From contig JANYKT010000089.1 of assembly GCA_025358085.1 (NCBI GenBank), positions 1-63,959 of the forward strand: DNA of 63,959 nucleotides, written 5' to 3'. This document shows positions 1 through 63,959 of the stretch, in pieces. A model generated the notes under the pieces. The model worked only from the letters and a program-made list of their open reading frames with translations, made no database searches and was not told the DNA's origin. This DNA comes from Deltaproteobacteria bacterium. GTDB taxonomy: Bacteria; Myxococcota; Myxococcia; Myxococcales; 40CM-4-68-19. Each line of letters begins with the position of its first letter. Positions within the stretch are counted from its first letter, which is position 1. A program made the position numbers and the translations under genes.

Positions 1-23
1 GGGCGCTATCTCGCAGCGCACTT

Positions 24-1469
24 ATGGCCGCAACGACAGTGGTGATGCCGCAGCTCGGCGAGTCCGTGGTCGAGGGTACGGTGGTGCGCTGGATCGCGAA
101 GCCCGGCCAGCGCGTCGGGCGCGACGAGCCGCTGGTCGAAGTCTCGACCGATAAGGCCAACACCGAAGTGCCCTCGCCTATGGCGGGCGTGCTGGTGGCG
201 CAGCTGGCCGTCGAAGGCGCGGTGGTGGCGGTGGGCCAGCCGCTGGCGCAGCTCGATGATTCGGCAACGGCATCGGCGAGTTCTGCTCCCGCGGGGAACG
301 CGCCTCCCGCGGCGAACGCGCCTCCCGCGGCGAACGCGTCTCCCGCGGCGAACTCCGCGCCGAAAGCGATGGCCTCCGTGTCCCAAGGGCCCCCGAGCAG
401 CGGCCACGGCGCTTCGGTGCGGGCCAGCCCCGTGGGACGCAAGGTTGCCGAGGAGCACGGCGTTGATCTCGCGCAGGTGCAGGGGTCAGGCCCGGGTGGC
501 CGGATCGTCAAGGCCGACGTGCTCGGGATGATCGACGCGGGCGCGACCAGCGCCACACAGTCCGAGTTGCAGCCGCCCTCGAGCACCTTCCCGGGCCAGC
601 GCGCGCCGTCGCAGAGCGCGCCGCCGCCGCCGCAGCAGAGCGCGCCGCCGCAGCAGGGTCACTCGTTTCCGCCGCCGCAGAGCTACTCGCTGGCGCCGCC
701 GGTACAGTCGAGCTCGGGCCCCATCTCGCTCTCGCTGCGGGCCTACAAGCCGCCGCGCTACACGCTCAAGGACGGCGATCAGGCAGTGCCGTTTGACCAG
801 CGCCGCCGGCTCATCGCCGAGCACATGGTTTACTCCAAGGCGACCAGCCCGCATGTCCCGTGCACCGCCGAGGTGGACATGACTCCGCTCGCGCGGCTGC
901 GCTCGGAGTGGAAGCTGGTCAAGGAGACGCAAGGCCGGGCCCCCAGCTTTCTGGTTGCCGTCTGCCGCGCCACCATTCAAGCGCTGTCCGAGTTCCCCCG
1001 GATGAATGCGGTGGTGCAGGACGAGAGCTTGATCCTGCGGCGCGACATCAACCTCGGCGTCGCGGTCGAAACGGACAAGGGCCTGCTGGTGCCGGTGATC
1101 CGCAAGGCGTCGGAGAAGAGCGTGCTGGGCCTGGCGCGGGCGCTCGACGATCTCGCCGCGCGCGCGCGAACCATGAAAGTCACGGCCGACGAGCTTTCGG
1201 GCGGGTCATTCACCGTCAGCAATCCTGGCCTGAAGGGCAACCTCTTCGGCGCGGCCATCATCAACCAGCCGCAGGTCGGCATCCTGCGCATGGGCGAAAT
1301 CGTCAAGCGGGCAGTGGTCCGTGAGATCGACGGCGAAGACCACATCATCGTGCGCCAGATGATGTACCTGACGCTCTCCTACGATCACCGGGTCATCGAC
1401 GGCGTTACCGGCAACGCGTTTCTGCACCGCGTCCGCGAAATCATCGAGACCGCCAAGTTCACGCTTTAG
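24..1469 (+). CDS. Dihydrolipoamide acyltransferase, E2 of a 2-oxo acid dehydrogenase complex
   Basis: Transfers acyl groups from an E1-bound intermediate to CoA in a cytoplasmic 2-oxo acid dehydrogenase complex. The 481-residue product starts with one lipoyl domain (about 1-80) whose DKA motif carries the lysine to be lipoylated. A peripheral-subunit-binding domain follows (about 138-172, ending GPGGRIVKADV), and a C-terminal catalytic domain (about 250-481) holds the SYDHRVIDG active-site motif. Linkers are unusually long: one is Ala/Pro/Asn-rich, built from an 18-bp tandem repeat, and one is Pro/Gln/Ser-rich. No clear ribosome-binding site is seen, but the start matches the family. E1 and E3 genes are presumably upstream, outside the window. 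Substrate (pyruvate, branched-chain or 2-oxoglutarate) cannot be decided from this sequence. Confidence 0.93.
   Translation: MAATTVVMPQLGESVVEGTVVRWIAKPGQRVGRDEPLVEVSTDKANTEVPSPMAGVLVAQLAVEGAVVAVGQPLAQLDDSATASASSAPAGNAPPAANAPPAANASPAANSAPKAMASVSQGPPSSGHGASVRASPVGRKVAEEHGVDLAQVQGSGPGGRIVKADVLGMIDAGATSATQSELQPPSSTFPGQRAPSQSAPPPPQQSAPPQQGHSFPPPQSYSLAPPVQSSSGPISLSLRAYKPPRYTLKDGDQAVPFDQRRRLIAEHMVYSKATSPHVPCTAEVDMTPLARLRSEWKLVKETQGRAPSFLVAVCRATIQALSEFPRMNAVVQDESLILRRDINLGVAVETDKGLLVPVIRKASEKSVLGLARALDDLAARARTMKVTADELSGGSFTVSNPGLKGNLFGAAIINQPQVGILRMGEIVKRAVVREIDGEDHIIVRQMMYLTLSYDHRVIDGVTGNAFLHRVREIIETAKFTL
283..354 (+). repeat. 18-bp tandem repeat coding the E2 interdomain linker
   Basis: Four consecutive 18-bp units (283-300, 301-318, 319-336, 337-354) with few substitutions encode Ala/Pro/Asn-rich hexapeptides between the lipoyl and binding domains. 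Units are in frame, so copy-number change would only lengthen or shorten the swinging arm. Confidence 0.85.
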
Positions 1470-1473
1470 AGAC

Positions 1474-1536
1474 GGGGACACAACCGCAACTCACCGTGCC
1501 AGCCCGGGAGTTGGCATGAGTTGCGTAGGGTGTCCC
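1474..1536. repeat. REP-like long palindrome between convergent genes, possible bidirectional terminator
   Basis: GGGGACAC at 1474-1481 pairs with GTGTCCC at 1530-1536. Nested inside, CGCAACTCA (1485-1493) pairs with TGAGTTGCG (1517-1525), and TGCCA (1498-1502) with TGGCA (1512-1516). The element starts just after the E2 stop and runs into the 3' end of polX. Neither side has a long T tract, so classic intrinsic termination is unproven. The ends match two elements near 40.6-40.8 kb. Confidence 0.7.
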
Positions 1537-3266
1537 GACCGCAGCATGGCGAGGAATTCGTCCGGCGGCCGCGCGTTGACCACGCGGGCGCGCTCGGTCC
1601 AGCCGCGGCGCGCGGTGCCGACCGCGTAGTGCAGATTGCCCAGCTCCCGGGTCGAGTGCGCGTCCACCGAGCAAGAGACCTTGCAGCCGTGCTTGCGTGC
1701 CAGGCGAAGCAGGTCCGCGCCGAAGTCGAGCCGGTGCGGCGAGCCGTTGGCCTCGACCGTCACGCCTTGCTCGGCCGCGAGCGCGATCAGCTCCTCCCAG
1801 CGCGCCGCCATCTCGGGCCGCTCGGAGACTTTGCGTCCGGTCGGGTGGCCCCAGATGCGGCAGAGCGGGTGCCGCAGCGCGCGGGCGATGCGCGCGGTCT
1901 GCGCGTCCTCGTCGAGCTTGAAGCGCTGGTGCACCGAACAGATGACCACGTCCAGCTGCTCGAGCACGGCGTCGGGCAGGTCCAGCGCGCCGTCCTCCAG
2001 CACGTCGACCTCGCTGCCGCGCAGCACCCGGATGCCTCCCACGCGCGCCTCGACTTCGGAGATCTCGTCCCACTGGCGCTTGAGCCGCTCGGGGTCGAGG
2101 CCGCCAGCATAGTGCGCCGCCTGGGTGTGGTCGCTGATGGTGATGAACTGCGCCCCCAGCGCCTTGGCGGCGCGGACCATCTCCTCGATAGATGCGTTGC
2201 CGTCGCTCCAGGTCGAGTGACAATGCACGTAGCCGCAAATGTCCTCCATTTGCACCAGCGCTGGCAGTTCGCCGCGCGCGGCCAGCTCCAGCTCGCCCAG
2301 GTCCTCGCGCAGTTCGGGCGGCACCTCCGCGAGGCCGAGATGCCGGTAGAGATCGGCCTCCGATGCGACGGGAAGAGCCTCGCCGCCGTCGATGCGCGCG
2401 AGCCCGTACTCGGAGAGGGTCAGTCCCCGATCGCGCGCGAGGCCGCGCAGCTTGACGTGGTGCTGCTTGCTGCCCGTGAAGTGGTGAAGGGCGGTGGGAA
2501 ACTGCGCGGTTGTCACGACGCGGAGGTCAGCCTGCAGTCCATCCGAAAGCTTGACCGAGCACTTGGTGCCGCCGCGAGCGATGATCTGCACCACGCCCGG
2601 CGCGGTCGCGAAGGCTTCCATGATGGGCTCGACCGGCGTGCCGCAAGCGACGATATCGACGTCCGAATTGGTCTCGGCGTACCGGCGCAGGCTGCCCGCG
2701 ATCTCGGCGCGCGCAACGCCAGGCGTGGCCCGCACGCGGTCGAGCAGCTTCTCCGCCTGCGGCCGCGTGTCCCAGAGCGGCTTCTTTCCCGACCGCGCAC
2801 GCACCTGCGCGATGCCCTCGAGGATCTGCCGCTCGCTCTTGGGCCCGAACCCCTTGAGGCCCTTGATGCGCCCCTCCTGAGCTGCCTTCTCCAGGTCGTC
2901 CAGCGAGGCGACGTCGAGTTCCTTGATCAGCGCAGCGGCCTTGCGTGGCCCGAGGCCCGGGATGCGGGTGAGCTCGAGAGCGCCGGGCGGGAACTCGAGG
3001 CGCAGCTTGTCGAGATATTCAAGGTGTCCGGTCTCCACCAGCTCGGTCACTTTCTGCTCGATTGCCTTGCCGACCCCGGACAGCTCACTGAGCGTCCGCA
3101 GGCGTACGCGCTCCTGGAGACCGCCCGCCGCGGCCGGATCGGGCGGAAGCGCATCGAACGCATCAGCCGCCAGTTCATAGGCCCGCACCTTGAAAGCGTT
3201 TTCCCCCTTGAGCTGCAGCAGCTGGGAGATCTCGCGCAGGTTGCTCGCTACTTCACGTCCGGTCAC
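1491..3266 (-). CDS. polX: DNA polymerase/3'-5' exonuclease PolX
   Basis: Family X DNA polymerase fused to a PHP nuclease domain, expected to act in base-excision gap repair. The N-terminal half (about 1-320) has helix-hairpin-helix regions (GIGP-type motif PGLGPRKA), the nucleotidyltransferase motif GSLRR followed by DVD, and a third acidic position in QADLRV. The C-terminal PHP domain begins at HCHSTWSDG and contains ISDHTQ, metal-binding motifs for exonuclease activity. The start is taken as a GTG at 3266 with GAGG just upstream, giving 591 residues, the normal family length of about 570-590; the longer open frame runs over the divergent SCP2 gene. The gene converges with the E2 gene across a palindrome. 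Confidence 0.93.
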   Translation of the reverse strand: MTGREVASNLREISQLLQLKGENAFKVRAYELAADAFDALPPDPAAAGGLQERVRLRTLSELSGVGKAIEQKVTELVETGHLEYLDKLRLEFPPGALELTRIPGLGPRKAAALIKELDVASLDDLEKAAQEGRIKGLKGFGPKSERQILEGIAQVRARSGKKPLWDTRPQAEKLLDRVRATPGVARAEIAGSLRRYAETNSDVDIVACGTPVEPIMEAFATAPGVVQIIARGGTKCSVKLSDGLQADLRVVTTAQFPTALHHFTGSKQHHVKLRGLARDRGLTLSEYGLARIDGGEALPVASEADLYRHLGLAEVPPELREDLGELELAARGELPALVQMEDICGYVHCHSTWSDGNASIEEMVRAAKALGAQFITISDHTQAAHYAGGLDPERLKRQWDEISEVEARVGGIRVLRGSEVDVLEDGALDLPDAVLEQLDVVICSVHQRFKLDEDAQTARIARALRHPLCRIWGHPTGRKVSERPEMAARWEELIALAAEQGVTVEANGSPHRLDFGADLLRLARKHGCKVSCSVDAHSTRELGNLHYAVGTARRGWTERARVVNARPPDEFLAMLRSGHPTQLMPTPGLAR

Positions 3267-3321
3267 GCCTCGAGTGTAATCCGGTTGCGGCGACACTGCA
3301 GCCGACTTAGCTTGGCCGCCC

Positions 3322-3825
3322 ATGACCGACCAGACCAGCGCTGGCCCGCAGGCCATTTCCGAGGCGTCCGACGCAATCCTCCGCCGCTTCTTCGAGACCA
3401 GCGAGACGGCCCGCAAGGCGTCCGCGTCGCTGAGAAAGGCGGCCGAGGTGGGCGTCCGCTTCACCGACGTTCCGGGCGACTTCCGCTTCGTGATGGCCGA
3501 CGGCAAGCCAAAGTTCCTCAGCGGCAAGGCGTCCGATCCCGACTTCGATCTGACCCTGGCGCCCGGCGCAGTGCGCACCATTGCCGGCAAGCCGGACGCG
3601 GAAGTGGGCGACCTCGGCATCGCCTTTTTTCAGGCCATCCTCGCCAAGGAACCGGACAGCAAGATCAGCGTCAAGCTCCACAGCGGCCTGATGAAGTTGA
3701 CCATGCGCGGCTATCTCGGCGTGCTGGCGCAGGGCGGCGGCAAGGTGATTGGCTGGATGGCAACGAAGGGCCTGCGGGGCCCGGGCGCGGTGGCGAGCGC
3801 CATCTCGAAGCTGCGAAAAGGTTGA
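3322..3825 (+). CDS. SCP2 sterol-binding domain protein
   Basis: A 167-residue soluble protein with a single SCP2-like fold, a domain that binds lipids or acyl-CoA in a hydrophobic tunnel. Support comes from the DGKPKF and FDLTL segments typical of the SCP2 beta-sheet, and from the later GKPDAEVGD ... LGIAFFQ and KLHSGLMKLTMRG helices. The first 35 residues look like an N-terminal helix. It is divergent from polX (55-bp gap) and followed after 53 bp by cutA; no partner enzyme is adjacent, so the ligand is unknown. No good Shine-Dalgarno sequence precedes the ATG. Confidence 0.75.
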   Translation: MTDQTSAGPQAISEASDAILRRFFETSETARKASASLRKAAEVGVRFTDVPGDFRFVMADGKPKFLSGKASDPDFDLTLAPGAVRTIAGKPDAEVGDLGIAFFQAILAKEPDSKISVKLHSGLMKLTMRGYLGVLAQGGGKVIGWMATKGLRGPGAVASAISKLRKG

Positions 3826-3878
3826 GTTCCAGCGCGGCGCGGCCGACCGCCGATTCGTGCTTGTGGTAACCCTGCCCT

Positions 3879-4196
3879 GTGACCGACGTAATGCTGGTCT
3901 TCACCACGCTTCCCAATTCCGACGCTGCGGTCGAGCTCGCGAAGACCGTTGTCAGGGAGCGCCTCGCAGCTTGCGCGAACATCCTGCCGGCGGTGCGCTC
4001 CATCTACCAATGGGAAGGCAACCTGCAGGACGAAAACGAGGTGCTGGTGCTGATGAAGACGCGCCAGGAACACTTCGAGCGGCTCAAAGCGCGCATCATC
4101 GAGCTGCATCCGTATGAGGTGCCCGAGGTCTTGGCACTGCCGGTCGAGCAGGGCCACGCGGGCTATCTGGAATGGATCGCCAAGGGCGTGGGCTAG
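3879..4196 (+). CDS. cutA: Divalent-cation tolerance protein CutA
   Basis: Small trimeric cytoplasmic protein linked to copper and divalent-cation tolerance; its biochemical role is still unclear in most bacteria. The 105-residue sequence shows family landmarks in order: MLVFTTLPN, LVRERLAACANI-like segment (here VVRERLAACANIL), IYQWEG, EVLVLMKT and the C-terminal HPYEVPEV. Length is typical. Start is a GTG at 3879; an ATG four codons later is possible. Confidence 0.95.
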   Translation: MTDVMLVFTTLPNSDAAVELAKTVVRERLAACANILPAVRSIYQWEGNLQDENEVLVLMKTRQEHFERLKARIIELHPYEVPEVLALPVEQGHAGYLEWIAKGVG

Positions 4197-4536
4197 CGGC
4201 AATGCCACTCACTTAGTCTCTGCAAGGAACGCCTAGTCTCTGTAAGGAACGCCCCAGGAGAAGCCTTGGGGGGTCGCCGCCCTCAGACATGCGCGCCGCC
4301 CCTGACCTTTGTTGCGGGATGGACTTGGTTCCTAGGGGTGTCGCGCGCTCGTTCGTCGACCCCCACGCTCCTCCTGCGGCTCTCGCGCGCTGAAGCTCTT
4401 GGGCGAAGCATCCGCAAGCGCGCATCCGTTCCTCGCCAGTCGACAGATAAACGGCCTTCTCTCCTTCAGGCTGCGCTGAACAGGTTAGCCCTCGACTAAG
4501 GGGCGACTAAGGGGGGGCTGCTAGCGGGAAGTCAAG
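4197..4536. other. 340-bp gap with no convincing gene
   Basis: Short open frames exist on both strands (70-77 codons), but they lack ribosome-binding sites and their predicted peptides are Arg/Ser-rich, as expected for chance frames in GC-rich DNA. The gap holds a two-copy 20-bp tandem repeat at its left end and a GACTAAGGGG duplication near 4493-4512. No tRNA-like or strong terminator fold was recognised. Confidence 0.6.
4214..4253 (+). repeat. Two-copy 20-bp tandem repeat
   Basis: TAGTCTCTGCAAGGAACGCC at 4214-4233 is followed directly by a copy at 4234-4253 with one difference (C to T at the tenth base). It lies 17 bp after the cutA stop codon. Function unknown. Confidence 0.9.
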
Positions 4537-4836
4537 CTAGCTCTTCCGGCCGAACAGTCCCTCGAGCGCCGCCAGCGCCTTGGCGCGCGGATCATCCTCG
4601 CGGACCGCTCTGTCCCCCTTCTTGAAGACGAACAGTTCGCAGGCGTTCGCGCGCTCCTTGTCCGACGGCGGTTCGGCCTGCAGCTCGCGGCAGCCGTAGC
4701 GCATTGTTTCGTCGTAGGCGTGGCAGTTCAGGCAGGCATGCAGGGCGGCGCGGCAATGCGGGCAGTCATCGCGGCGCCCTGCGGTGGCGGCCACACCGAG
4801 GTCGATCTCTTTGCGGCACGCCTGACAGACAAACAT
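4537..4836 (-). CDS. Small zinc-ribbon protein
   Basis: A 99-residue protein with four Cys pairs or near-pairs: CQAC, CPHC, CLNC and a later lone Cys in YGCREL, spaced like a double zinc ribbon. The C-terminal part is charged and ends with LEGLFGRKS. The start ATG at 4836 has GGAGG about 8 bp upstream; the frame remains open far upstream, but only because it shadows the kinase gene. It is divergent from the kinase gene, 108 bp away. Family not recognised beyond the metal-binding pattern; a regulatory or chaperone-like role is only a guess. Confidence 0.75.
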   Translation of the reverse strand: MFVCQACRKEIDLGVAATAGRRDDCPHCRAALHACLNCHAYDETMRYGCRELQAEPPSDKERANACELFVFKKGDRAVREDDPRAKALAALEGLFGRKS

Positions 4837-4944
4837 GAGCGTCTTCCTCCAAGTGTCATCTTGCCCCGGCGCGGCCATCGACGCTACGCTGATGCGGCCC
4901 TTGACTCCCGGGCACCCCTCGCCCTCTCCCGAGCTCCAGCAGCC

Positions 4945-7611
4945 GTGACGCGACAGCCCACCAAGTTCGGGAAGTACCTGCTGCTCGAGCGGATCGCGGT
5001 CGGGGGCATGGCCGAGGTGTTCGTCGCCAAGGCCTTCGGTGTCGAAGGCTTCGAGCGGCTGCTGGCCATCAAGAAGATCCTGCCCACCATGGGCGAGGAC
5101 GAAGAGTTCATCTCGATGTTCGTCGACGAGGCGCGCATCGCGGTGCAGCTCTCGCATGCCAACATCGTTCAGGTGTTGGAGCTCGGCAAGCACGAGGACA
5201 ACCTCTACATCGCCATGGAGTACATCTCCGGCCGCGACGTGCGCCAGCTGCTGGAGCGCTTCCGCAAGCGGCAGCAGGCCATGCCCATCCCCCAGGCGGC
5301 GCTGATTGCCGCGCGCATCTGCGAGGCGCTGGACTACGCGCACCGCAAGCGGGACGCTCGCGGCGCGCCGCTGAACATCGTCCACCGGGACGTCTCGCCG
5401 CAGAACGTGCTGGTCAGCTTCGAAGGCGAGGTCAAGCTCATCGACTTCGGCATCGCGAAGGCCGAGAGCCGGCTGCAGAAGACGCAAGCGGGAATCCTCA
5501 AAGGCAAGTTCGCGTACATGTCCCCGGAGCAGGTGCGCGGACAATCGGTCGACGGACGCTCCGATATCTTCGCGGCGGGCGTACTCCTCTGGGAGATGCT
5601 TTGTGGGGAGAAGCTTTTCACCGGTGAGAGCGACTTTGCCATCCTGGAAAAAGTCCGCACCGCGCTGGTGCCCGACCCGCGCTCGCTCAACCGCAGCATC
5701 CCCGAGGCGCTCGAGCGGGTGATGATGAAGGCGCTCACGGTCGACCCCAGGGACCGCTACCAGAACGCCAGCGAGCTGCACGACGAGCTGATGCGGTTCA
5801 CGCTGGTGGGCGACACGATGTACGGCGCGCGCCAGCTCTCCGAGTGGGTCCGCGAGGAGTTCTGCGCCGACTTCGACAAAGAGCAGGCCCGCCTGCGCTC
5901 GTGGCTGGGCGTCGACGACCACCAGGTCGAGGTGACGCCGTCCGAGCCTGTGCGCCGAAAGGTCGCGCTGGTCGAGCCGTCGGTCAAGGTGGACTTCCAT
6001 GCCGACACCCCGCTCGATCCGTTCCCCGGTCCCGCTATCCTGGCTGCTGCCGCCGCGCTCCCCACCACCCCGGAGACCGAGTCGACGCAGCAGTGGCGCG
6101 TGCCCATCGACGCCGACACCCTGGTGCCAGCGCCTCCGCCGCTGCGGCTGAACACGGCCGAGGTCGCGCAGGAGCTGCCCACCATGAAGATGGATGGCGA
6201 GGAGCTGATCAAGGCCGAGCGCGAGTTCGCCGCTCGCCGCGCCAGGGAGCTCGCGCATCACCCGCCCTTGGGGGCGGAATCAGATGATGGCGAGTCGACA
6301 GCCAGCGACGAGCAACTGCCCTCGGTCGTCGCGTTGGACCCGGTTTTCATCGAGCCTGCCGTGGCCGTGCAGAGCAGGCCTCCGCCTCCACCTGCCTGGT
6401 CGGACCCGGCCGTCGCCAAAGTTTCCACGCGCCTTGAGATGGCCGCGGCCAGAGCTCCCCCGCGCCCCGAGCCTTCCGTCGCGCCCGCGCGGCCGCGGCT
6501 TTCCCGGACGCCATTGCGAGGGAACGCCAAGGTGCCGGCCGTCACCGCCGAGCTGGACATTTCGACGCTGGGAGCGCCGACCGGGCTCATCTTCGACAAC
6601 TCCGACGAACCGACCGGCCTGATGCGCCTGCAGCGCACGGGCGCCATGTCGCGGGCGGTGCGCGACCAGCCGAAGCGCTCTCGCAAGTGGATGCTCTTCG
6701 CGGCGCCGGCGCTCCTGGCCGCGCTGGCAGGCGGCTGGCTCGTGCTCTACGAAGACGAGGGCCCGGGGAAGGTCATCGTCAGGCCAGCGCCTGCGGTGCA
6801 AGCCGAGCTGACCATCGACGGCAAGCCCGCGGGCACGCTGCCGCCCTTCACGCACACCATCGCGCCCGGCCGGCACAAGCTCGAAGTCCGGGCCGATGGG
6901 TACAAGATTTTCACCGCGCAGGTGCATGTCTCCGCGGGAGGCCGTCCGGTCGAGGTGGACGCGCAACTGCAAGCGGACCGCCCCATGGAGGTCGAAGGGG
7001 TGGTGCTGACGCAGCCGCGTCCCGCCGAGCCGGAGGCCCCGAAGGCAGAGCCGGCAAAAAAGAAGGCGTGGACCGCGCGCAAGGCGAAGAAGACGGCAGT
7101 CGCCGTAAAGCCGCCCGCGCCCCGTCAGGTCGCCGTGGCCGAGCAGGGCGCGCGGCTGCGCATCGTGACCGACCCTCCGGGAGCTGACATCACTGTGGAC
7201 GGCCGACCCGTGGGCAAGTCGCCGGTCATTACCGACTTTCTCAATCCCGGCCCTTTTCATCCGGTGGTTGCCTCGCTCGACGGCTACGTTCCTTCACGCC
7301 GCGCCGCCAGGCTCGACCAAAGCGGCATCACCGAACTGCGCTTGTCTTTGTTGCAGCAGGAGGCCGAGTCCTCCGTAGCCGCCGTGCCCATTGGGGTGGG
7401 CTACCTCACCGCCGCCACCAAGCCTGCCGCGCGCGTCACCATCGACGGCCGCGAGACGGGACGCTGGACGCCGGTGCCGCCCGCCAATCCGATCGCCCTG
7501 CCAGCAGGCGCGCACACCATCGTCTTCGAGACGGCCGAAGGAAAGAAACTCGAAGAGCAGTTGCAGGTCGAGGCAGGAAAGACGTCGAGGCTGATCCGCT
7601 CGTTCCCCTGA
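4945..7611 (+). CDS. Transmembrane Ser/Thr protein kinase with three PEGA domains
   Basis: Hanks-type kinase of the kind abundant in myxobacteria. The cytoplasmic kinase domain (about 9-280) contains the glycine loop (AVGGMAEVFVAK), the ATP-binding Lys in LLAIKK, HRD at 147-149, DFG at 167-169 and the MSPEQ activation-segment motif, so it should be active. A long Pro/Ala-rich linker leads to one membrane helix (about 581-601). Three PEGA-type repeats follow outside the membrane, with cores TIDGKPAGTLPP, TVDGRPVGKSP and TIDGRETGRWTP; such repeats are surface-layer-like modules thought to touch the envelope. The start is taken as GTG at 4945, giving 888 residues, because the upstream 75 codons overlap the zinc-ribbon gene. 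Signal and substrates are unknown. Confidence 0.92.
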   Translation: MTRQPTKFGKYLLLERIAVGGMAEVFVAKAFGVEGFERLLAIKKILPTMGEDEEFISMFVDEARIAVQLSHANIVQVLELGKHEDNLYIAMEYISGRDVRQLLERFRKRQQAMPIPQAALIAARICEALDYAHRKRDARGAPLNIVHRDVSPQNVLVSFEGEVKLIDFGIAKAESRLQKTQAGILKGKFAYMSPEQVRGQSVDGRSDIFAAGVLLWEMLCGEKLFTGESDFAILEKVRTALVPDPRSLNRSIPEALERVMMKALTVDPRDRYQNASELHDELMRFTLVGDTMYGARQLSEWVREEFCADFDKEQARLRSWLGVDDHQVEVTPSEPVRRKVALVEPSVKVDFHADTPLDPFPGPAILAAAAALPTTPETESTQQWRVPIDADTLVPAPPPLRLNTAEVAQELPTMKMDGEELIKAEREFAARRARELAHHPPLGAESDDGESTASDEQLPSVVALDPVFIEPAVAVQSRPPPPPAWSDPAVAKVSTRLEMAAARAPPRPEPSVAPARPRLSRTPLRGNAKVPAVTAELDISTLGAPTGLIFDNSDEPTGLMRLQRTGAMSRAVRDQPKRSRKWMLFAAPALLAALAGGWLVLYEDEGPGKVIVRPAPAVQAELTIDGKPAGTLPPFTHTIAPGRHKLEVRADGYKIFTAQVHVSAGGRPVEVDAQLQADRPMEVEGVVLTQPRPAEPEAPKAEPAKKKAWTARKAKKTAVAVKPPAPRQVAVAEQGARLRIVTDPPGADITVDGRPVGKSPVITDFLNPGPFHPVVASLDGYVPSRRAARLDQSGITELRLSLLQQEAESSVAAVPIGVGYLTAATKPAARVTIDGRETGRWTPVPPANPIALPAGAHTIVFETAEGKKLEEQLQVEAGKTSRLIRSFP

Positions 7612-7651
7612 AGGCTCGCCTTTTGCGCCCAGCTTTATTTTGAGCCGGCGC

Positions 7652-8158
7652 CTATTTGCCGGTTGTAACCGGCCGCACGTAAACCTCGTTGTCGTTCTTG
7701 ACGAACCCCGCCTCCTCGAAGAAGGCGTGGTGGTCGCCGCGCTGGTGCGTGAGATAGAGCTCCATTCGCTTGCAGCCCAGCGCTTCGGCGCGGCGCAGCG
7801 ACTGCGCCAGCAGCGCATGCCCGATGCCCTTGCCGCGCTGGTCGGGCGACACCATGAAAAGATCGATGCAGGCCACGCGCCCGCCCAGTCGCAGCTGGGG
7901 CCGATGGGACATCGTGATCATCCCGAGCAGCCGCGAGAACGCCGCGGCGTCGTGCGCGACGAAGCTCACCATCTCCGGGTGCTGCACCACCCATGAAATT
8001 GCGAGTTCCTGCTCATGGGCAGGCACCTGCCAGCCATCGGCAGCGAGGAGCTTGAAGGCCGCGTCGCGATCGCCTCGCTTGAGCGAGCGCAATTTCCAGT
8101 CCGGCCCTTTGGGCGGCGGCGGCGGCTGCGACATCGGAGGGAGCGCCATGGCAGGCAA
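7652..8158 (-). CDS. GNAT family N-acetyltransferase
   Basis: Predicted acetyl-CoA-dependent acyltransferase of 168 residues. The acetyl-CoA loop is visible as SPDQRGKGIGHALLAQSL (Q/RxxGxG/A type), preceded by the beta strand CIDLFMV and followed by the C-terminal LYLTHQRGDHHAFFEEAGF, typical of the GNAT fold. The N-terminal 20 residues are Pro-rich and the start is uncertain (ATG at 8158, or internal ATGs three and nine codons later); no good ribosome-binding site is seen. Its substrate cannot be predicted. It converges with the kinase gene. Confidence 0.8.
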   Translation of the reverse strand: MPAMALPPMSQPPPPPKGPDWKLRSLKRGDRDAAFKLLAADGWQVPAHEQELAISWVVQHPEMVSFVAHDAAAFSRLLGMITMSHRPQLRLGGRVACIDLFMVSPDQRGKGIGHALLAQSLRRAEALGCKRMELYLTHQRGDHHAFFEEAGFVKNDNEVYVRPVTTGK

Positions 8159-8164
8159 GTAGAG

Positions 8165-8205
8165 CGCAAAAAAGAGAAGGCGGTCCAGTTTTTCTGGACC
8201 GCCTT
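8165..8205 (-). terminator. Intrinsic terminator after the triple-DsbA gene
   Basis: A perfect 12-bp inverted repeat, AAGGCGGTCCAG (8177-8188) and CTGGACCGCCTT (8194-8205), with a 5-base loop. Read on the minus strand it is followed by CTCTTTTTTGCG, a T-rich tract, so it should end transcription leaving the gene at 8243-10213. Confidence 0.9.
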
Positions 8206-8242
8206 CGGAAACGCAAGGAAACGCAACTTTTCAGGACGCTGC

Positions 8243-10213
8243 CTACTTGTGCGCGACTTTCGAAGCCAGTTCAGCGTCGATCACCTGCTTGAACGACTCG
8301 AACGGCATGGCGCCCACGAGCTTGTGCCCGTTGATGAAGAAGGTGGGCGTCCCGCTGGCGCCAATCGCGCTGCCGATCGCCATGTCTGCCTGGATGCCGG
8401 CCTGGTTCCGGTGCGTCTCGATGGAAGCGTGGAACTTGTTCAGATCAAGGCCGATCTCCTTGGCGATGGAATCGTAGACAGCCGGCGAGAGCGTCTGCTG
8501 ATTCTCGAACAGCTTGTCGTGCATCTCCCAGAATTTGCCCTGCTCATTCGCTGCCATGGCCGCCTCGGCCGCCGGCATGGCGTTGGGGTGGAAGGTGAGG
8601 GGCTGGTTCTTCCAGGCGATCTTGACCTTGCCCTTGTACTCGTCCCGGATTTGCTTCAGCGCCGGTTCGACCCGTCCGCAGTAGGGGCACTGGAAGTCGG
8701 AGAACTCGACGATGGTCACCTGAGCCGTCTTCGACCCGAGCACGGGAGCCGCGCCGACCTCAACATTGACAGGCGCGTCGTTGTTGGCCGCGGGAGCGCC
8801 GGGGGCCGCGCCCGCCGACTTCACGTTCTCCTCCATCAAAGTCTTGTAGAGCTGGTCTTGTTGAATGCCCTTCTTGAGCAATTCGTCGGCCTTCTTGATC
8901 TGCTCGTCGATGACCGGCTTGAAGCTTTCGAACGGCATCGCGCCGGAGATGAACTTGCCGTTGACGAAGAATGCGGGCGTGCCGTCGGCGCCGACCGACT
9001 GGCCGTAAGTTGCGTCCTTGTTGATCCCGGCCGCGATCTCCGGCGACTCCTTGTCGGTCTTCCACTTGGCGAGGTTGAGCCCGATCTCCTTGGCCCACTC
9101 TTCGTACTTGGCGTCGGAGAGGTCTTGCTGGTGCGCGTACATCAGGTCGTGCATTTTCCAGAACTTGTCCTGGCCCTGCCGCGCGGCGGCCATGGCGGCT
9201 TTGGCGGCAGGCGTCGCGTTGGGGTGGAAGGGGAGCGGCTCGTTGCGCCACACCAGGCGGACGTCATCTTTATAGGTATCCATGATCTGCTTCAGGGTCG
9301 GCTCGACGCGGCTGCAGAACGGGCACTGGAAATCCGACCATTCGACGATGGTGACCTTGGGGTGCTTGCCGCCCATGGCGGGGCCGTCGCCCGGGTCAAC
9401 GTTCTTAGCCTGGGGAGCCGGCGGCCGTTGCTGCTGCTGGGGCGGGGCCGCGGCTTGATGGGTGAGACCATCCTTGGTGAGCTCCTCGTACAGCTGTTTG
9501 CGCGAGACGCCCGACGACAACAGCTGGCTTGCGCGCTTGAGCTGTGCGTCGATGACCGTCTTGAAGCTGTCGAAGGGCATGGCCCCGGAAAGACGAACGC
9601 CGTTGACGAAGAAATGCGGCGTCCCGTTCGCGCCCAGCATGGAGGCCTGCGCCTGATCTGCGGTGATGGTGGCGGCGATCTCCGGCGACGCTGCGTCGGT
9701 GTCGAACTGGCTCATGTTGAGCCCGACGTCGCGCGCCATCTGGTCGACTTTGTCCTTGGCCAGGCCGTCGGGAGTGTGCGCGTTGTTGGCAGCAAACAGC
9801 TTGTCGTGCATCTCCCAGAACTTCCCCTGCTTCTGCGCGGCCAGCGCAGCCTTGGCTGCGTAGGGCGCATTGGGATGCATGGGCAAGGGATTCTGCTTGA
9901 AGACCACGCGCACGTCGCTGCCGTAAGCCTTCTCGATCTGATCCAGCGTCGGCATGACGCGGCCGCAGAAAGGGCACTGGAAATCGGACCACTCGACGAT
10001 GGTAACCTTGGCGTCGTCGGGCCCCTTCTGCGGGGAATTCCCAAGTGCCACCTGGTAGATTTGATCCGCGCCCGGAGCGGCGTTGCCAGGCCTCGCGTCC
10101 GCGCGGTTGATGGGCGTGCCGAGCGGCGCCTTCGCCCCCAGATGCTGGCCGACCGCAAATCCAAGGACAGCGCCCACGCAGACGCCGATGAACACGTTCC
10201 AGTTGCTCTTCAC
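8243..10213 (-). CDS. Membrane-anchored protein with three tandem DsbA-like thioredoxin domains
   Basis: A 656-residue protein: one N-terminal membrane helix (about 5-25) and then three full DsbA-family oxidoreductase modules facing the periplasm. The redox motifs are CPFC (Cys80/83), CPFC (Cys297/300) and CPYC (Cys509/512), each in the context VEWSDFQCP or VEFSDFQCP. Each module also repeats the PLPFHPNA-like helix, the FWxMHDxM/LF segment and the GTPxFFVNG cis-Pro loop with GAMPFESFK. The 212-217-residue spacing indicates internal duplication. Linkers are Ala/Pro/Gln-rich. Start: a GTG at 10213 is chosen because AGGGAG lies 6 bp upstream; an in-frame GTG at 10240 lacks one. Single-domain DsbA proteins are usual; a triple fusion suggests high capacity or sequential thiol exchange. 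Partner not evident. Confidence 0.9.
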   Translation of the reverse strand: MKSNWNVFIGVCVGAVLGFAVGQHLGAKAPLGTPINRADARPGNAAPGADQIYQVALGNSPQKGPDDAKVTIVEWSDFQCPFCGRVMPTLDQIEKAYGSDVRVVFKQNPLPMHPNAPYAAKAALAAQKQGKFWEMHDKLFAANNAHTPDGLAKDKVDQMARDVGLNMSQFDTDAASPEIAATITADQAQASMLGANGTPHFFVNGVRLSGAMPFDSFKTVIDAQLKRASQLLSSGVSRKQLYEELTKDGLTHQAAAPPQQQQRPPAPQAKNVDPGDGPAMGGKHPKVTIVEWSDFQCPFCSRVEPTLKQIMDTYKDDVRLVWRNEPLPFHPNATPAAKAAMAAARQGQDKFWKMHDLMYAHQQDLSDAKYEEWAKEIGLNLAKWKTDKESPEIAAGINKDATYGQSVGADGTPAFFVNGKFISGAMPFESFKPVIDEQIKKADELLKKGIQQDQLYKTLMEENVKSAGAAPGAPAANNDAPVNVEVGAAPVLGSKTAQVTIVEFSDFQCPYCGRVEPALKQIRDEYKGKVKIAWKNQPLTFHPNAMPAAEAAMAANEQGKFWEMHDKLFENQQTLSPAVYDSIAKEIGLDLNKFHASIETHRNQAGIQADMAIGSAIGASGTPTFFINGHKLVGAMPFESFKQVIDAELASKVAHK

Positions 10214-10325
10214 AAAGGACTCCCTGTTGATAGGCGCCACACTCTAACATTTTGAGCGCGGGAAAGAACGTCTCTCTCCCGGTGTTTATTCCTGGCCGTT
10301 GCCCCGATTCAACCTCAGCCGGCGC

Positions 10326-10354
10326 TTGACACCCCGTTCGCAGTACGGTTCAAC
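10326..10354 (+). promoter_or_regulatory. Candidate promoter for the small Ala/Lys-rich secreted protein
   Basis: A perfect -35 hexamer TTGACA (10326-10331) is followed after 17 bp by TTCAAC (10349-10354), a poor -10 match. It lies 47 bp upstream of the ATG at 10401 in the gap between divergent genes. Confidence 0.35.
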
Positions 10355-10400
10355 CGCCGCCACTCTTGCGGGCATCTTGCCCGCGCGTCTCGAGGTCCCC

Positions 10401-10616
10401 ATGAAGAAGCTCCTGCTGACCGCCATCGCCGCATCCTTCCTCCTCTCCTTCTCGGCGCGCGCCGAGGGCGACACCGCCGCCGACGCGAAGGCCACCGCGG
10501 CCGACGCAAAGGCCGACGTCAAGGCGGACGGCGCCAAGGCCAAGCACAAGGCGAAAAAGGGCGGCAAGAAGGCCAAGGCCAAGATGGACAAGGCCGCCGA
10601 CTCGGCCACCAAGTAA
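10401..10616 (+). CDS. Small secreted Ala/Lys-rich protein
   Basis: A 71-residue product with a clear signal peptide (about 1-22, MKKLLLTAIAASFLLSFSARA, cleavage after ARA) and a mature part made almost only of Ala, Lys and Asp: repeats of TAADAKA followed by a KAKHKAKKGGKKAKAK stretch. The start at 10401 is supported by GAGG upstream and by the signal peptide; the open frame extends upstream without support. Composition resembles small cationic cell-surface or nucleic-acid-binding peptides, but no family is recognised. It converges with the MscS gene 4 bp downstream. Confidence 0.75.
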   Translation: MKKLLLTAIAASFLLSFSARAEGDTAADAKATAADAKADVKADGAKAKHKAKKGGKKAKAKMDKAADSATK

Positions 10617-10620
10617 TCAG

Positions 10621-11433
10621 CTACAGGGTATTGCGGAAGACGATGGCGGCAGCGCGCGCCATCGTCTTCTGCACCAGGCGATCGGCCGCGCCCCCATCCG
10701 CGCAGGTCGCTACCAGGCGAAGCAGCGTTCCGCGCTCGTCGATCCGCACCCAGTACACTTCCGGCGTCGTCGCCTGATCGAGGCCTTCGTAGGCCCTCGC
10801 TTCATCCATCATCGCGATGCGAACCGCGTTCGCGTCACCTCGCGGCGGAACCAGGACCTCGGCCCGCGCCACCCGTGTCACCCCGCCCATGGTCAGGTTC
10901 TTCACCACTTCGGTGGCGAGCGTGTCGTTTGGAATGATGAACCGCTTGCCGTCGCCGAGGCGCAGCACCGTGAAGAGCAGGTGGATGTCCTCGACCACCC
11001 CACGCTCGCCGCGCAGTTCGATGTCGTCGCCCAGGCGCACGGGCTGCGAGAACGCGATGGTGATCCCGGCGATAGCGTTCCCAAGCGTGCCCCGCGCCGC
11101 GAAGCCGACCACCAGCCCTGAGAGCCCGGCCGACGCCAGCAGGCCCGCCGACAGCACGCGCAGCTCCTGGAATTGGGCCAGCGAGAGACCGCCGGCCACC
11201 AGCCATATGCCCGCGATCAGCAGCCGGCGCGTGACCTGAAGCTGCGTCGCGGTCTCGGGAAGGAGCGTGCCGCGTTTGCGCTGGTGCGCGATGGCGCGCC
11301 CGAACATCAGGTTGATGAAACGCGAGAGCGCGATGGCCAGCGCCACCACCACGCCCACGGTGATGAAGTGGCGCGGGTGCAGATCGACGAGGAACGGAAG
11401 GGCCGAATCGATGAGGGGCGGGGAAGGTCTCAC
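10621..11433 (-). CDS. Small-conductance mechanosensitive channel (MscS family)
   Basis: Inner-membrane channel that opens on membrane tension and protects against osmotic downshock. The 270-residue protein shows two early membrane helices, the Gly/Ala-rich pore helix TM3 (LSAGLLASAGLSGLVVGFAARG), and the conserved beta domain entry NAIAGITIAFSQPVRLGDDIEL followed by VVEDIHLLFTVLR and IIPNDTL. This is the standard MscS layout with a compact N terminus. Start is a GTG at 11433. Divergent from the penicillin-binding protein gene. Confidence 0.92.
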   Translation of the reverse strand: MRPSPPLIDSALPFLVDLHPRHFITVGVVVALAIALSRFINLMFGRAIAHQRKRGTLLPETATQLQVTRRLLIAGIWLVAGGLSLAQFQELRVLSAGLLASAGLSGLVVGFAARGTLGNAIAGITIAFSQPVRLGDDIELRGERGVVEDIHLLFTVLRLGDGKRFIIPNDTLATEVVKNLTMGGVTRVARAEVLVPPRGDANAVRIAMMDEARAYEGLDQATTPEVYWVRIDERGTLLRLVATCADGGAADRLVQKTMARAAAIVFRNTL

Positions 11434-11542
11434 GGCGGCGGAAGGTTGATCCGTGGAACCGCTACGTCAAGGGCCATCGCCCGCAGATGAAACGGCATTG
11501 CAAAGTTGCGAGGCGCCACAGCCTCGGTACATTGGGCCCACG

Positions 11543-12973
11543 GTGACCAAGCTGACTCCTCCCCGACGTCTCCTCGCTGTCCTCTGCGTTGCTGCCGTCG
11601 CGGCCTCGATCACCTTCGCTGCGCGTGCTTCACAAAAGGCCCAGCTGTCCGCAGATCCGCGGCCGGCCGCGGGCCTCGCAGGCGATGGCCCTGGCGCAAC
11701 CTTCGATCCCTCCGAGCCCGAAGAAGATCCTCGAGCGCTCGAGAACGCGGTCGGTGAGGCCGAGGCAGAACAGCTGGCCGCGCAAGCCCTCGACGGCGGC
11801 ACGGCGCAGCCCGCGCAAGTTCTCGCTGTCCCCGCCGCCGCCGCCAACGCGGTCGTGCAACACACCGTTCACCTGCAGGGCCTGTCGCTGTGGCGCAACG
11901 CGAAGCTGGTCGACGGCGCTTACGTTGCCAAGACCGACGACGGCCGCATCGCGCACCTGACCATCGACGCCAAGCTCCAGGCGCAGATGCAGAAGCTGCT
12001 CGCCATCTACAAGCCCGACGAAGCGGCGCTGGTCGCGCTGGACCCGCGCACCGGCCGCGTCCTCGCCATCGCCGAGTACGCGCACGACGGGAAGTCGGAG
12101 GGGCTCGCCACCCGCGCGCTTTATCCCGCGGCGTCGATCTTCAAGATCATCACCGGCGCCGCGCTGCTCGAGCACGGCGTCAGTCCCGCCACCGAGACCT
12201 GCTACCACGGCGGCATGCACGGCATCGTGAGCAACCTGCTCACCGACAAGCCGCGCCTCGACAGCCGCTGCCTCTCGCTGAGCATGGCGCTTGCCAAGAG
12301 CGCGAACGTGGTCTTCGCCAAGATGGCGGTGAAGCACCTCGACGCCGATTCGTTGCGCAAGGAGGCCGAGAAGTTCCTCTTCAATCGCCCCATCTGGGAC
12401 CAGCCGATGGACCAGTCGAGCGCAACCATTGGCGACAAGGGCCTCGACTTCGCCAAGAGTGCGGCGGGCTTCGGGCAGGTGAAGCTGTCTCCGCTGCACG
12501 CGGCATTGATCGCGGGGGCGGTGGGCAACGGCGGGGTGGCCTACGAGCCGTCGCTGATCGACGCGGTCGACGATGAACAGGAGTCGTCCACCGGCTCGAT
12601 GCGACTGCTTCGGACAGAGACCGCGGTCGCGCTGCGCGACATGATGAAGCTGACCGTGAGCCAGGGGACCGCGAGCTCTTCCTTCCGCGAGCGCCGCAAG
12701 AACCTGCTCGGCGACATCGCCGTGGCGGGCAAGACCGGCTCGCTCAGCAGCCACAACGAGCACCCCTTCAAGGACTACTCGTGGTTCGTTGGCTTCGCGC
12801 CCGCGGACGATCCCAAAATCGCGGTCGCAGCAGTGGTGGTCAACGGGCTCAAGTGGCGCATCCATGCGCCTTTCGTTGCGCGCGAAGCGCTGAGGGCGTA
12901 TCTGGTCGGCGGCACCATCGGCCAGCCGCCAGTGGCGCGCGCACGGCACGTTCGCCGGCGCAAGCACCGATAG
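11543..12973 (+). CDS. Penicillin-binding protein, transpeptidase
   Basis: Membrane-anchored D,D-transpeptidase that cross-links peptidoglycan. The 476-residue protein has an N-terminal membrane helix (about 10-28) and a transpeptidase domain with all three active-site motifs: SIFK (Ser198 to Lys201), SAN (253-255) and KTG (397-399). About 145 residues between helix and catalytic domain are Ala/Glu-rich and do not resemble the usual dimerisation domain. The GTG at 11543 is preferred, because the longer frame overlaps the MscS promoter region and would delay the membrane helix. Followed after 6 bp by a glutaredoxin-like gene and then a TlpA-like gene, probably one transcript. Confidence 0.9.
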   Translation: MTKLTPPRRLLAVLCVAAVAASITFAARASQKAQLSADPRPAAGLAGDGPGATFDPSEPEEDPRALENAVGEAEAEQLAAQALDGGTAQPAQVLAVPAAAANAVVQHTVHLQGLSLWRNAKLVDGAYVAKTDDGRIAHLTIDAKLQAQMQKLLAIYKPDEAALVALDPRTGRVLAIAEYAHDGKSEGLATRALYPAASIFKIITGAALLEHGVSPATETCYHGGMHGIVSNLLTDKPRLDSRCLSLSMALAKSANVVFAKMAVKHLDADSLRKEAEKFLFNRPIWDQPMDQSSATIGDKGLDFAKSAAGFGQVKLSPLHAALIAGAVGNGGVAYEPSLIDAVDDEQESSTGSMRLLRTETAVALRDMMKLTVSQGTASSSFRERRKNLLGDIAVAGKTGSLSSHNEHPFKDYSWFVGFAPADDPKIAVAAVVVNGLKWRIHAPFVAREALRAYLVGGTIGQPPVARARHVRRRKHR

Positions 12974-12979
12974 GTTGCC

Positions 12980-13216
12980 GTGCACGAGGTCGTCCTCTAC
13001 ACGCGGGAAGGTTGCGGCCTCTGTGAGCACGCCAAGGAGGCCATCGCCGCCGCTCGGCGGCAGGTCGAGTTTGCTTATCGCGAGGTGGACATCGACTCCG
13101 ACGCGGCGCTTCTGGCCGCGCACCGCTATGACATCCCGGTGATCGAGATCGACGGCCGCCGCGCCTTCAAACACCGCGTCGAGCCGGCGGCGCTGCGAGA
13201 GAGGCTTCAGCGATGA
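12980..13216 (+). CDS. Glutaredoxin-like protein
   Basis: A 78-residue thioredoxin-fold protein of the short glutaredoxin family (DUF836-like). It opens with the strand VVLYTREGCGLC, giving the redox motif CGLC at Cys12/15, and has the cis-Pro segment DIPVIEIDG. No signal peptide, so cytoplasmic. Start is a GTG. It overlaps the next gene by 4 bp (ATGA), consistent with translational coupling to the TlpA-like protein. Confidence 0.88.
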   Translation: MHEVVLYTREGCGLCEHAKEAIAAARRQVEFAYREVDIDSDAALLAAHRYDIPVIEIDGRRAFKHRVEPAALRERLQR

Positions 13217-13830
13217 CCTACAGCAGCATGCCCAAGGACGCGCGGCGCACGTGGATCGTGCCGCGCTCCCTCAAGGAAGCCTTTGTTGCCTTCGCGATGG
13301 TGGCGGTCCTGACGGTTGGCATCTCCAAGGCAGTGCAGCACTTCGGCGGCCGCTTCGAGCGCGCGCGCGGCGCGGTGGACGCGGACGATCTCGGGCAGCG
13401 GCCCGCGCCATCGTTCCGGCTGCCGTCGCGCGGCGGCGGGCAGCTCGAACTCTCCAAGCTGCGCGGGAAGCTGGTGCTGGTGAATTTCTGGGCGACATGG
13501 TGCCCCCCCTGCCGCGACGAGATGCCCTCGCTGGAAAAGCTGGCGGCATCGCTCGAGCCCGGCAGCTTCGAGATCGTCGCGGTCAGCGTGGACGAAAGCT
13601 GGGCCCCAGTGGAGAAATTCCTCTCGCCCCGCACGCCGTTTCAGGTCGCGCTGGACGATGGCGCGCGCACGTCGCGGCTGTACGGAACCTCCAAGTTTCC
13701 CGAGAGTTACCTGGTGGACGCGGAAGGTAACCTGCGCCTGAAATTCGTTGGCCCGCGCCAATGGGACGATCCAAATATGGTTCGGCTCCTCGAGTCGCTC
13801 GGCGCCCGCCGCAAGCCGGTCCACGGCTGA
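13213..13830 (+). CDS. TlpA/ResA-like membrane-anchored thioredoxin
   Basis: Periplasmic thiol-disulfide oxidoreductase of 205 residues. An N-terminal membrane anchor (about 22-42) is followed by a TlpA-type domain: PAPSFRLPS, LRGKLVLVNFWATWCPPC with the redox pair Cys97/100, and the cis-Pro region GTSKFPESYLVD. Such proteins reduce cytochrome c or other exported substrates. It is cotranscribed with a glutaredoxin-like protein and a transpeptidase, so a redox role in envelope assembly is possible, but this is inference. Confidence 0.9.
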   Translation: MTYSSMPKDARRTWIVPRSLKEAFVAFAMVAVLTVGISKAVQHFGGRFERARGAVDADDLGQRPAPSFRLPSRGGGQLELSKLRGKLVLVNFWATWCPPCRDEMPSLEKLAASLEPGSFEIVAVSVDESWAPVEKFLSPRTPFQVALDDGARTSRLYGTSKFPESYLVDAEGNLRLKFVGPRQWDDPNMVRLLESLGARRKPVHG

Positions 13831-13862
13831 CGCCGGGTCCTCGCGCAAGCCTGGCGCTGCCT

Positions 13863-14603
13863 CTAGTCTCGCAGGCCGGGGAGCGAGGCGAGCAGAGCGG
13901 TGATGGCGCAAACCAGGCCCAGATAAGCTCCGGCCTGGGGGGACGAAAGCGCAAGGGACAGGGTCTTGCCCGCGACGTGCAGCGAGCGCGTCTCGGTGGC
14001 CCAGGGCAGGAAAAGCCCGATGGCAATGGCGGCCAGGGCGGCAGCCGCGCTCTGCAAGTAGTGGAGGTTCCGGTCGAGTCTGGCGTTCGCGCGCGAGGCG
14101 CGGGTGTAGATGATGCCGATCACGGTCGCGCCCAGCAGCGCGACGGGCCAGGCGGCGACAAGGCCGATGATTTCATCGTCCTCCCTGGTCCACCGCCACG
14201 GGAGGGCTAGCACCGAGAGCAGCGCCGCCGTGGCGCCGGCAGCCCAGCGGTCCGGAAAGGTCAGCGACCGGAAGAAGGCCCCGAGATCCTGCGCAGTGCG
14301 GCGCCCTTCGTCGACCGGCGACGGTGCGGGCGCCGACGGCGGCGGCGCCAGGTAAGGGCGTCTCGCCACCGGTGGTACTGCGGCCTTTCCAGGCGACTCC
14401 CAGGTGCCGCGCGAGCTTGGTGGCCGTCGAAGCCGGGGCGGCCGCAGATCCTCCGCAGCGGCTGGGGCCGGTCCGACGTTGGTCTTTTCTCCCTTGACCG
14501 GACCGACCTCGTCGCCGAGGAACGACGCGTCGAGGATCTCGTCGCAATTGTCGCAAATCGTCGCCCCTTTGGGGGCCATCTCGGTGCAGCGGGGGCAACG
14601 CAC
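13863..14603 (-). CDS. Zinc-ribbon membrane protein of unknown function
   Basis: A 246-residue protein starting (GTG) with a zinc ribbon, CPRC ... CDNC, then a Pro/Arg-rich disordered linker (about 40-120) and four hydrophobic helices in the second half, including TAALLSVLALPW, AAWPVALLGATVIGIIY, AAAALAAIAIGLFLPW and YLGLVCAITALLASL. The zinc ribbon would be cytoplasmic. This architecture (zinc ribbon plus unassigned membrane domain) is common in myxobacteria. Function is not known. It converges with the TlpA-like gene and is divergent from the dehydrogenase operon. Confidence 0.75.
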   Translation of the reverse strand: MRCPRCTEMAPKGATICDNCDEILDASFLGDEVGPVKGEKTNVGPAPAAAEDLRPPRLRRPPSSRGTWESPGKAAVPPVARRPYLAPPPSAPAPSPVDEGRRTAQDLGAFFRSLTFPDRWAAGATAALLSVLALPWRWTREDDEIIGLVAAWPVALLGATVIGIIYTRASRANARLDRNLHYLQSAAAALAAIAIGLFLPWATETRSLHVAGKTLSLALSSPQAGAYLGLVCAITALLASLPGLRD

Positions 14604-14759
14604 GGCAGGAGCCTACCGGAGCGGCTTCAAGGCCGGCAAGCAAACCGTTGGTTTGCGCCCTTTTCCTTGTGCGCTGTTTCGGCGTCGGGCTATAAGCGGG
14701 CCTGCAATCGATACCGCCCATTATCGAAATCATACCAATGGGTCAGAAGGAGGCGGGGC

Positions 14760-15746
14760 TTGGCCATCAAGGTCGTCATGATGGGGCTCGGCGCCATCGG
14801 CCGGTCCATTGCCCGCGCCGCGCTGCAAAAGCCGGACCTCGAGATTGTGGGCGTTATCGATCTCGACCCGTCGCGCATTGGCAAGAAACTGGCAGAAGTG
14901 CTTGACGCCCCGGCCCCGGACCTGGTCATCGGCTCCGACGCGGCCACCGAGCTGCGCAAGGCGAAGGGGGGCATCCTGCTCCACGCCACCGGCAGCCGTC
15001 TCGAGGGAGTAGAAGGTGAGCTCGCCCAGGCGCTTACCGCGGGGCTAAGCGTTGTCTCCACCTGTGAGGAGCTGGCCTTTCCTTGGCTACTCCACCCCGA
15101 AATTTCCGAGCGCCTGGACAAGCTGGCGCTGAAGTTCAAGGTGGCGCTGCTGGGCACGGGTGTGAACCCGGGCTTCATCTTCGATCGGCTCCCGGCCACG
15201 CTGGGCGCGGTCTGCGGGCGCATCGACCGGGTGCGCGCCGTGCGCGTGGTGGACGCCCGAACCCGCCGCCGGCAGTTGCAGCGCAAGATCGGCGCCGGCC
15301 TCAACGAAGAAGAGTTTGATCGCGGCGTCGATGACGGCACCGTCGGCCACGTCGGACTGATGGAGTCGGCGGCGCTCGCGGCGCTCGGCGTCGGGCTGGA
15401 GGTGGACGAAGTGGACGAGTCCATCGACCCGGTCGAAGCCGATGAGGACATGGAAGGCGAAGACGGGCTGCGGGTACCGAAGGGCGGCATCGTTGGCCTC
15501 AAGCAGGTGGCGCGCGCCTTTCACGATGGCAAGGAAGTCGCGAATCTGGAGCTCACCATCGCGCTCGGCGCGCCAGACCCTCGCGACGAAATTGAGCTCG
15601 AAGGCGATCCGGGCATCCGCGTCATCATCCCCGGTGGCACCCCCGGCGACAAGGCCACGGCCTGGACGGTGGTGAACGCCGCTCCGCTGGTCGCCGGCTC
15701 AGAGCCGGGTCTCATTAGCGTTTTGGACTTGCCCGCAGGCAGATAG
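14760..15746 (+). CDS. DapB-fold NAD(P)-dependent dehydrogenase
   Basis: A 328-residue dehydrogenase with an N-terminal Rossmann fold (IKVVMMGLGAIGRSIARA, then GVIDLDPSRIG), related to dihydrodipicolinate reductase and 2,4-diaminopentanoate dehydrogenase. The central TGVNPGFIFDRLPATLG segment is typical of the latter. Its substrate is unknown. The start is a TTG at 14760, chosen because AGGAGG lies just upstream (14749-14754); no ATG is suitably placed. It leads an apparent four-gene operon with two MaoC hydratase subunits and a lipoprotein, 12 bp before the next gene. Confidence 0.8.
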   Translation: MAIKVVMMGLGAIGRSIARAALQKPDLEIVGVIDLDPSRIGKKLAEVLDAPAPDLVIGSDAATELRKAKGGILLHATGSRLEGVEGELAQALTAGLSVVSTCEELAFPWLLHPEISERLDKLALKFKVALLGTGVNPGFIFDRLPATLGAVCGRIDRVRAVRVVDARTRRRQLQRKIGAGLNEEEFDRGVDDGTVGHVGLMESAALAALGVGLEVDEVDESIDPVEADEDMEGEDGLRVPKGGIVGLKQVARAFHDGKEVANLELTIALGAPDPRDEIELEGDPGIRVIIPGGTPGDKATAWTVVNAAPLVAGSEPGLISVLDLPAGR

Positions 15747-15758
15747 GGAGCACGCATC

Positions 15759-16226
15759 GTGGATCGCAACGCCGCAGGGCGGGAATCGAAGCCCGCAGTG
15801 AACGAAGTGGAGAAGGGCGCCATCCGCCGGTACGCCGAAGCTTTGGGCGAGACCAATCCCATCTATTTCGAGGAAGCTGCCGCGCGCGCAGCCGGATATC
15901 GCAGCGTGGTGGCGCCGCCGACCTTCCCGACCACGCTCCGCGCCGGGTCCGACCTGCGCGAAGGGCTGCTCCTCTCTCCCGGCAAGCACCTGCTCCAGGC
16001 CGAGCAAAGCTTTGAATACGCGCGTCCCATCGTGGCCGGTGACAAGCTCACCGTGCGCAGCAAGGTGGTCGAGATCGCCCAGCGCGCCACGCCGTCCGGC
16101 CCCACGGACGTCGTCATCATCGAAGACGAAGGCCGCGGGGAAGACGGAGAACTGGTTTACCGCTCCCGCCAGCTCTGGGTGGTGCGAACGGCGCCCAAGC
16201 ACGCGCACGGAGAAGCCCATGAGTAG
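15759..16226 (+). CDS. MaoC-like hydratase subunit, HadA-type
   Basis: A 155-residue hot-dog-fold protein of the MaoC N-terminal (FAS1-like dehydratase) family. The segment YAEALGETNPIYFEE aligns with the hydratase motif but lacks the catalytic Asp/His pair, as in the non-catalytic HadA subunit of mycobacterial type II fatty acid dehydratases; GYRSVVAPPTFPTTL follows as expected. GTG start with AGGGAG upstream. It overlaps the next MaoC gene by 8 bp, so the two products probably form a heterodimer with this one as substrate-binding partner. Confidence 0.85.
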   Translation: MDRNAAGRESKPAVNEVEKGAIRRYAEALGETNPIYFEEAAARAAGYRSVVAPPTFPTTLRAGSDLREGLLLSPGKHLLQAEQSFEYARPIVAGDKLTVRSKVVEIAQRATPSGPTDVVIIEDEGRGEDGELVYRSRQLWVVRTAPKHAHGEAHE

Positions 16227-17046
16227 CCGCAACACCGCCAAGAAGATCTCAAAGCCCGCCCCTAAAGGCGCGGCCAAGGCAGCCAAATTGAAGCCTGTAA
16301 AGCTCAAGCCTGCAAAGCTAGCCAAGGTGACGAAATTCCCTTCCAGCCCGTTGGAGCGCAAGCCGCTGCCGCCAGCGGTGGCCGCGAAGAGGAGCGCGCC
16401 GCCGGCGCTGGCGACTCTCCGGACTTCCTCCGCCCGCGTGCAGCAGCCGGCGTTGACTCCGCCGCGGCAAACCCAGCCTGCCAAGCAATCGCTCGCGCGG
16501 TCCTTTTATTGGTCTGAGTTGCGGGTTGGCGACGACCTCCCTCCGCTGACCAAGCCCATGGTGGACCGCGTTCAGATTGCACGCTACGCGGCAGCCTCCG
16601 GGGACTTCAACCGCCTCCACCTCGACGAGCCCTTCGCCCACGCGGTCGGCTTCCCGGGCATGTTCGCGCCCGGAATGCTGTCCATGGGCTTCATCGGGCA
16701 GCTGCTGACGGCGTGGCTGCGGCGCGGGCACGTCCGCAAGTTCTCCGCGCGCTTCGTCAAGATTGTCTGGCCCGGCGACGAGCTGACCTGCCGCGGCCGC
16801 ATCGGCGAGTTGAGGCGGGAGCAGGGCGCCTGCTACGCAGACGTCGAGCTGTGGGCCGAGAACCAGAAGGGTGAGCTGGTCGTGCGCGGCCAGGCATCCT
16901 GCGAGCTGTACGAATCGCCTGCCGCGGGTGGCGGTGACGGCGGCGGCCTGCTCTTCGCGCTCCAGCAAGGCGGCCCGCCAGCCTCTCCGGCGGCGCGCAA
17001 GGCCCAGCCCGCGAAGCCTGCCGGCAAGCCGACCAAGAAGAAGTGA
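16219..17046 (+). CDS. MaoC-like hydratase, HadB-type, with Lys/Ala/Pro-rich tails
   Basis: A 275-residue protein with a catalytic MaoC hydratase domain (about 95-232). The motif YAAASGDFNRLHLDEPFA holds the catalytic Asp and His, followed by GFPGMFAPGML. It should dehydrate 3-hydroxyacyl thioesters together with the preceding HadA-like subunit. Unusually, about 85 residues before the domain are Lys/Ala/Pro-rich (repeats such as LKPVKLKPAKLAK) and the C-terminal 40 residues are similar (KPAGKPTKKK), like histone H1 tails. Such tails are not part of the family and may bind nucleic acid or tether the enzyme. Overlaps the genes on both sides. Confidence 0.85.
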   Translation: MSSRNTAKKISKPAPKGAAKAAKLKPVKLKPAKLAKVTKFPSSPLERKPLPPAVAAKRSAPPALATLRTSSARVQQPALTPPRQTQPAKQSLARSFYWSELRVGDDLPPLTKPMVDRVQIARYAAASGDFNRLHLDEPFAHAVGFPGMFAPGMLSMGFIGQLLTAWLRRGHVRKFSARFVKIVWPGDELTCRGRIGELRREQGACYADVELWAENQKGELVVRGQASCELYESPAAGGGDGGGLLFALQQGGPPASPAARKAQPAKPAGKPTKKK

Positions 17047-18032
17047 GGCTACGGGCGCTGGCGGCGCTGCTGGTCGTGGCGGCCTCGTGCCGCTCGACCC
17101 GTCCTTCGCCGTCGCCACCACCTCCGCACCCACCGAGTGAGCGGGTAGAGGATGGTGCTTCCAACGACGGCGGAACCGGCGTTGAGCCTTACCTTCACCG
17201 CGTCGACAGGCCCGACGCCGGACCGCTAATACAGACTGCGACGGACGGCGGCGCGTCCGAGCCGCTGACTCAAATCGATGCAGCATTCGCGCGCGGGGAC
17301 ACCGAGCAGGCCATCGCCGCTTGCGAGAACGAGGCACTCACCGCCACCGCTCCCGCCGCGTTGCTGCTACGTGCCGCGCGCGCGCGCAAGCAGCGTGTCG
17401 CCGCGGCGCTCGCCGATCCAGACGGGGCAGGAAAGCTACCGTCCGTGGCGCGCGATGCGGAGGCCTGCGCAGCGGACGCGCGCCGCGCCTGGAGCGCAGA
17501 ATACCCCATCGCCGGTGCCCAGGTGGACGGCACGCATCCAGCGGCCGAAGTCTACGGACTGGTGGGGCTTGCAGGCGCCGAGGCGCTGTATCTCGAGGCG
17601 GTCTGCTCGGCAGGCTGGGCGCGGACGCAGGGCTTCACCCAACTGGTGGAGCGCCGCCTCGAACTGATTGAAGAACTCCGGCGGGCCTTGCAGCTCGCGC
17701 CCGCGCTGGACAGCGCTGGCCCCGACCGTGAACTGGGGGCGCTCTTCTGCGCTCTGCCGTCGTACGCGGGCGGTGATCTGACCTTGGCGCGTCACCATTT
17801 CGAGGCGGCCACGGCTCGGGCGCCCGACGCGGCCGCAAACCATCTGGAGTTCGCGCGCACCGTCGCGGTCAAGGCGCAGGATCGAGAGCTTTTCGAGACG
17901 CAGCTCAAGCTGGCAGCGGTCGGGGCGGATCCGGCTGCAGCAGCCCAGGCTGCCGGACTTCTGGCTCGCGAGGAAGATCTCTTCGGTCCCGCCGAGGCTG
18001 CGCAGCCGACGCCGGGCGGACCCCAGAAGTGA
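17043..18032 (+). CDS. Lipoprotein with helical repeats (TatT-like)
   Basis: A 329-residue predicted lipoprotein: signal peptide with lipobox VAASC (Cys16), a Pro/Ser-rich linker, then an Ala-rich helical region with repeats resembling TPR or the TRAP-transporter T-component (TatT) fold, including LELIEELRRALQLAP and GDLTLARHHFEAATARAP. GTG start overlaps the stop codon of the MaoC gene, so it is translated with that operon. A role in the envelope, possibly protein-protein scaffolding, is inferred. The link with the hydratases is unexplained. Confidence 0.75.
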   Translation: MRLRALAALLVVAASCRSTRPSPSPPPPHPPSERVEDGASNDGGTGVEPYLHRVDRPDAGPLIQTATDGGASEPLTQIDAAFARGDTEQAIAACENEALTATAPAALLLRAARARKQRVAAALADPDGAGKLPSVARDAEACAADARRAWSAEYPIAGAQVDGTHPAAEVYGLVGLAGAEALYLEAVCSAGWARTQGFTQLVERRLELIEELRRALQLAPALDSAGPDRELGALFCALPSYAGGDLTLARHHFEAATARAPDAAANHLEFARTVAVKAQDRELFETQLKLAAVGADPAAAAQAAGLLAREEDLFGPAEAAQPTPGGPQK

Positions 18033-18035
18033 TTG

Positions 18036-18749
18036 CTATTCGGGCAGTGGCTCGAAGTGGAACGAGACCGCCAGGCTGATGCTGTACAGGGCCAGGTTTC
18101 CCTTGCCTCCGATGGGGATTGCACCGCCCTGATCGCGCTTGTCGAAGTTCACAAAATATCGCATCGGGTCGATGAAGAACGCGCGCGGCGTGAGTCCCAG
18201 GCTGATCCACTTCGCGGGGTAAAGCTCCAGCGTGGCGCCCGCCTCGACCGCTACGCCATCGAAGCCGCGCGCGGTGTTCTCCAGCTTGACGGTCGGGTCC
18301 TGCCCTTTGCTCGCGTCGCCGTGAATCCCATTTCCGCCGGTGAGGACGTAGTCCATGCCGCCGAGAAAAGACAAGTCGAACTGTCGATTCGGGCGCAGCA
18401 GACCCTGCAACGGAAACCAGCGCACCGCTCCCCCGAAGACGCTGGCGCTGCCTCGCGTATCGGCAAGCACGTCGTACGGCGAGATCATCGCCTGCGCCTC
18501 GAAGGCGACGTGACCGCCGAGGTTGTATCCAAGGTGCAGCCCGAAGAGCGGGCCGTCCTTCAGCTGCCGATCAACGAGCAGGTCCACGTTCGAGAACCCG
18601 CGGTCGGTGCCGACCTGTCCCTGCAGGCGCTTGCGGAAGTCGTCGCGGCTCCAGAGCGCGTAGCCGCCGTCCAGGGTGATGTAGACGCCTTCGCTGGCGC
18701 GCGCTGCGACCGGCAGGAGAAGGAAAAGGGCGAGAGCAAGTCGGCGCAT
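18036..18749 (-). CDS. Outer-membrane beta-barrel protein
   Basis: A 237-residue exported protein: signal peptide (about 1-19, cleavage after ARA) and a series of amphipathic strands of alternating polarity, for example VYITLDGGYALWS, GPLFGLHLGYNLG, HVAFEAQAMIS, GVAVEAGATLELYP and the terminal strand SISLAVSFHFEPLPE. This resembles eight-stranded OmpA-like or OmpW-like barrels. Specific function is unknown. It converges with the lipoprotein gene of the preceding operon (3-bp gap). Confidence 0.75.
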   Translation of the reverse strand: MRRLALALFLLLPVAARASEGVYITLDGGYALWSRDDFRKRLQGQVGTDRGFSNVDLLVDRQLKDGPLFGLHLGYNLGGHVAFEAQAMISPYDVLADTRGSASVFGGAVRWFPLQGLLRPNRQFDLSFLGGMDYVLTGGNGIHGDASKGQDPTVKLENTARGFDGVAVEAGATLELYPAKWISLGLTPRAFFIDPMRYFVNFDKRDQGGAIPIGGKGNLALYSISLAVSFHFEPLPE

Positions 18750-18938
18750 GGTCGCACTCTACCGAATTGATCGCGGGGCGCAATCTCTGCAATCGACAGT
18801 TGCCTCAAGGTTGGCTGCTTGACCGACCTGATGCAGGCGCGCCTTTCCTTGCGAGATTCTGTGCCGGCGCGAGGTGGAAGCGCCGGGGCGAGCAAAAGTC
18901 GGCATCCTGCGCGCTCTTGAAGTCTCCTCGGTGGGCGA

Positions 18939-18969
18939 GCGGCGCGGACCGGTCTTGGTACCGCGCCGC
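18939..18969. other. GC-rich hairpin downstream of the large lipoprotein gene
   Basis: GCGGCGCGG (18939-18947) and CCGCGCCGC (18961-18969) form a perfect 9-bp stem with a 13-base loop, 23 bp after the stop codon of the minus-strand lipoprotein gene. No T tract follows on the minus strand, so it could be a stabilising 3' hairpin or a weak terminator. The rest of the 242-bp gap (18750-18991) shows nothing else. Confidence 0.4.
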
Positions 18970-18991
18970 CCTCGGGGAGGCAACCGACGAG

Positions 18992-21160
18992 CTATTGCGC
19001 CGGCCGCTGCGCTTCGAATGCGCCCGGCAGCTTATCGATGAACTTGAAGAAGAAGTCGCCTTCCCACCATCCGTCGCGTGCCTTGACGTTCTTCGCGAGG
19101 TCGCGCTCGAAAGTGTCGTTGCCCAGCTGGTCCGCGCACAGCGCGCCCGGCTCAATGTCGGGGCAGAACGACGTGTCGCTGCCCGCGTGGATGGTGGCGT
19201 GGCCTTGGAAGTCCAGCGCATCGGCCTTGATGGGCCACGCATTCGCCAGCAGGCCGGTGATCGTCTGGCCGAGCGTGGTGACGACGGTGTCGCAGATCTG
19301 TTCGCCGGTGCCCGCGTCGATGATTCCGTTCGTCAGATTGGAAATATCCCGACCGAGCTGCGGGCAGTCGATGAGGCAGGGCTGGCCCTTTTGGCAGTCG
19401 GTTGCTTCATCGATGCAGTGATAGGGCGTGGTGAGGGCAATGATGTAGTCGACGATGATGAGGATGACCTTGCCCATCTTCAGGCTCACCCGGCGCTGAT
19501 CGATGTTGATGGTGTAGGGAGATGCGGTGCCGGTGACGGTTCCCGTGAAGGGGTCGACCTGGACCGTGATGGACGGGAGCGCCTGTCCCTTGCACTGGCC
19601 GTTGTCGGACGGATTCGAAGCGTCGGTGGTTGCGAGATCGATGCGCGCGCAGGCAGGGGGCACGTCGACGTCGCCGCCGATGTTGTCACCGCAGAGTGGC
19701 AGCCAATAGAACACCAGGCTGGTCCAGACCTCGGTTCCCTTGATGTGCGCGCTATCGAAAAGATTGGTGATTCGCATCGAGCCTTCGCCGCGCAGGTTGC
19801 TGAGGACGACGCCGAGATCGTCACCGAGGTGAATCAAGGTCTGCAGCCAGCCAGGAATGTAGTTGCGCAGGATTGGCCCGAGGACCCTGTTGATCAGAGC
19901 GTCGACCCAGCCAATGCCGGTGATGGCGAGCTTGCCCAGCAAAGCCTGGTCCAGATAGCGGAGCGCATCGAAGATGGTTCGGACCGTGCCCGGCAGCGCG
20001 TCCCGGATGCTGAAGATGTGCTTGGTGGTCCACACGCCGCTGACGTCCGGGGTGGCCGCCGCCGGTGCCTGGCAGACACCCTGGCCGCAGGACGCGCCCG
20101 CCGGCAACACGCAGGTCTGGCCAGCGGGACACGCGGCGGGGCACAGGTCCCGGCATGAGGTGCCGTCGCAGCATTGTCCCGGGGCGCAGGTCGGCGCCTT
20201 CGGATTGCAGCTGTTGTTTGGCGGTGGTTGGCACACTCCGCCGACGCACTGGTATCCATTCGGGCAAGCGTTATCGCTCCCGGCGCCACAGCCGTTACCG
20301 CCGCCGCCGCCATCGGCGCAGTGACCGCCGACGCAGGTCTGGCCGGGCTTGCATTGCGGGTCGCCGGGCCCTCCGCAGGTCGCGGTGGAGTAGGCCTGAA
20401 CTGCGACGACGAAGTTGACCGCGGTGCCGCCACCTTCGGACTGGCCGACCACGAGCAGATTCGCTTCGGGCGACGAAGTACTGACCAGGAACACCTGGGC
20501 TTCGCCGCCGGCGGCGGTGACCGCCGTGGTGCTGCGGCTGGTGGCCCCGCTCCCACTCCAGCCAGCCTGAGCGATGGCGGGCAGGGTGAAGTTCAGCGTG
20601 TCACCTGCGATAGGCGCGCCGGTGTCCTGGTCGAGCTCCCGGACCTTCAGCCCGTAGCTCGATGCGATGTACATGGAGACGGTGGCGTTCTGTCCGTCGG
20701 TCACCTGCGTTCCCGGTGCCCCCACGATTTGGAGCAGGCGCCGGATGGGAATGATGTTGAGGCTGAAGGCGACCGGCGACGCGCTGTAAATGGGTGCGGT
20801 CGCAACCAGCTTGAAGTTGGGCTTGCTGTTCGCGTTCGGGCCCGCGGTGAAGTGCGCGGTGGCAATGCCGTTGATGTCAGTGACCAGGTCGGAGCCGTCT
20901 TCGAGCGCGGAGCCCGCGGAGTCGCCATCCTCGAAGTCGAAGTGGACGGCCGCATGAGCGACCGGGCCGACCTGATCCTGGGCGAGCACCACCTGGAGGC
21001 TGCGCTTCTCGCCCGGGTGAAGCTGGAGATTGGCGCTGCCGATCAATGTCAGCGCATAGCTGCCGCTGCCACCATCTGGCGAGGATTGACTGCGCTGGCC
21101 ACCACAGGCAGCGAGCAAGAGGCACAACGTGACGACAAGCGACCTCTTGGAGGCAAGCAT
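18992..21160 (-). CDS. Large Cys-rich secreted lipoprotein
   Basis: A 722-residue lipoprotein with lipobox LLAAC (Cys19). After it come two Ig-like beta regions (about 35-245) resembling bacterial Ig (Big-1) modules, with GIATAHFTAGPNA as a typical strand. Next, a Gly/Pro-rich Cys module (about 255-355) repeats CxPGQTCVGGxC-like patterns, common in myxobacterial surface proteins. The C-terminal half (about 360-722) is an unassigned domain with several more Cys. It is probably an outer-membrane lipoprotein acting at the cell surface. Function unknown; no obvious partner in the flanking genes. Confidence 0.8.
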   Translation of the reverse strand: MLASKRSLVVTLCLLLAACGGQRSQSSPDGGSGSYALTLIGSANLQLHPGEKRSLQVVLAQDQVGPVAHAAVHFDFEDGDSAGSALEDGSDLVTDINGIATAHFTAGPNANSKPNFKLVATAPIYSASPVAFSLNIIPIRRLLQIVGAPGTQVTDGQNATVSMYIASSYGLKVRELDQDTGAPIAGDTLNFTLPAIAQAGWSGSGATSRSTTAVTAAGGEAQVFLVSTSSPEANLLVVGQSEGGGTAVNFVVAVQAYSTATCGGPGDPQCKPGQTCVGGHCADGGGGGNGCGAGSDNACPNGYQCVGGVCQPPPNNSCNPKAPTCAPGQCCDGTSCRDLCPAACPAGQTCVLPAGASCGQGVCQAPAAATPDVSGVWTTKHIFSIRDALPGTVRTIFDALRYLDQALLGKLAITGIGWVDALINRVLGPILRNYIPGWLQTLIHLGDDLGVVLSNLRGEGSMRITNLFDSAHIKGTEVWTSLVFYWLPLCGDNIGGDVDVPPACARIDLATTDASNPSDNGQCKGQALPSITVQVDPFTGTVTGTASPYTINIDQRRVSLKMGKVILIIVDYIIALTTPYHCIDEATDCQKGQPCLIDCPQLGRDISNLTNGIIDAGTGEQICDTVVTTLGQTITGLLANAWPIKADALDFQGHATIHAGSDTSFCPDIEPGALCADQLGNDTFERDLAKNVKARDGWWEGDFFFKFIDKLPGAFEAQRPAQ

Positions 21161-21270
21161 GAGACCTCGGGGGCAGCGTACCGGTCCATCCTACTGAAGG
21201 GGGGCGGGGGAGCTATCGGATGATCGGATGACATCGTGGCGCGCCACGACGCGGAAGAAGGAGCGCGCGG

Positions 21271-21978
21271 CTACTTCCGCACGGCGCGCGCCATCGCCCG
21301 CCACAGCGCGGTCCAAAGGATTGCTTCCCGCGGAGTGAGCCTGGCGCGCTCGAGGGATCGCGAGAGCCGCCGTCGCGCTCCCGGCTTCCCGATGGCTCCC
21401 ACCGCCTCGGCCAGCGCGCGGTCCACGGCCGCCAGGGCAGCGGGGTCCGCTTCCTCGGCACTCGCCCGCACCGATGCATTGCTGAACGGCACCGCCGCGC
21501 GCAGCTCGTGCGCGTAGATGGCGACGGCCTGCGCGAGATTCCAGGACGGCTGCTCTGGCGCGCTGGGGATCGCCGACAAGAAGTCGACCCGATTCACCTC
21601 GGCGGCGGTGAGGCCGCTGCGCTCGTCGCCGAACACCACGGCGACCATCCCGTGCGCCGCCGCTAGCCGTTCCGCAGCTTCGCGCGGACTCAGGAGCGGC
21701 CGCTCGGATCGAGGCCGCGCCGTGGTCCCCACTGAGAGAACGCAGCCCTCGAGAGCTTCATCCAGAGTCCGGGTGATGAGCGGCCGGGCCAGCAGATCTT
21801 CGGCGTGCACCGCCAGCGACCGGGCTGCTTCGAAGTCGAGCGTCTGCGGGTCTACCAGCGCCCACGACGGCACGCCAGCGCACTTGAGCGCCCGAGCCGC
21901 CGCGCCCAGATTCTGCGGATTGCGCGGCCGGCAGAGCACGAACCGCGCCTGGAGCAGAGGTCCCGCGCGCCCTCTCAC
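21271..21978 (-). CDS. TrmJ-like SpoU RNA 2'-O-methyltransferase
   Basis: A 235-residue SPOUT methyltransferase. The N-terminal LCRPRNPQNLGAAARALKCAG is the signature of TrmH/TrmJ enzymes, followed by AVVFGDERSGL (SAM knot) and the third motif AEQPSWNLAQAVAIYAHEL-like segment (here APEQPSWNLAQAVAIYAHEL). TrmJ methylates the 2'-hydroxyl of tRNA position 32; orthology is likely but not proven. The start may lie a few codons later. It ends 4 bp upstream of the next minus-strand gene start, so the two are probably cotranscribed. Confidence 0.87.
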   Translation of the reverse strand: MRGRAGPLLQARFVLCRPRNPQNLGAAARALKCAGVPSWALVDPQTLDFEAARSLAVHAEDLLARPLITRTLDEALEGCVLSVGTTARPRSERPLLSPREAAERLAAAHGMVAVVFGDERSGLTAAEVNRVDFLSAIPSAPEQPSWNLAQAVAIYAHELRAAVPFSNASVRASAEEADPAALAAVDRALAEAVGAIGKPGARRRLSRSLERARLTPREAILWTALWRAMARAVRK

Positions 21979-21982
21979 GGCC

Positions 21983-22438
21983 TTACAGCCCGGCGGCGAT
22001 CTTCCAGACGCCGTCCGCGTTCTCGAACTTCATCCTGGCGTCGTCGCTTTGCGCGGGCTCCCACTTCTCGCTGCCGTCCGGCAATTTCACCGCGTAGCGC
22101 AGCACCTGGAAGTAGTCGATGTTGGCCTTCGGACCGTCCACCTTGACCTCCTTGATGGTGAACTCGAGCCGCACGCCCGTCAGCTTGCTCAGGTCCGCCG
22201 GCAGCTCTTTCTGCAAGTCCGCGTAGTCGATGGGACGATTCACCCGCGAGGTGTCGTAGTAGTCCTTCGCCGCCAGCGCCAGCACCGCGGTGGCATTCCG
22301 CTCCTCCATGCCCTCCTTGTATTGATTGAGCACATTCAGCACCGCGCGCGTCTGCGGGTCGTCGGGGATGTTGGTCCCCGGGATCATGTTGTGGGAGCAA
22401 GCCGCGAGGAGGAGCGAGAGCGCGAGGAGGTTTCGCAT
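21983..22438 (-). CDS. Small lipoprotein, NTF2-like fold possible
   Basis: A 151-residue lipoprotein: signal peptide LLALSLLLAAC with the lipobox Cys near residue 14, followed by a compact domain with an N-terminal helix (RAVLNVLNQYKEGMEERNATAVLALAAKDYYD) and later beta strands ending DGVWKIAAGL. The pattern resembles SnoaL/NTF2-like ligand-binding proteins, but this is only a fold-level impression. The ATG at 22438 is preferred; a TTG three codons upstream is possible. Upstream partner of the RNA methyltransferase gene and divergent from the Rieske gene. Confidence 0.7.
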   Translation of the reverse strand: MRNLLALSLLLAACSHNMIPGTNIPDDPQTRAVLNVLNQYKEGMEERNATAVLALAAKDYYDTSRVNRPIDYADLQKELPADLSKLTGVRLEFTIKEVKVDGPKANIDYFQVLRYAVKLPDGSEKWEPAQSDDARMKFENADGVWKIAAGL

Positions 22439-22499
22439 CGGTGGCAAACATGTAAGAGCAATCTAACGTCAGGTCAACACCACGTGATAGCGAGAGCGG

Positions 22500-22829
22500 G
22501 TGGTGGATGACAACTGGATCGACGTCGGCCCGGCCGACCTGACCGCGGGCGAACTTCGCGGCCTCGAGATCGGAGAGAGGCTGGTGCTGCTCGCCTGTCA
22601 CAATGACCAGGTCTCGGCGATGGACGACTCGTGCAACCATGCCGGCTGTCTTCTCTCGGGTGGCTGGATCGACGAGCGCAAGAGCGCGGTGGTCTGCCCC
22701 TGCCACGAGTACGCCTTCGAGCTGGGCTCGGGCCGCAACGTGACCTTCCCCAGGCTGTGCGCGGACCAGCAGGCGTTCCGGGTGCGGGTCGAAAGCGGCC
22801 GTGTGATGCTTCGACTTCCGGAGACCTGA
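22500..22829 (+). CDS. Rieske [2Fe-2S] ferredoxin-like protein
   Basis: A 109-residue soluble electron carrier with a complete Rieske site: CNH (Cys45, His47) and CPCH (Cys66, His69) bind the 2Fe-2S cluster. The surrounding NHAGCLLSGG and CPCHEYAFELGSG are typical of NirD-like and dioxygenase-type ferredoxins. There is no signal peptide or anchor. The stop overlaps the start of moaB (TGATG), so these two are cotranslated; with the molybdoenzyme operon nearby, this protein could be an electron donor or acceptor, but that is a guess. Confidence 0.9.
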   Translation: MVDDNWIDVGPADLTAGELRGLEIGERLVLLACHNDQVSAMDDSCNHAGCLLSGGWIDERKSAVVCPCHEYAFELGSGRNVTFPRLCADQQAFRVRVESGRVMLRLPET

Positions 22830-23377
22830 TGGCCCACGACGACCCGCACCACCCGCACGAGCACTCCCACGGGCACATTCCACACGAGCACAAGGCGCGG
22901 GCGCCGGCTTACGCCAAGGTCTTCGTGGTCACCTGCTCGGACTCGCGCTCCGAGGCCACCGACGAGAGCGGCCGATTCATCCGCGCCCGGCTCGCCGACC
23001 TGGGACACGTCCACGCAGGTTCGGTGATCGTCCGCGACGAGCCGGCATTGATTGTCGAAACTTTATCGAAAGCGCGGGTGGCCGGAGCGCAGGTGGTGCT
23101 GGTCACCGGAGGCACCGGGCTCTCCTCGCGCGACAGCACCTTCGAGGCGCTGCAGGGCTGCATCGAGCGGCCGTTGCCCGGCTTCGGCGAGCTCTTCCGC
23201 TCGCTCTCGTTCGCCGAAATCGGCAGCGCCGCCATGCTCTCGCGCGCCGTCGCCGGCGTCACCCGGGAGGGCCTGATCGTCTTCGCCATGCCCGGCAGCC
23301 CCGGGGCCGTACGGCTTGCCTGCGAGAAGTTGATCTTCCCCGAGCTCACGCACCTGCTGGAAGAGCTGCTGCGGTGA
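22829..23377 (+). CDS. moaB: Molybdopterin biosynthesis protein MoaB, His-rich N terminus
   Basis: A 182-residue MoaB/MogA-type protein that adenylates molybdopterin during molybdenum-cofactor synthesis. Family motifs are seen in order: VVTCSDSRSEATDESG, LVTGGTGLSSRD, and AVAGVTREGLIVFAMPGSPGAVRLA. Unusually, the first 21 residues contain ten His (HHPHEHSHGHIPHEH), a likely metal-binding tag. It overlaps the Rieske gene upstream and the DUF2400 gene downstream, and sits 1.2 kb before a molybdoenzyme operon, so it may supply cofactor to that enzyme. Confidence 0.92.
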   Translation: MAHDDPHHPHEHSHGHIPHEHKARAPAYAKVFVVTCSDSRSEATDESGRFIRARLADLGHVHAGSVIVRDEPALIVETLSKARVAGAQVVLVTGGTGLSSRDSTFEALQGCIERPLPGFGELFRSLSFAEIGSAAMLSRAVAGVTREGLIVFAMPGSPGAVRLACEKLIFPELTHLLEELLR

Positions 23378-24234
23378 AACGCGAGCTGGTGCTGCCGGCG
23401 CTCGAGGGGCTTCTGTCAGCAACCGACGCGCCCGCCCGGGTGCGCGGCGATCCCGTCGAGCTGCCGCATCGCTACCGCGACCCGCTCGACATCGAGGTCA
23501 GCGCGCTCTTGTCGGCCTCGCTCGCCTACGGCCGCGTGGACCTCTTCAAGCCGCGCCTGACCGCCCTGCTGGAGGGCCTCGGGACCTCGCCGGCCGCGGT
23601 CGCGCGCGATTCCACGCCGCGCCAGCTGCTCGCGCTGACCGACGGCTTCTCCTACCGGATGACCGACGGCCGCGACGTGGCCTGCCTGCTCTATGGCATC
23701 GGTGCCGTCCTGCGCGCGCACGGGTCGCTGGGCGCACGCTTTACCGATCATTATCGAAAGTTATCGAATCTGCGCGATGCGCTGGGGGGCCTGGTGGACG
23801 ACCTTTGTGCGCCCGATTTAACCCCCCTCACCGGCGTGCGCCTTCCGTCCCGGCGGCTCAAGCATCTGATTCCAAATCCAAGCCGCGGCAGCGCCTGCAA
23901 GCGGCTCAATCTCTTTCTGCGCTGGATGATTCGCGGCCCCGACGGCGTCGACTTCGGCCTCTGGCGCGACATCCCCAAGAGCGCGCTGGTGATTCCCCTC
24001 GATACACACGTGCATCGCATCGGCCGCTTCATCGGGCTCACGCGCCGCAAGGACCTGTCCTGGCTGACCGCCGAGGACGTGACCAAACGCCTGCGCCTGC
24101 TCGACCGGGCGGATCCGGTCCGCTTCGACTTCGCCCTCTCGCATCTGGGCATCAGCGGCAGCTGCCCCTCCCGCCGCGACCCCATCAAGTGCAGTGGCTG
24201 TCCGCTGCAACCCATCTGCCGCCATTGGACTTGA
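23374..24234 (+). CDS. TIGR02757/DUF2400 family protein
   Basis: A 286-residue protein of the uncharacterised TIGR02757 family, common in Bacteroidetes and Deltaproteobacteria-related groups. The fold is all-helical, and the C terminus has SCPSRRDPIKCSGCPLQPIC, a C-x8-C-x2-C-x5-C pattern like the iron-sulfur cluster loop of HhH-GPD DNA glycosylases. The central PLDTHVHRIGRF also looks glycosylase-like. A nucleic-acid role is thus plausible but not shown. GTG start overlaps the moaB stop (GTGA). Confidence 0.82.
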   Translation: MKRELVLPALEGLLSATDAPARVRGDPVELPHRYRDPLDIEVSALLSASLAYGRVDLFKPRLTALLEGLGTSPAAVARDSTPRQLLALTDGFSYRMTDGRDVACLLYGIGAVLRAHGSLGARFTDHYRKLSNLRDALGGLVDDLCAPDLTPLTGVRLPSRRLKHLIPNPSRGSACKRLNLFLRWMIRGPDGVDFGLWRDIPKSALVIPLDTHVHRIGRFIGLTRRKDLSWLTAEDVTKRLRLLDRADPVRFDFALSHLGISGSCPSRRDPIKCSGCPLQPICRHWT

Positions 24235-24239
24235 GGGGT

Positions 24240-24434
24240 CTATTTCTCTTCGCGGTCGCGGCGGGCTTGCGATTCTTCGTCCATGAATGGATTGCGGGGG
24301 CGCTGTGCTTTCGGCGGCTCATCCGTCGGTAGTGGCCGCCGGGCCACGCTGCCCGCGGGCGTGATCTTGTTCGTCAACTCCGCTCCTCGACCGTCGACGC
24401 CGCCTCGAAGAAGTCCCTTCTCTTGCTCAGCCAC
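24240..24434 (-). CDS. Small hydrophilic protein, unknown
   Basis: A 64-residue charged protein with no Cys, beginning (GTG) AEQEKGLLRGG and ending NPFMDEESQARRDREEK. The start is well supported by AAGGAG seven bases upstream; longer upstream reading is not. It ends 5 bp from the convergent DUF2400 stop and is divergent from hcrC. It is probably disordered. No family recognised. Confidence 0.6.
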   Translation of the reverse strand: MAEQEKGLLRGGVDGRGAELTNKITPAGSVARRPLPTDEPPKAQRPRNPFMDEESQARRDREEK

Positions 24435-24523
24435 GCTCTGCTCCTTTCGCCGTGAGCTGCAAAGCTTGAGCAGCCACCGTGCGGCAGGCAACCAGCAGGC
24501 AGGCGTGCGCCAGCGCAACCAGA

Positions 24524-24551
24524 TTGCGCGCCTGCTTTGCTGCGCTATAAG
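24524..24551 (+). promoter_or_regulatory. Candidate hcrCAB promoter giving a leaderless mRNA
   Basis: TTGCGC (24524-24529) and TATAAG (24546-24551) are separated by 16 bp. The -10 box ends 8 bp before the GTG start codon at 24560, so a normal start site would fall at or within a few bases of the codon. No ribosome-binding site precedes the GTG, which agrees with leaderless translation. Confidence 0.5.
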
Positions 24552-24559
24552 AGCGCGCC

Positions 24560-25135
24560 GTGTCCGACTCCGTGCTCATCCGGCTCTTCGTCAATGGCGA
24601 GGAGCACGCTCTCGCCGCGCCGCCGCAGCGCACGCTGCTCGAAGCGCTGCGCTACGACCTGCAGCTCACCGGCTCGAAGCAAGGCTGCGACAAGGGCGAC
24701 TGCGGCGCTTGCACGGTGCTGGTGCGCGAGCGGTCGGCAACCGGCCGCGGCGAGCCGATCCTCGCCTGCATCACGCTCGCGCAGGACGCGCAGGACCTCG
24801 CCATCATCACCATCGAGGGTCTCGCGACTCCGGCCGGCCTCGATCCGATCCAGCAGGCCTTCGCCGATTGCGGCGCGCTCCAGTGCGGGTTCTGCCAGCC
24901 CGGAATGATGTTGAGCGCGCGGGCGCTGCTCGACCGCTGCGAAAGGCCTTCGCTGCCGCAGATCCAGGACGCCTTGAGTGGCAACCTCTGCCGCTGCACG
25001 GGCTACACCAAGATCTATGAAGCCATCCAGGTCGCCGCCGGGCTGCGCGAGCCGTCGTCGCGGGCGCCGGTGAGCTCCGAGAAAGCCCTGCCCAGCGACC
25101 AGGTCGCCTACGCAGTGAAGGAGCTCTTGCCATGA
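24560..25135 (+). CDS. hcrC: 4-hydroxybenzoyl-CoA reductase-type small subunit, 2x[2Fe-2S]
   Basis: Iron-sulfur subunit of a xanthine-oxidase-family molybdoenzyme. In 191 residues it carries a plant-ferredoxin-type cluster (CDKGDCGACTVLV with a downstream Cys in ILACITLA) and a second cluster domain (LQCGFCQPGMM ... GNLCRCTGYTKI). These two clusters pass electrons between the flavin and molybdenum sites. The subunit order C-A-B and the features of the two partner genes support the hydroxybenzoyl-CoA reductase assignment; gene symbol given by analogy. C-terminal 30 residues are an extra tail. Stop overlaps the next start (ATGA). Confidence 0.85.
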   Translation: MSDSVLIRLFVNGEEHALAAPPQRTLLEALRYDLQLTGSKQGCDKGDCGACTVLVRERSATGRGEPILACITLAQDAQDLAIITIEGLATPAGLDPIQQAFADCGALQCGFCQPGMMLSARALLDRCERPSLPQIQDALSGNLCRCTGYTKIYEAIQVAAGLREPSSRAPVSSEKALPSDQVAYAVKELLP

Positions 25136-27438
25136 GCCGCTCCAGCCACCACGAGCGCGGAGACATCGGCGCGCGCTTTCCCAAGGTGGACGGTGCCGGC
25201 AAGGCCGATGGTTCGGGCGTCTATACCGACGACCTCGCCTTCCCGCGCATGCTGCACGCGAAGCTCCTCCGCTCGCCGCACGCTCACGCGCGCATTCTCA
25301 ACATCGACGTCAGCGCCGCCGAACGGCTCCCCGGTGTCATCGCCACCCTGGTCGGTGCGGAGATGCCCGCGAAGTACGGCGTCATTCCCTGGACGCACGA
25401 CGAGCAGGCTCTCGCGACCGACCACGTCCGCTTCATCGGAGACGAAGTCGCTTGTGTCGCGGCACTCGACGAGCGCACCGCGGAAGAGGCATTGCGGCTG
25501 ATACGAGTTGATTACGAGCCTTTACCCGCGCTGTTGTCTGCAGAAGAGGCGCTTGCTCACCCCGAGATCAAGGTCAATGAGAAGGCCAAAGTCGGCAACA
25601 TCACCAAGGAAGTAAAGCTCGAGTTCGGGCCGGTGGACGAGGCCATCGCCACCGCGGCCGCGATCACCCGTGAGCGCTATCAATATGCCGGCTCCACCCA
25701 TGCGCCGATCGAGCCGCATTGCGCGGTCGCGCGCGTGGACGGCGATGGGAATCTGACGGTCTGGTCCTCGACGCAGATTCCGCATTACGTGCACCGGGAA
25801 CTCGCGCGCGTGCTCGGCCTGCCGCCGGCGCGGGTGCGCGTCATCCAGCCGCTGCTCGGCGGCGCGTTCGGCGGGAAGAGCGATCCGTTCTCGCTGGAGT
25901 TCTGCGTGGCGAAGCTGGCGCTGAAGACCGGCCGTCCAGTGAAGATCCTCTTTACCCGCGAGGAAGTTTTCTATGCGCACCGCGGGCGTCACCCGATGGC
26001 GATGGACGTCACGGTGGCGCTCGACGCCGGGGGGCGCATCAGCGCGGTCGATAACAAGATATTGATTGACGGCGGGGCGTATGCGTCCTTCGGTCTGGTG
26101 ACTGCCTATTATGCCGGTCAATTGCTGACTGGTCCTTATCGCTTTGGCACTTATCGATTCGATAGCAAGCGCATGTATACCAACAAGCCTCCGTGCGGGC
26201 CCAAGCGCGGCCACGGCTCGGTGCAGCCGCGGTTCGCATTCGAAGTGGCGCTCGACGAGGCGGCGGAGAAGCTGGGCATCGATCCCATCGAAGTCCGGCG
26301 GCGAAACTTCATTGGTGAAGATGTCGAGACCGTCAATGGCCAGCGCATTACCAGCAATGGCTTCCTGAAATGCCTGGAGCTGGTCGAGCAGGCGTCGGGC
26401 TGGAAAGAGCGACACGGCAAGCTCGGTCCCGGCCGTGGTCTCGGGGTCGCTGGCTCCATGTACATCAGCGGTACGGCCTATCCCGTATATCCCAATGAGA
26501 TGCCGCAGAGCGGGGTGCTGGTGAAGCTCGACCGGTCGGGCCGCGTGGCTGTCTTCAGCGGTGCTTCCGATATCGGGCAGGGCGTCAATACATTGCTCTG
26601 CCAGATCGCCGCCGAAGAGCTGGGCTGTGACCCGCGCGAGGTCACCGTGGTGGCCGCCGATACCGACCTGACGCCGGTTGATATGGGAGCCTATTCAAGC
26701 CGGGTCACCTTCATGAATGGCCTCGCCGCGCGCGAAGCCTGCGAGAAGCTGGCGCGGAAGCTGAAAGCCGCGGCGTCCGTTCGAGTTGGCGATGAGATTG
26801 AATTGGAGCTGGGCACGGTTCGCGGGCCGCGCGGCAGCATCAGCTTCGCCGAAGCCTGCCAGCTTGCCGAGGCCGCGGAAGGGGCGCCGCTGAGCGCCAC
26901 CGGCGGCTATCGAACGCAGAAGCTCGGCGGCAACTATCGGGGAGGAACCATTGGCGCTTCTCCTGCCTATTCATTCACTGCCCACGTCGCCGAGGTCGAG
27001 GTCGACGAGGAGACGGGGATCTGGAAAGTCACGCGCATCTGGGCCGCGCACGATTGCGGCAAGGCTTTGAATCCCACGCTCGTCGAGGGCCAGATCGAAG
27101 GCTCGGTTTACATGGGCGCGGCCGAGGCGCAGATGGAGGAAATGGTCTATGGCAAACAAGGCCTGCTCTTCGGGCCCTCGCTGCTGGACTACAAAATCCC
27201 CACCTCCCTCGATACGCCATTGATTGATGCGCTGATCGTTGAATCGCACGACCCCAATGGGCCTTATGGTGCCAAGGAGGCCGGCGAAGGACCTTTGCAT
27301 CCGGCGATTCCTGCCATTGCCAATGCCATTCACGACGCCTGCGGGATCCGCCTGCGCGAGCTGCCCTTCTATCCGCAGCGGGTCTTGCAACTCTTGCAGG
27401 CACGGGTGCCCGGGCAGGAGCGCCGGACCGCATGCTGA
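25132..27438 (+). CDS. hcrA: 4-hydroxybenzoyl-CoA reductase-type molybdopterin subunit
   Basis: Catalytic subunit (768 residues) that binds the molybdenum cofactor. It shows the order expected for the family: an N-terminal half with KVDGAGKADGSGVYTDD and LLRSPHAHARI, the GGAFGGKSDPF loop, GPKRGHGSVQPRFA, and a C-terminal GAKEAGEGPLHPAIPAIANAI in which the Glu is the likely active-site base. Its length matches HcrA of Thauera-type reductases. Such enzymes reductively dehydroxylate 4-hydroxybenzoyl-CoA to benzoyl-CoA in anaerobic phenol metabolism; other aldehyde/xanthine dehydrogenases share the fold, so the substrate is inferred. Codon use in places is more A+T-rich than in neighbours. Confidence 0.85.
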   Translation: MSRSSHHERGDIGARFPKVDGAGKADGSGVYTDDLAFPRMLHAKLLRSPHAHARILNIDVSAAERLPGVIATLVGAEMPAKYGVIPWTHDEQALATDHVRFIGDEVACVAALDERTAEEALRLIRVDYEPLPALLSAEEALAHPEIKVNEKAKVGNITKEVKLEFGPVDEAIATAAAITRERYQYAGSTHAPIEPHCAVARVDGDGNLTVWSSTQIPHYVHRELARVLGLPPARVRVIQPLLGGAFGGKSDPFSLEFCVAKLALKTGRPVKILFTREEVFYAHRGRHPMAMDVTVALDAGGRISAVDNKILIDGGAYASFGLVTAYYAGQLLTGPYRFGTYRFDSKRMYTNKPPCGPKRGHGSVQPRFAFEVALDEAAEKLGIDPIEVRRRNFIGEDVETVNGQRITSNGFLKCLELVEQASGWKERHGKLGPGRGLGVAGSMYISGTAYPVYPNEMPQSGVLVKLDRSGRVAVFSGASDIGQGVNTLLCQIAAEELGCDPREVTVVAADTDLTPVDMGAYSSRVTFMNGLAAREACEKLARKLKAAASVRVGDEIELELGTVRGPRGSISFAEACQLAEAAEGAPLSATGGYRTQKLGGNYRGGTIGASPAYSFTAHVAEVEVDEETGIWKVTRIWAAHDCGKALNPTLVEGQIEGSVYMGAAEAQMEEMVYGKQGLLFGPSLLDYKIPTSLDTPLIDALIVESHDPNGPYGAKEAGEGPLHPAIPAIANAIHDACGIRLRELPFYPQRVLQLLQARVPGQERRTAC

Positions 27439-28427
27439 CGCTGCCGCGACTTCAGCTTCACCGGCCGGGGAGCGTCCGCGAGGCGGTGGAGTTGCTGGCC
27501 AGCAAGCCGAACGCGCGCGTGCTGGCGGGCGGCACTGATATCGTCCCCAATCTCAAGCACGGCATCTATGAGACGGAGCATTTGATTGCGCTCCGCGGCT
27601 TATCGAGCGAGCTCCGTTATGTGAGGCGGGACGGCGGGCGGGACGGCGATTCAATCCGGTTGGGCGCGCTCTGCACCATTGATCAGCTATCGAAAGATCC
27701 GGACGTGCTTCAGTCGCTGCCGGCGCTCGCCGACGCTTGCCGGCAGATCGCCGGTCCGCAGCTGCGGAAGATGGGCACCCTGGGCGGAAACCTCTGCCTC
27801 GATACCCGCTGCGTCTATATCAATCAGAGTTATTTCTGGCGCAGCGCGCTGGGTTTCTGCCTGAAGAAGGACGGCACCGCTTGTCACGTCGTCGCGCAGG
27901 GGCTCCGCTGCGTCGCTGCGGCCTCCAACGACACCGCGCCAGTGCTGCTGGCGCTGGGCGCGAGCGTGCGCATCGTCGGGCCGCGGGGCGAGCGCGTAGT
28001 GCCGCTCGCGGACTTCTATCTGCACGACGGAATCCACAACACCGTGCTCGAGCCCGACGAGCTGCTGGTGGAAGCCGCCGTGCCTCTCCCGGCTGCGAGG
28101 CTGAAGCAAGCTTTCTTCAAGCTGCGCACGCGGGCAGCGATTGATTATTCGGCGATCAACCTCGCGGTGGCGCTCGCGGTGTCACCCGCGGGATTGGTGA
28201 CCGCGCTGCGCCTCTGCGTCAGTGCCCTCGCCGCGCGGCCGGCGCTGATCAATCGCCTCCAGGATCTTGTCGGCCAGCCAGCGGACCTGCACCTCGCGGA
28301 AGAGCTGGGCAGGCGTGCGCAGAAGCAATGCAAGCCGCTGACGAACATCGGCGTCGACCCGGCGTACCGCCGCGAGATCCTTCCAGTGCTGGTGCGGCGC
28401 ACCGTGCTGCGCGCCATCGCTTCCTAG
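27432..28427 (+). CDS. hcrB: 4-hydroxybenzoyl-CoA reductase-type FAD subunit with extra 4Fe-4S loop
   Basis: FAD-binding subunit (331 residues) with the flavin motifs LAGGTDIVPNLK and GTLGGNLCLDTRC. The decisive feature is an insert of about 40 residues rich in Cys: Cys122, 127, 143, 151 and 160, the last three spaced 8 and 9 apart. In HcrB from Thauera such a loop binds a [4Fe-4S] cluster that lets the enzyme use a very low-potential donor and run in the reductive direction; ordinary xanthine oxidase FAD subunits lack it. Overlaps the large subunit by 7 bp. No ferredoxin or CoA ligase gene is next to it. Confidence 0.85.
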   Translation: MLTLPRLQLHRPGSVREAVELLASKPNARVLAGGTDIVPNLKHGIYETEHLIALRGLSSELRYVRRDGGRDGDSIRLGALCTIDQLSKDPDVLQSLPALADACRQIAGPQLRKMGTLGGNLCLDTRCVYINQSYFWRSALGFCLKKDGTACHVVAQGLRCVAAASNDTAPVLLALGASVRIVGPRGERVVPLADFYLHDGIHNTVLEPDELLVEAAVPLPAARLKQAFFKLRTRAAIDYSAINLAVALAVSPAGLVTALRLCVSALAARPALINRLQDLVGQPADLHLAEELGRRAQKQCKPLTNIGVDPAYRREILPVLVRRTVLRAIAS

Positions 28428-28481
28428 AAAATTTCTGCGCGTTCGCGTGAATCACATTCGCTTTGATCATCGACTCATTGG

Positions 28482-29342
28482 TCATTGCACGACACGGAGG
28501 CGTTCCTGCTCGGCGGCGTCGGCGCGGCTCTGCAGCTGCGGGTCCTGCAGATAGGTCTCGGTCAGCCGCTTCGGGCGACGGAGACGGCGCAGGGGACCCG
28601 CGAGCGTGCCGAGATAAGCCGCGCCCAGCGCGGACATGCGGGTGGAGAGCGAGAGCTGGGCGAACGGCCGGTCAAGAACGCCCATCCGCAGAAGCCGCTT
28701 TTCCCCGGTCGCGACGGTGAACTCGAGAAAAGCGGGGAGCTGCTTCAGCACCGGGTGCTCGGACGGCAGCCGCGTCCGCATGAATGCGCCCAGCTTGCGC
28801 ACGCCCCAGTTCGAGACGAGCGAGAGGCCGAGCAGCTTGCGCCGCAGCCCCGGGCGCGACGCGAGCGCGGCGACGGTGCGGCGCTCGCCGAAGTCGACGT
28901 GCCGCTCTTCCTGCCGGACGGCACGAACGAGGATGTCGCGGATGGCCGGACGGTCGATGGTGTCGATGACGGCATACAAAGCGGCAAGCACGAAGCCTTC
29001 GCCCTGCGCCATTTCGAGACAGACGTGCTCCTCGAAGGTTCTGGGCATCATGCCGCTGGTGAGGAAACGCACCATCCCGTGGGCCTTCTGCGGCGTCTCG
29101 TTGAGAAGCTCGAGGATGCGAAGGAAGTTGTCGACGTGCTGAAACTCCTCGACTGCCTGACGCGAGAAAAAGCGCGCCGCCTCGAGGTCCGGCGCCTGAT
29201 AAAGCCAGTGGCCGCACTGGATGCCCGTGACCTCGCCGTAGAGGAACTGGTTCATCATCCAGCCGAGCAGCGCCTTGTCCTTGCGAGGGTCGAGGCGCGC
29301 CCCGCCGAAGTCGAAAGTCATCTCTTCGCGGCTGAGCAGCAT
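28482..29342 (-). CDS. Ferritin-like di-iron protein, metal-dependent oxidase candidate
   Basis: A 286-residue helical protein with two carboxylate/His pairs typical of ferritin-like di-iron sites: Glu37, then Glu66-x-x-His69, Glu115, and Glu145-x-x-His148, in the segments EEFQHVDNF and EERHVDFGE. The remaining half (about 150-286) is a less conserved helical and membrane-associated-looking region. It may be an oxygenase or desaturase-like protein. Substrate unknown. It converges with hcrB and is divergent from the next gene (120-bp gap). Confidence 0.8.
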   Translation of the reverse strand: MLLSREEMTFDFGGARLDPRKDKALLGWMMNQFLYGEVTGIQCGHWLYQAPDLEAARFFSRQAVEEFQHVDNFLRILELLNETPQKAHGMVRFLTSGMMPRTFEEHVCLEMAQGEGFVLAALYAVIDTIDRPAIRDILVRAVRQEERHVDFGERRTVAALASRPGLRRKLLGLSLVSNWGVRKLGAFMRTRLPSEHPVLKQLPAFLEFTVATGEKRLLRMGVLDRPFAQLSLSTRMSALGAAYLGTLAGPLRRLRRPKRLTETYLQDPQLQSRADAAEQERLRVVQ

Positions 29343-29462
29343 CGCTCCATTTTAACACGCTCGAAAAGCGCTGCCGGAAGAAGGGTGCCGCGCAATCGGT
29401 TATCCACTTGCGGGCAGCAACCGCCCGCGTACCATTCGATACTCAAAGCGAGGACTCCCTGC

Positions 29463-30278
29463 ATGCGTCGTATGCGCGAAGAAATCAGCGAAGTTCGCAT
29501 TCCGTCCGAGAAGCTCGCCCGGTGGGCACTCGAGACCCCGGCTCTGGGACAGGAGGCGACCTATTCCGCACTCGCTTTCCTGGTCCACACCGAGCACGCG
29601 GCGCTGACCCTGTTGCCGGTGCCCACCGTGCTCGCGCACGAGAAGGCCGTGCTCGACCCGGACGGCTTTTTGCGCCAGCCGCGCGGCGCGGTCGAGCACC
29701 TGCGGCTGCGCTCGGCGCGGGCGATGGCCTGGATGGACCTCTTCATCTCCTTCCGTGAGCGCTTTCCGGCTCCGTCCCAGCGCACGCCACCCGAGGCGCT
29801 CTACGGGCTCGCGCGGGCTTTCTCGCATCACGACGACCCCGTCGAGGCTGCGGTGGACATGCTGGTGCACGAGTGCGTGGTGCCGGAACTGGAGGAACTG
29901 CTCTTTCGCGTGGTGACCTATCCGGGCCTGCAGATGCTGCTGGAACAGCCCCGCGCAGACGACCCGCAGCGCAGCGCCGAGGCGCGCCGCCTCGCCTCGC
30001 ACGTTCTCGGCGACCTGAGCGGCACCCGGCTCTGGCTGGTCCGCAAGCGCCTGGTCGCCACTGCTACCCGGGCCATCCTGGGCGCCCGACCCTTGCTCGA
30101 TGAACTGCAGCGCGGGGGCCTCAAGGTCGACCGTACCCGCGCCGCGCGAGGGTTCGTCCGGAGGCTCGAAGAAGCAGTCAGCGACTTGACGGGTGCAAAG
30201 GTGCTGCCCGAGGGGCTACTCGAGAAGCTGGCCGTCATCGGCGGAGCGCCTGCTTCCGACCAGCCTGCCGACAGCTGA
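29463..30278 (+). CDS. Conserved-looking protein of unknown function
   Basis: A 271-residue cytoplasmic protein (start ATG at 29463, GAGG upstream; an ATG three codons later is also possible). It is mostly alpha-helical and hydrophobic-moderate, with a hydrophobic segment TYSALAFLVHTEHAALTLLPV, a His pair in FSHHDDP, and the repeat-like LVRKRLVATATRAILGARPLLDELQ near the end. No family was recognised and no catalytic motif is obvious. Divergent neighbour of the di-iron protein; a functional link is possible but unproven. Confidence 0.7.
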   Translation: MRRMREEISEVRIPSEKLARWALETPALGQEATYSALAFLVHTEHAALTLLPVPTVLAHEKAVLDPDGFLRQPRGAVEHLRLRSARAMAWMDLFISFRERFPAPSQRTPPEALYGLARAFSHHDDPVEAAVDMLVHECVVPELEELLFRVVTYPGLQMLLEQPRADDPQRSAEARRLASHVLGDLSGTRLWLVRKRLVATATRAILGARPLLDELQRGGLKVDRTRAARGFVRRLEEAVSDLTGAKVLPEGLLEKLAVIGGAPASDQPADS

Positions 30279-30324
30279 ACTCCGTACCCGAGGCGGCAAA
30301 GCAGCGGGTGTTGGAGTCTCGCGG

Positions 30325-30462
30325 CTAGCGCTGAAGTGCCGCGTAGACGTGGCCGCGTGGCGGGCCGAACTTGCGCATGGTGGCGAAACCTGCCGCCATG
30401 AGACACAACAGCCCGGCGACAATCAGCCAGAGGGCCTGCTGGGGGGGCATGAAGCGACGCAT
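30325..30462 (-). CDS. Small single-helix membrane protein
   Basis: A 45-residue open frame with one hydrophobic helix (residues 10-27, ALWLIVAGLLCLMAAGFA) flanked by Arg/Lys on both ends. Possible ribosome-binding site GGAG is 13 bp upstream. It lies between convergent and divergent neighbours and is not a shadow of a larger gene. It could be a regulatory microprotein or chance reading frame; confidence is modest. Confidence 0.4.
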   Translation of the reverse strand: MRRFMPPQQALWLIVAGLLCLMAAGFATMRKFGPPRGHVYAALQR

Positions 30463-30531
30463 ATCTTGATGGTAACTCCGCGGAGCCCTGCTGTCACATG
30501 CCGCGAAATATGGCATGGCAGGTTCGCGTAG

Positions 30532-31287
30532 ATGCGCAACACGGGGGTGTTCGTGAGCGGCTCGAGCGAAGTCCAGACAGCAGGGGTGTGGCCGGCGATC
30601 CCGCCCGCGCTGGTCGCGCTGGTCACGCCCGATCTTGGCATGGAGCGCCAGGCGCGGGTGGGCGGCGTGAAGCTCTCCTTGCTGGTGGCCATGGCCTGCG
30701 CAGTCTTCGCCGCGGGGGCACTGGCGCTGCGGGTGAACGCCAGCAGCGCCACGCTCACAAAGCTGGAGCAGGCCGGCTCGCTGTCGACGATGAGCGAGCG
30801 GCAGATCGAGGACGAAACCCGCAACGCCGAGCGCTTGTTCACGGTGACGAAAGTCGGCGGCGCACTCTTCGCGGCTCCAGTCGGACTGGGCCTCGCCTCT
30901 CTTGCGACCGTGCTGCTCGGTTGGTTTCTCAAGGGCCGCGTCAAGGGCAGCGCGGTCGCGCCGGTCGCCGCAGCGACGCTGCTGCCAGCCGCCATCGGCA
31001 ATCTGCTCAACGGGGTCTCGACACTGCGGGCGGCCTACGTCACGACCAACCAGACCGCGCTGGTGCCGACGAATCTCGCCGACATCGCCGCGTCCCTCGG
31101 GCATCCGCTGGTGGAGTGGGGCGCGAAGCTTGGTGGCGCTTTCGATCTCTTTTCGTTGTGGAGCGCGCTGCTGCTGGGTTTTGGCGTGGCCGCGGCCGCG
31201 TCGATTCCTGCCCGGCGCGCGGTCACCGGCACCCTGGTGGCGTGGGTCTGCTGGCGGCTCCTCACTCACGTCGCGGTTGGAGGATAG
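30532..31287 (+). CDS. Membrane protein, Yip1-like
   Basis: A 251-residue integral membrane protein with about five hydrophobic helices, including LLVAMACAVFAAGALAL, GGALFAAPVGLGLASLATVLLGWFL, APVAAATLLPAAIGNLL and a C-terminal AVTGTLVAWVCWRLL. The layout resembles bacterial Yip1-domain proteins, which often precede efflux genes. It starts the efflux cluster and is 2 bp before the TolC-like gene, so it is cotranscribed. Start codon uncertain (ATG 30532 or GTG 30547/30553). Confidence 0.7.
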   Translation: MRNTGVFVSGSSEVQTAGVWPAIPPALVALVTPDLGMERQARVGGVKLSLLVAMACAVFAAGALALRVNASSATLTKLEQAGSLSTMSERQIEDETRNAERLFTVTKVGGALFAAPVGLGLASLATVLLGWFLKGRVKGSAVAPVAAATLLPAAIGNLLNGVSTLRAAYVTTNQTALVPTNLADIAASLGHPLVEWGAKLGGAFDLFSLWSALLLGFGVAAAASIPARRAVTGTLVAWVCWRLLTHVAVGG

Positions 31288-31289
31288 CG

Positions 31290-32621
31290 GTGCGCATTGT
31301 CTTTGCTTTGGTCCTGATGGCATCGGCCGCCCTCGCGCAGGAGCAGGCGCCTGTCGCTGCGCCGCTCACGCTCGACGCCGCGGTCAAGACTGCGATGGAG
31401 AGGAATCCCGATTTGCTGCGGCAGCGCATCCAGGCGCTCTCGTCCGAGCAGGATCGCATCCTGGCGCAGTCGGCCATCCTGCCGCGGGTTGACTTCAATG
31501 CCGGCTACGGGCGCACGCGTACCCAGACGGCAGCAGGCTCGCGCGTGATTCAGGGCGTCGGTGAGGTCCCCGTTCTGGAAGCCATCAATGCGTCGAATCA
31601 GTGGAACGCCGGGCTGCGCATCCAGCAGCTGGTCTTCGATGGCGGTAAATGGTGGAACAACCTCGAGGCGGCGCAGCTCGGGCTCGAGGCGAACCATGCC
31701 TCGGTCGACGAGCAGCGGCTGCAGATCACCTATCTGGTCGAGCAGCGCTTCTATGAGCTGGTCCGCGCGCAGCGGCAGCTCGCGGTGCTGGGCGACGCGG
31801 CGGTGCGGAGCCGGGACCAGGCCGACTTCGTGCAGCGGCTCTTCGAGGGCGGAAGATCCACGCAGGCCGACGTCTACCAGGCGCGCGCCAATCGAGACAA
31901 CGACGAGATCTCCCGCCTGGGCCAGGAGCGGAACGTGGAACTTTCGCGGGCCGATCTCGCGCTCGCCGTCGGCATCGACCCTGGCGAGCCGCTCTCGGTG
32001 GCCGAGCCGCCGGGCATGATGGTCGAGCCTTCCCAGCCGCCTCGCGCGCAGGAGGCGGTGCAGAAGGCGCTGACCTCCCGGCCGTCGCTCAAGGCCTTCG
32101 GGCTAGTTGCGGCCTCGAACCGAAAGACCGTCTCCGCCGCGCGCGGCGACTACTGGCCGCAGATCTCTCTGGGGGCGAGCTACGGCCGTAACACGGACCA
32201 GTTCGGACAATTCGACGACCCCAATCCTCTGCACTCCAGCCAGATCGCGGGGAGCGTCAACCTGAACTGGAACCTCTTCGCGGGTCTCTCCACGGACGCG
32301 AATGTCCGCAAGGCCGAGTACCAGGTCGCGCTTGCGGAGAACGACCTTGCGAGCGGGCGGCGCAACGTCGCCTCCGATGTCGAGAAGGCGGTCGCGCAGC
32401 TGGGCACGGCGCGGGCACAGGCGCGGGTGGCGACGCAGACGCTGGGCACCGCGACGGAGGGGCTCCGGCTGGCCCGGACGCGGCAGCAGGTCGGGGTGGG
32501 GACGCAGCTCGAGGTGCGCGACGCGGAGCTGAAGCTGACCCAGGCGCAGCTGTCGCAGGTGGGGGCGATGGTGGACGGGCGCGAAGCCGAGGCCGCGCTG
32601 CGCCGCGCGCAAGGAAGCTGA
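31290..32621 (+). CDS. TolC-family outer-membrane efflux protein
   Basis: Outer-membrane channel of 443 residues: signal peptide (about 1-17, ending ALAQ), then paired coiled-coil helices. Two OEP repeats are visible: the first with AVKTAMERNPDLLRQRIQALSSEQDRIL and the second with AVQKALTSRPSLKAFGLVAASNRKTVSAARGD. GGAGGA upstream of the GTG at 31290 decides the start. It should pair with the MacA-like adaptor and the ABC permeases downstream to form a trans-envelope pump. Confidence 0.92.
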   Translation: MRIVFALVLMASAALAQEQAPVAAPLTLDAAVKTAMERNPDLLRQRIQALSSEQDRILAQSAILPRVDFNAGYGRTRTQTAAGSRVIQGVGEVPVLEAINASNQWNAGLRIQQLVFDGGKWWNNLEAAQLGLEANHASVDEQRLQITYLVEQRFYELVRAQRQLAVLGDAAVRSRDQADFVQRLFEGGRSTQADVYQARANRDNDEISRLGQERNVELSRADLALAVGIDPGEPLSVAEPPGMMVEPSQPPRAQEAVQKALTSRPSLKAFGLVAASNRKTVSAARGDYWPQISLGASYGRNTDQFGQFDDPNPLHSSQIAGSVNLNWNLFAGLSTDANVRKAEYQVALAENDLASGRRNVASDVEKAVAQLGTARAQARVATQTLGTATEGLRLARTRQQVGVGTQLEVRDAELKLTQAQLSQVGAMVDGREAEAALRRAQGS

Positions 32622-32633
32622 AGGAACAGAAGG

Positions 32634-32700
32634 TCAAGGCCTTAAGTAATTTTCTCAGAGGAGAAACATTCCTTAAGGACTTGAAGGTTAATGGCTTAAC
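32634..32700 (+). promoter_or_regulatory. Cluster of nested inverted repeats between tolC-like and macA-like genes
   Basis: TCAAGGCCTTAAG (32634-32646) pairs with CTTAAGGACTTGA (32672-32684) with one mismatch; inside the 25-bp spacer TTTCTC (32651-32656) pairs with GAGAAA (32661-32666). Next to it GTTAA (32687-32691) pairs with TTAAC (32696-32700). The AT-richer stretch is unusual here and looks like an operator or an mRNA hairpin that tunes the downstream genes. Confidence 0.6.
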
Positions 32701-32724
32701 GATTTCCGCAGCACGGAGACACGC

Positions 32725-34050
32725 ATGACGACGGGACGCTGGATCATCGCCGCACTGGTCATCGCCGCCACGGGGTTCGCCACCGTGCAAGGCTTGCGGC
32801 CGCATCCGCCGCCACCCGCCGAGGTGACCACCGCACCGGCCAGGAAGGGCGCAGTCACACGCACCGTCACCGCCGCCGGTCACGTTCAGGCGCGCGAGAC
32901 GGTCAAGGTCAGCTCCAATATTTCGGGCGATCTGATCTCGCTCTCAGTCAAGGAGGGGGACCACGTCCGCCGCGGCCAGGTGCTGGGCCAGATCGACCGG
33001 CGGCTGGGCGAGGCCGGCGTCAGCCAGTTCCGCGGCGGCGTCGCTTCCGCCCGCGCGCAGGTGGCCCAGATCGAGGCCTCCATCCTCCAGGACCGCGCCG
33101 ACCTTGGCCGCACCCGGAAGCTGCTTGAGGAGAAGCTCGCGCCGCCCTCCGATCTGGAGAAGGCCACGACCCAGCTCAAGGTCGACGAGAGCCGCTTCTC
33201 CGCGCAGAAAGAGCTGGTGGCGCAGAGCCAGGGACAGCTGGAGACCGCGCAGTACAACCTGAGCCGCGCCACGCTGACCGCGCCCATCGAAGGGACCGTG
33301 CTGGAGCTGAGTCACAAGGTGGGCGAGCGCATCCGCGGGTCCGATTTCTCCGAGGACGTCGTGATGCTGCTGGGCGGGCTGCAGGACCTGGAGGTCAAGG
33401 CCGAGGTCGGTGAGCACGAGGTCGTCGGCATCCACGTCGGCGACGAGTCCACCGTCGACATCGACGCCATCGCCGACAAGCAGTTCAAGGGCCACGTGGT
33501 CGCCGTGGGCAAGAACGCGCAAGTCAAGAACGCCGGCACCGACGCCGAGGTGACGACCTTCTTCGTCCGCGTCGGTCTCGACGCGCCGCCCGAGTCGGCG
33601 CTGCCCGGGATGTCGTCTGCGGTCTCCATCGCCACCGCCACCCACGACAACGTGGTGATGGTGCCCATCCAGGCCGTCACTTCGCGCGAGCCGAAGAAGA
33701 AGGAAGAGAAGGCACCGCAGCGCGAGGGCACCCTGCGCACGGCGGAAGCAAGCGCGGCCGCGAAGCCGGGAGATACCGGCCCGACGCATTCGTCGGGTGG
33801 CAAGGCCAAGCCGGTCAAGGTGCTGTTCGTGGTCGACAAGGACGGCACGGCGCAGATGCGCGAGGTTCATACCGGCATCGCCAGCCGGACGGACGTGGAG
33901 ATCCTCGACGGCGTCAGCGAGGGCGACGTGATTGTGGACGGGCCCTACCGGACGCTCGCGCGCGAACTGCAGGACGGACAGAAGGTCAAGCCGCAGGCTC
34001 CCGGGACGAAGGGAACCGACGCCAAGGGCCCTCCGGGCGGCCGTAGCTAG
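32725..34050 (+). CDS. MacA/HlyD-type periplasmic adaptor
   Basis: A 441-residue adaptor with an N-terminal membrane anchor (about 5-22), a lipoyl/barrel-sandwich domain (SSNISGDLISLSVKEGDHVRRGQVLGQID), a long coiled-coil hairpin, and the beta-barrel domain (LTAPIEGTVLELSHKVGERI, then EVGEHEVVGIHVGDESTVDIDA). A Lys/Glu/Pro-rich insertion (about 315-355) interrupts the C-terminal membrane-proximal domain, which is longer than in typical MacA. It should bridge TolC and the inner-membrane transporter. Confidence 0.92.
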   Translation: MTTGRWIIAALVIAATGFATVQGLRPHPPPPAEVTTAPARKGAVTRTVTAAGHVQARETVKVSSNISGDLISLSVKEGDHVRRGQVLGQIDRRLGEAGVSQFRGGVASARAQVAQIEASILQDRADLGRTRKLLEEKLAPPSDLEKATTQLKVDESRFSAQKELVAQSQGQLETAQYNLSRATLTAPIEGTVLELSHKVGERIRGSDFSEDVVMLLGGLQDLEVKAEVGEHEVVGIHVGDESTVDIDAIADKQFKGHVVAVGKNAQVKNAGTDAEVTTFFVRVGLDAPPESALPGMSSAVSIATATHDNVVMVPIQAVTSREPKKKEEKAPQREGTLRTAEASAAAKPGDTGPTHSSGGKAKPVKVLFVVDKDGTAQMREVHTGIASRTDVEILDGVSEGDVIVDGPYRTLARELQDGQKVKPQAPGTKGTDAKGPPGGRS

Positions 34051-34070
34051 CTTTTGTTCAGCTACGGCCG
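34038..34070 (+). other. Perfect 11-bp hairpin spanning the macA stop codon
   Basis: CGGCCGTAGCT (34038-34048) pairs with AGCTACGGCCG (34060-34070), loop of 11 bases; the TAG stop lies in the stem/loop. No T tract follows, so it may stabilise the mRNA 3' end or affect translation of the downstream ABC gene. Confidence 0.55.
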
Positions 34071-34089
34071 TCAAGACTTGAGCGAGAGT

Positions 34090-34126
34090 TTCGATAACCT
34101 TTTTCGATAATGATTCGGTAACCGAA
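34090..34126 (+). promoter_or_regulatory. Three TTCGRTAA direct repeats and a palindrome before the ABC ATPase gene
   Basis: TTCGATAA at 34090-34097 and 34103-34110, then TTCGGTAA at 34114-34121; the last overlaps TTCGGT-A-ACCGAA (34114-34126), a perfect odd palindrome. Starts are 13 and 11 bp apart, near one helical turn, and the cluster ends just before the AAGGA ribosome-binding site. This resembles a multi-site operator. Confidence 0.5.
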
Positions 34127-34135
34127 GGAAGCGCC

Positions 34136-34912
34136 ATGCCCCTGATCGAGCTCGACCACATCGTCAAGACCTACGACCTGGGCCTCTCCAAAGTGCCGGC
34201 GCTGCGCGACATCCACTTCGCAATCGACCGCGGAGAGTTCGTCGCCATCGTCGGCCAGTCGGGCTCGGGCAAGTCAACGCTGATGAACATCATCGGCTGC
34301 CTGGACGTGCCGACCGAAGGCCACTACCGCCTGGGCGGCCGCGACGTCGGGGAGCTGTCGGACGATGAGCTGGCCGACGTCCGCAACCTCGAGATCGGCT
34401 TCATCTTCCAGAGCTTTCAGCTCCTGCCAAGGGCGAGCGCACTGGAAAATGTCGAGCTGCCGCTCATCTATCGCGGCGTCTCCAAAAAAGAGCGCCGGGA
34501 ACGCGCGGTCGCGGCCCTGGAGATCGTTCAGCTCTCCGACCGCATGACCCACCGGCCGGCAGAATTGTCCGGTGGCCAGCGGCAGCGCGTAGCCATCGCG
34601 CGAGCGTTGGTGACGCAGCCGTCGTTGCTGCTCGCCGACGAGCCCACCGGCAACCTCGACAGCCGCACCGGGGAGGACATCGTCCAGCTCTTCCTCGAGC
34701 TGCATCAGGAGGGCAACACCATCATCCTGGTCACCCACGAGCCCAAGCTCGCTGCCCGCTGCCCGCGCGCAGTGCGCATCGTGGACGGGCTGGTCATCGC
34801 CGACGGCCCCGGCCGCGCGGTCGCGATGGCCAATGCAGAGGCGCTAGGCGCCGACGCCGTTGCCCAGCTGCTCGCGGCGCAGCAGGCCGCCGAGGCCCCC
34901 CGCCATGGCTGA
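34136..34912 (+). CDS. MacB/LolD-type ABC transporter ATPase
   Basis: A 258-residue ATPase that powers export through FtsX-type permeases. Motifs are complete: Walker [11 protein letters not shown] loop [21 protein letters not shown], signature [15 protein letters not shown], Walker [14 protein letters not shown], and the H-loop ILVTHE. A 30-residue Ala-rich tail follows. Unlike E. coli MacB, the ATPase is separate from the permease. It overlaps the first permease gene by 8 bp. Confidence 0.94.
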
Positions 34913-36194
34913 GGCCGCGGTCCCATTAGCGGCCAAAGCGCGCGGCGGCACCTTCCTGCGCCGGGCGCGTCGCTTCGCCGCCGAGCTGCGCGACGCGCTG
35001 GTGCAGGCCGCCACCTCACTGGTCTCCCACAAGCTCCGCGCTGCGTTGACCATCTCCGGCATCTCCATCGGGATCACCGGCGTGATCATCATCTTCATGG
35101 TCGGCGCCGGCATGCGGACGAGCTTCGCCAAGCAGCTCAGCACGCTCGGACCCAACACTCTCTTCGTGCACAAGTGGAAGTGGGGCAGCGGCAACGACTG
35201 GTGGAAGTACAAGAACCGCCCCAACGTCAGCATGCTCGACTGGCACGCGCTGGTCGCCAACACGCGCCTGCCGGTCGCCATCGCGCCCATGGTCACCACC
35301 AACGCGGTGGTCGCGTACGGCATCAAGGAAGTGAAGGGCGTCGAAACCCGCGGCACCACCGCCGGCTATCTCGACGCCACCGGCTGGCAGGTAAAGCGCG
35401 GCCGCTTCCTCAGCGAGCTGGACTATGAACTGGGCTCCGATGTCTGCCTGATCGGCGCCGATCTCGAGGACGCGTTCTTCAAGGGCCAGGAGCCGCTCGG
35501 CCACGAATTGCGCGTGGGCGCGAACTTGCGCTGCACCGTGGTCGGCACCTTCGTGCGCAAGGGCAACGCTTTCGGCCAGTCCCAGGACCGGCGCATCGTG
35601 ATCCCGCTCTCCGCCTTCATGCGCACCTTCGGCAGCAAGCGGGGGCTCGTGATCGCGGTGGTCGCGCCCGAGGGCAAGGTGCTGGAGACCGAGGACGAGG
35701 TGGTGGCGGTGATGCGCAACGCGCGCCGCCTGAATCCGGAGCAGGAGGACACGTTTTCGGTCAACCGGCAGGACAAGCTGCTCGAGGGCTTCAACCAGAC
35801 CATGCTGGCCGTCAACATCGCAGGCGGGCTGGTGGGCGTCATCATCGCCATCGTCGCGGGCATCGGCATCATGAACATCCTGCTCGTCTCGGTGAAAGAG
35901 CGAACGCGCGAGATCGGCATCCGGCGGGCACTCGGCGCCCGCCGCTCGACCATCCTGCTGCAGTTCCTCTGCGAGGCAGTGATGGTCTCGCTGGTGGGCG
36001 GCCTGCTCGGCATCGCGCTTGGCGCCGGCGCCGCGGCCATCCTCGACGCGGTGACGCCGCTGCCGGCCGCGGTCGACCCGCGAGTGGTCGCGGGCGGCGT
36101 GCTCGGCTCGTTCCTGCTTGGCGTCATTTTCGGCCTCTGGCCGGCGATGTCCGCGGCCTTCCTTCACCCCATCGAGGCGCTCCGCTATGAGTGA
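34905..36194 (+). CDS. MacB/FtsX-like ABC permease, first copy
   Basis: A 429-residue permease: an N-terminal helix after a short cytoplasmic lead ([22 protein letters not shown]), a large periplasmic MacB core domain (about 70-290), and three C-terminal helices in an FtsX domain with [20 protein letters not shown]. It is a separate polypeptide from a second permease encoded directly after, so the pump probably uses a heterodimeric permease. The start ATG at 34905 overlaps the ATPase gene stop. Confidence 0.9.
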
Positions 36195-37479
36195 AGCCTC
36201 GCTTGTCCTTCCGGCACCGCGCCGTGCGTGGCGGAAGGGAGCGCGTGTCCTTTTCCAGTCGCGCCTCGACGACACGCGCCTCGCCCTCGCTGCCATCAAC
36301 GGTCACAAGCTGCGCTCGGGCCTCACGCTGCTTGGCATCGTCATCGGCGTCTTCACCGTGGTCGCCATGGCCGCGGTGCTCAATGGCCTGCAAAGCACCA
36401 TCGACAAGCAGATGAACCAGCTGGGCGCCGACGTCTTCGAGATCCAGCGTTTCCCGGCCATCAACTTCGGGCCGATGACGCCCGAGATGGAGAAACGCCG
36501 CAAGATCACCCTCGCCGACGTGAACCGCCTGCGCGAGGCGCTGCCGCAGGCGAAGCAGGTGGGCGGCGACATCTGGGAGTACGGCAAGACGGTGACAGCG
36601 GGCGACCAGAGCTCGCCGGGCGCGCAGATCGTCGGCGGCACCGCCGAGTTCTTCACCAACAACAATTTGCCGCTGGCGAACGGCCGCCCCTTCAATGAAG
36701 CCGAGACCAACGACGCGGCGCGGGTGGTGGTGCTGGGCGCCATCGTGGTCGACGCGCTCTTTCCGCGCGGCGCTGCCATTGGCCAGAAGATCCGTCTTGG
36801 CCGCATGGACCTGGAAGTGATCGGCACCATCGAGCGCCAGGGCGGGATGCCGATGGGCGGGGACAACCCGGACGCTACCGTCGCCATCCCCATCTCGCTG
36901 TTCATGGAGCTGTATGGCACCTCGCGCTCGGTGAGCATCTCGATCATGGCGAAGAATCACGACGAGGTGAAAAAGCTGCAAAACCAGGCGGTCGTCGCTT
37001 TCCGCCGCCTGCGCGGGCTCGAGGCCCAGGCGGACGACGACTTCGAAGTCTTCACCAACGACTCCGTCCGCGGCACCTTCGACCAGATGGCGAATGCGGT
37101 CACCGGCGCCAGCCTGATCATGTGCTTCTTCTCGCTCATCGTCGGAGGCATCGGCGTGCTCAACATCATGCTGGTCGCGGTCACCGAGCGGACCCGCGAG
37201 ATCGGCCTGCGCAAGGCGCTCGGTGCGCGGCGCTCTCGCGTGCTGGCGCAGTTCGTGATCGAGGCGGTGCTGCTCGCGACCTTCGGCGGCGCTCTCGGCG
37301 TCGCGCTCGGCTACCTGGCCGCGGGCGTCGCGCAGTTCCTCAGCTTCCCCGCGCAGGTGCCGCTCTGGGCCGTGCTGCTCGGCCTCGGCGTCTCCTGCGG
37401 CGTCGGCCTCGCGGCAGGCATCTACCCGGCTTGGCGCGCCTCCCGGCTGGACCCGGCCGTCGCTCTCCGCGACGAGTAG
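36187..37479 (+). CDS. MacB/FtsX-like ABC permease, second copy
   Basis: A 430-residue permease of the same family, with N-terminal helix LRSGLTLLGIVIGVFTVVAMA, periplasmic core, and C-terminal FtsX helices containing VAVTERTREIGLRKALGARR. The coupling-helix motif is shared with the first copy, but the rest differs widely, so it is not a recent duplicate. The start ATG at 36187 overlaps the previous gene by 8 bp. Together with the ATPase it completes the transporter. Substrate (antibiotic, peptide, lipid or siderophore) is unknown. Confidence 0.9.
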   Translation: MSEASLVLPAPRRAWRKGARVLFQSRLDDTRLALAAINGHKLRSGLTLLGIVIGVFTVVAMAAVLNGLQSTIDKQMNQLGADVFEIQRFPAINFGPMTPEMEKRRKITLADVNRLREALPQAKQVGGDIWEYGKTVTAGDQSSPGAQIVGGTAEFFTNNNLPLANGRPFNEAETNDAARVVVLGAIVVDALFPRGAAIGQKIRLGRMDLEVIGTIERQGGMPMGGDNPDATVAIPISLFMELYGTSRSVSISIMAKNHDEVKKLQNQAVVAFRRLRGLEAQADDDFEVFTNDSVRGTFDQMANAVTGASLIMCFFSLIVGGIGVLNIMLVAVTERTREIGLRKALGARRSRVLAQFVIEAVLLATFGGALGVALGYLAAGVAQFLSFPAQVPLWAVLLGLGVSCGVGLAAGIYPAWRASRLDPAVALRDE

Positions 37480-37493
37480 TGCCGAAACGAATA

Positions 37494-38282
37494 TCAAAGC
37501 GTCCGCTGCACCGCCGACGCGATTTCGCCCGCAGCAATCTCGATCTCCCAGTAGCCCGCGTCGCCGCGCTTGGTGGACGACCCGGCGCAAATGACGCGCG
37601 CGCGGCCCGGTGCCGCCGGGACGTCGTAACGCTCGTGGATGTGGCCACAGAGGATGGCCTGCGCGTTGCCTTCCGCGGCGACCTGCAGCAGCGCGCGCGC
37701 CCCCGCCAGCGAGTGCCAGGGAAGGTCGCCGCCGCCGTTCGCGCGGAGCGGCGCATGATGGACCAGCACCAGCTTGCAGCGACCCGAAAGCGAAGGCGCT
37801 CGCAACGTCTCGGCCAGCGCATCGAGCTTCTTCGCATGCCCTCGAGAGATCACCGGCCAGCTCACTGCGCCGGACGTGTCGAGCTTGATCAGCGCCACGC
37901 CGGCAGCGAGCGCGACCTCGCAGCCGTGCTCCGGAAAATGCTCCTCGAAGAGCCGGTTCGGCTTCGCGCCGAGCGGATAGCGGTCATGGTTGCCCGCGAT
38001 CACTGTGAGCTTCCCGCGCAGCGGCTCGAGCGCCTCGCGGGCGAGCGCGAACTCCTCCTCGTGCGCAAGCTGCGTCAGGTCGCCGGTGCAGACCACGTGA
38101 TCGGCGGCTGCACCGGCGCGGACGATGGCGTGAAGCCGCTCGAGCGCGAAGTCATAGTCGCGGCCGCGTCCTTTCCAGAGCTCCACGGTGGCAAGCGCGC
38201 GCAGCGGACCCAGCTCGCGCAGCGTGCGCTCCCGCCAGTGCGGCAGCTGCACGTGCGGGTCGGAGAAGTGCAGCAGCTTCAA
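37494..38282 (-). CDS. Metallophosphoesterase
   Basis: A 262-residue calcineurin-type phosphoesterase. The five metal-binding motifs can be followed: LHFSDPH, VVCTGDLTQ, VIAGNHDR, VLVHHAPL and AILCGHIHE. They bind two divalent metals. There is no signal peptide. The start is a TTG at 38282 overlapping the stop codon of the methyltransferase gene (TTGA), which suggests coupling. Substrate (nucleotide or phosphodiester) is unknown. Converges with the permease operon. Confidence 0.88.
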   Translation of the reverse strand: MKLLHFSDPHVQLPHWRERTLRELGPLRALATVELWKGRGRDYDFALERLHAIVRAGAAADHVVCTGDLTQLAHEEEFALAREALEPLRGKLTVIAGNHDRYPLGAKPNRLFEEHFPEHGCEVALAAGVALIKLDTSGAVSWPVISRGHAKKLDALAETLRAPSLSGRCKLVLVHHAPLRANGGGDLPWHSLAGARALLQVAAEGNAQAILCGHIHERYDVPAAPGRARVICAGSSTKRGDAGYWEIEIAAGEIASAVQRTL

Positions 38283-38914
38283 GCAGGTCGCTCGGCGACG
38301 GCCAGCAAGCCGAGACCGCCGAGCGTCTCTTCGATCTCGAGAACGCGCAGCCCGGCCGCTTCCAGCGCGGCTCGCAGTGATTCGGGCGTTGGGCGTCCGT
38401 AGAGCGCGCTCATGGTCCGCCAGAGCAGCGCGGTGAAAGCCCAGCGCGGCGTTGGCAGCGCGCGAAGCAAACCCACGAAGGTGGCGCGGGTTCCCGCCTG
38501 CGGCTCGAGCAGCACGGCGCGCCCGCCGGGCCGCAGCACACGCAACACCTCGCGCAGCGCTGCCGGCTGGTCGGGCAACAAGTAAAGCACGCTGTGGAAG
38601 GTGACCGCGTCGAGCGAGCCGCTGCGCACGGGAAGGTTGCCGCCGTCGGCGCAGACGAGGGGCAGGGCTGCGTCGCGCTTGCGCGCCCGCTGCAGCATGG
38701 GGAAGGCGTAGTCGGCGCCCACCGTCCCTGCGCCGGTCGCGGCGCGCAAGTGGGTGGTCGAGTTGCCGGGGCCGCAGCCTAAATCGAGCACGCGGCGCGC
38801 GCCTTCGGGCAGGCGGGTGGCCATCTTTGCGCAATGGCGCTCCCAGACGAGATGGCGCGTGACCCATTCATACGGAAGCGCGACGGCCTTGAAGAGGAGC
38901 CCGGAGTGGAACAT
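38279..38914 (-). CDS. SAM-dependent methyltransferase, class I
   Basis: A 211-residue methyltransferase with motif I VLDLGCGPGNST, then ADYAFPMLQRAR, CADGGNLPV and LRPGGRAVLLEP, typical of UbiE/COQ5-like small-molecule enzymes (Methyltransf_11). No membrane segment is obvious, although the C-terminal third is hydrophobic. Its substrate is unknown. Cotranslated with the phosphoesterase that follows. Confidence 0.88.
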   Translation of the reverse strand: MFHSGLLFKAVALPYEWVTRHLVWERHCAKMATRLPEGARRVLDLGCGPGNSTTHLRAATGAGTVGADYAFPMLQRARKRDAALPLVCADGGNLPVRSGSLDAVTFHSVLYLLPDQPAALREVLRVLRPGGRAVLLEPQAGTRATFVGLLRALPTPRWAFTALLWRTMSALYGRPTPESLRAALEAAGLRVLEIEETLGGLGLLAVAERPA

Positions 38915-38937
38915 GAAGGCTCTCTAGCAGATTGCGA

Positions 38938-40203
38938 ATGGCTCGGGCTTTGGACAAAATGCGCTTGATGCGGCGACCAACAGCGCGCTTTTGGGTTGCG
39001 GCCGCGGGCGCGCTTTTGCTGCATGGGCTGCTGCTCGCGGTCGTGGCCGTGGTGATGGTCTTGACTGGTTTGCGGCCGGTTCGGCCGGTTCGGTCACTGC
39101 GCGTCGACCTTGTCCGAATGCCAAAGAGGGTCGACGCGCCGCCTTCTTCGCAGCCAGCGCCGACGCAGAATGGTGTGCTGCGCGCGACTCCCGGCAAGTC
39201 GCCTGTACCTCGACAGAACAGCGCCCCGCCCGCGCCCGGCTCGGGCAGAGACGTCCCCGCCCGCAATGCGACCACTGGCGCGGCAGCGCCTGCGCACGCC
39301 GCCCACTCCCGTGAATGGCTTGCGCGCGAGGGCGTTTCGCAGCTCCGGCTCCAGCTCGACCCGGCCGCGGGAGGTGCTCCTCCTGGCGGAGGCGACGCAC
39401 GCCCCGGCGCCGGCACCTTCGGTCCTTCGGAGGGAGCTCCGGGCCAGGGACTCGTTCGCGAAAAGTCGCGCGAAGAGCGGCTCGCTGAAGAGAAAGCCAC
39501 CGTCTCGCGCAAGGTCGAAGGCTGGCTCTCGGACACCCGCGCCAGGGACCGCGCGCAGACCGGCCGCGACGTCTACTGGCAGTCCGTCGAGGATGCGCTC
39601 CGCAGCGGCTTCGACCCCGGCTGGGACTCGCTTTTGCAGGGACCGGGCGACGCTTCGCGTTCGAAAATGGGCGCGGTGATGGACGCCTGGCAAAAGTCGG
39701 CGTCGGCTTATGGAAAGTCGGGCAATCCGTTCGGCAACGACCCCGATGCGCCCGGTGCTCGCCGTCCCCTGCACGACGAACTCACCGTTCTCGGCAATCA
39801 GGATCGTGGCCTCGACAGCGTGAGCCTGGGAAGCGGGCTGACTCCGCTTGCGCTGTCGCCGAGCGAGTCCGTCGCCGGCAAGCTTTGGAGTCACCGGCTG
39901 ATTGCGCTGGTGCGCATCACGCAGCGCGAGGACGGCTCTCTCTTTGGCGTCGAGCTTTCAGGAACGAGCGGCAGCCCCAGCTACGACCGCCTCGCGCTCG
40001 GGCAGGCGCGCAAGCTTTCGTCATTGCGGCTCGGCCCGCCCCAGCAGGGACGCGAGACGCTCTGGGCTTTCGAGACCGACTTCACGCAGGTGCCGCCCTT
40101 GCCGATCGCTGGCTGCGCGCTGGACGATTTCATCCCCAAGGATTGCTTCTATCCGCTGCAAAAGCGCGTGCGCTCGCGGGTGCGGCTGCAGGCCATCTAC
40201 TGA
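38938..40203 (+). CDS. TonB-like energy-transducer or cell-envelope protein
   Basis: A 421-residue protein with an N-terminal membrane helix (about 20-42), a long Pro/Ala/Gly-rich, disordered middle, and a C-terminal domain (about 315-395) containing LIALVRITQREDGSLFGVELSGTSGSPSYDRLALGQARKL, which resembles the TonB C-terminal fold in which a strand is followed by a helix. TonB itself links proton motive force to outer-membrane receptors; no ExbBD neighbours are present, so function is uncertain. Start codon uncertain (ATG 38938, with a later ATG at 38959). Confidence 0.65.
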   Translation: MARALDKMRLMRRPTARFWVAAAGALLLHGLLLAVVAVVMVLTGLRPVRPVRSLRVDLVRMPKRVDAPPSSQPAPTQNGVLRATPGKSPVPRQNSAPPAPGSGRDVPARNATTGAAAPAHAAHSREWLAREGVSQLRLQLDPAAGGAPPGGGDARPGAGTFGPSEGAPGQGLVREKSREERLAEEKATVSRKVEGWLSDTRARDRAQTGRDVYWQSVEDALRSGFDPGWDSLLQGPGDASRSKMGAVMDAWQKSASAYGKSGNPFGNDPDAPGARRPLHDELTVLGNQDRGLDSVSLGSGLTPLALSPSESVAGKLWSHRLIALVRITQREDGSLFGVELSGTSGSPSYDRLALGQARKLSSLRLGPPQQGRETLWAFETDFTQVPPLPIAGCALDDFIPKDCFYPLQKRVRSRVRLQAIY

Positions 40204-40240
40204 CTGCGGCAAGTCCAATGACCTGTTACAAGTTCGCGGC

Positions 40241-40582
40241 ATGGGCCTCCTCGACAAGATCAAGCCGCAAGCGAAGCTGGTGCGGCCCGCGGACCTGGGC
40301 TTCGACGCGGACGGCGCGCTGAAGATCCGCTGGGACGACGGGCAGGAATCCTCGTTCGGGGCGCGTTACCTGCGCGCCAACTGTCCCTGCGCGGGCTGCG
40401 TAGAGGAATGGACCGGCCGCCGGATGGTCAGCGAGGCACAGCTGCCCGCCGACATCAAGCCGCGCGGGATGACACCGGTGGGCCGCTACGCGGTCCAGAT
40501 CGCCTGGGGCGACGGCCACGACACCGGCATCTACTCCTGGGATTACCTCCTCAAGTTGCGCGGCGAGACGGGGACACCCTAG
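40241..40582 (+). CDS. DUF971 protein
   Basis: A 113-residue DUF971 (GBBH-like N-terminal domain) protein. The conserved segment IRWDDGQESSFGARYLRANCPCAGCVEEWTG has the family hallmark CPCAGC motif, and DWGDGHDTGIYSWDYL-like residues follow (here AWGDGHDTGIYSWDYLL). The family is found next to iron-sulfur carrier or gamma-butyrobetaine hydroxylase genes; the role is not established. Its last three codons and stop are formed by the first half of a REP-like repeat (40570-40578). Confidence 0.9.
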   Translation: MGLLDKIKPQAKLVRPADLGFDADGALKIRWDDGQESSFGARYLRANCPCAGCVEEWTGRRMVSEAQLPADIKPRGMTPVGRYAVQIAWGDGHDTGIYSWDYLLKLRGETGTP

Positions 40583-40619
40583 AGATTCTTTTCCTTCGCC
40601 TCTGCCAAACGGTGTCCCC
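40570..40619. repeat. REP-like element, copy 1 of a facing pair
   Basis: GGGGACACC (40570-40578) and GGTGTCCCC (40611-40619) flank a 32-bp core. The whole unit is 50 bp and contributes the end of the DUF971 gene. Its core is a diverged reverse complement of the core of the second copy at 40734-40783. Confidence 0.75.
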
Positions 40620-40733
40620 GGCCGATTCTCGAAGGTGATGGCAAAGGGCTGTGCCAGCTGGTTGGCCTCGCTGCCTTTGACGCTGTCACCTTTGACCCAA
40701 GCAAGAGGGGCGTTCATCTCGATGCAAGCAGTT
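40620..40733. other. Gap between the two REP-like copies
   Basis: 114 bp with no supported gene. A reading frame on the minus strand is open through the repeats, but it has no start signal and its product matches no family I recognise. Together with the flanking 50-bp elements the gap looks like a small repeat cassette. Confidence 0.5.
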
Positions 40734-40783
40734 GGGGACACCATTGGCAGGACTGTCGGAGATGGGATTTCTATGGTGTCCCC
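40734..40783. repeat. REP-like element, copy 2, inverted relative to copy 1
   Basis: GGGGACACC (40734-40742) and GGTGTCCCC (40775-40783) flank a 32-bp core, again 50 bp in total. Internal sequence (TTGGCAG near one end and a TTTCTA-like stretch near the other) matches the reverse complement of copy 1 with a one-base gap. Confidence 0.75.
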
Positions 40784-40856
40784 GTAGCAGGTTTGCGCGG
40801 TTGACGCTGTGAGTCAAGGCCGCTATACCGCGCTCCTCTCTCACTGAGGTTCGCAC

Positions 40857-42152
40857 ATGGCCACTCGCCCCGGACGCCGCGTCGCCATCGTCGCTGGCCT
40901 GCGCACTCCCTTCGTCAAGACAGGGACCGCCTTCAAGGACCTGAGTGCGCTGGAGCTCGGCCGGCAGGTTGTCTCCGAGCTGGTCCAGCGCACGGAGCTG
41001 CCGCTCTCCAGCATCGACCAAATCGTCTTCGGCACCGTCATACCGAGCGTACAGCTGCCCAACATCGCGCGCGAGATCGGGCTGGCAGCGGGCCTCCCGA
41101 AATCCATCGACGCCTTCTCGGTCACGCGCGCCTGCGCCACCAGCCTGCAGGCCATGACCACCGCCGCCGACGCGATCGCGCTGGGCGAGATGGACGTCGC
41201 CATCGTTGGCGGGGCCGAGGCGATGAGCGACGTCCCCATCAGCTACTCGCGACCGGTCGCGCAGGCAGTGGTCGCGGCCTCCAGGGGCCGCACGCTGCTG
41301 GAGAAAGTGAGGGCCTTCTCCGAAGTGCACGCGAGGGACCTGCTGCCGGTGCCGCCGGCCATCGCCGAGTATTCGACCGGTCAGTCGATGGGCGAGAGCG
41401 CTGAAAAGATGGCCAAGGAAAATGGCATCTCGCGCGAGGCCCAGGACGCCTGGGCGCACCGCTCTCACTTCCTCGCCGCGCAGGCCTGGGAGAACGGGCG
41501 CTTCTCGAAAGAGGTCATGCGGGTGCTCACCGGCCGCGGCTACGAGATCGCGGTGTCGGAAGACAACCTGGTCCGTAAGGATTCGAAGCTCGATGGCTAC
41601 GCCAGGCTGAAGCCGGTCTTTGACCGCAAGTACGGCAGCATCACCGCGGGCAATGCTTCGCCGCTGACCGACGGTGCGGCCGCGCTCATCATCATGTCCG
41701 AGGACCGCGCACGCGAGCTGGGCATGAAGCCGCTCGGCTTCCTGCGAGCCTATGCCTATGCCGCGGTCGATCCGGCCTGGCAGCTCTTGCAGGCGCCGGG
41801 GTTCTCGGTGCCCAAGGTGCTCAAGCGCGCCGGGATGAATCTGAAGGACATCGATCTCGTCGAGATCCACGAGGCCTTCGCCGCGCAAGTGCTGTCCAAT
41901 CTGCAGGCGTGGGGCTCGAAGAAATTCGCGGACGAGCACCTGGGCGGCGCGGCTCCCATCGGCGAGGTGCCGGAAGAGAAGCTCAATCCGCACGGCGGCA
42001 GCATCGCGCTCGGGCACCCGTTCGGCGCGACCGGCGCGCGCCTCATCCACCAGGCGCTTCGCGAGCTGGCCGACCGCGGCCAGAACACCGCCCTCATCTC
42101 CATCTGCGCCGCCGGCGGTCTCGGTGGCGCCTGCATTCTCGAGCGGGAATAG
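40857..42152 (+). CDS. fadI: Acetyl-CoA acyltransferase (3-ketoacyl-CoA thiolase), FadI-type
   Basis: A 431-residue thiolase that removes acetyl-CoA from 3-ketoacyl-CoA in the last step of beta-oxidation. Catalytic residues are in their usual order: Cys93 in RACATS, His387 in GHPFGATGAR and Cys417 in CAAGGLGGA. Length and the long N-terminal loop favour the FadI class over the shorter acetoacetyl-CoA thiolases. GAGG lies 11 bp upstream of the ATG. It forms an operon with the multifunctional alpha subunit 5 bp downstream. Confidence 0.95.
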   Translation: MATRPGRRVAIVAGLRTPFVKTGTAFKDLSALELGRQVVSELVQRTELPLSSIDQIVFGTVIPSVQLPNIAREIGLAAGLPKSIDAFSVTRACATSLQAMTTAADAIALGEMDVAIVGGAEAMSDVPISYSRPVAQAVVAASRGRTLLEKVRAFSEVHARDLLPVPPAIAEYSTGQSMGESAEKMAKENGISREAQDAWAHRSHFLAAQAWENGRFSKEVMRVLTGRGYEIAVSEDNLVRKDSKLDGYARLKPVFDRKYGSITAGNASPLTDGAAALIIMSEDRARELGMKPLGFLRAYAYAAVDPAWQLLQAPGFSVPKVLKRAGMNLKDIDLVEIHEAFAAQVLSNLQAWGSKKFADEHLGGAAPIGEVPEEKLNPHGGSIALGHPFGATGARLIHQALRELADRGQNTALISICAAGGLGGACILERE

Positions 42153-42156
42153 CCTT

Positions 42157-44355
42157 ATGGATACCTTCAGACTTGAAGTCTCCGCGGACGGCATCGCGCT
42201 GCTCACCATGGATGTGCCCGGTGAGCCGGTGAACACTTTGCGCGCCTCGTTCCAGGACGAGTTCGTCGCGATGGCAAAGCGCATCTCGGACGATTCGGCC
42301 ATTCGGGCTCTGGTGATCGTCTCGGGCAAGGCGGACAACTTCATCGTCGGCGCCGATGTGCAGATGTTGGCCGCGGCGAAGAGCCAGACCGAGGCGACGG
42401 CGCTCTCTCGCGGCGGCCAGCAGGCCATGGCGCAGCTCGAGGAGCTGGGCAAGCGCAAGCCTACGGTCGCGGCCATCCATGGGCCGGCGCTGGGCGGCGG
42501 GTTCGAACTCGCGCTCGCCTGCACCTACCGAATCGCCACCGACTCCACCAAAACGCAGCTCGGTCTGCCCGAAGTGCAGCTGGGGCTCTTGCCCGGCGCC
42601 GGCGGCACGCAGCGGCTGCCGGCGCTGATTGGTATCGCGCAGGCGCTCGACCTCATCCTCGCCGGCAAGACCGTTCGCGCGTCCAAGGCGCGAAAGCTCG
42701 GTCTGGTAGATGAGGTGGTGCCGAAGGCCATCCTCATCGAGCTCGCGCGAAAGCGGGCAGCAGAGCTCGCGTCCGGCGCCCTCCGGCCGGTGCGAACGCG
42801 GCTGAGCCTGAAGGGCGGGCTGCCGAAGATGCTTCGCTCGATGGCGGACGCCGAGGTGCTGCAAGCCGTCGCGCTCGAGGAGAATCCGGTCGGGCGGCGC
42901 ATCCTCTTTCAGCAGGCGCGCAAGGCGCTGCGCACGAAGACGCGCGGCCACTATCCGGCGCCGGAGAAGGCGCTCGAGGCGGTGCGCATCGGCATCGAGA
43001 AGGGTGCCGAGGAAGGCTATCGAGCCGAGGCCGACTTTTTCGGCGAGCTGGTGGTGAGCGAGGTGTCGCGCCGGCTGGTGGAGATCTTCTTCGCCACCAC
43101 CGCGCTGAAGAAGGACAACGGCACTGACGACTCGAGCGTGAAGGCGCTGCCGGTGCGCAAGATCGGCATGCTCGGCGCCGGCTTGATGGGAGCAGGTATC
43201 GCTTATGTCACCGCCGACGCGGGCGTGCCGGTGCGGCTCAAGGACAAGGACGACGCGGGCCTGGGACGCGGGTTCAAGCAGATCGCGGGGATTCTCGACG
43301 CCAAGGTCAAGCGCCGCCGCCTCTCGCGCCGCGAGCGCGACGACAAGCTTTCGCTGGTGACCGGCACCACCGACTACAGCGGCATGAAGACCGCCGAGGT
43401 CATCGTCGAGGCCGTGTTCGAAGACTTGAAGCTCAAGCAGGCGACAGTGCGCGAAGTCGAGCGCGAGGCGCCGGGTGCCATTTTTGCATCGAACACGTCT
43501 TCGATCCCCATCGGTCAGATCGCGTTTGGCGCCGTGCATCCCGAAAAGATTGTCGGGATGCACTTCTTTTCGCCGGTCGACAAGATGCCGCTTCTCGAGA
43601 TCATCCGCGGCCCGCGGACTTCCGCCGAGACCGTCGCGACCACCGTCGCGCTCGGCAAGAAGATGGGCAAGACCGTCATCGTGGTCAATGACGGCCCCGG
43701 CTTTTACACCAGCCGCGTGCTCGCTCCTTATGTGAACGAGGCCACCTTCATCCTGGCCGAGGGCGCGCCCGTCGAGGAGATCGACCGGGCGCTGGTGGAT
43801 TTCGGCTTTCCGGTCGGCCCGCTGCAGCTGCTCGACGAGGTCGGCATCGATGTCGGCGCCAAGGTCGCTCACATCATGCACGCGGCCTTCGGCGACCGGA
43901 TGAACCCGCCGCCCGGGTTCGACAAGGTGGTCGAGTCGGGGCGTCTCGGGCGCAAGGCGAAAAAAGGTTTCTACCTCTACGTGGACGTCGCCGGCGTAAA
44001 GCCGGTCAAGGAAAAGCTGGTCGACAAATCCGTCTATGACCTGCTGCCGGGAGGCCAGAAGCGCACCTCAATCCCAGCGAGTGAAATCGCCGAGCGCTGC
44101 GTCTTGCAGATGGTGAACGAGGCGGCGCTCTGCCTGGGCGAGAAGGTCCTGCGCTCGCCGCGCGACGGCGACATCGGCGCGGTCTTCGGCCTGGGCTTCC
44201 CGCCATTCCGTGGCGGGCCATTTCGCTATGCAGACTCGCTGGGCGCGTCGGCAGTGGTCGAGCGGCTGCGTCGCTACCAGGACCGCTTCGGCGCGCGCTT
44301 CGCGTCCGCGCCGCTGCTGGTCGAAATGGCAAAGAGTGGGGCGAAGTTCTTCTAG
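42157..44355 (+). CDS. fadJ: Fatty acid oxidation multifunctional protein, FadJ-type
   Basis: A 732-residue enzyme combining enoyl-CoA hydratase and 3-hydroxyacyl-CoA dehydrogenase, partner of the thiolase. The N-terminal crotonase domain shows IVGADVQML, GPALGGGFELALAC and the second catalytic Glu region LPEVQLGLLPGAGGTQRLP. A linker helix leads to the NAD-binding domain with IGMLGAGLMGAGIAYV, SNTSSIPI and HFFSPVDKM, then the C-terminal helical domain with GFPPFRGGPFRYAD. No separate epimerase motif is needed. Start ATG at 42157, 5 bp after fadI. Confidence 0.95.
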   Translation: MDTFRLEVSADGIALLTMDVPGEPVNTLRASFQDEFVAMAKRISDDSAIRALVIVSGKADNFIVGADVQMLAAAKSQTEATALSRGGQQAMAQLEELGKRKPTVAAIHGPALGGGFELALACTYRIATDSTKTQLGLPEVQLGLLPGAGGTQRLPALIGIAQALDLILAGKTVRASKARKLGLVDEVVPKAILIELARKRAAELASGALRPVRTRLSLKGGLPKMLRSMADAEVLQAVALEENPVGRRILFQQARKALRTKTRGHYPAPEKALEAVRIGIEKGAEEGYRAEADFFGELVVSEVSRRLVEIFFATTALKKDNGTDDSSVKALPVRKIGMLGAGLMGAGIAYVTADAGVPVRLKDKDDAGLGRGFKQIAGILDAKVKRRRLSRRERDDKLSLVTGTTDYSGMKTAEVIVEAVFEDLKLKQATVREVEREAPGAIFASNTSSIPIGQIAFGAVHPEKIVGMHFFSPVDKMPLLEIIRGPRTSAETVATTVALGKKMGKTVIVVNDGPGFYTSRVLAPYVNEATFILAEGAPVEEIDRALVDFGFPVGPLQLLDEVGIDVGAKVAHIMHAAFGDRMNPPPGFDKVVESGRLGRKAKKGFYLYVDVAGVKPVKEKLVDKSVYDLLPGGQKRTSIPASEIAERCVLQMVNEAALCLGEKVLRSPRDGDIGAVFGLGFPPFRGGPFRYADSLGASAVVERLRRYQDRFGARFASAPLLVEMAKSGAKFF

Positions 44356-44479
44356 GCACAGCCGCGCTGAGCCACGCCGCCTTGCACCTCGCGCGCGACG
44401 CCGCACCTCCTTTTGCGTTTCGGACATGCTCCCCGCTCTCGCACATGGCCTACCGCCAGACTCAGGTTAAGGTGCGTTC

Positions 44480-45757
44480 GTGCGACGCTACTGGCTGAGG
44501 AAGATTTTGCTGCCCGCCGCGCTGCTGGCCGTCGCGCTTGCTTTCGCGGGTCTCCCCGCACTCGACGATCTCTGGAACTGGTTTCACCCCTCGCCCGCCC
44601 GTCTGATGCGCGTGGATTTCACGCTCTATTACGCGTCGGCGCTGCAGGGGCTTGAGGAAGGCTGGCCCAACCTCTGGAACCTCAACGCGCAGCATGCAAT
44701 CTTCAACCGGAGCTTCCCCGGATTGTGGTGGTTCCCCAACGTCTACACGCCCGCGATGTCGCTCTTGATGGTGCCTTTCACGTACCTGCCCCTCGAGCGC
44801 GGTTACCTGATCTGGTCCTCACTCTTGCTTGCCTCGATGCTCGGCTGCGGCTGGCTGCTCGCTCCGGGTGGACGGACGCTGTGCGCGGCGCTCGTTGCCA
44901 TGGCCTTCCTGCCCTATCCGGTCACGCTCGGTCTGCTGATGGGGCAAGTGATTCCGCTGCAGATGCTGGCGGTCGCGCTCGCGTTCGTCCTTCTGGAGCG
45001 CGGGCACGAGCGCACCGCCGGCTCGCTCCTGGTGGTGATCGCGCTCAAGCCGCAGGGGCTGATCCTGGTGCCCTTCGCGCTCTTGGTCTCGGGCAGGCGC
45101 AAAGCCTTTTTTGCCTGGGCGGTGGCCATGGCTGTGGTGGGGGCGTTGGTGCTGCCGCTCATCGGGCTCGACGGTCTGCGCGCGTATCTCCTGCGGCTCG
45201 ACTATGCGCAGGCGCACCCGGACGAGTTCTGGGTGGAGTGGTCGTACAACCTCTCTCGCCGCTTCGACCAGCTGCCGGCCGCGCGCCGCTGGGTCGAACT
45301 GCTCGCGGCGGGTGTAGCGCTGTTTGCGGCCTGGCGCCATCGGGCGCGGGTCGAGTTGGTGATTGCGGCCGGGCTCGTCGGCGCGCTCCTGGCCTCGCCG
45401 TTCCTGCACCTCGACGATCTGATGCTGCTGTTCCCCGCTGGCTGGCTCCTGCTGCGCGCGGTCCCGTCCCTGTGGACGGCGCTCGGGATGCTTGCCGTCT
45501 ACGGGTTCATGCTCTCGTGCAACCATCTGGGACAGCACATCGCGGGGCGCTGGCTGCTGCTCTGCGAAGGCGTCTGGCTGGTGGCGTTGGCCTTGCTGCC
45601 ACCGGGTGCTTACGCGCCGGGCCGGGAGAGCGCAGCCAGTGCGGCCAGCGAGGGCAGCGCCGCATCCTTGGCGGAGAGCAGCGGGTCCCGGACCGGCCAG
45701 GCGATACCGATCTCCGGATCGTCCCAGCGCACGCCGATCTCGTCCTTCCCATCGTAG
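44480..45757 (+). CDS. GT87-family polyprenol-dependent glycosyltransferase
   Basis: A 425-residue integral membrane protein with about ten helices and the GT87 (DUF2029) pattern: an early [23 protein letters not shown] catalytic-loop segment with an acidic residue, then [23 protein letters not shown]. These enzymes add mannose or related sugars from polyprenyl-phosphate donors outside the membrane. Start is a GTG. The last 49 codons (from 45610) overlap the convergent rmlC gene by 148 bp and are Ser/Ala-rich, probably read-through beyond the natural domain end. Confidence 0.85.
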
Positions 45758-46161
45758 AACTCGGTGCACTTGTATTCGATCTCGGCCGTCTCGCTGAGCA
45801 CGCAGAAGCCGTGCGCGAAACCCTTGGGCACGAAGAGCTGGCGGAGGTTGTCCGCCGAGAGCGTCGCCGAGACCCAGCGGCCAAACGTCCTGGACCCCGG
45901 CCGGATGTCGACAGCGACGTCGAAGATTTCGCCCTGCAGCGCGCGGACCAGCTTGCCTTGGGGTCGTGCCCGTTGCGCATGCAGTCCGCGGAGGGTGCCG
46001 CGGACCGACCGCGAGTGGTTGTCCTGCACGAAGCTGCCTGGGATCCCCGCTTCGCGGTACTTGCGCTCGTGCCAGCTCTCGAGGAAAAAACCGCGGGCGT
46101 CGCGATGAACGTCAGGCTCGATGACCAGCACGCCCTCGAGTTCCGTCTTGATGAAATTCAT
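45610..46161 (-). CDS. rmlC: dTDP-4-dehydrorhamnose 3,5-epimerase
   Basis: A 183-residue cupin epimerase in the dTDP-L-rhamnose pathway. RmlC signature segments are clear: [36 protein letters not shown] (His catalytic region), [20 protein letters not shown], and [13 protein letters not shown] followed by EYKCTEFYD. The ATG at 46161 overlaps the response regulator stop codon, so rmlC is translated from the two-component operon; none of rmlA, rmlB or rmlD is nearby. It converges with the GT87 gene with a long overlap. Confidence 0.95.
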
Positions 46162-46838
46162 CGTTCGAACCGATACCCGTGCCCGCGGACGGTGACGAAG
46201 TGGCGCGGCACTTCCGCGTCGTCCTCGAGCTTGACTCGCAGGGATCGGACGAAATTATCCACCGTGCGAGGCGTGCCCTCATACTCTGCTCCCCAGCAGC
46301 GGGCAAGGATGTCTTCCCGCGACAGCGCGCGCCCGCCGGATTGCAAAAACAGGCGCAGAACCTTGAACTCCTGCGGGCTCAGGTCGACGCCCTTCCCCTG
46401 GCGTTGCACCGTCTGGGCATCGAGGTTCGCCTCGTTGTCGCCGAAGCGCACCGCGGAGGTTGGTTCCGCCCGCGGAGGGCGCCGGCGCAGGAGGGCCTCC
46501 ACCCGCGCCAGGAGCTCCCCCAGCCCGAAGGGCTTGGTGAGGTAATCGTCGGCCCCGATCCGAAGGCCGAGGATCTTGTCGCTCTCCATTCCCTTGGCCG
46601 TGAGCATCAGCACCGAGACGGTAGAGCCCCGCCGGCGCAGCTCCTTGAGCACGTCGTAGCCGTTGCGACCCGGCAGCATGACGTCGAGGACGACGAGGTC
46701 CACCGCCGGATCGAGCGCGAGCTGCAGGCCCTCCTCGCCGTCCTGCGCCAGGTCCACCGAGTGGCCCTCCTTGCGCAGGTTGAGGCGCACGCCCAGCGCG
46801 ATGGCCCTGTCGTCTTCGATGACAAGAATCTTTCCCAT
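46158..46838 (-). CDS. OmpR/PhoB-family response regulator
   Basis: A 226-residue regulator: receiver domain with the acidic pocket Glu8/Asp9, phosphorylated Asp52 (VVLDVMLPG), conserved Thr and Lys (MLTAKG, LTKPFG), and a winged-helix DNA-binding domain ending RGHGYRFER. Partner of the histidine kinase encoded 3 bp upstream, and its gene overlaps rmlC (ATGA). It probably regulates cell-envelope or polysaccharide genes; autoregulation is likely but no operator was identified. Confidence 0.95.
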
Positions 46839-46841
46839 GAT

Positions 46842-48455
46842 CTAGTCCGGACCTTGCGGGATGACGACGCGGAAGGTGCTGCCTTTGCCGAGGCGGCTGT
46901 CCAATTCGATGCGTCCGCCATGGGCCTCGACGATGCGCTTGGAGATGGCGAGCCCGAGGCCGGTTCCCTCGGTGTTGCGCGAGAGCAGATCGTCGGCGCG
47001 ATAGAAGCGCTCAAAGATCTTCTTCCGGTCCTGGGGCCGTACGCCTGGGCCGTTGTCCTCCACCTCGATGGCGACACCGGCGCCTTTTCGCCTCGCCCGC
47101 AGGCGAATGCGCTTCTCGTCGCCGGTGTACTTGACCGCGTTGTGCAGCAGGTTCAGCACCACCTGAGCCATGGCGTCACGATCGATGGATACCTCCGGCA
47201 AATCCGGCTCGAGTTCGGTCTCGTAGGTGGCGCGCAGCTGCTGCGCGCGGAAGATTTCGCCGACGCGCTCGAGCAGGCGCGGGACCTGCGTGACCTCGCG
47301 GTGGAGGATCTTGCGGCCGCTCTCCAGCCGCGACCAGTCGAGCAGCTTCTCCACCAGATTCGAGAGGCGCTCGGCCTCACTGCTGAGGATGTCGAGGCAC
47401 TCCTGCACCTCTTCCGGGCTCTCGGCACGACCCTCCTTCAGCGTCTCGGCAAAGAGGCGCACGGAGGTCAGCGGCGTGCGCAGCTCGTGCGAGATGTTGG
47501 CGACGAAGTCGGTCTTGAGCCGGGAGAGCTTCATGCCGCGGCGCATCTCGCGGATGGTCAAGCCGAAGCCGACGCCGATGCCGCTGTAGAGCAGGCCCAG
47601 CGCGAGGATGTACCAGGTGCGGTTTCTGAACGCGAGAGCTGCAGCGGGGTCGTCGCCGGAGATCTCGGCGGCAAGCGCGAAGCCCTCGAACGGAGGCTGC
47701 AGCGCAAGGCGCGCGATGGTCGAGGCAGGATCTGCGGTGGGGGTGACGTCGGCGACCATCCGGCGGAACGCGGTCAGGCCACCCGGCAGCTCGCGGGGCG
47801 GGACCAGCCGGAAGGTGGCGCCGTCGCGCGGGAACCGCTCCCGTGCCAGCCGGCCGATCTCGACTGCGATGCGCGCGAAGTCCAACTGCGCTGTTACCGT
47901 GCGCTCGCCGACCCGTTTGGCGACGCGGACCAGTGCATAGGCGCGCCGCTCTCCAAAGGCGTCGCTGCTCACGAAGAGGTGGCCGCCCAGGGGCAGGTTG
48001 GCCGCGCGGCGACTGGCTTCCAGAAGCGTGGGATCGGCGGCGGTCGCTGCGTCGTTGAGGGGCCGCACGACGCTGACGAGCGGATCCTGGGCGCCGCCAG
48101 GAATCGTTTGGGTTGCCTCGCGGGCGGCCCCGGATTGGGCGACGCCTGCCGTTGCTTCCACCTTGGCGGCCACGCCCGTTGCATTGCTGCTGACTGGCTC
48201 GTCTTCGCTCGGCAGGTCTCGTTGCGGCGTGGCAGCCACAACTCGGGCCGCTTCGTCGAGACGATCGGTGAGGTCGTGCTGCAGCGCGAGCAGCCGGCCC
48301 TGGTAGTCGTCGGTCAGGCGGCGCTCGACCGTGGCGCGCTCATTCGCCACGACGACCACGCCGAAGGCCACCAGCGCCACGCTGGGCAGAAGCATTCCGC
48401 AGAGCAGCCAGACGAAGGCCCTCCGGAACTCGGTCGGCTCGGAAGACCCTGCCAT
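46842..48455 (-). CDS. Membrane sensor histidine kinase
   Basis: A 537-residue sensor with two membrane helices (about 15-36 and 280-300) and a periplasmic sensor domain of about 240 residues with no recognised fold. The kinase core has the phospho-acceptor His323 in NISHELRTPL, N-box LNLLHNAVKYTG, G1 box VEDNGPGVRP and G2 box GTGLGLAISKRIVEAHGG. The start ATG at 48455 has AGGAGG closely upstream. Located upstream of its response regulator in the same operon. Confidence 0.95.
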   Translation of the reverse strand: MAGSSEPTEFRRAFVWLLCGMLLPSVALVAFGVVVVANERATVERRLTDDYQGRLLALQHDLTDRLDEAARVVAATPQRDLPSEDEPVSSNATGVAAKVEATAGVAQSGAAREATQTIPGGAQDPLVSVVRPLNDAATAADPTLLEASRRAANLPLGGHLFVSSDAFGERRAYALVRVAKRVGERTVTAQLDFARIAVEIGRLARERFPRDGATFRLVPPRELPGGLTAFRRMVADVTPTADPASTIARLALQPPFEGFALAAEISGDDPAAALAFRNRTWYILALGLLYSGIGVGFGLTIREMRRGMKLSRLKTDFVANISHELRTPLTSVRLFAETLKEGRAESPEEVQECLDILSSEAERLSNLVEKLLDWSRLESGRKILHREVTQVPRLLERVGEIFRAQQLRATYETELEPDLPEVSIDRDAMAQVVLNLLHNAVKYTGDEKRIRLRARRKGAGVAIEVEDNGPGVRPQDRKKIFERFYRADDLLSRNTEGTGLGLAISKRIVEAHGGRIELDSRLGKGSTFRVVIPQGPD

Positions 48456-48499
48456 TCGCCTCCTCTTACCACCGCCCTTGATGTAACGTGCGCGCCGCA

Positions 48500-48805
48500 A
48501 TGGCGAAGAAAAGCAGCACAAATCGCATCTCCGACAGCGGCCCAGTTGCCCGCAAGCAGGCCTCGCCCGGCGCGCAGCCGTCGGCAGCTTTGGCGCGCGT
48601 TCGTCTCGCCCTCGCCGTTGGGAACGTTCGCGGAGCCCGTTCTCTCGCCCGCGAGATCGTTACCGCCGGGCCCGACAGCGAGCGCCCCGAGGCGTCGAGG
48701 ATTCTCGAGCGCACCGGGCCGGATCGGCGCGCGGTCATCGACACCCTTTGCGTCATCGGCCTGATCTTTTTTGCTGCCTGGGCCGGCATTTTTCGAGCGC
48801 ACTGA
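48500..48805 (+). CDS. Small tail-anchored membrane protein
   Basis: A 101-residue basic, Ala/Arg-rich protein (start ATG 48500; an upstream GTG at 48488 is possible) with a single C-terminal hydrophobic helix VIDTLCVIGLIFFAAWAGIF, suggesting a tail anchor. It is divergent from the histidine kinase gene. Middle helix LALAVGNVRGARSLAREIV resembles a TPR-like half. Function not recognised. Confidence 0.6.
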   Translation: MAKKSSTNRISDSGPVARKQASPGAQPSAALARVRLALAVGNVRGARSLAREIVTAGPDSERPEASRILERTGPDRRAVIDTLCVIGLIFFAAWAGIFRAH

Positions 48806-48855
48806 GTTTCACGCGCCCCGAAGCCCGATGTTTTGGACCCCCTCGTGAGCGAGCG

Positions 48856-51800
48856 TCAGCTCCTCGCCGCCTGCGCTGTGTCGAGCGGCGAAGCGGATTT
48901 TTCTCCCGGCTCCGGATGGCAGCGGCGAAGAAAGCCGCAGCCCAGTTCGCGACATTTGTCAGGGCCGATGCCAGGCCAAGATCCGGTGCGCCCGCCGTCC
49001 AGAATGGCGCGCCCCGCGTCGAGCAATTGCTTTCGGATGATCGCGAGCCCGGCTGCGTCGGCTGCGGCGCGCTCGGCGAACGGCGCGCCCGGAGTGCGCA
49101 GGAAGACGACGCCGGTGCGCACCGGCAACGCCCCCTGCACCAGCTCATGCGCGGCGAGCGCATAGGCATCAAGCTGGCGCGCGTAGTGCTTGACGTCGCG
49201 GGAGCGCGACAGTTTGTAATCCACGACCGTGGCCACGCCATCGTCGAGAAGCAGCGCATCGAGCTGGCCGCGCAGCAGCACTTCGGGACCGTCGTTGTCG
49301 GGCAAGAGCTGCAGCACGAAGGGAAGCTCGCGCTGGAGACGATCCCGCTTTGCGCGCGCCATCCGCTGACCGAGAGGGGTGTCGAGAAAGCCCGCCGCCG
49401 CATCGACGATGCCGACGAGCGCCAGCGGATCGTGGCCTTCGAGGAGGAGCAGCCGGTTCAGCTCCTCGCGGCGCGTTTGAGCAGGGAGGCCGAGCGGAAT
49501 CATTTCCAGCAACCGATGCGCGAGCGTGCCGAGAGCCGTGGGAGGTGCGCCTTCCAGGGAACTATCGCGGTCCGGTTCGGGGTCGGGGCGCTCCTCGAGC
49601 CGCAGTTCGTGCAAGAGCTGGTAGCGGCGCGGACACGCCATCGCGTCCGCGAGTTGCGTGACCGGAACCGAGACCGTCGCGCGGGCCGCCCCACTTACGC
49701 CAGGCAGTCCGGTTCCAAGCGATCCGGCGACGAGTGCGCGCGCCTCGAGCGACGACGGCGCGGCCCGGGCCTCGAGCACCGCCTGGAGGAGCTGCGGAGC
49801 GCTGTCAATGGCCGCTCTTTGCGAGAGTGCGGCGGGAACTTTGGCGCCTCCATCCGGCAGGATCCGCAACAGCCCGCGCTCCGTAGCCGTGGCGCAGACC
49901 TTGTCGATCCAGCCCCTCCAGCTCTCGGCCCGGCCAGCCTTCCGTCCAGAGAGGATGACGAGATCGCGCGCGCGCGTGACCGCGACATAGAGCAGCCGCC
50001 GGCTCTGCGCGGCCTCGCGCTCGGTCTTGCGCTCCTTCACCGAAGTGCCGTGCGATCCCCAGCGGCGCTGGCCATCCACCCCGCGCGTCTTGACCGCAAG
50101 GCCCAACTCGGCTTCGAGCAGAACGTTCACCGCGGTCGATTGCGTGGAGCGTGTAGCGCACTCCGGCACGCAGACCACCGGAAACTCGAGGCCCTTGGCC
50201 GCGTGGACTGTAAGGATGCGCACCGCGTGAGGGTCCCGCTCTTCGACGACGGCCGCATCAGACTCTCCGTCTTCCTCGTCGCGCAGGTCCTGCATGCGCT
50301 GGAGAAAACTGCGGACGCTGCCCCCTTGCAGCTCGTGCGCGCGAGCTTGTCCGATCAGCTTGTCGATGTTGGCCGCGGCCTGCTCGCCGTAGAGGCCTCC
50401 CGCGCATGCGGCCACGAAGTCGGTCTCGACCAGCACCGCTTCCAGCAGTTCGGCCGGGCCCAGGCGATCGACCTCGCGCTGGAGCTGCGCGAGCAGGCGC
50501 GCCAGGCGTTGCACTGCCTCAAGGTCGTCGGCCGCCAAGGCTTGACCGGCTTGACCGGCTTGACCGGCTTGATAAGACGCAGAATCAGAGAGCGACCCGC
50601 GGCTAAGGCCGCGGCCCCGCGCGAGGAGGACCAGACCGTCGTCGGAGACCGGACCGAGCGGCGATCGCAGGACGGTGGCGAGCGCGAGCGTGTCGTTCGG
50701 GTCGATGGTGAGGGCGAGGAGGGAGACCAGGTCGACCACCTCGCGCGCCTGGTGGAACCCGCGCCCCCGGAAGATGAGGTGGGGAATGCGCCGCGCCAGG
50801 AGCGCGCGGCGGAAGGCCTCGACGTTGGTGAAGCGGCGCAAGAGGATGGCGATGTCGCCGCCACGCACTGGGCGTCCGACCTCGTCGTCGTAGATCTGCA
50901 CGACTGAATCGGGGGCGAGCAATGCGGCGATGCGGCGCGCGACGGCCTCAGCCTCGGCTTCCACACCGGGCCCCGTGATGTCGAGCAGCTCGACGCAGGC
51001 GCCCGGCTTGCCGTGGGGGCGGAAGGCCGTCAGAGCGTCCTGGTCTGCGCGGAAAGGGGTGTCGAACGGGCGATCGTGTGCGGCCAGCGCTTCGGTGAAG
51101 AGCAAGTTTGCGAACTCGACCAGGGCGGGCCGCGAGCGCCGGGAGTCGCGCAGCACATGGGAAATGGCTCCGCCGTCGAGGAGACGAGCGGCGAACGCCT
51201 GCGCACCTGCCACGTCAGCTCCGCGGAACTCGTAGATGGATTGCTTGCGATCGCCGACGATGACCAGCTCTTGCGCCCCGGTGAGGGTGTCAAACAGCTC
51301 CAGCTGCGTGCGGCTCGTGTCCTGGAATTCGTCCACCAGCACCACGCCGAAGCGCGCTCGTTCGTGGCGTCGCACGGTCTCGTCCTGGACGAGCAGATCC
51401 CGCGCGAGGCGGGTGAGGTCGTCGAAGTCGAGCGCCGCCGCGCGCGCCTTGGCCGCGCGGTAGCGGTCCACTGCGAGGCGGGTGAGCAGCGCCAAATCGC
51501 GCGCAAGTCCGCAGGCGCGAACAGAAGCGTCGGCCTCGAGCAGCACGTCGAATGCAAGAGCCGCGACCCCGATGGCGTCGGGCAGTAGCCCGCTGCCGCG
51601 CTTGAGCAAGCGCGCGCAGGTCAGGCGCAAAATCGGCCACGAGACCGCAACCGCTCCGGGCTGCGCGGAAGCAAGCGCCGCGCGTCCTCGCAGGGTGAAC
51701 TCCGCCTGCGCCTCGGCCGCCAGAAGCCCCGCCGCACCGGCGCGCCCGCGCTCGCGTAGCGCTTGATCGAGCGCGGCCATTGCGACGGTCACCGCCTCCT

Positions 51801-52488
51801 TCGCCTGTGCGAAGATCTCCTGCGCGGAGGCCGCCTGGAGTCCCTGCGTGCTCTCGACCAGATCGCCTGCGTCGCGACCCGTCTCGCCGAGCGCAGCGAC
51901 CAGCAAGCGAAGCTCATCGGCGAGACCGCTGCCGAACCTCTTGGTGCCGCGGAAACCGAACTCCGTGCAGAGCCGCTGCGCAGCAAGAGCAGCGTCCAGA
52001 CCCAGGCGGCCCTCGAGCGAATGGAGCGCCGCGTCCTCGCAGGCCTGCCGCAACAGGCGAGGGCCGTCCGCCTCATCGAGCAGCGCAAAGGAAGGATCGA
52101 CGCCGGCCTCGGCCGCGTGACGCCGGAGGATCTGCGCGCACAGACCGTGGATGGTGCCGACTTGCGCGAGGCCCAGGGCCCGCCGCACGTCCCGCCAATG
52201 AGCCGCGTCGGGTGGCTCGCGACCAAGCGCGGTGCAGCTCGCGAGCAGGTCAGGCTCGTTGCAGCGGCCCTGGGCCAGTTCGTCCACGCGCTCTCGCAGC
52301 CGGCCCTGCAGCTCGGCGGCAGCCTTTTCTGTGAAGGTCACCGCGCAAAGACGCGCCGGCAAGAGTGGCTCGGCGCGGCCCACGCCGCCGAGCAAGTGCA
52401 GGCAGAGCGTCACCAGGCTGTGGGTCTTGCCCGTTCCTGCCCCGGCCTGCACTACAGCGCTCCGCTGGAGAAACCACAATTCAGACAC
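48856..52488 (-). CDS. addA: AddA-like UvrD-family helicase with C-terminal nuclease
   Basis: A 1210-residue superfamily 1A helicase that with its partner should process double-strand ends for recombination. The GTG at 52488 gives an N terminus with Walker A QAGAGTGKT (15-22), then AVTFTEKAA, Walker B VVLVDEFQDTSRTQLEL, GDRKQSIYEFRGA, and motif V/VI with VHAAKGLEFPVVCVPE and LLYVAVTRARDLVILSG. A C-terminal PD-(D/E)XK nuclease module contains RGQLDALLLDD and TVVDYKLS. It overlaps the addB-like gene by 8 bp. Symbol given by similarity in architecture; exact orthology needs comparison. Confidence 0.88.
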   Translation of the reverse strand: MSELWFLQRSAVVQAGAGTGKTHSLVTLCLHLLGGVGRAEPLLPARLCAVTFTEKAAAELQGRLRERVDELAQGRCNEPDLLASCTALGREPPDAAHWRDVRRALGLAQVGTIHGLCAQILRRHAAEAGVDPSFALLDEADGPRLLRQACEDAALHSLEGRLGLDAALAAQRLCTEFGFRGTKRFGSGLADELRLLVAALGETGRDAGDLVESTQGLQAASAQEIFAQAKEAVTVAMAALDQALRERGRAGAAGLLAAEAQAEFTLRGRAALASAQPGAVAVSWPILRLTCARLLKRGSGLLPDAIGVAALAFDVLLEADASVRACGLARDLALLTRLAVDRYRAAKARAAALDFDDLTRLARDLLVQDETVRRHERARFGVVLVDEFQDTSRTQLELFDTLTGAQELVIVGDRKQSIYEFRGADVAGAQAFAARLLDGGAISHVLRDSRRSRPALVEFANLLFTEALAAHDRPFDTPFRADQDALTAFRPHGKPGACVELLDITGPGVEAEAEAVARRIAALLAPDSVVQIYDDEVGRPVRGGDIAILLRRFTNVEAFRRALLARRIPHLIFRGRGFHQAREVVDLVSLLALTIDPNDTLALATVLRSPLGPVSDDGLVLLARGRGLSRGSLSDSASYQAGQAGQAGQALAADDLEAVQRLARLLAQLQREVDRLGPAELLEAVLVETDFVAACAGGLYGEQAAANIDKLIGQARAHELQGGSVRSFLQRMQDLRDEEDGESDAAVVEERDPHAVRILTVHAAKGLEFPVVCVPECATRSTQSTAVNVLLEAELGLAVKTRGVDGQRRWGSHGTSVKERKTEREAAQSRRLLYVAVTRARDLVILSGRKAGRAESWRGWIDKVCATATERGLLRILPDGGAKVPAALSQRAAIDSAPQLLQAVLEARAAPSSLEARALVAGSLGTGLPGVSGAARATVSVPVTQLADAMACPRRYQLLHELRLEERPDPEPDRDSSLEGAPPTALGTLAHRLLEMIPLGLPAQTRREELNRLLLLEGHDPLALVGIVDAAAGFLDTPLGQRMARAKRDRLQRELPFVLQLLPDNDGPEVLLRGQLDALLLDDGVATVVDYKLSRSRDVKHYARQLDAYALAAHELVQGALPVRTGVVFLRTPGAPFAERAAADAAGLAIIRKQLLDAGRAILDGGRTGSWPGIGPDKCRELGCGFLRRCHPEPGEKSASPLDTAQAARS

Positions 52489-55400
52489 CCGGCACCTCGC
52501 CGCCGTTCTCGTCCGGATCGGTCGGGAGCGCCACCAGCCGACAAGCAGGCTTGAGGTCACAGAAGTCACAGCTGAGCGGCTTGACCGGGTACAACCCGGC
52601 GCGCATCCGGTCGACCCGCTCGAACACGGCATCGGCAAAATTCGGGGGCCGCGGAGTCGAGCCGCGCAGCTCGCGGCGTCGCAAAGGCTCGGTCTCCAGC
52701 AGCGCGTCGAGATCGATCGTCTTTGAAAGAGCCTTGGTCCGCGCCGCGTCCTTGAGCGAGAGGTAGAGCGCGTCCACCTTCGCCTCCGGGTGGCGCTGCC
52801 GCAGGAGCGCTGCGTAGACCGCGAGCTGAAAGTCCGGCGCGAGGACCCAGGCCGGCTTCAGCTTGCGCCGGAGCGGCTCGATCGAGCCCGACTTATAGTC
52901 GAGCACCACCAGCTCCCCGCCAGCGCCACGGTCGATGCGGTCCACCGCGCCGCGCACGAACACGCGGCTCTCCCCGTCGGGCGAGAGGACCTGCAACGGC
53001 GCCCAGGCCGTGGCGCCGGCGAAGCCGAACTGCCGCTCCAACTCGACTGGCTGCGCGCCGGCCTGGACCTCGCTCTCGACCACCCGCGCGAGCAGGATCT
53101 GCAGCTCGCGCCGTCGCAGCTCCCAGAGCCCGCGGTGGCCGACGTGTTCCTCGGCGGCAAAGCGATCCATCTCGGCATCGGCGGTCGTGCGCAGCAGCTC
53201 TAGCTGTCCTCCGCCTTCGCGCAGAGGCTCTTGACCGAGGCGGCGGAAAAAGGCCTCGAGGCAGCGGTGGAGGAGCGTGCCGCGCGCACGCCGGCCGAGG
53301 TCCTCGTCGTCCTCGTCTTCCTCAAAGCGCGAGACCCGCAAAAGCCGGTGGCCGAGCGTGCGAAAGCCGCAGGTTGCGTGCTCTTCCAATTGGTGCGCGG
53401 AGAGCGGTGCGTCTGGCCCGAAGCGCAGCTGGGGCGCAAGCACGTCGAGTGTGCGAGCGGAGAGGCCACCGGAGAAGCGGCCGGGAGCAGCTTCGCCCAC
53501 GAAGACGCCGAGCCGCTCTTTCTCTGCAAGGGCAGCGCGGGCGATCATCGCGAGACGCGGGGCCAGTCGCGAGGACCCCACGGCCGCAAGCAAGTCGAGC
53601 GCGGGCTCCGCCGCAGCGGGTCGGCTCACACGCCAGGCCGGATCGGCAAAGGCGTCGAGCGCGACGCGCGCCAGCAACGCCTCGGGTGAGCGGCAGCTCG
53701 CGGCTGGGAGGATGGGGCTGAGCGGCACCCGCACGGCGCGTTCATTGTCGAGTCCCAGCCCGGCCGCGCGCAGCGCTTCGTCCGCGAATGGGGAGCGGAG
53801 TACCTCTCGCCCTTTGTGATCGGAGCGTGACCAGAAGAGCGTGGCCGAGCGCGCCGCGGCGCACAGCCCCAGGTGAAAGAGGAGTGGCTCTTCTGCCTGG
53901 CGCGTCGGCAGCAGCCCGGGCTCCGCTTGCTCCAGGGGCCCTTCGGAGTCGAAAGGGATTTCGGTGGCGGCCGCTCCGGGCCTGAAGACTGCATGACCCG
54001 CGGCGCGATTCAGCGCGCGACGATCGTCATCGGACAGCAGCGGGTCAATGGTCGGGCGGGCCGGCAGCTCGCCGTCCACCAGCCCGACCACCAGCACATG
54101 ATCGAAGCTGCGTCCGGGCAGCTCCCGCAACTCGACCAGCTGGATAGCGCCGCCGCGCGCGCCTCCGGGAGGCAGCGACGCCTCTCCCAGCGCGGTGGCA
54201 AGCAGCTGGGCCCACTCGGAACGCGCGTACGCCTGATCGCCCAGTCCGACTGCGCGCGCTGCGCGTGACAGCGCAGCGCAGGCGTCTTCGAGTGCGCGCA
54301 AGGCCGATTGGTCACGCGCCAGCGCCGCGAGGGAGGCGTGCGTCAGCGCGGAGGCCCCTGCGTGCTCCCTTGCCACGGCCGGATCGAGCGCGGGATCGTC
54401 GGGGTTCCCGGCGATCGCCGCCCAGCCGAGCGGGGCCGCCCGAAGGCGCCGCTGCAAGTCCCAGCGCCCCAGGAGACTCAACAAGGCAGCTGCGTGTTCG
54501 CGGAGCGTGCCGCGCGGGGGCAGCGCCCGCAGCTGGTCAATGGCGCGTTGCGCGCGAAGTCGGACTTCGGTGAGGGCTGCCGTGTCGCCCGCGGGATCTT
54601 TCGCTTTGTGCCGGAGGGCGAGCGCGGAAAGTCGGGCGGAAACACCGCCGTCGCTGGCGTCATCGCGAACGTGCGCCTCGCGCAAGAGTCGCGCGACCAC
54701 GTGCCCCGGCAGGTGCTCCCCGGGCTCCGCGCGAAGCCAGACCAGCCGCGAGCAGAGCAGCGCAATGAGCGGCTCGCGCGGAAAGTCACGCTCGATGAGA
54801 TCGTAAAGTGAAAGGGCGAGCCGGACGGGCGGCGCAGGCAAGGCGGGCCGCCCGCGTCGCTCGCGCCACGGCAACCGGAGCCGGTCGAGCGCTGCTCCCA
54901 GCTCTTCAGCAACGCCTCCCGCGAGACTGCGGACCGCGATGGCGATTGCGTCTGGTGCGGAGCCAGCACTGATGAGGTCACTGCAGGTGCTCGCGACCTC
55001 GCGCGCCTGGGCCGAAGGGGAGGCGCACGAGCGCAGGGTGAGCGGCACCTCGAGCCGGGCCGGAGAGGGCTCCGTCTCGACTGTTGCCGCAGCAAAGAGA
55101 CGCCGGAGAAATGGGGCGAGCGGGCCGCTGCCACCCGGATCGAACAGGTCGAGTTCGAGCGCCGGCGCGGCGAGCCGCTCGAATGCGCGCAGCGCGGGCT
55201 CGAGCGCGTTGGTGAGTTCGCTGCGTCCAGCACTCCAGGGAAGGCGCACCCGCACGCGCATCCGTGCCGCGAGTGCCGCTACGACCCGCACTCGCAGCGG
55301 CGTCCAGTCCAGGATGGAATCAAATTCCAGCTCGTCAACACCGGCCAGCAAAGGCGGGAGCGCGCCTCCGCCCTCCAGGGATTGCACGGCGAGCATGAGT

Positions 55401-55873
55401 GCGCGGTGAGGCTCCGCCAGGCCGCCCCGGTCGAGCGTTGCGCGCACCGAAACCAGGGCCCGGGCGAGCGGGGTGATGCGCGCGCGAGCCGGCTCCGGCA
55501 ATGATAGTTTCAGGACCTGCCCGGGTTCGAGCAGACCCTGGGTCAGTGCGGCCAGAAGATCTTGCAGGGCGCGCGCAAAGCCAGGCTGGTGGCGGATGGG
55601 CGCGAAGGGGCCCGCGGCCAGCAGCGCGGCCTCGCGCACGACCAACTGGAGCGCGTGAGGTGGCGCGGGAGCGGGGCATTTGCCAGCTCGCTGGGCCTCG
55701 CGCACCAGCGCGCGCTCCAGCTCTGCCAGGGTGCACGCCACCTTGCGGGCAACGAGGCCCTGCGCGCGGGCGAGAGAGGCCATTCTCTCCTCGACGCGGG
55801 CGGCGTCCGGGAGCACCGCAAGCCTCAGGCGAGGCCCCGGGCGGGCGTCGGAAAAGCTGAGCTGCGAGACCAT
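52481..55873 (-). CDS. addB: AddB-like nuclease subunit, ATPase motif lost
   Basis: A 1130-residue protein, first gene of the pair. The C-terminal nuclease is intact: RGAVDRIDR and ELVVLDYKSG, plus four Cys (Cys835, 1102, 1105 and 1111, the last three in CDFCDLKPAC) that in AddB bind a 4Fe-4S cluster clamping the nuclease. The N-terminal part resembles an inactive helicase: no P-loop lies in the usual early position (LRLAVLPDAARVEERM), so it may be structural, as in RecC. The start ATG at 55873 is preferred; the longer frame runs into the next gene. Acts with AddA on blunt DNA ends; no Chi-like site was sought. Confidence 0.82.
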   Translation of the reverse strand: MVSQLSFSDARPGPRLRLAVLPDAARVEERMASLARAQGLVARKVACTLAELERALVREAQRAGKCPAPAPPHALQLVVREAALLAAGPFAPIRHQPGFARALQDLLAALTQGLLEPGQVLKLSLPEPARARITPLARALVSVRATLDRGGLAEPHRALMLAVQSLEGGGALPPLLAGVDELEFDSILDWTPLRVRVVAALAARMRVRVRLPWSAGRSELTNALEPALRAFERLAAPALELDLFDPGGSGPLAPFLRRLFAAATVETEPSPARLEVPLTLRSCASPSAQAREVASTCSDLISAGSAPDAIAIAVRSLAGGVAEELGAALDRLRLPWRERRGRPALPAPPVRLALSLYDLIERDFPREPLIALLCSRLVWLRAEPGEHLPGHVVARLLREAHVRDDASDGGVSARLSALALRHKAKDPAGDTAALTEVRLRAQRAIDQLRALPPRGTLREHAAALLSLLGRWDLQRRLRAAPLGWAAIAGNPDDPALDPAVAREHAGASALTHASLAALARDQSALRALEDACAALSRAARAVGLGDQAYARSEWAQLLATALGEASLPPGGARGGAIQLVELRELPGRSFDHVLVVGLVDGELPARPTIDPLLSDDDRRALNRAAGHAVFRPGAAATEIPFDSEGPLEQAEPGLLPTRQAEEPLLFHLGLCAAARSATLFWSRSDHKGREVLRSPFADEALRAAGLGLDNERAVRVPLSPILPAASCRSPEALLARVALDAFADPAWRVSRPAAAEPALDLLAAVGSSRLAPRLAMIARAALAEKERLGVFVGEAAPGRFSGGLSARTLDVLAPQLRFGPDAPLSAHQLEEHATCGFRTLGHRLLRVSRFEEDEDDEDLGRRARGTLLHRCLEAFFRRLGQEPLREGGGQLELLRTTADAEMDRFAAEEHVGHRGLWELRRRELQILLARVVESEVQAGAQPVELERQFGFAGATAWAPLQVLSPDGESRVFVRGAVDRIDRGAGGELVVLDYKSGSIEPLRRKLKPAWVLAPDFQLAVYAALLRQRHPEAKVDALYLSLKDAARTKALSKTIDLDALLETEPLRRRELRGSTPRPPNFADAVFERVDRMRAGLYPVKPLSCDFCDLKPACRLVALPTDPDENGGEVPGV

Positions 55874-55919
55874 TTGACCGCTGTACCACGGGGGTCCGAC
55901 ATCGCTACCGGGACGGCCC

Positions 55920-56471
55920 TTACTTCGGGGGCTGCGCCTCTGACGGAGCGACCGTGATGGTGGCCGGAATCGCCTCCGCCGATGCTCCCGTCGACGTCGC
56001 GGGAATCGCCTGCGCCGCGACAGCCTTCGGCGGAGGTGTGCTCGACAGGGCCGGCACCGCGCTGCGGCGTTGCGGCGGCGGCTTGATGCTCCCACCGCTG
56101 CCCCAGACCGACTTGCGCGCGTCGCCGAAGATCTTGGCGAGCCGGGGTGAAGTGTCGGCCGGAACCTCGGCCCAGGGACGCATCGCCAGCGCGCGTTTGA
56201 ACATGTCCTGCGCTTCGATCGACTTGCCCGTCTCAGCGAAGATCAGCCCCTGGTAAATGAGGATCTGCGCCGTCTCGTCCTCATTGTCCCGAGAGGCGAT
56301 TTCGGCTTGCTTCAGCTCGGCCAGGGCGGCTTCAAGATCCGCTCGCTGGTAGAGGCGCTCGGCGGCCGCGAGGTGGGGGCTCGGGGCGGGTCCCGCAGGC
56401 GGCACGTTGCCATCGGCGCGAACAAAGCCCGGAAGTAGTGCGAGCACAAAGGCAGCGGTCGAGAGGCGCAT
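55920..56471 (-). CDS. Secreted TPR-like protein
   Basis: A 183-residue exported protein: signal peptide (about 1-20, ending VRAD), then helices resembling two to three TPR motifs (LAAAERLYQRADLEAALAELKQAE and ILIYQGLIFAETGKSIEAQDMFKRALAMRP), and a Pro/Ala/Ser-rich tail with repeats of IPAT. Such proteins often scaffold envelope complexes. Function unknown. It lies 47 bp upstream of the addB-like start. Confidence 0.72.
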   Translation of the reverse strand: MRLSTAAFVLALLPGFVRADGNVPPAGPAPSPHLAAAERLYQRADLEAALAELKQAEIASRDNEDETAQILIYQGLIFAETGKSIEAQDMFKRALAMRPWAEVPADTSPRLAKIFGDARKSVWGSGGSIKPPPQRRSAVPALSSTPPPKAVAAQAIPATSTGASAEAIPATITVAPSEAQPPK

Positions 56472-56575
56472 AGAAACTCAGGCTAGCAGAAGCGCGCCGG
56501 TACGGAGAACGGCTTTCCTCCCCAACCCGCCCGGAAAAGTAGCGAGTGTCAGGGAGGGATCGTAAGGTCCGCCAG

Positions 56576-57787
56576 ATGCGGTCGATCCCTCACCAGCGCC
56601 TGCTCGCAGGCCTGCTCCTGCTGTTTGCCTGCGAACGCGTGCGCATGCTTCCCGGCGTTCAGCCCCAGAGTGCCGTGCGAAAGCAGGCCGAGCCAATCCT
56701 GATGGGGCCCTGGCTGCTCGAGCCAGGCGAGCGGCAGATGACGGTCGCCTGGGTCTCCGCGGCTCCATCCGTGGGTCGCGTCTGGTTTGGCACCCGCGAG
56801 ACCGATCGTTTCGCGACCGAGGAGAACGCGACCCTCGAGCACCGGGTGCTGGTTGCGGGGCTCGAGCCGGGGACGCAGTACCGCTATCGGATTGAGGCTG
56901 CGGTCGAGTCAGGCGGGGTCTTCAGCACGGCGCCGCCGCCAGACTCGCCTTTCTCCGTCCTCATCTATGGGGACAATCGCACCAACAGCGGCGACCATGC
57001 ATTGCTCGCTCGCGCTGCGGCCGGCGAGCACGCGCAGGTGGCGCTGCACACCGGCGATATGGTCGCGAACGCCGGTGACAACGACCTCTGGCGCGTCTGG
57101 TTTGCAGAGGAACGCGACCTGCTTTCCCGCACGCCGCTCATCCCCACCGTGGGCAATCACGAGATCACCGACCAGGGCGTCGGTTACAGCAAATATTTTC
57201 TGCGCCGCGACCTGCCCGCCTACCATTCGGTCGACTACGGCCCGCTCCACATCGCGGTGCTCGACTCTTTCGAGATGGCCGCTGGCGCTACTCCTCACTC
57301 AGCCGGATTCTCAGACGCTCAGAAAGCCTGGTTCGAGGAGGACTTGCGCTCGGTCCGTGAGGGCCGCCATGTCTGGGTGCTGGTGCACCAAGGGCCCTAC
57401 GCTCACCCGCTGCACCTGCGCGGCGCAGGCCACGGCGGCAGCGAGGTTATCCGCCAGGCGCTGATCGCGGGTTCAAAGATCCACCCCATCGAGGCGGTGA
57501 TCGCCGGACACGAACATTTCTATGAGCGTGGGGAAATCGACGGTCTGCGCTACTTCGTATTCGGCGGAGGCGGCGCCCCATTGGAAGATCCGGACCCCTC
57601 GTTCCCCGGCGTGCAGGTGGCGCAGAAAGCGCTGTCTTACGCGGTGGTCCAGGTGTGCGGTTGCCATGTGACCGGGAAGGTCAAGGACATCGCCGGGCAG
57701 GTGCTCGATTCTTTCCGGCTCTCGGACTGTGACGTGCCGTGCGGAGCGGTCGCGAGAGGCGCCTCGCGGGACGGAGGGGCGAAATGA
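56576..57787 (+). CDS. Purple-acid-phosphatase-like secreted metallophosphatase
   Basis: A 403-residue exported enzyme: a lipobox-like LLLFAC (Cys19) signal, an N-terminal fibronectin-like domain (about 40-120, with VAWVSAAPSVGRVWFGTRETD typical of purple acid phosphatases), and a catalytic metallophosphoesterase domain with VLIYGDNRTNSGDH, ALHTGDMVAN, TVGNHEITD, VLVHQGPY and IAGHEHFYER. Metal ligands thus complete. The ATG at 56576 is preferred over an earlier GTG. The stop overlaps the start of metF (ATGA), so these unrelated genes share a transcript. Confidence 0.88.
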   Translation: MRSIPHQRLLAGLLLLFACERVRMLPGVQPQSAVRKQAEPILMGPWLLEPGERQMTVAWVSAAPSVGRVWFGTRETDRFATEENATLEHRVLVAGLEPGTQYRYRIEAAVESGGVFSTAPPPDSPFSVLIYGDNRTNSGDHALLARAAAGEHAQVALHTGDMVANAGDNDLWRVWFAEERDLLSRTPLIPTVGNHEITDQGVGYSKYFLRRDLPAYHSVDYGPLHIAVLDSFEMAAGATPHSAGFSDAQKAWFEEDLRSVREGRHVWVLVHQGPYAHPLHLRGAGHGGSEVIRQALIAGSKIHPIEAVIAGHEHFYERGEIDGLRYFVFGGGGAPLEDPDPSFPGVQVAQKALSYAVVQVCGCHVTGKVKDIAGQVLDSFRLSDCDVPCGAVARGASRDGGAK

Positions 57788-58680
57788 AGATCTCCGACAT
57801 GCTCCGCTTCGCTAGCGAGCGCGGCGAGCCCCTCTTTTCTTTCGAGTTCTTTCCGCCGAAGACCGACGCAGGCGTGGAATCTCTCTTTGAGGCATTGCGC
57901 CAGTTGAGGCCGCTCGCGCCGTCGTTCGTCAGCGTCACCTGGGGCGCAGGAGGGTCGTCGCGCGGCCGCACGCTCGAGGTCGTCACGCGAATCAAGCGCG
58001 AGACCGAGATCGAGGCCATGGCCCACCTCACCTGTACAGGAGTCAGCCGGCAGGAGCTCACCGAACAATTGGCGGTCATCCATGCGGCCGGCATCGGCAA
58101 CGTTCTCGCGCTCCGGGGCGATCCTCCTCGAGGCCAGCGCGAGTTCGTGGTCCACGAAGGCGGGCTGCAATACGCGAGCGAGCTCGTCGCGCTGGCGCGG
58201 CAGGCGACCGATCTCTGCGTCGGCGCGGGCTGCTATCCCGAGGGACATCCGGAGACGCGCGATTTGGCCCGCGACCTGAAGAACACGAAGATCAAGGTGG
58301 ACGCCGGCGCGCAGTTCCTCATTACCCAGCTCTTCTTTGACAATCGGCATTACTTTGATTTCGTTGGTCGCGCGCGCGCCGCCGGCATCGAGGCGCCCAT
58401 CCTTCCGGGCATCATGCCCATTACCAATGTGGACCAGATTGAACGCTTCACCGCCATGTGCGGCGCGCAGATCCCGCCCCTGCTGGCGGCCGCACTGCGG
58501 GCGCGGCGAGGCGATCCCGAGTCGGCGCTCCAGCTCGGTGTCGCTTACGCCACCTTGCAGTGCGCGGACCTCCTGCGGCGCGGCGCGCCCGGCATTCATT
58601 TTTATACTCTCAATCGATCGTCGGCGACGCGCGCCATTCTCGCCGCGCTGCGCGCCCTGGAGCCGTGGCGCGAAGCCTGA
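57784..58680 (+). CDS. metF: Methylenetetrahydrofolate reductase
   Basis: A 298-residue flavoenzyme reducing 5,10-methylene-THF to 5-methyl-THF for methionine synthesis. Landmarks: SFEFFPPKTDAG with the catalytic Glu, FVSVTWGAGGSS, AHLTCTG, NVLALRGDPPRG, and KVDAGAQFLITQLFFDN. Length matches the bacterial MetF family. With folD 4 kb downstream, the window carries two folate one-carbon genes, though not in one operon. Confidence 0.95.
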   Translation: MKISDMLRFASERGEPLFSFEFFPPKTDAGVESLFEALRQLRPLAPSFVSVTWGAGGSSRGRTLEVVTRIKRETEIEAMAHLTCTGVSRQELTEQLAVIHAAGIGNVLALRGDPPRGQREFVVHEGGLQYASELVALARQATDLCVGAGCYPEGHPETRDLARDLKNTKIKVDAGAQFLITQLFFDNRHYFDFVGRARAAGIEAPILPGIMPITNVDQIERFTAMCGAQIPPLLAAALRARRGDPESALQLGVAYATLQCADLLRRGAPGIHFYTLNRSSATRAILAALRALEPWREA

Positions 58681-58731
58681 CCTTGGTTCCCGCGCGTGAG
58701 TGGAGACAGACTGAAGGGTAGAGTCTTCCCG

Positions 58732-59618
58732 ATGCGTTCACGCAAGATATGGTTTGCCCTCCTGGTGGCCTCGGCCGCGGCGCTCCTGCTGGCCCTCGCG
58801 CTCTGGCGCGGAGGTTACGCTGCTCAGACCGTGCATCAGGCTCTTGCGCCCGAAGTTCCGATCAACGTGCCTCAAGTGTTGGTGCTCGCCCGCGCGCAAC
58901 CGCCAGTTCCGCCGGTGCTGAAATCAAGCTCTTTGATTGCATCAAAAACGGTCCCGCTCCTCGCCGGTCAGGTTGATGCGGGTGCAGCGCCGTCACCTAA
59001 CGGCCGGACCCCTGCGCGCATTCAAGCTCGGCAATGCGATGCGCGATCCAATTCCAAATTATTCAAGCTTGCTGGGATGGACGAAGCTGCGGCTCGCGCA
59101 GGGTGTCCAACGCGGCGACCTCGCGGCGGCCTCCATGGAAGTGCGCCACCTGGCCGACCTGATTCGCTCGCAGCAGCTGCTCATCTCCGAGATGATCGCG
59201 CTGGCCGCTTACCGGATGGACGCCTGGGCGCGGCACTTCGCTTCTTCCCGCGGCGCGGGGATTGAACGCCCGCCCGAACTCGACATGAGTCGATTCGAAC
59301 AATATCGCAATGCTGCTTTCGGTTCGATCTATTTCACCTATCTGAGGGGTCAGCGCCGAGACGCTCAGGAAGGCGATGAATTGCACGCCTGCGCCTTGCA
59401 CCGCGCTGCTGGAAGGCGCGGTCGCCAATCGGGCATATGGCACCTACGGAACAACTGACAACGAATCATTGATTCGCGAACTATCGCTCTCGCGCGGTTG
59501 CGACCCGGCCTTGATGGAGTGGGTCCTTGCCTCAAAGGAGGTCGCCGCGGGCGATGCGTTGGAGGCAGTGGGCGAGGACCTGGACGGGAAGATCCCCAAG
59601 TTCCTGGGGCCACGGTAG
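58732..59618 (+). pseudogene. Membrane-anchored protein gene broken by two +1 frameshifts
   Basis: Three consecutive reading frames together make one plausible 294-residue protein: frame 1 (58732 to about 59009) with an N-terminal membrane helix (KIWFALLVASAAALLLALAL), frame 2 (to about 59346) with a helical middle, and frame 3 (to 59618) with the C terminus ending in IPKFLGPR. The changes coincide with a CCCC run (59009-59012) and a GGGG run (59346-59349), each of which would be in frame with one base less. A sequencing indel or true decay are both possible. No family recognised. Confidence 0.65.
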
Positions 59619-59651
59619 ATCACGATCGTTTGCGCCTTCTAAAGCCTTTTC

Positions 59652-61148
59652 CTAATGCGTCTCCGCTGCGGTCTTCACCGGCCCGGCTGGACCAGGCGTG
59701 GCCGGCGCTGCGGGCGGCGCCGGAGCGACCGGTGCCGGGATGAAGGCGATAGGTACGGACGGTTTGAAGCTCGGATCCCGCAGCGCGATCTGCCCTTGGC
59801 GAGAGAAGTTGATTGACTCGCCCAGAGTGCGGGCCGAAGCCTGCGGCGCGTGGAAGCCCGTGGAATTCTCCGCCTCGACGAAGTCCAGATAGAACTGGGC
59901 ACGGCGCTGCAGGTAACGGGGAGCAGCCAGCTCCGCGTCGCTCTTGCCTTCATCTCTTGCTTTTTTCAGATCGGTAATGAGCGCGACGAGCGCGTCCATG
60001 GCCTGATCGCGCAAAGCGTGGTGTCGATTCTGGATCGTCTCCACCCGGTCCTTGAGCTCGGTGTCCGACCACCGGTGGCAGCCCTGGCAGGCGCGATTGA
60101 TATTGAGGAGCGGACTCTGCACCTGGTGGTCCGAGATCTTGGTCGCTCCGACGCGCATATAGGGCATATGGCAGTCGGCGCAGGTCACGCCCGAGCGGGC
60201 GTGAATGCCCTGGCTCCAGGTCTCGAATTCGGGATGTTGCGCCTTGAGGACCGGCGCGCCGGTGTCCTTATGCACCCAATCCTTAAAGCCAATCTCGTCG
60301 TAGTAGGCCATGATCTTCTCGACCTCGAGGCCCTTTGACCACGGGTACACGAGACGCTTCTCGGGACCTTTGAAGAAATACTCAACGTGACACTGGCCGC
60401 AGACGAAGGCGCGCATCTCCTGCCGGGTCGCCATTGCATTCGGGTCATAGTCCTTGATGCCCTGCGAAGCCTTGAGAGCCTTGATGCCTTCGAGAAACCC
60501 GGGCTTCGTCACCCGCAGCGCCATGGTCTTCGGGTCGTGGCAATCGATGCAGGCGACCGGGTGTTTGACGAGCTTGGCCGCCTCGGTCCAAGGCATTTGA
60601 TTCATCTTCTCAAATCCCTTGATCAGGTCGCCGTCGCCCAGCTTGCGATAGGCGGTCCAGGTGGAGGCGTGGCATTGCATGCAGGTCCCGGGCTGCTTCA
60701 CCACCTGCTGGCGCTTGGTATAAGTCTGATCCTCGAGCACATAGGCGTGGCCGCGCCGCTCGCGGAAGTCCGTCGCGAAGGCGTACCCCGCCCATATGGT
60801 CTTGAGTCTCGGGTCGGCGTCGATCTTCGAGCGCGAAACCTTCTCTCGCGGGTCGTCGGTCGTTGGTATGCGTGGCATTGCCTCGCTCCCGCCATAGCGG
60901 GTCTTGGTCATCTCGACCGTCTTCTTCCAGGTATCGTATTCAAGCGGGAAATCCTGGCCCCACGCGGCGGGGTCGTCGACATTCTCATTCAGCTCGACCA
61001 CGCGGACCGAGGGCGTCTTCGCCTCCTGCTTATGGGTCGCAATGTTGGCAACCAGCGAGACTCCGAGGACGGCCACCAAGGCGAAGGCGACGGCCAGCGC
61101 GACGAGCAGGATTGAGCGCGGAGGCTTCTGATGAGTTGGTTCGGTCAT
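59652..61148 (-). CDS. nrfA: Cytochrome c nitrite reductase, catalytic subunit
   Basis: Periplasmic pentahaem enzyme (498 residues) reducing nitrite to ammonium in anaerobic respiration. A membrane signal helix (about 12-34) is followed by five haem sites: Cys156 CMQCH, Cys200 CIDCH, Cys250 CGQCH, Cys323 CADCH and Cys354 CQGCH. The first is normally CxxCK in enterobacterial NrfA; here it is CxxCH, as in a subset of other lineages. Active-site context CGQCHVEYFF and AQHPEFE is conserved. The C-terminal 30 residues are a Pro/Ala extension. It follows nrfH at 15 bp. Confidence 0.95.
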   Translation of the reverse strand: MTEPTHQKPPRSILLVALAVAFALVAVLGVSLVANIATHKQEAKTPSVRVVELNENVDDPAAWGQDFPLEYDTWKKTVEMTKTRYGGSEAMPRIPTTDDPREKVSRSKIDADPRLKTIWAGYAFATDFRERRGHAYVLEDQTYTKRQQVVKQPGTCMQCHASTWTAYRKLGDGDLIKGFEKMNQMPWTEAAKLVKHPVACIDCHDPKTMALRVTKPGFLEGIKALKASQGIKDYDPNAMATRQEMRAFVCGQCHVEYFFKGPEKRLVYPWSKGLEVEKIMAYYDEIGFKDWVHKDTGAPVLKAQHPEFETWSQGIHARSGVTCADCHMPYMRVGATKISDHQVQSPLLNINRACQGCHRWSDTELKDRVETIQNRHHALRDQAMDALVALITDLKKARDEGKSDAELAAPRYLQRRAQFYLDFVEAENSTGFHAPQASARTLGESINFSRQGQIALRDPSFKPSVPIAFIPAPVAPAPPAAPATPGPAGPVKTAAETH

Positions 61149-61163
61149 TTGCGTGTTCTCCCG

Positions 61164-61628
61164 CTACCGGAGGTGACCTACGGAGGCGTGACAGCGGATG
61201 CAGTCGAGTGCGTCGCCGTCTGCGGCTGGACCGCTCATGTTTTGAGCGACCTGAGCGTGGCAGCGTTTGCATTGGTCGTTCACGACCTTGAGGCTCGCGG
61301 GTCGAGCGCGGATGTTGTCGGGGTATCCGCCCAGCGTGAATGCCATCGAGTGATGGAAACCGTTTTCGGCCTTCACCAGATACTTGGCGATCGGGCTTGC
61401 CGGCGTATGGCAATCATTGCAGACCGCCGCAAAGTGGTGGGTTGACTGCCTCCACGCGTCGTAATGGCCTTGCATGACGTGACAATTGGCGCAGGCGGCA
61501 GGATCGTTCGTCAGATAAGACGCGCCTTGCGCATAGATGAAGGCGTAGCCCGAGACCCCGACCGCGAGTCCCACCGCGGCGGTGATGCCGAGGACGGGGA
61601 TGGTGGCAATGCCGTGGGCTCGACGCAT
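61164..61628 (-). CDS. nrfH: Cytochrome c nitrite reductase membrane subunit (quinol oxidase)
   Basis: Tetrahaem NapC/NirT-family protein (154 residues) that anchors NrfA and feeds it electrons from menaquinol. A single N-terminal membrane helix (about 8-30) is followed by CANCH, CNDCH, CKRCH and CIRCH. Length is typical. The ATG at 61628 is preferred (AGGG seven bases upstream); longer reading adds an Arg-rich stretch with no support. Transcribed ahead of nrfA, with a 250-bp upstream gap where no FNR-like site could be seen. Confidence 0.95.
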   Translation of the reverse strand: MRRAHGIATIPVLGITAAVGLAVGVSGYAFIYAQGASYLTNDPAACANCHVMQGHYDAWRQSTHHFAAVCNDCHTPASPIAKYLVKAENGFHHSMAFTLGGYPDNIRARPASLKVVNDQCKRCHAQVAQNMSGPAADGDALDCIRCHASVGHLR

Positions 61629-61878
61629 GTGTCGCCCTGCTCCGAGCCGCAAGCCTTCGCGGCTCATCGTTCGGATACGCAAGGACGAGGCCACAGCCAA
61701 TGCGGAGAGCGGAACAAAGACTTCAATGACCTGGCGGAGAGACGGCGGGGGCGCAGAAGCTGCGCGCTTTCGCACGCAACGCAAAGCCTGCGCTCGCTGC
61801 CGGGGAAGCAACGGACGCCGCGGACAAAAAGGTATCACCGGTCAACTTTCAACGTGTAAATGCCGTCTGAATACCTCC
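61629..61878. other. Gap between nrfH and the pseudouridine synthase
   Basis: No gene supported on either strand. Long frames exist but are shadows of flanking coding sequence or lack start signals. No TTGATnnnnATCAA-type FNR site was seen, so nitrite control is not visible here. Confidence 0.5.
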
Positions 61879-62769
61879 ATGAACTCTGGATATATTTTTC
61901 GAGAAGTCCTTCCCAAGGGGGCGGACGGCCAGCCGCTGATTGAATGGCTCGCGGGCCGCTACCGTCACTCGAGCGCCGCGACGTGGGCCGAGCGCATCCG
62001 GCTGGGCGAGGTGCTGGTCAACGGCGCGCGACCCGAAGTGCATCAATCCCTCAAGCGCGGACAAAGTGTCGAATGGCACCGGCCACCCTGGACCGAGCCG
62101 GAGGTCGACACGCATTTCACCGTGCTCTTCGAGGACCAGGACCTGCTCGCCGTCGCGAAGCCGCGCGGCCTCCCCACCCTGCCCGGAGGCGGTGAGTTTC
62201 TCGACAACACTCTTCTCTCCCTGGTGCGGCGCGATTGGCCCGAGGCGTCCCCCATGCATCGGCTGGGGCGCAGCACCACTGGAATCGTTCTCTTTGCGCT
62301 GACGCCGCACGCCCGGAATGCGGTGCAAAAGGCGTGGAGGACGGGAGGCGTGCGCAAGACCTATCGCGCGCGGGCGCTGGGCGCGCCCCCGGACCGGTTG
62401 ACGATCGACACGCCGATTGGGCCGATTGCACATCCGCTGCTCGGAACCGTGCATGCGGCGAGCGCGCAGGGAAAAGCTTCTTGCAGCGAGGCGCGGCTGC
62501 TCGAACGACGCGAAGGCTGCGCGTTGCTCGAGGTGACCATCGGGACCGGCCGGCCGCACCAGATCCGGATTCACCTCGCAGCGGCGGGCTTTCCGCTGGT
62601 CGGCGACCCTCTGTATGCGGCCGGCGGCGCGGTCATGGCGACCGCGGTGCCGGGCGACGCGGGATATTTCCTGCACGCCTGGCGGCTCGCGCTTGAGCAT
62701 CCGACGACGCTTGCACCGCTCGAATTGGTCGCGCCCCCGCCCGCCGAGTTGCTGCGCGAAGGCGAATAG
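61879..62769 (+). CDS. RluA-family pseudouridine synthase with altered catalytic motif
   Basis: A 296-residue protein with an S4-like N-terminal RNA-binding part (WAERIRLGEVLVNGARPE) and the RluA catalytic domain: LLAVAKPRGLPTLPGGG, then HRLGRSTTGIVLF, and TGRPHQIRIHLAAAGFPLVGDPLY near the end. In canonical RluA/RluC/RluD the motif is HRLD, whose Asp is the nucleophile for uridine isomerisation; here that position is Gly130. Either the protein is inactive or belongs to an RluA branch with a different arrangement. Start ATG at 61879 with no good ribosome-binding site. Confidence 0.85.
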   Translation: MNSGYIFREVLPKGADGQPLIEWLAGRYRHSSAATWAERIRLGEVLVNGARPEVHQSLKRGQSVEWHRPPWTEPEVDTHFTVLFEDQDLLAVAKPRGLPTLPGGGEFLDNTLLSLVRRDWPEASPMHRLGRSTTGIVLFALTPHARNAVQKAWRTGGVRKTYRARALGAPPDRLTIDTPIGPIAHPLLGTVHAASAQGKASCSEARLLERREGCALLEVTIGTGRPHQIRIHLAAAGFPLVGDPLYAAGGAVMATAVPGDAGYFLHAWRLALEHPTTLAPLELVAPPPAELLREGE

Positions 62770-62814
62770 AGCGGCCCCTTTCGAGACTCGACAGGATGGG
62801 ACAACTCAATTGAA

Positions 62815-63687
62815 TTATTTAGCGGGCCCACTCAAGCCGAGCTGCGTGCGCGCGGCCTGCACGGTATTCGAGAGCAGATAAGCAATGGTCATGGGACCGA
62901 CGCCGCCTGGGACTGGCGTGATGGCGCGCGCCCGCTCGACGGCGGCTGCGAACTCGACATCTCCGCAGAGCTTGCCCGCGGCGTTGCGATTCATCCCGAC
63001 ATCGACCACCGTCGCGCCCGGCTTGATCCAGGCGCCGCGGATGATCTCCGCCTTGCCGATGGCAGCCACCAGCACATCGGCCTGGGCCACCTCGGCGGCA
63101 AGGTCATGCGTGCGCGAGTGCGCGAGGGTCACGGTCGCGTTCCGCTCCAGCAGCAAGAGCGCCAGCGGTTTGCCCACAATGTTGGAGCGGCCCACCACCA
63201 GCGCCCGCGCGCCAGAAAGCCGCGTGCCTGCTTCGTCCAACAGCCGCAGGCAGCCGAGCGGCGTGCAGGGCCGGATGCCGGGCCGTCCCAGGGCGAGCGC
63301 GCCGGCGCTGTGCGGGCCGAAGCCATCGGCGTCTTTCTCGGGCAAAAGCGCGTCCAGCACCAGGTCGGCCGAGATGTGTCGAGGGAGCGGCAATTGCACC
63401 AGTACGCCGTGCACCCGCGCGTCGCTGTTCAGCGTGCGCACCAGCGAAAGCAGCTCGTCCTGGGTGGTCGCTTCCGGCAACAGGTGCTCGAAGCCGGCCA
63501 CGCCCGTCTCAGCGCAGGCCTTGACTTTCCCGCGCACGTAGACCGCGGAGGCCGGGTCTTCCCCGACACGGATCAGCGCCAGCCCAGGCGGCATGCCTGC
63601 GCGCGCGATGACTTCGCGCACCTGTTCGGCCACCTCGGCGCGCACCCGCGCCGCCAACGCTTTCCCGTCAATGATCATTGCGGTCAT
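62815..63687 (-). CDS. folD: Bifunctional methylene-THF dehydrogenase/cyclohydrolase
   Basis: A 290-residue folate enzyme converting 5,10-methylene-THF to 10-formyl-THF with NADP reduction. FolD signatures are complete: [12 protein letters not shown] with the catalytic Lys region, [21 protein letters not shown], the NAD(P)-binding GRSNIVGKP and [14 protein letters not shown]. The ATG at 63687 is chosen over a longer frame; an ATG three codons later would also fit. Divergent from the SDR gene. Confidence 0.95.
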
Positions 63688-63723
63688 GGGCGCGGACTTT
63701 AGCGATCTGCTAAGGAGCGCGCC

Positions 63724-63959
63724 ATGCCGAGAAACGTCTTCATCACCGGTGCTTCCAGCGGCCTCGGCCGCGGCCTTGCGCTGCACTACGCGAAGGCCGG
63801 CGACATCGTCCACGCCGCCGCGCGCCGCAAGGGCGAGCTCGACGCGCTCCGCAAGGAATCGGACAACATCGTCCCGGTCGTGCTGGACGTGCTCGACTGC
63901 GACGCTCTGGTTGAATCGATTCGTGCTGCGGAAAAGTTTTCGGGCGGCGCGCTCGATCT
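63724..63959 (+). CDS. Short-chain dehydrogenase/reductase, 5' part
   Basis: Beginning of an SDR gene cut by the window edge. The ATG at 63724 has AAGGAG six bases upstream (63712-63717). The N terminus has the Rossmann motif [12 protein letters not shown] typical of classical SDR enzymes; about 78 residues are visible, up to KFSGGALD. Substrate unknown. Confidence 0.85.

Follow-up and report, generated by a model that had tools for sequence, protein, structure and literature searches.

A gene in the 63,959-nucleotide stretch of myxococcotal DNA analysed here (the window) raises the question of what a protein of the RluA pseudouridine synthase family does once its catalytic aspartate is gone. 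The coding sequence, on the forward strand from the ATG at 61879 to the stop at 62769, encodes a protein of 296 amino acids (P0001) whose translated motif II, residues 127–135 at 62257–62283 on the same strand, reads HRLGRSTTG in place of the canonical HRLDxxTSG. In the clade and canonical alignments, the GGG codon of Gly130 (62266–62268, forward strand) stands at the site of the catalytic Asp, Asp64 in RluA. The original prediction was that Gly replaces this Asp among otherwise normal flanking motifs, leaving either an RNA-binding relic or a branch with a displaced Asp, unless the base calls were wrong.

P0001 is recognizable as an RluA-family protein. It matches PF00849 in Pfam over residues 88–235 (79.9 bits against a cut-off of 26.8), scores slightly below the cut-off of 192.7 for TIGR00005, the NCBIfam RluA subfamily (184 bits, E = 3.9e-54), and by sequence comparison is nearest, among solved sequences, to RluD-, RluA- and RluC-type proteins. 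An AlphaFold2 model made with 60 alignment rows (pLDDT 95.5, pTM 0.87) has the RluA-type fold, its predicted catalytic part spanning residues ~76–296. The top solved match to this model is RluA (2i82_A; Z 26.5, rmsd 1.9, 202 residues aligned), and RluC and RluD match at Z 24–26, including full-length RluD (2ist) over 277 amino acids with an rmsd of 6.9. The N-terminal region, residues ~1–75, aligns with the N-terminal part of RluD and would be S4-like, although Pfam returned no S4 match in P0001. Nearly full-length P0001 also matched three chains of trypanosomatid mitoribosome assembly intermediates (7aoi_XP, 6yxx_EC and 7am2_BZ; Z 19–20) at 18–19% identity and rmsd above 13, which implies no membership; the entry titles indicate that an RluA fold can be part of an assembly particle.

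The source genome encodes nine PF00849 proteins, comprising P0001, seven HRLD RluA-type paralogs and one RsuA-like protein. As a check on whether the gene stands in for a canonical paralog, related genomes were compared, and eight matches each were found in one without the clade gene (G003) and in one with it (G006, only 88% complete). Directly downstream of the gene and convergent with it lies folD (PF00763 and PF02882; 62818–63690, reverse strand). Upstream, at 59655–61625 on the reverse strand, a cytochrome c552 of the NrfA type (PF02335) sits beside a cytochrome of the NapC/NirT type (PF03264); the two are probably a pair for nitrite ammonification. Crude clustering of open reading frames in the flanks of 80 scan loci, L010 and the window found no common neighbour gene in more than nine loci, a result in which weak conservation could be missed, as the clustering picked up the HRLG gene in only 64 of the 82 sources. 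The neighbour clusters displayed were mostly from Holophagaceae, and one 12-locus cluster was the antisense frame of the HRLG gene itself.

The Gly is shared widely. All 30 best loci in relatives of the source genome, the window locus included, carry HRLG, and at least 80 loci were recovered by a pattern scan of public genomes. The two patterns of that scan contained GDP and PGDxGYxLHA, respectively, and it favours Asp at positions 243 and 260; it would miss relatives with GE, such as L245, and HRLD forms are therefore under-counted. Rows from the searches of relatives, of the phylum, of Acidobacteriota, of Cyanobacteriota and of the class of genome G428 were found by whole-protein or profile search, with profiles A2 and A3 built from HRLG rows only. 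Within the phylum of the window, 67 of 195 genomes hold the clade gene (matches of at least 379 bits, the next match scoring 196), and motif II has Gly in 66 of them and Asp in one (G186, locus L165). Sampled Acidobacteriota, the phylum of the genome with L082, gave matches at E ≤ 1e-60 in 56 of 247 genomes, of which one (L248 in G398) was set aside as a paralog; the remaining 55 comprise 53 with Gly, three of them as HRIG, and two with Asp. Sampled Cyanobacteriota, the phylum of the genome with L100, gave matches at E ≤ 1e-58 in 39 of 244 genomes, and after one paralog (L301) was set aside, all 38 have Gly, one being a partial match. Both excluded proteins are HRLD (L248, 215 bits; L301, 200 bits), were judged paralogs and do not enter the clade counts. 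Two further HRLD rows, L304 and L306, came from the class of G428, which is also that of the Geothrix rubra genome G195, where 30 of 62 matches were read. By record label, the rows in the tree of HRLG and canonical proteins described below belong to Acidobacteriota, Myxococcota, Cyanobacteriota, Planctomycetota, Thermodesulfobacteriota, Latescibacterota, Nitrospirota, Elusimicrobiota, Pseudomonadota and Bacteroidota, with several of these phyla represented by one or two possibly mis-binned metagenome bins.

Some loci stand apart. One Acidobacteriota genome has a second, partial HRLG match ~0.9 kb from the first (L247, G387:C34:32477-33007). A cyanobacterial HRLG gene on a metagenome contig (L063) is interrupted by an in-frame stop near residue 23, a sequencing error or a pseudogene. 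Loci L189–L196 have LGDxGY in place of PGDxGY and retain Gly130 and D260.

Counts across the clade rest on 239 rows distinct over residues 25–269, left after merging 22 identical rows among 261 aligned. At position 130, 233 have Gly, five have Asp and one, the fragment L063, has no letter; clustering at 90% identity leaves 194 Gly, five Asp and one without a letter in 200 clusters. Alignment with 38 canonical RluA-family rows, from which three of 30 fetched loci with P0001 or an RsuA-like protein as best match (L165, L167 and L175) had been excluded, gave Asp130 in 38 of 38. The predicted replacement of Asp by Gly is thus borne out, and the sharing of HRLG that was to be checked by alignment extends to nearly the whole clade.

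Around the missing Asp, much of the pocket is kept. The active site of RluA has been listed, citing the RluA–RNA structure, as H61, R62, L63, D64, K94, Y96, H162, R165, L193 and L195 (PMC4434415). Arg128 (62260–62262, forward strand), equivalent to the base-flipping R62 of RluA, is present in 238 of 239 rows, the other being a fragment without a letter. Tyr162 (62362–62364, forward strand; RluA Y96) and Arg230 of the TGRPHQIR motif (62566–62568, forward strand; RluA R165) are each found in 237 rows, with two lacking letters, and Leu265 in 236, with three lacking letters; all four are invariant wherever the clade rows have letters. RluA, RluC, RluD and TruC share with P0001 the PF00849 domain, H127, R128, L129, K160, Y162, R230, L265 and the GD motif. 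Glu73 of the RPPWxE motif (62095–62097, forward strand) is a clade-special invariant acid, found in 237 rows (two without letters), the five HRLD relatives included, and in only six of the 38 canonical rows.

Elsewhere the site is rebuilt, and the expectation of normal flanking motifs holds for Arg128, Tyr162, Arg230 and Leu265 but fails just before the LHA segment. There, in the remodelled D260-A-G262-Y263 segment (62656–62667, forward strand), P0001 has Gly for RluA R192 and Tyr for RluA L193, together with an acid at 260, and it differs from the synthases further in its RPPWxE and PGDxGY motifs. Gly262 is found in 233 of 236 clade rows with letters and in all 231 HRLG rows with letters, against Arg262 in 37 of 38 canonical rows. 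Position 263 is Tyr in 229 rows, Phe in six and Leu in one, with Tyr in 228 of 231 HRLG rows and in none of the 38 canonical rows; its association with position 130 has a Fisher p of ~1e-6 over the 261 aligned rows, relatedness ignored. Position 260 is Asp in 210 of the 239 rows, Glu in 16 and another residue in ten, with three lacking letters. Among HRLG rows it is acidic in 223 of 231, two more having no letter, and the eight exceptions (three Ala, two Asn and one each of Ser, Thr and Gln) are from Acidobacteriota and Cyanobacteriota; a single canonical row of the 38 has an acid there. Where the Asp was lost, then, the canonical Arg262 also gave way to Gly, position 263 became Tyr and position 260 is usually acidic. 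Because RluA L193 aligns with position 263, Tyr263 should lie in the active site as listed in PMC4434415.

By the same list and alignment, RluA H162 corresponds to position 227, so this active-site His is not kept throughout the clade: it is His in 192 rows, Glu in 34 and Gln in 11, with two lacking letters, and is thus replaced in 45 of 237 rows with letters, against His in all 38 canonical rows. To judge from the sequences, replacement of the motif III His is a second loss within the pocket of clade proteins. The motif reads TGRPEQIRIH, with Glu for the His, in L013, L014, L022 and other loci of one family (f4), probably Myxococcaceae.

The HRLG genes are under purifying selection, with a median dN/dS of 0.176 (range 0.092–0.288) in 88 of 91 pairs with dS between 0.05 and 1.5, the pairs not being independent. 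The set comprised fourteen rows from thirteen genomes of one genus-level group, L034 and L143 being the same gene of one genome.

Phylogenetic analysis separated the family from canonical enzymes. In a tree made before the HRLD relatives were added, a single branch with support of 100/100 divides the 60 HRLG rows from 11 canonical rows. This alignment (A3) held the window protein, 54 of the 80 listed scan loci and five phylum loci, and left out L063 for its in-frame stop, L090 and L097 for insertions, and others to thin close relatives. Trees with the HRLD relatives used thinned sets of 58 and 43 rows. Four of these relatives, L245, L246, L304 and L306, form one clade (100/99) and share a PWxE or SWxE motif, HRLD, Glu243 and Phe263, with residues 260 and 262 being K and K, A and N, E and D, and E and G, respectively. 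One tree places L245 and L246 as the sister group of L165 and the full set of HRLG rows (91/91), and the same split with all four has support of only 76/84. The four relatives, from the class that includes Geothrix rubra, are likely active comparators for the HRLG family.

The fifth HRLD relative, L165 (G186:C199), has PGDIGY and GEP, with Glu243, D260, G262 and Y263, and its long branch falls among the HRLG rows (support 91/96 and 80/91). An apparent return to Asp is the favoured reading, with borderline constraint tests: p-AU was 0.055 for L165 placed in the basal HRLD clade and 0.050 for a branch with every HRLG row on the same side. The clade gene is present in only one of 16 genomes of its class, and L165 may reflect a natural reversion to the catalytic Asp, or else gene transfer or mis-binning. 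The likely order of events is a RPPWxE branch with HRLD, followed by HRLG with PGDxGY and perhaps by one return to Asp. Our own results on conservation, grouping, predicted fold, coupled active-site changes and purifying selection place P0001 in an ancient, widespread and conserved RluA-fold subfamily, marked by HRLG and PGDxGYxLHA, in which the change of Asp to Gly came with a rebuilding of the active site.

For the function of this subfamily we favour a binding role over relocated catalysis. Our leading reading, at a probability of about 0.5, is that P0001 binds RNA and flips out a base but has ceased to isomerise uridine by the known route; its RNA binding, base flipping, inactivity and biological role are what we infer. 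P0001 would still grip a structured RNA, Arg128 would displace a uridine or a similar base from the helix, and a pocket of Tyr162, Arg230 and Leu265, as their conservation suggests, would hold the flipped base. Gly130 retains a backbone amide, the counterpart of the one that bonds substrate O4 in reported complexes, and Tyr263 would occupy part of the pocket. With the carboxylate absent, isomerisation by the known route would not occur and the work of the protein would be binding, perhaps as a folding or assembly factor for rRNA or tRNA, or as a reader.

This reading draws on published work on active enzymes. TruA, TruB, RluA and RsuA lose their activity when the Asp is mutated; the HRL Arg is required and performs the base flip, the Tyr contributes without being indispensable, and every complex reported by 2013 has a bond between substrate O4 and the Asp backbone amide (all as described in PMC3919597). 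With the HRL Arg, the Tyr, the Arg of motif III and a backbone amide all in place, an HRLG protein can probably flip and hold a uridine. Human RPUSD3, with Asp to Gly in another RluA lineage, is described as having no noticeable activity on rRNA or tRNA (PMC12716993). Together with these sources, Gly130 beside invariant R128, Y162, R230 and L265, the grouping, the dN/dS values, the fold and the replacement of His227 support a binder. Against it, the strictly kept catalytic Tyr and Arg seem to exceed what a mere RNA binder would need, the acid at 260 goes with loss of the Asp, and L165, nesting with its Asp among HRLG rows, hints at a pocket that may have stayed competent. E. coli RluC D144A is reported not to support ribosome assembly (PMC11194073), so inactivity alone does not make a synthase useful in assembly.

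Less probably, P0001 may be an active pseudouridine synthase with a relocated carboxylate, in which D/E260, Glu73 or D243 replaces Asp130, Tyr263 rebuilds the pocket and forms with both Asp130 and an acid at 260 represent the intermediate. Retention of R128, Y162, R230 and L265 in every clade row with letters would fit such an enzyme, as would the clade-special acid at 260 and Tyr263. Two-acid forms do exist, since the HRLD relatives L165, L304 and L306 also have an acid at 260, but L245 and L246 have Lys and Ala there, and the eight HRLG rows with Ala, Asn, Ser, Thr or Gln weaken the case for D260 as a strict substitute. Every clade row with letters has Glu73, yet its equal presence in the five HRLD relatives is not replacement-like and weakens it too. 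Asp243 of the GDP motif (62605–62607, forward strand) is Asp in 230 rows and Glu in seven, with two lacking letters; Glu243 goes with Asp130 in five of five rows and with Gly130 in two of 232, but D243 is invariant in canonical enzymes as well. The displaced Asp of the original prediction may survive as an acid at 260 typical of the remodelled clade, but is undercut by the HRLG rows that lack one and by Glu73 in the HRLD relatives. That the family is a synthase branch without the motif II Asp, having passed through a two-acid intermediate to an acid on the LHA strand (D/E260, with Tyr263) or to Glu73, is a shade more doubtful; if true, the ‘universal’ nucleophile would not be universal.

It is unlikely that P0001 is an enzyme that uses the RluA pocket for another reaction or substrate, be it a different or modified base, or the recognition of pseudouridine. 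Coupled changes at 130, 262, 263 and 260, instead of a single-residue loss, would suit this possibility, as would the absence of the motif III His from 45 of 237 rows, but no gene neighbour points to another reaction in the crude clustering, and we know of no precedent for a different reaction in the RluA fold. We reject a decaying relic, mis-assembly or base-call error as very improbable, for nothing but the missing Asp itself speaks for it, against the same Gly in 233 of 239 distinct rows, independent genomes and purifying selection, and GGG is two base changes from an Asp codon. Of the relic originally proposed, an RNA binder without isomerase activity is the part that endures as the likeliest reading, and the decaying gene is contradicted by the median dN/dS of 0.18, the invariant pocket residues and a spread over some ten phyla.

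The same change of HRLD to HRLG has been described in eukaryotes. Plant RluA variants of the XXHRLG type (AtRLUA7, which is AT3G52260, and ZmRLUA7) occur from alga to spermatophyte, are probably without isomerase activity and are stated to be absent from organisms other than plants (PMC8910892). The bacterial HRLG family, Cyanobacteriota included, contradicts that plant-only statement of PMC8910892. The supposition of an HRLG branch in common with plant proteins is upheld as a likeness by motif, the plant side being taken from the same paper. RPUSD3, compared here by its description, likewise has Gly for the catalytic Asp; it is described as a vertebrate close homologue of RPUSD4 (PMC12716993), and its loss of the Asp is probably separate from that of the bacterial clade. 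Literature searches, with subscription papers mostly outside their reach, found no paper on a bacterial HRLG family. The Arabidopsis AT3G52260 protein presumably also has a PGDxGY-like motif.

In Myxococcota, Acidobacteriota and Cyanobacteriota, the HRLG family lost the Asp long ago and kept most of the pocket, and a few relatives still or again have the Asp. This natural Asp/Gly series offers a test of the role of the Asp and of whether the fold works without it, and the bacterial HRLG proteins are tractable counterparts of those in plants. The family either has a function other than pseudouridine formation or makes pseudouridine by a novel route. Automatic annotation of HRLG genes as synthases calls for caution.
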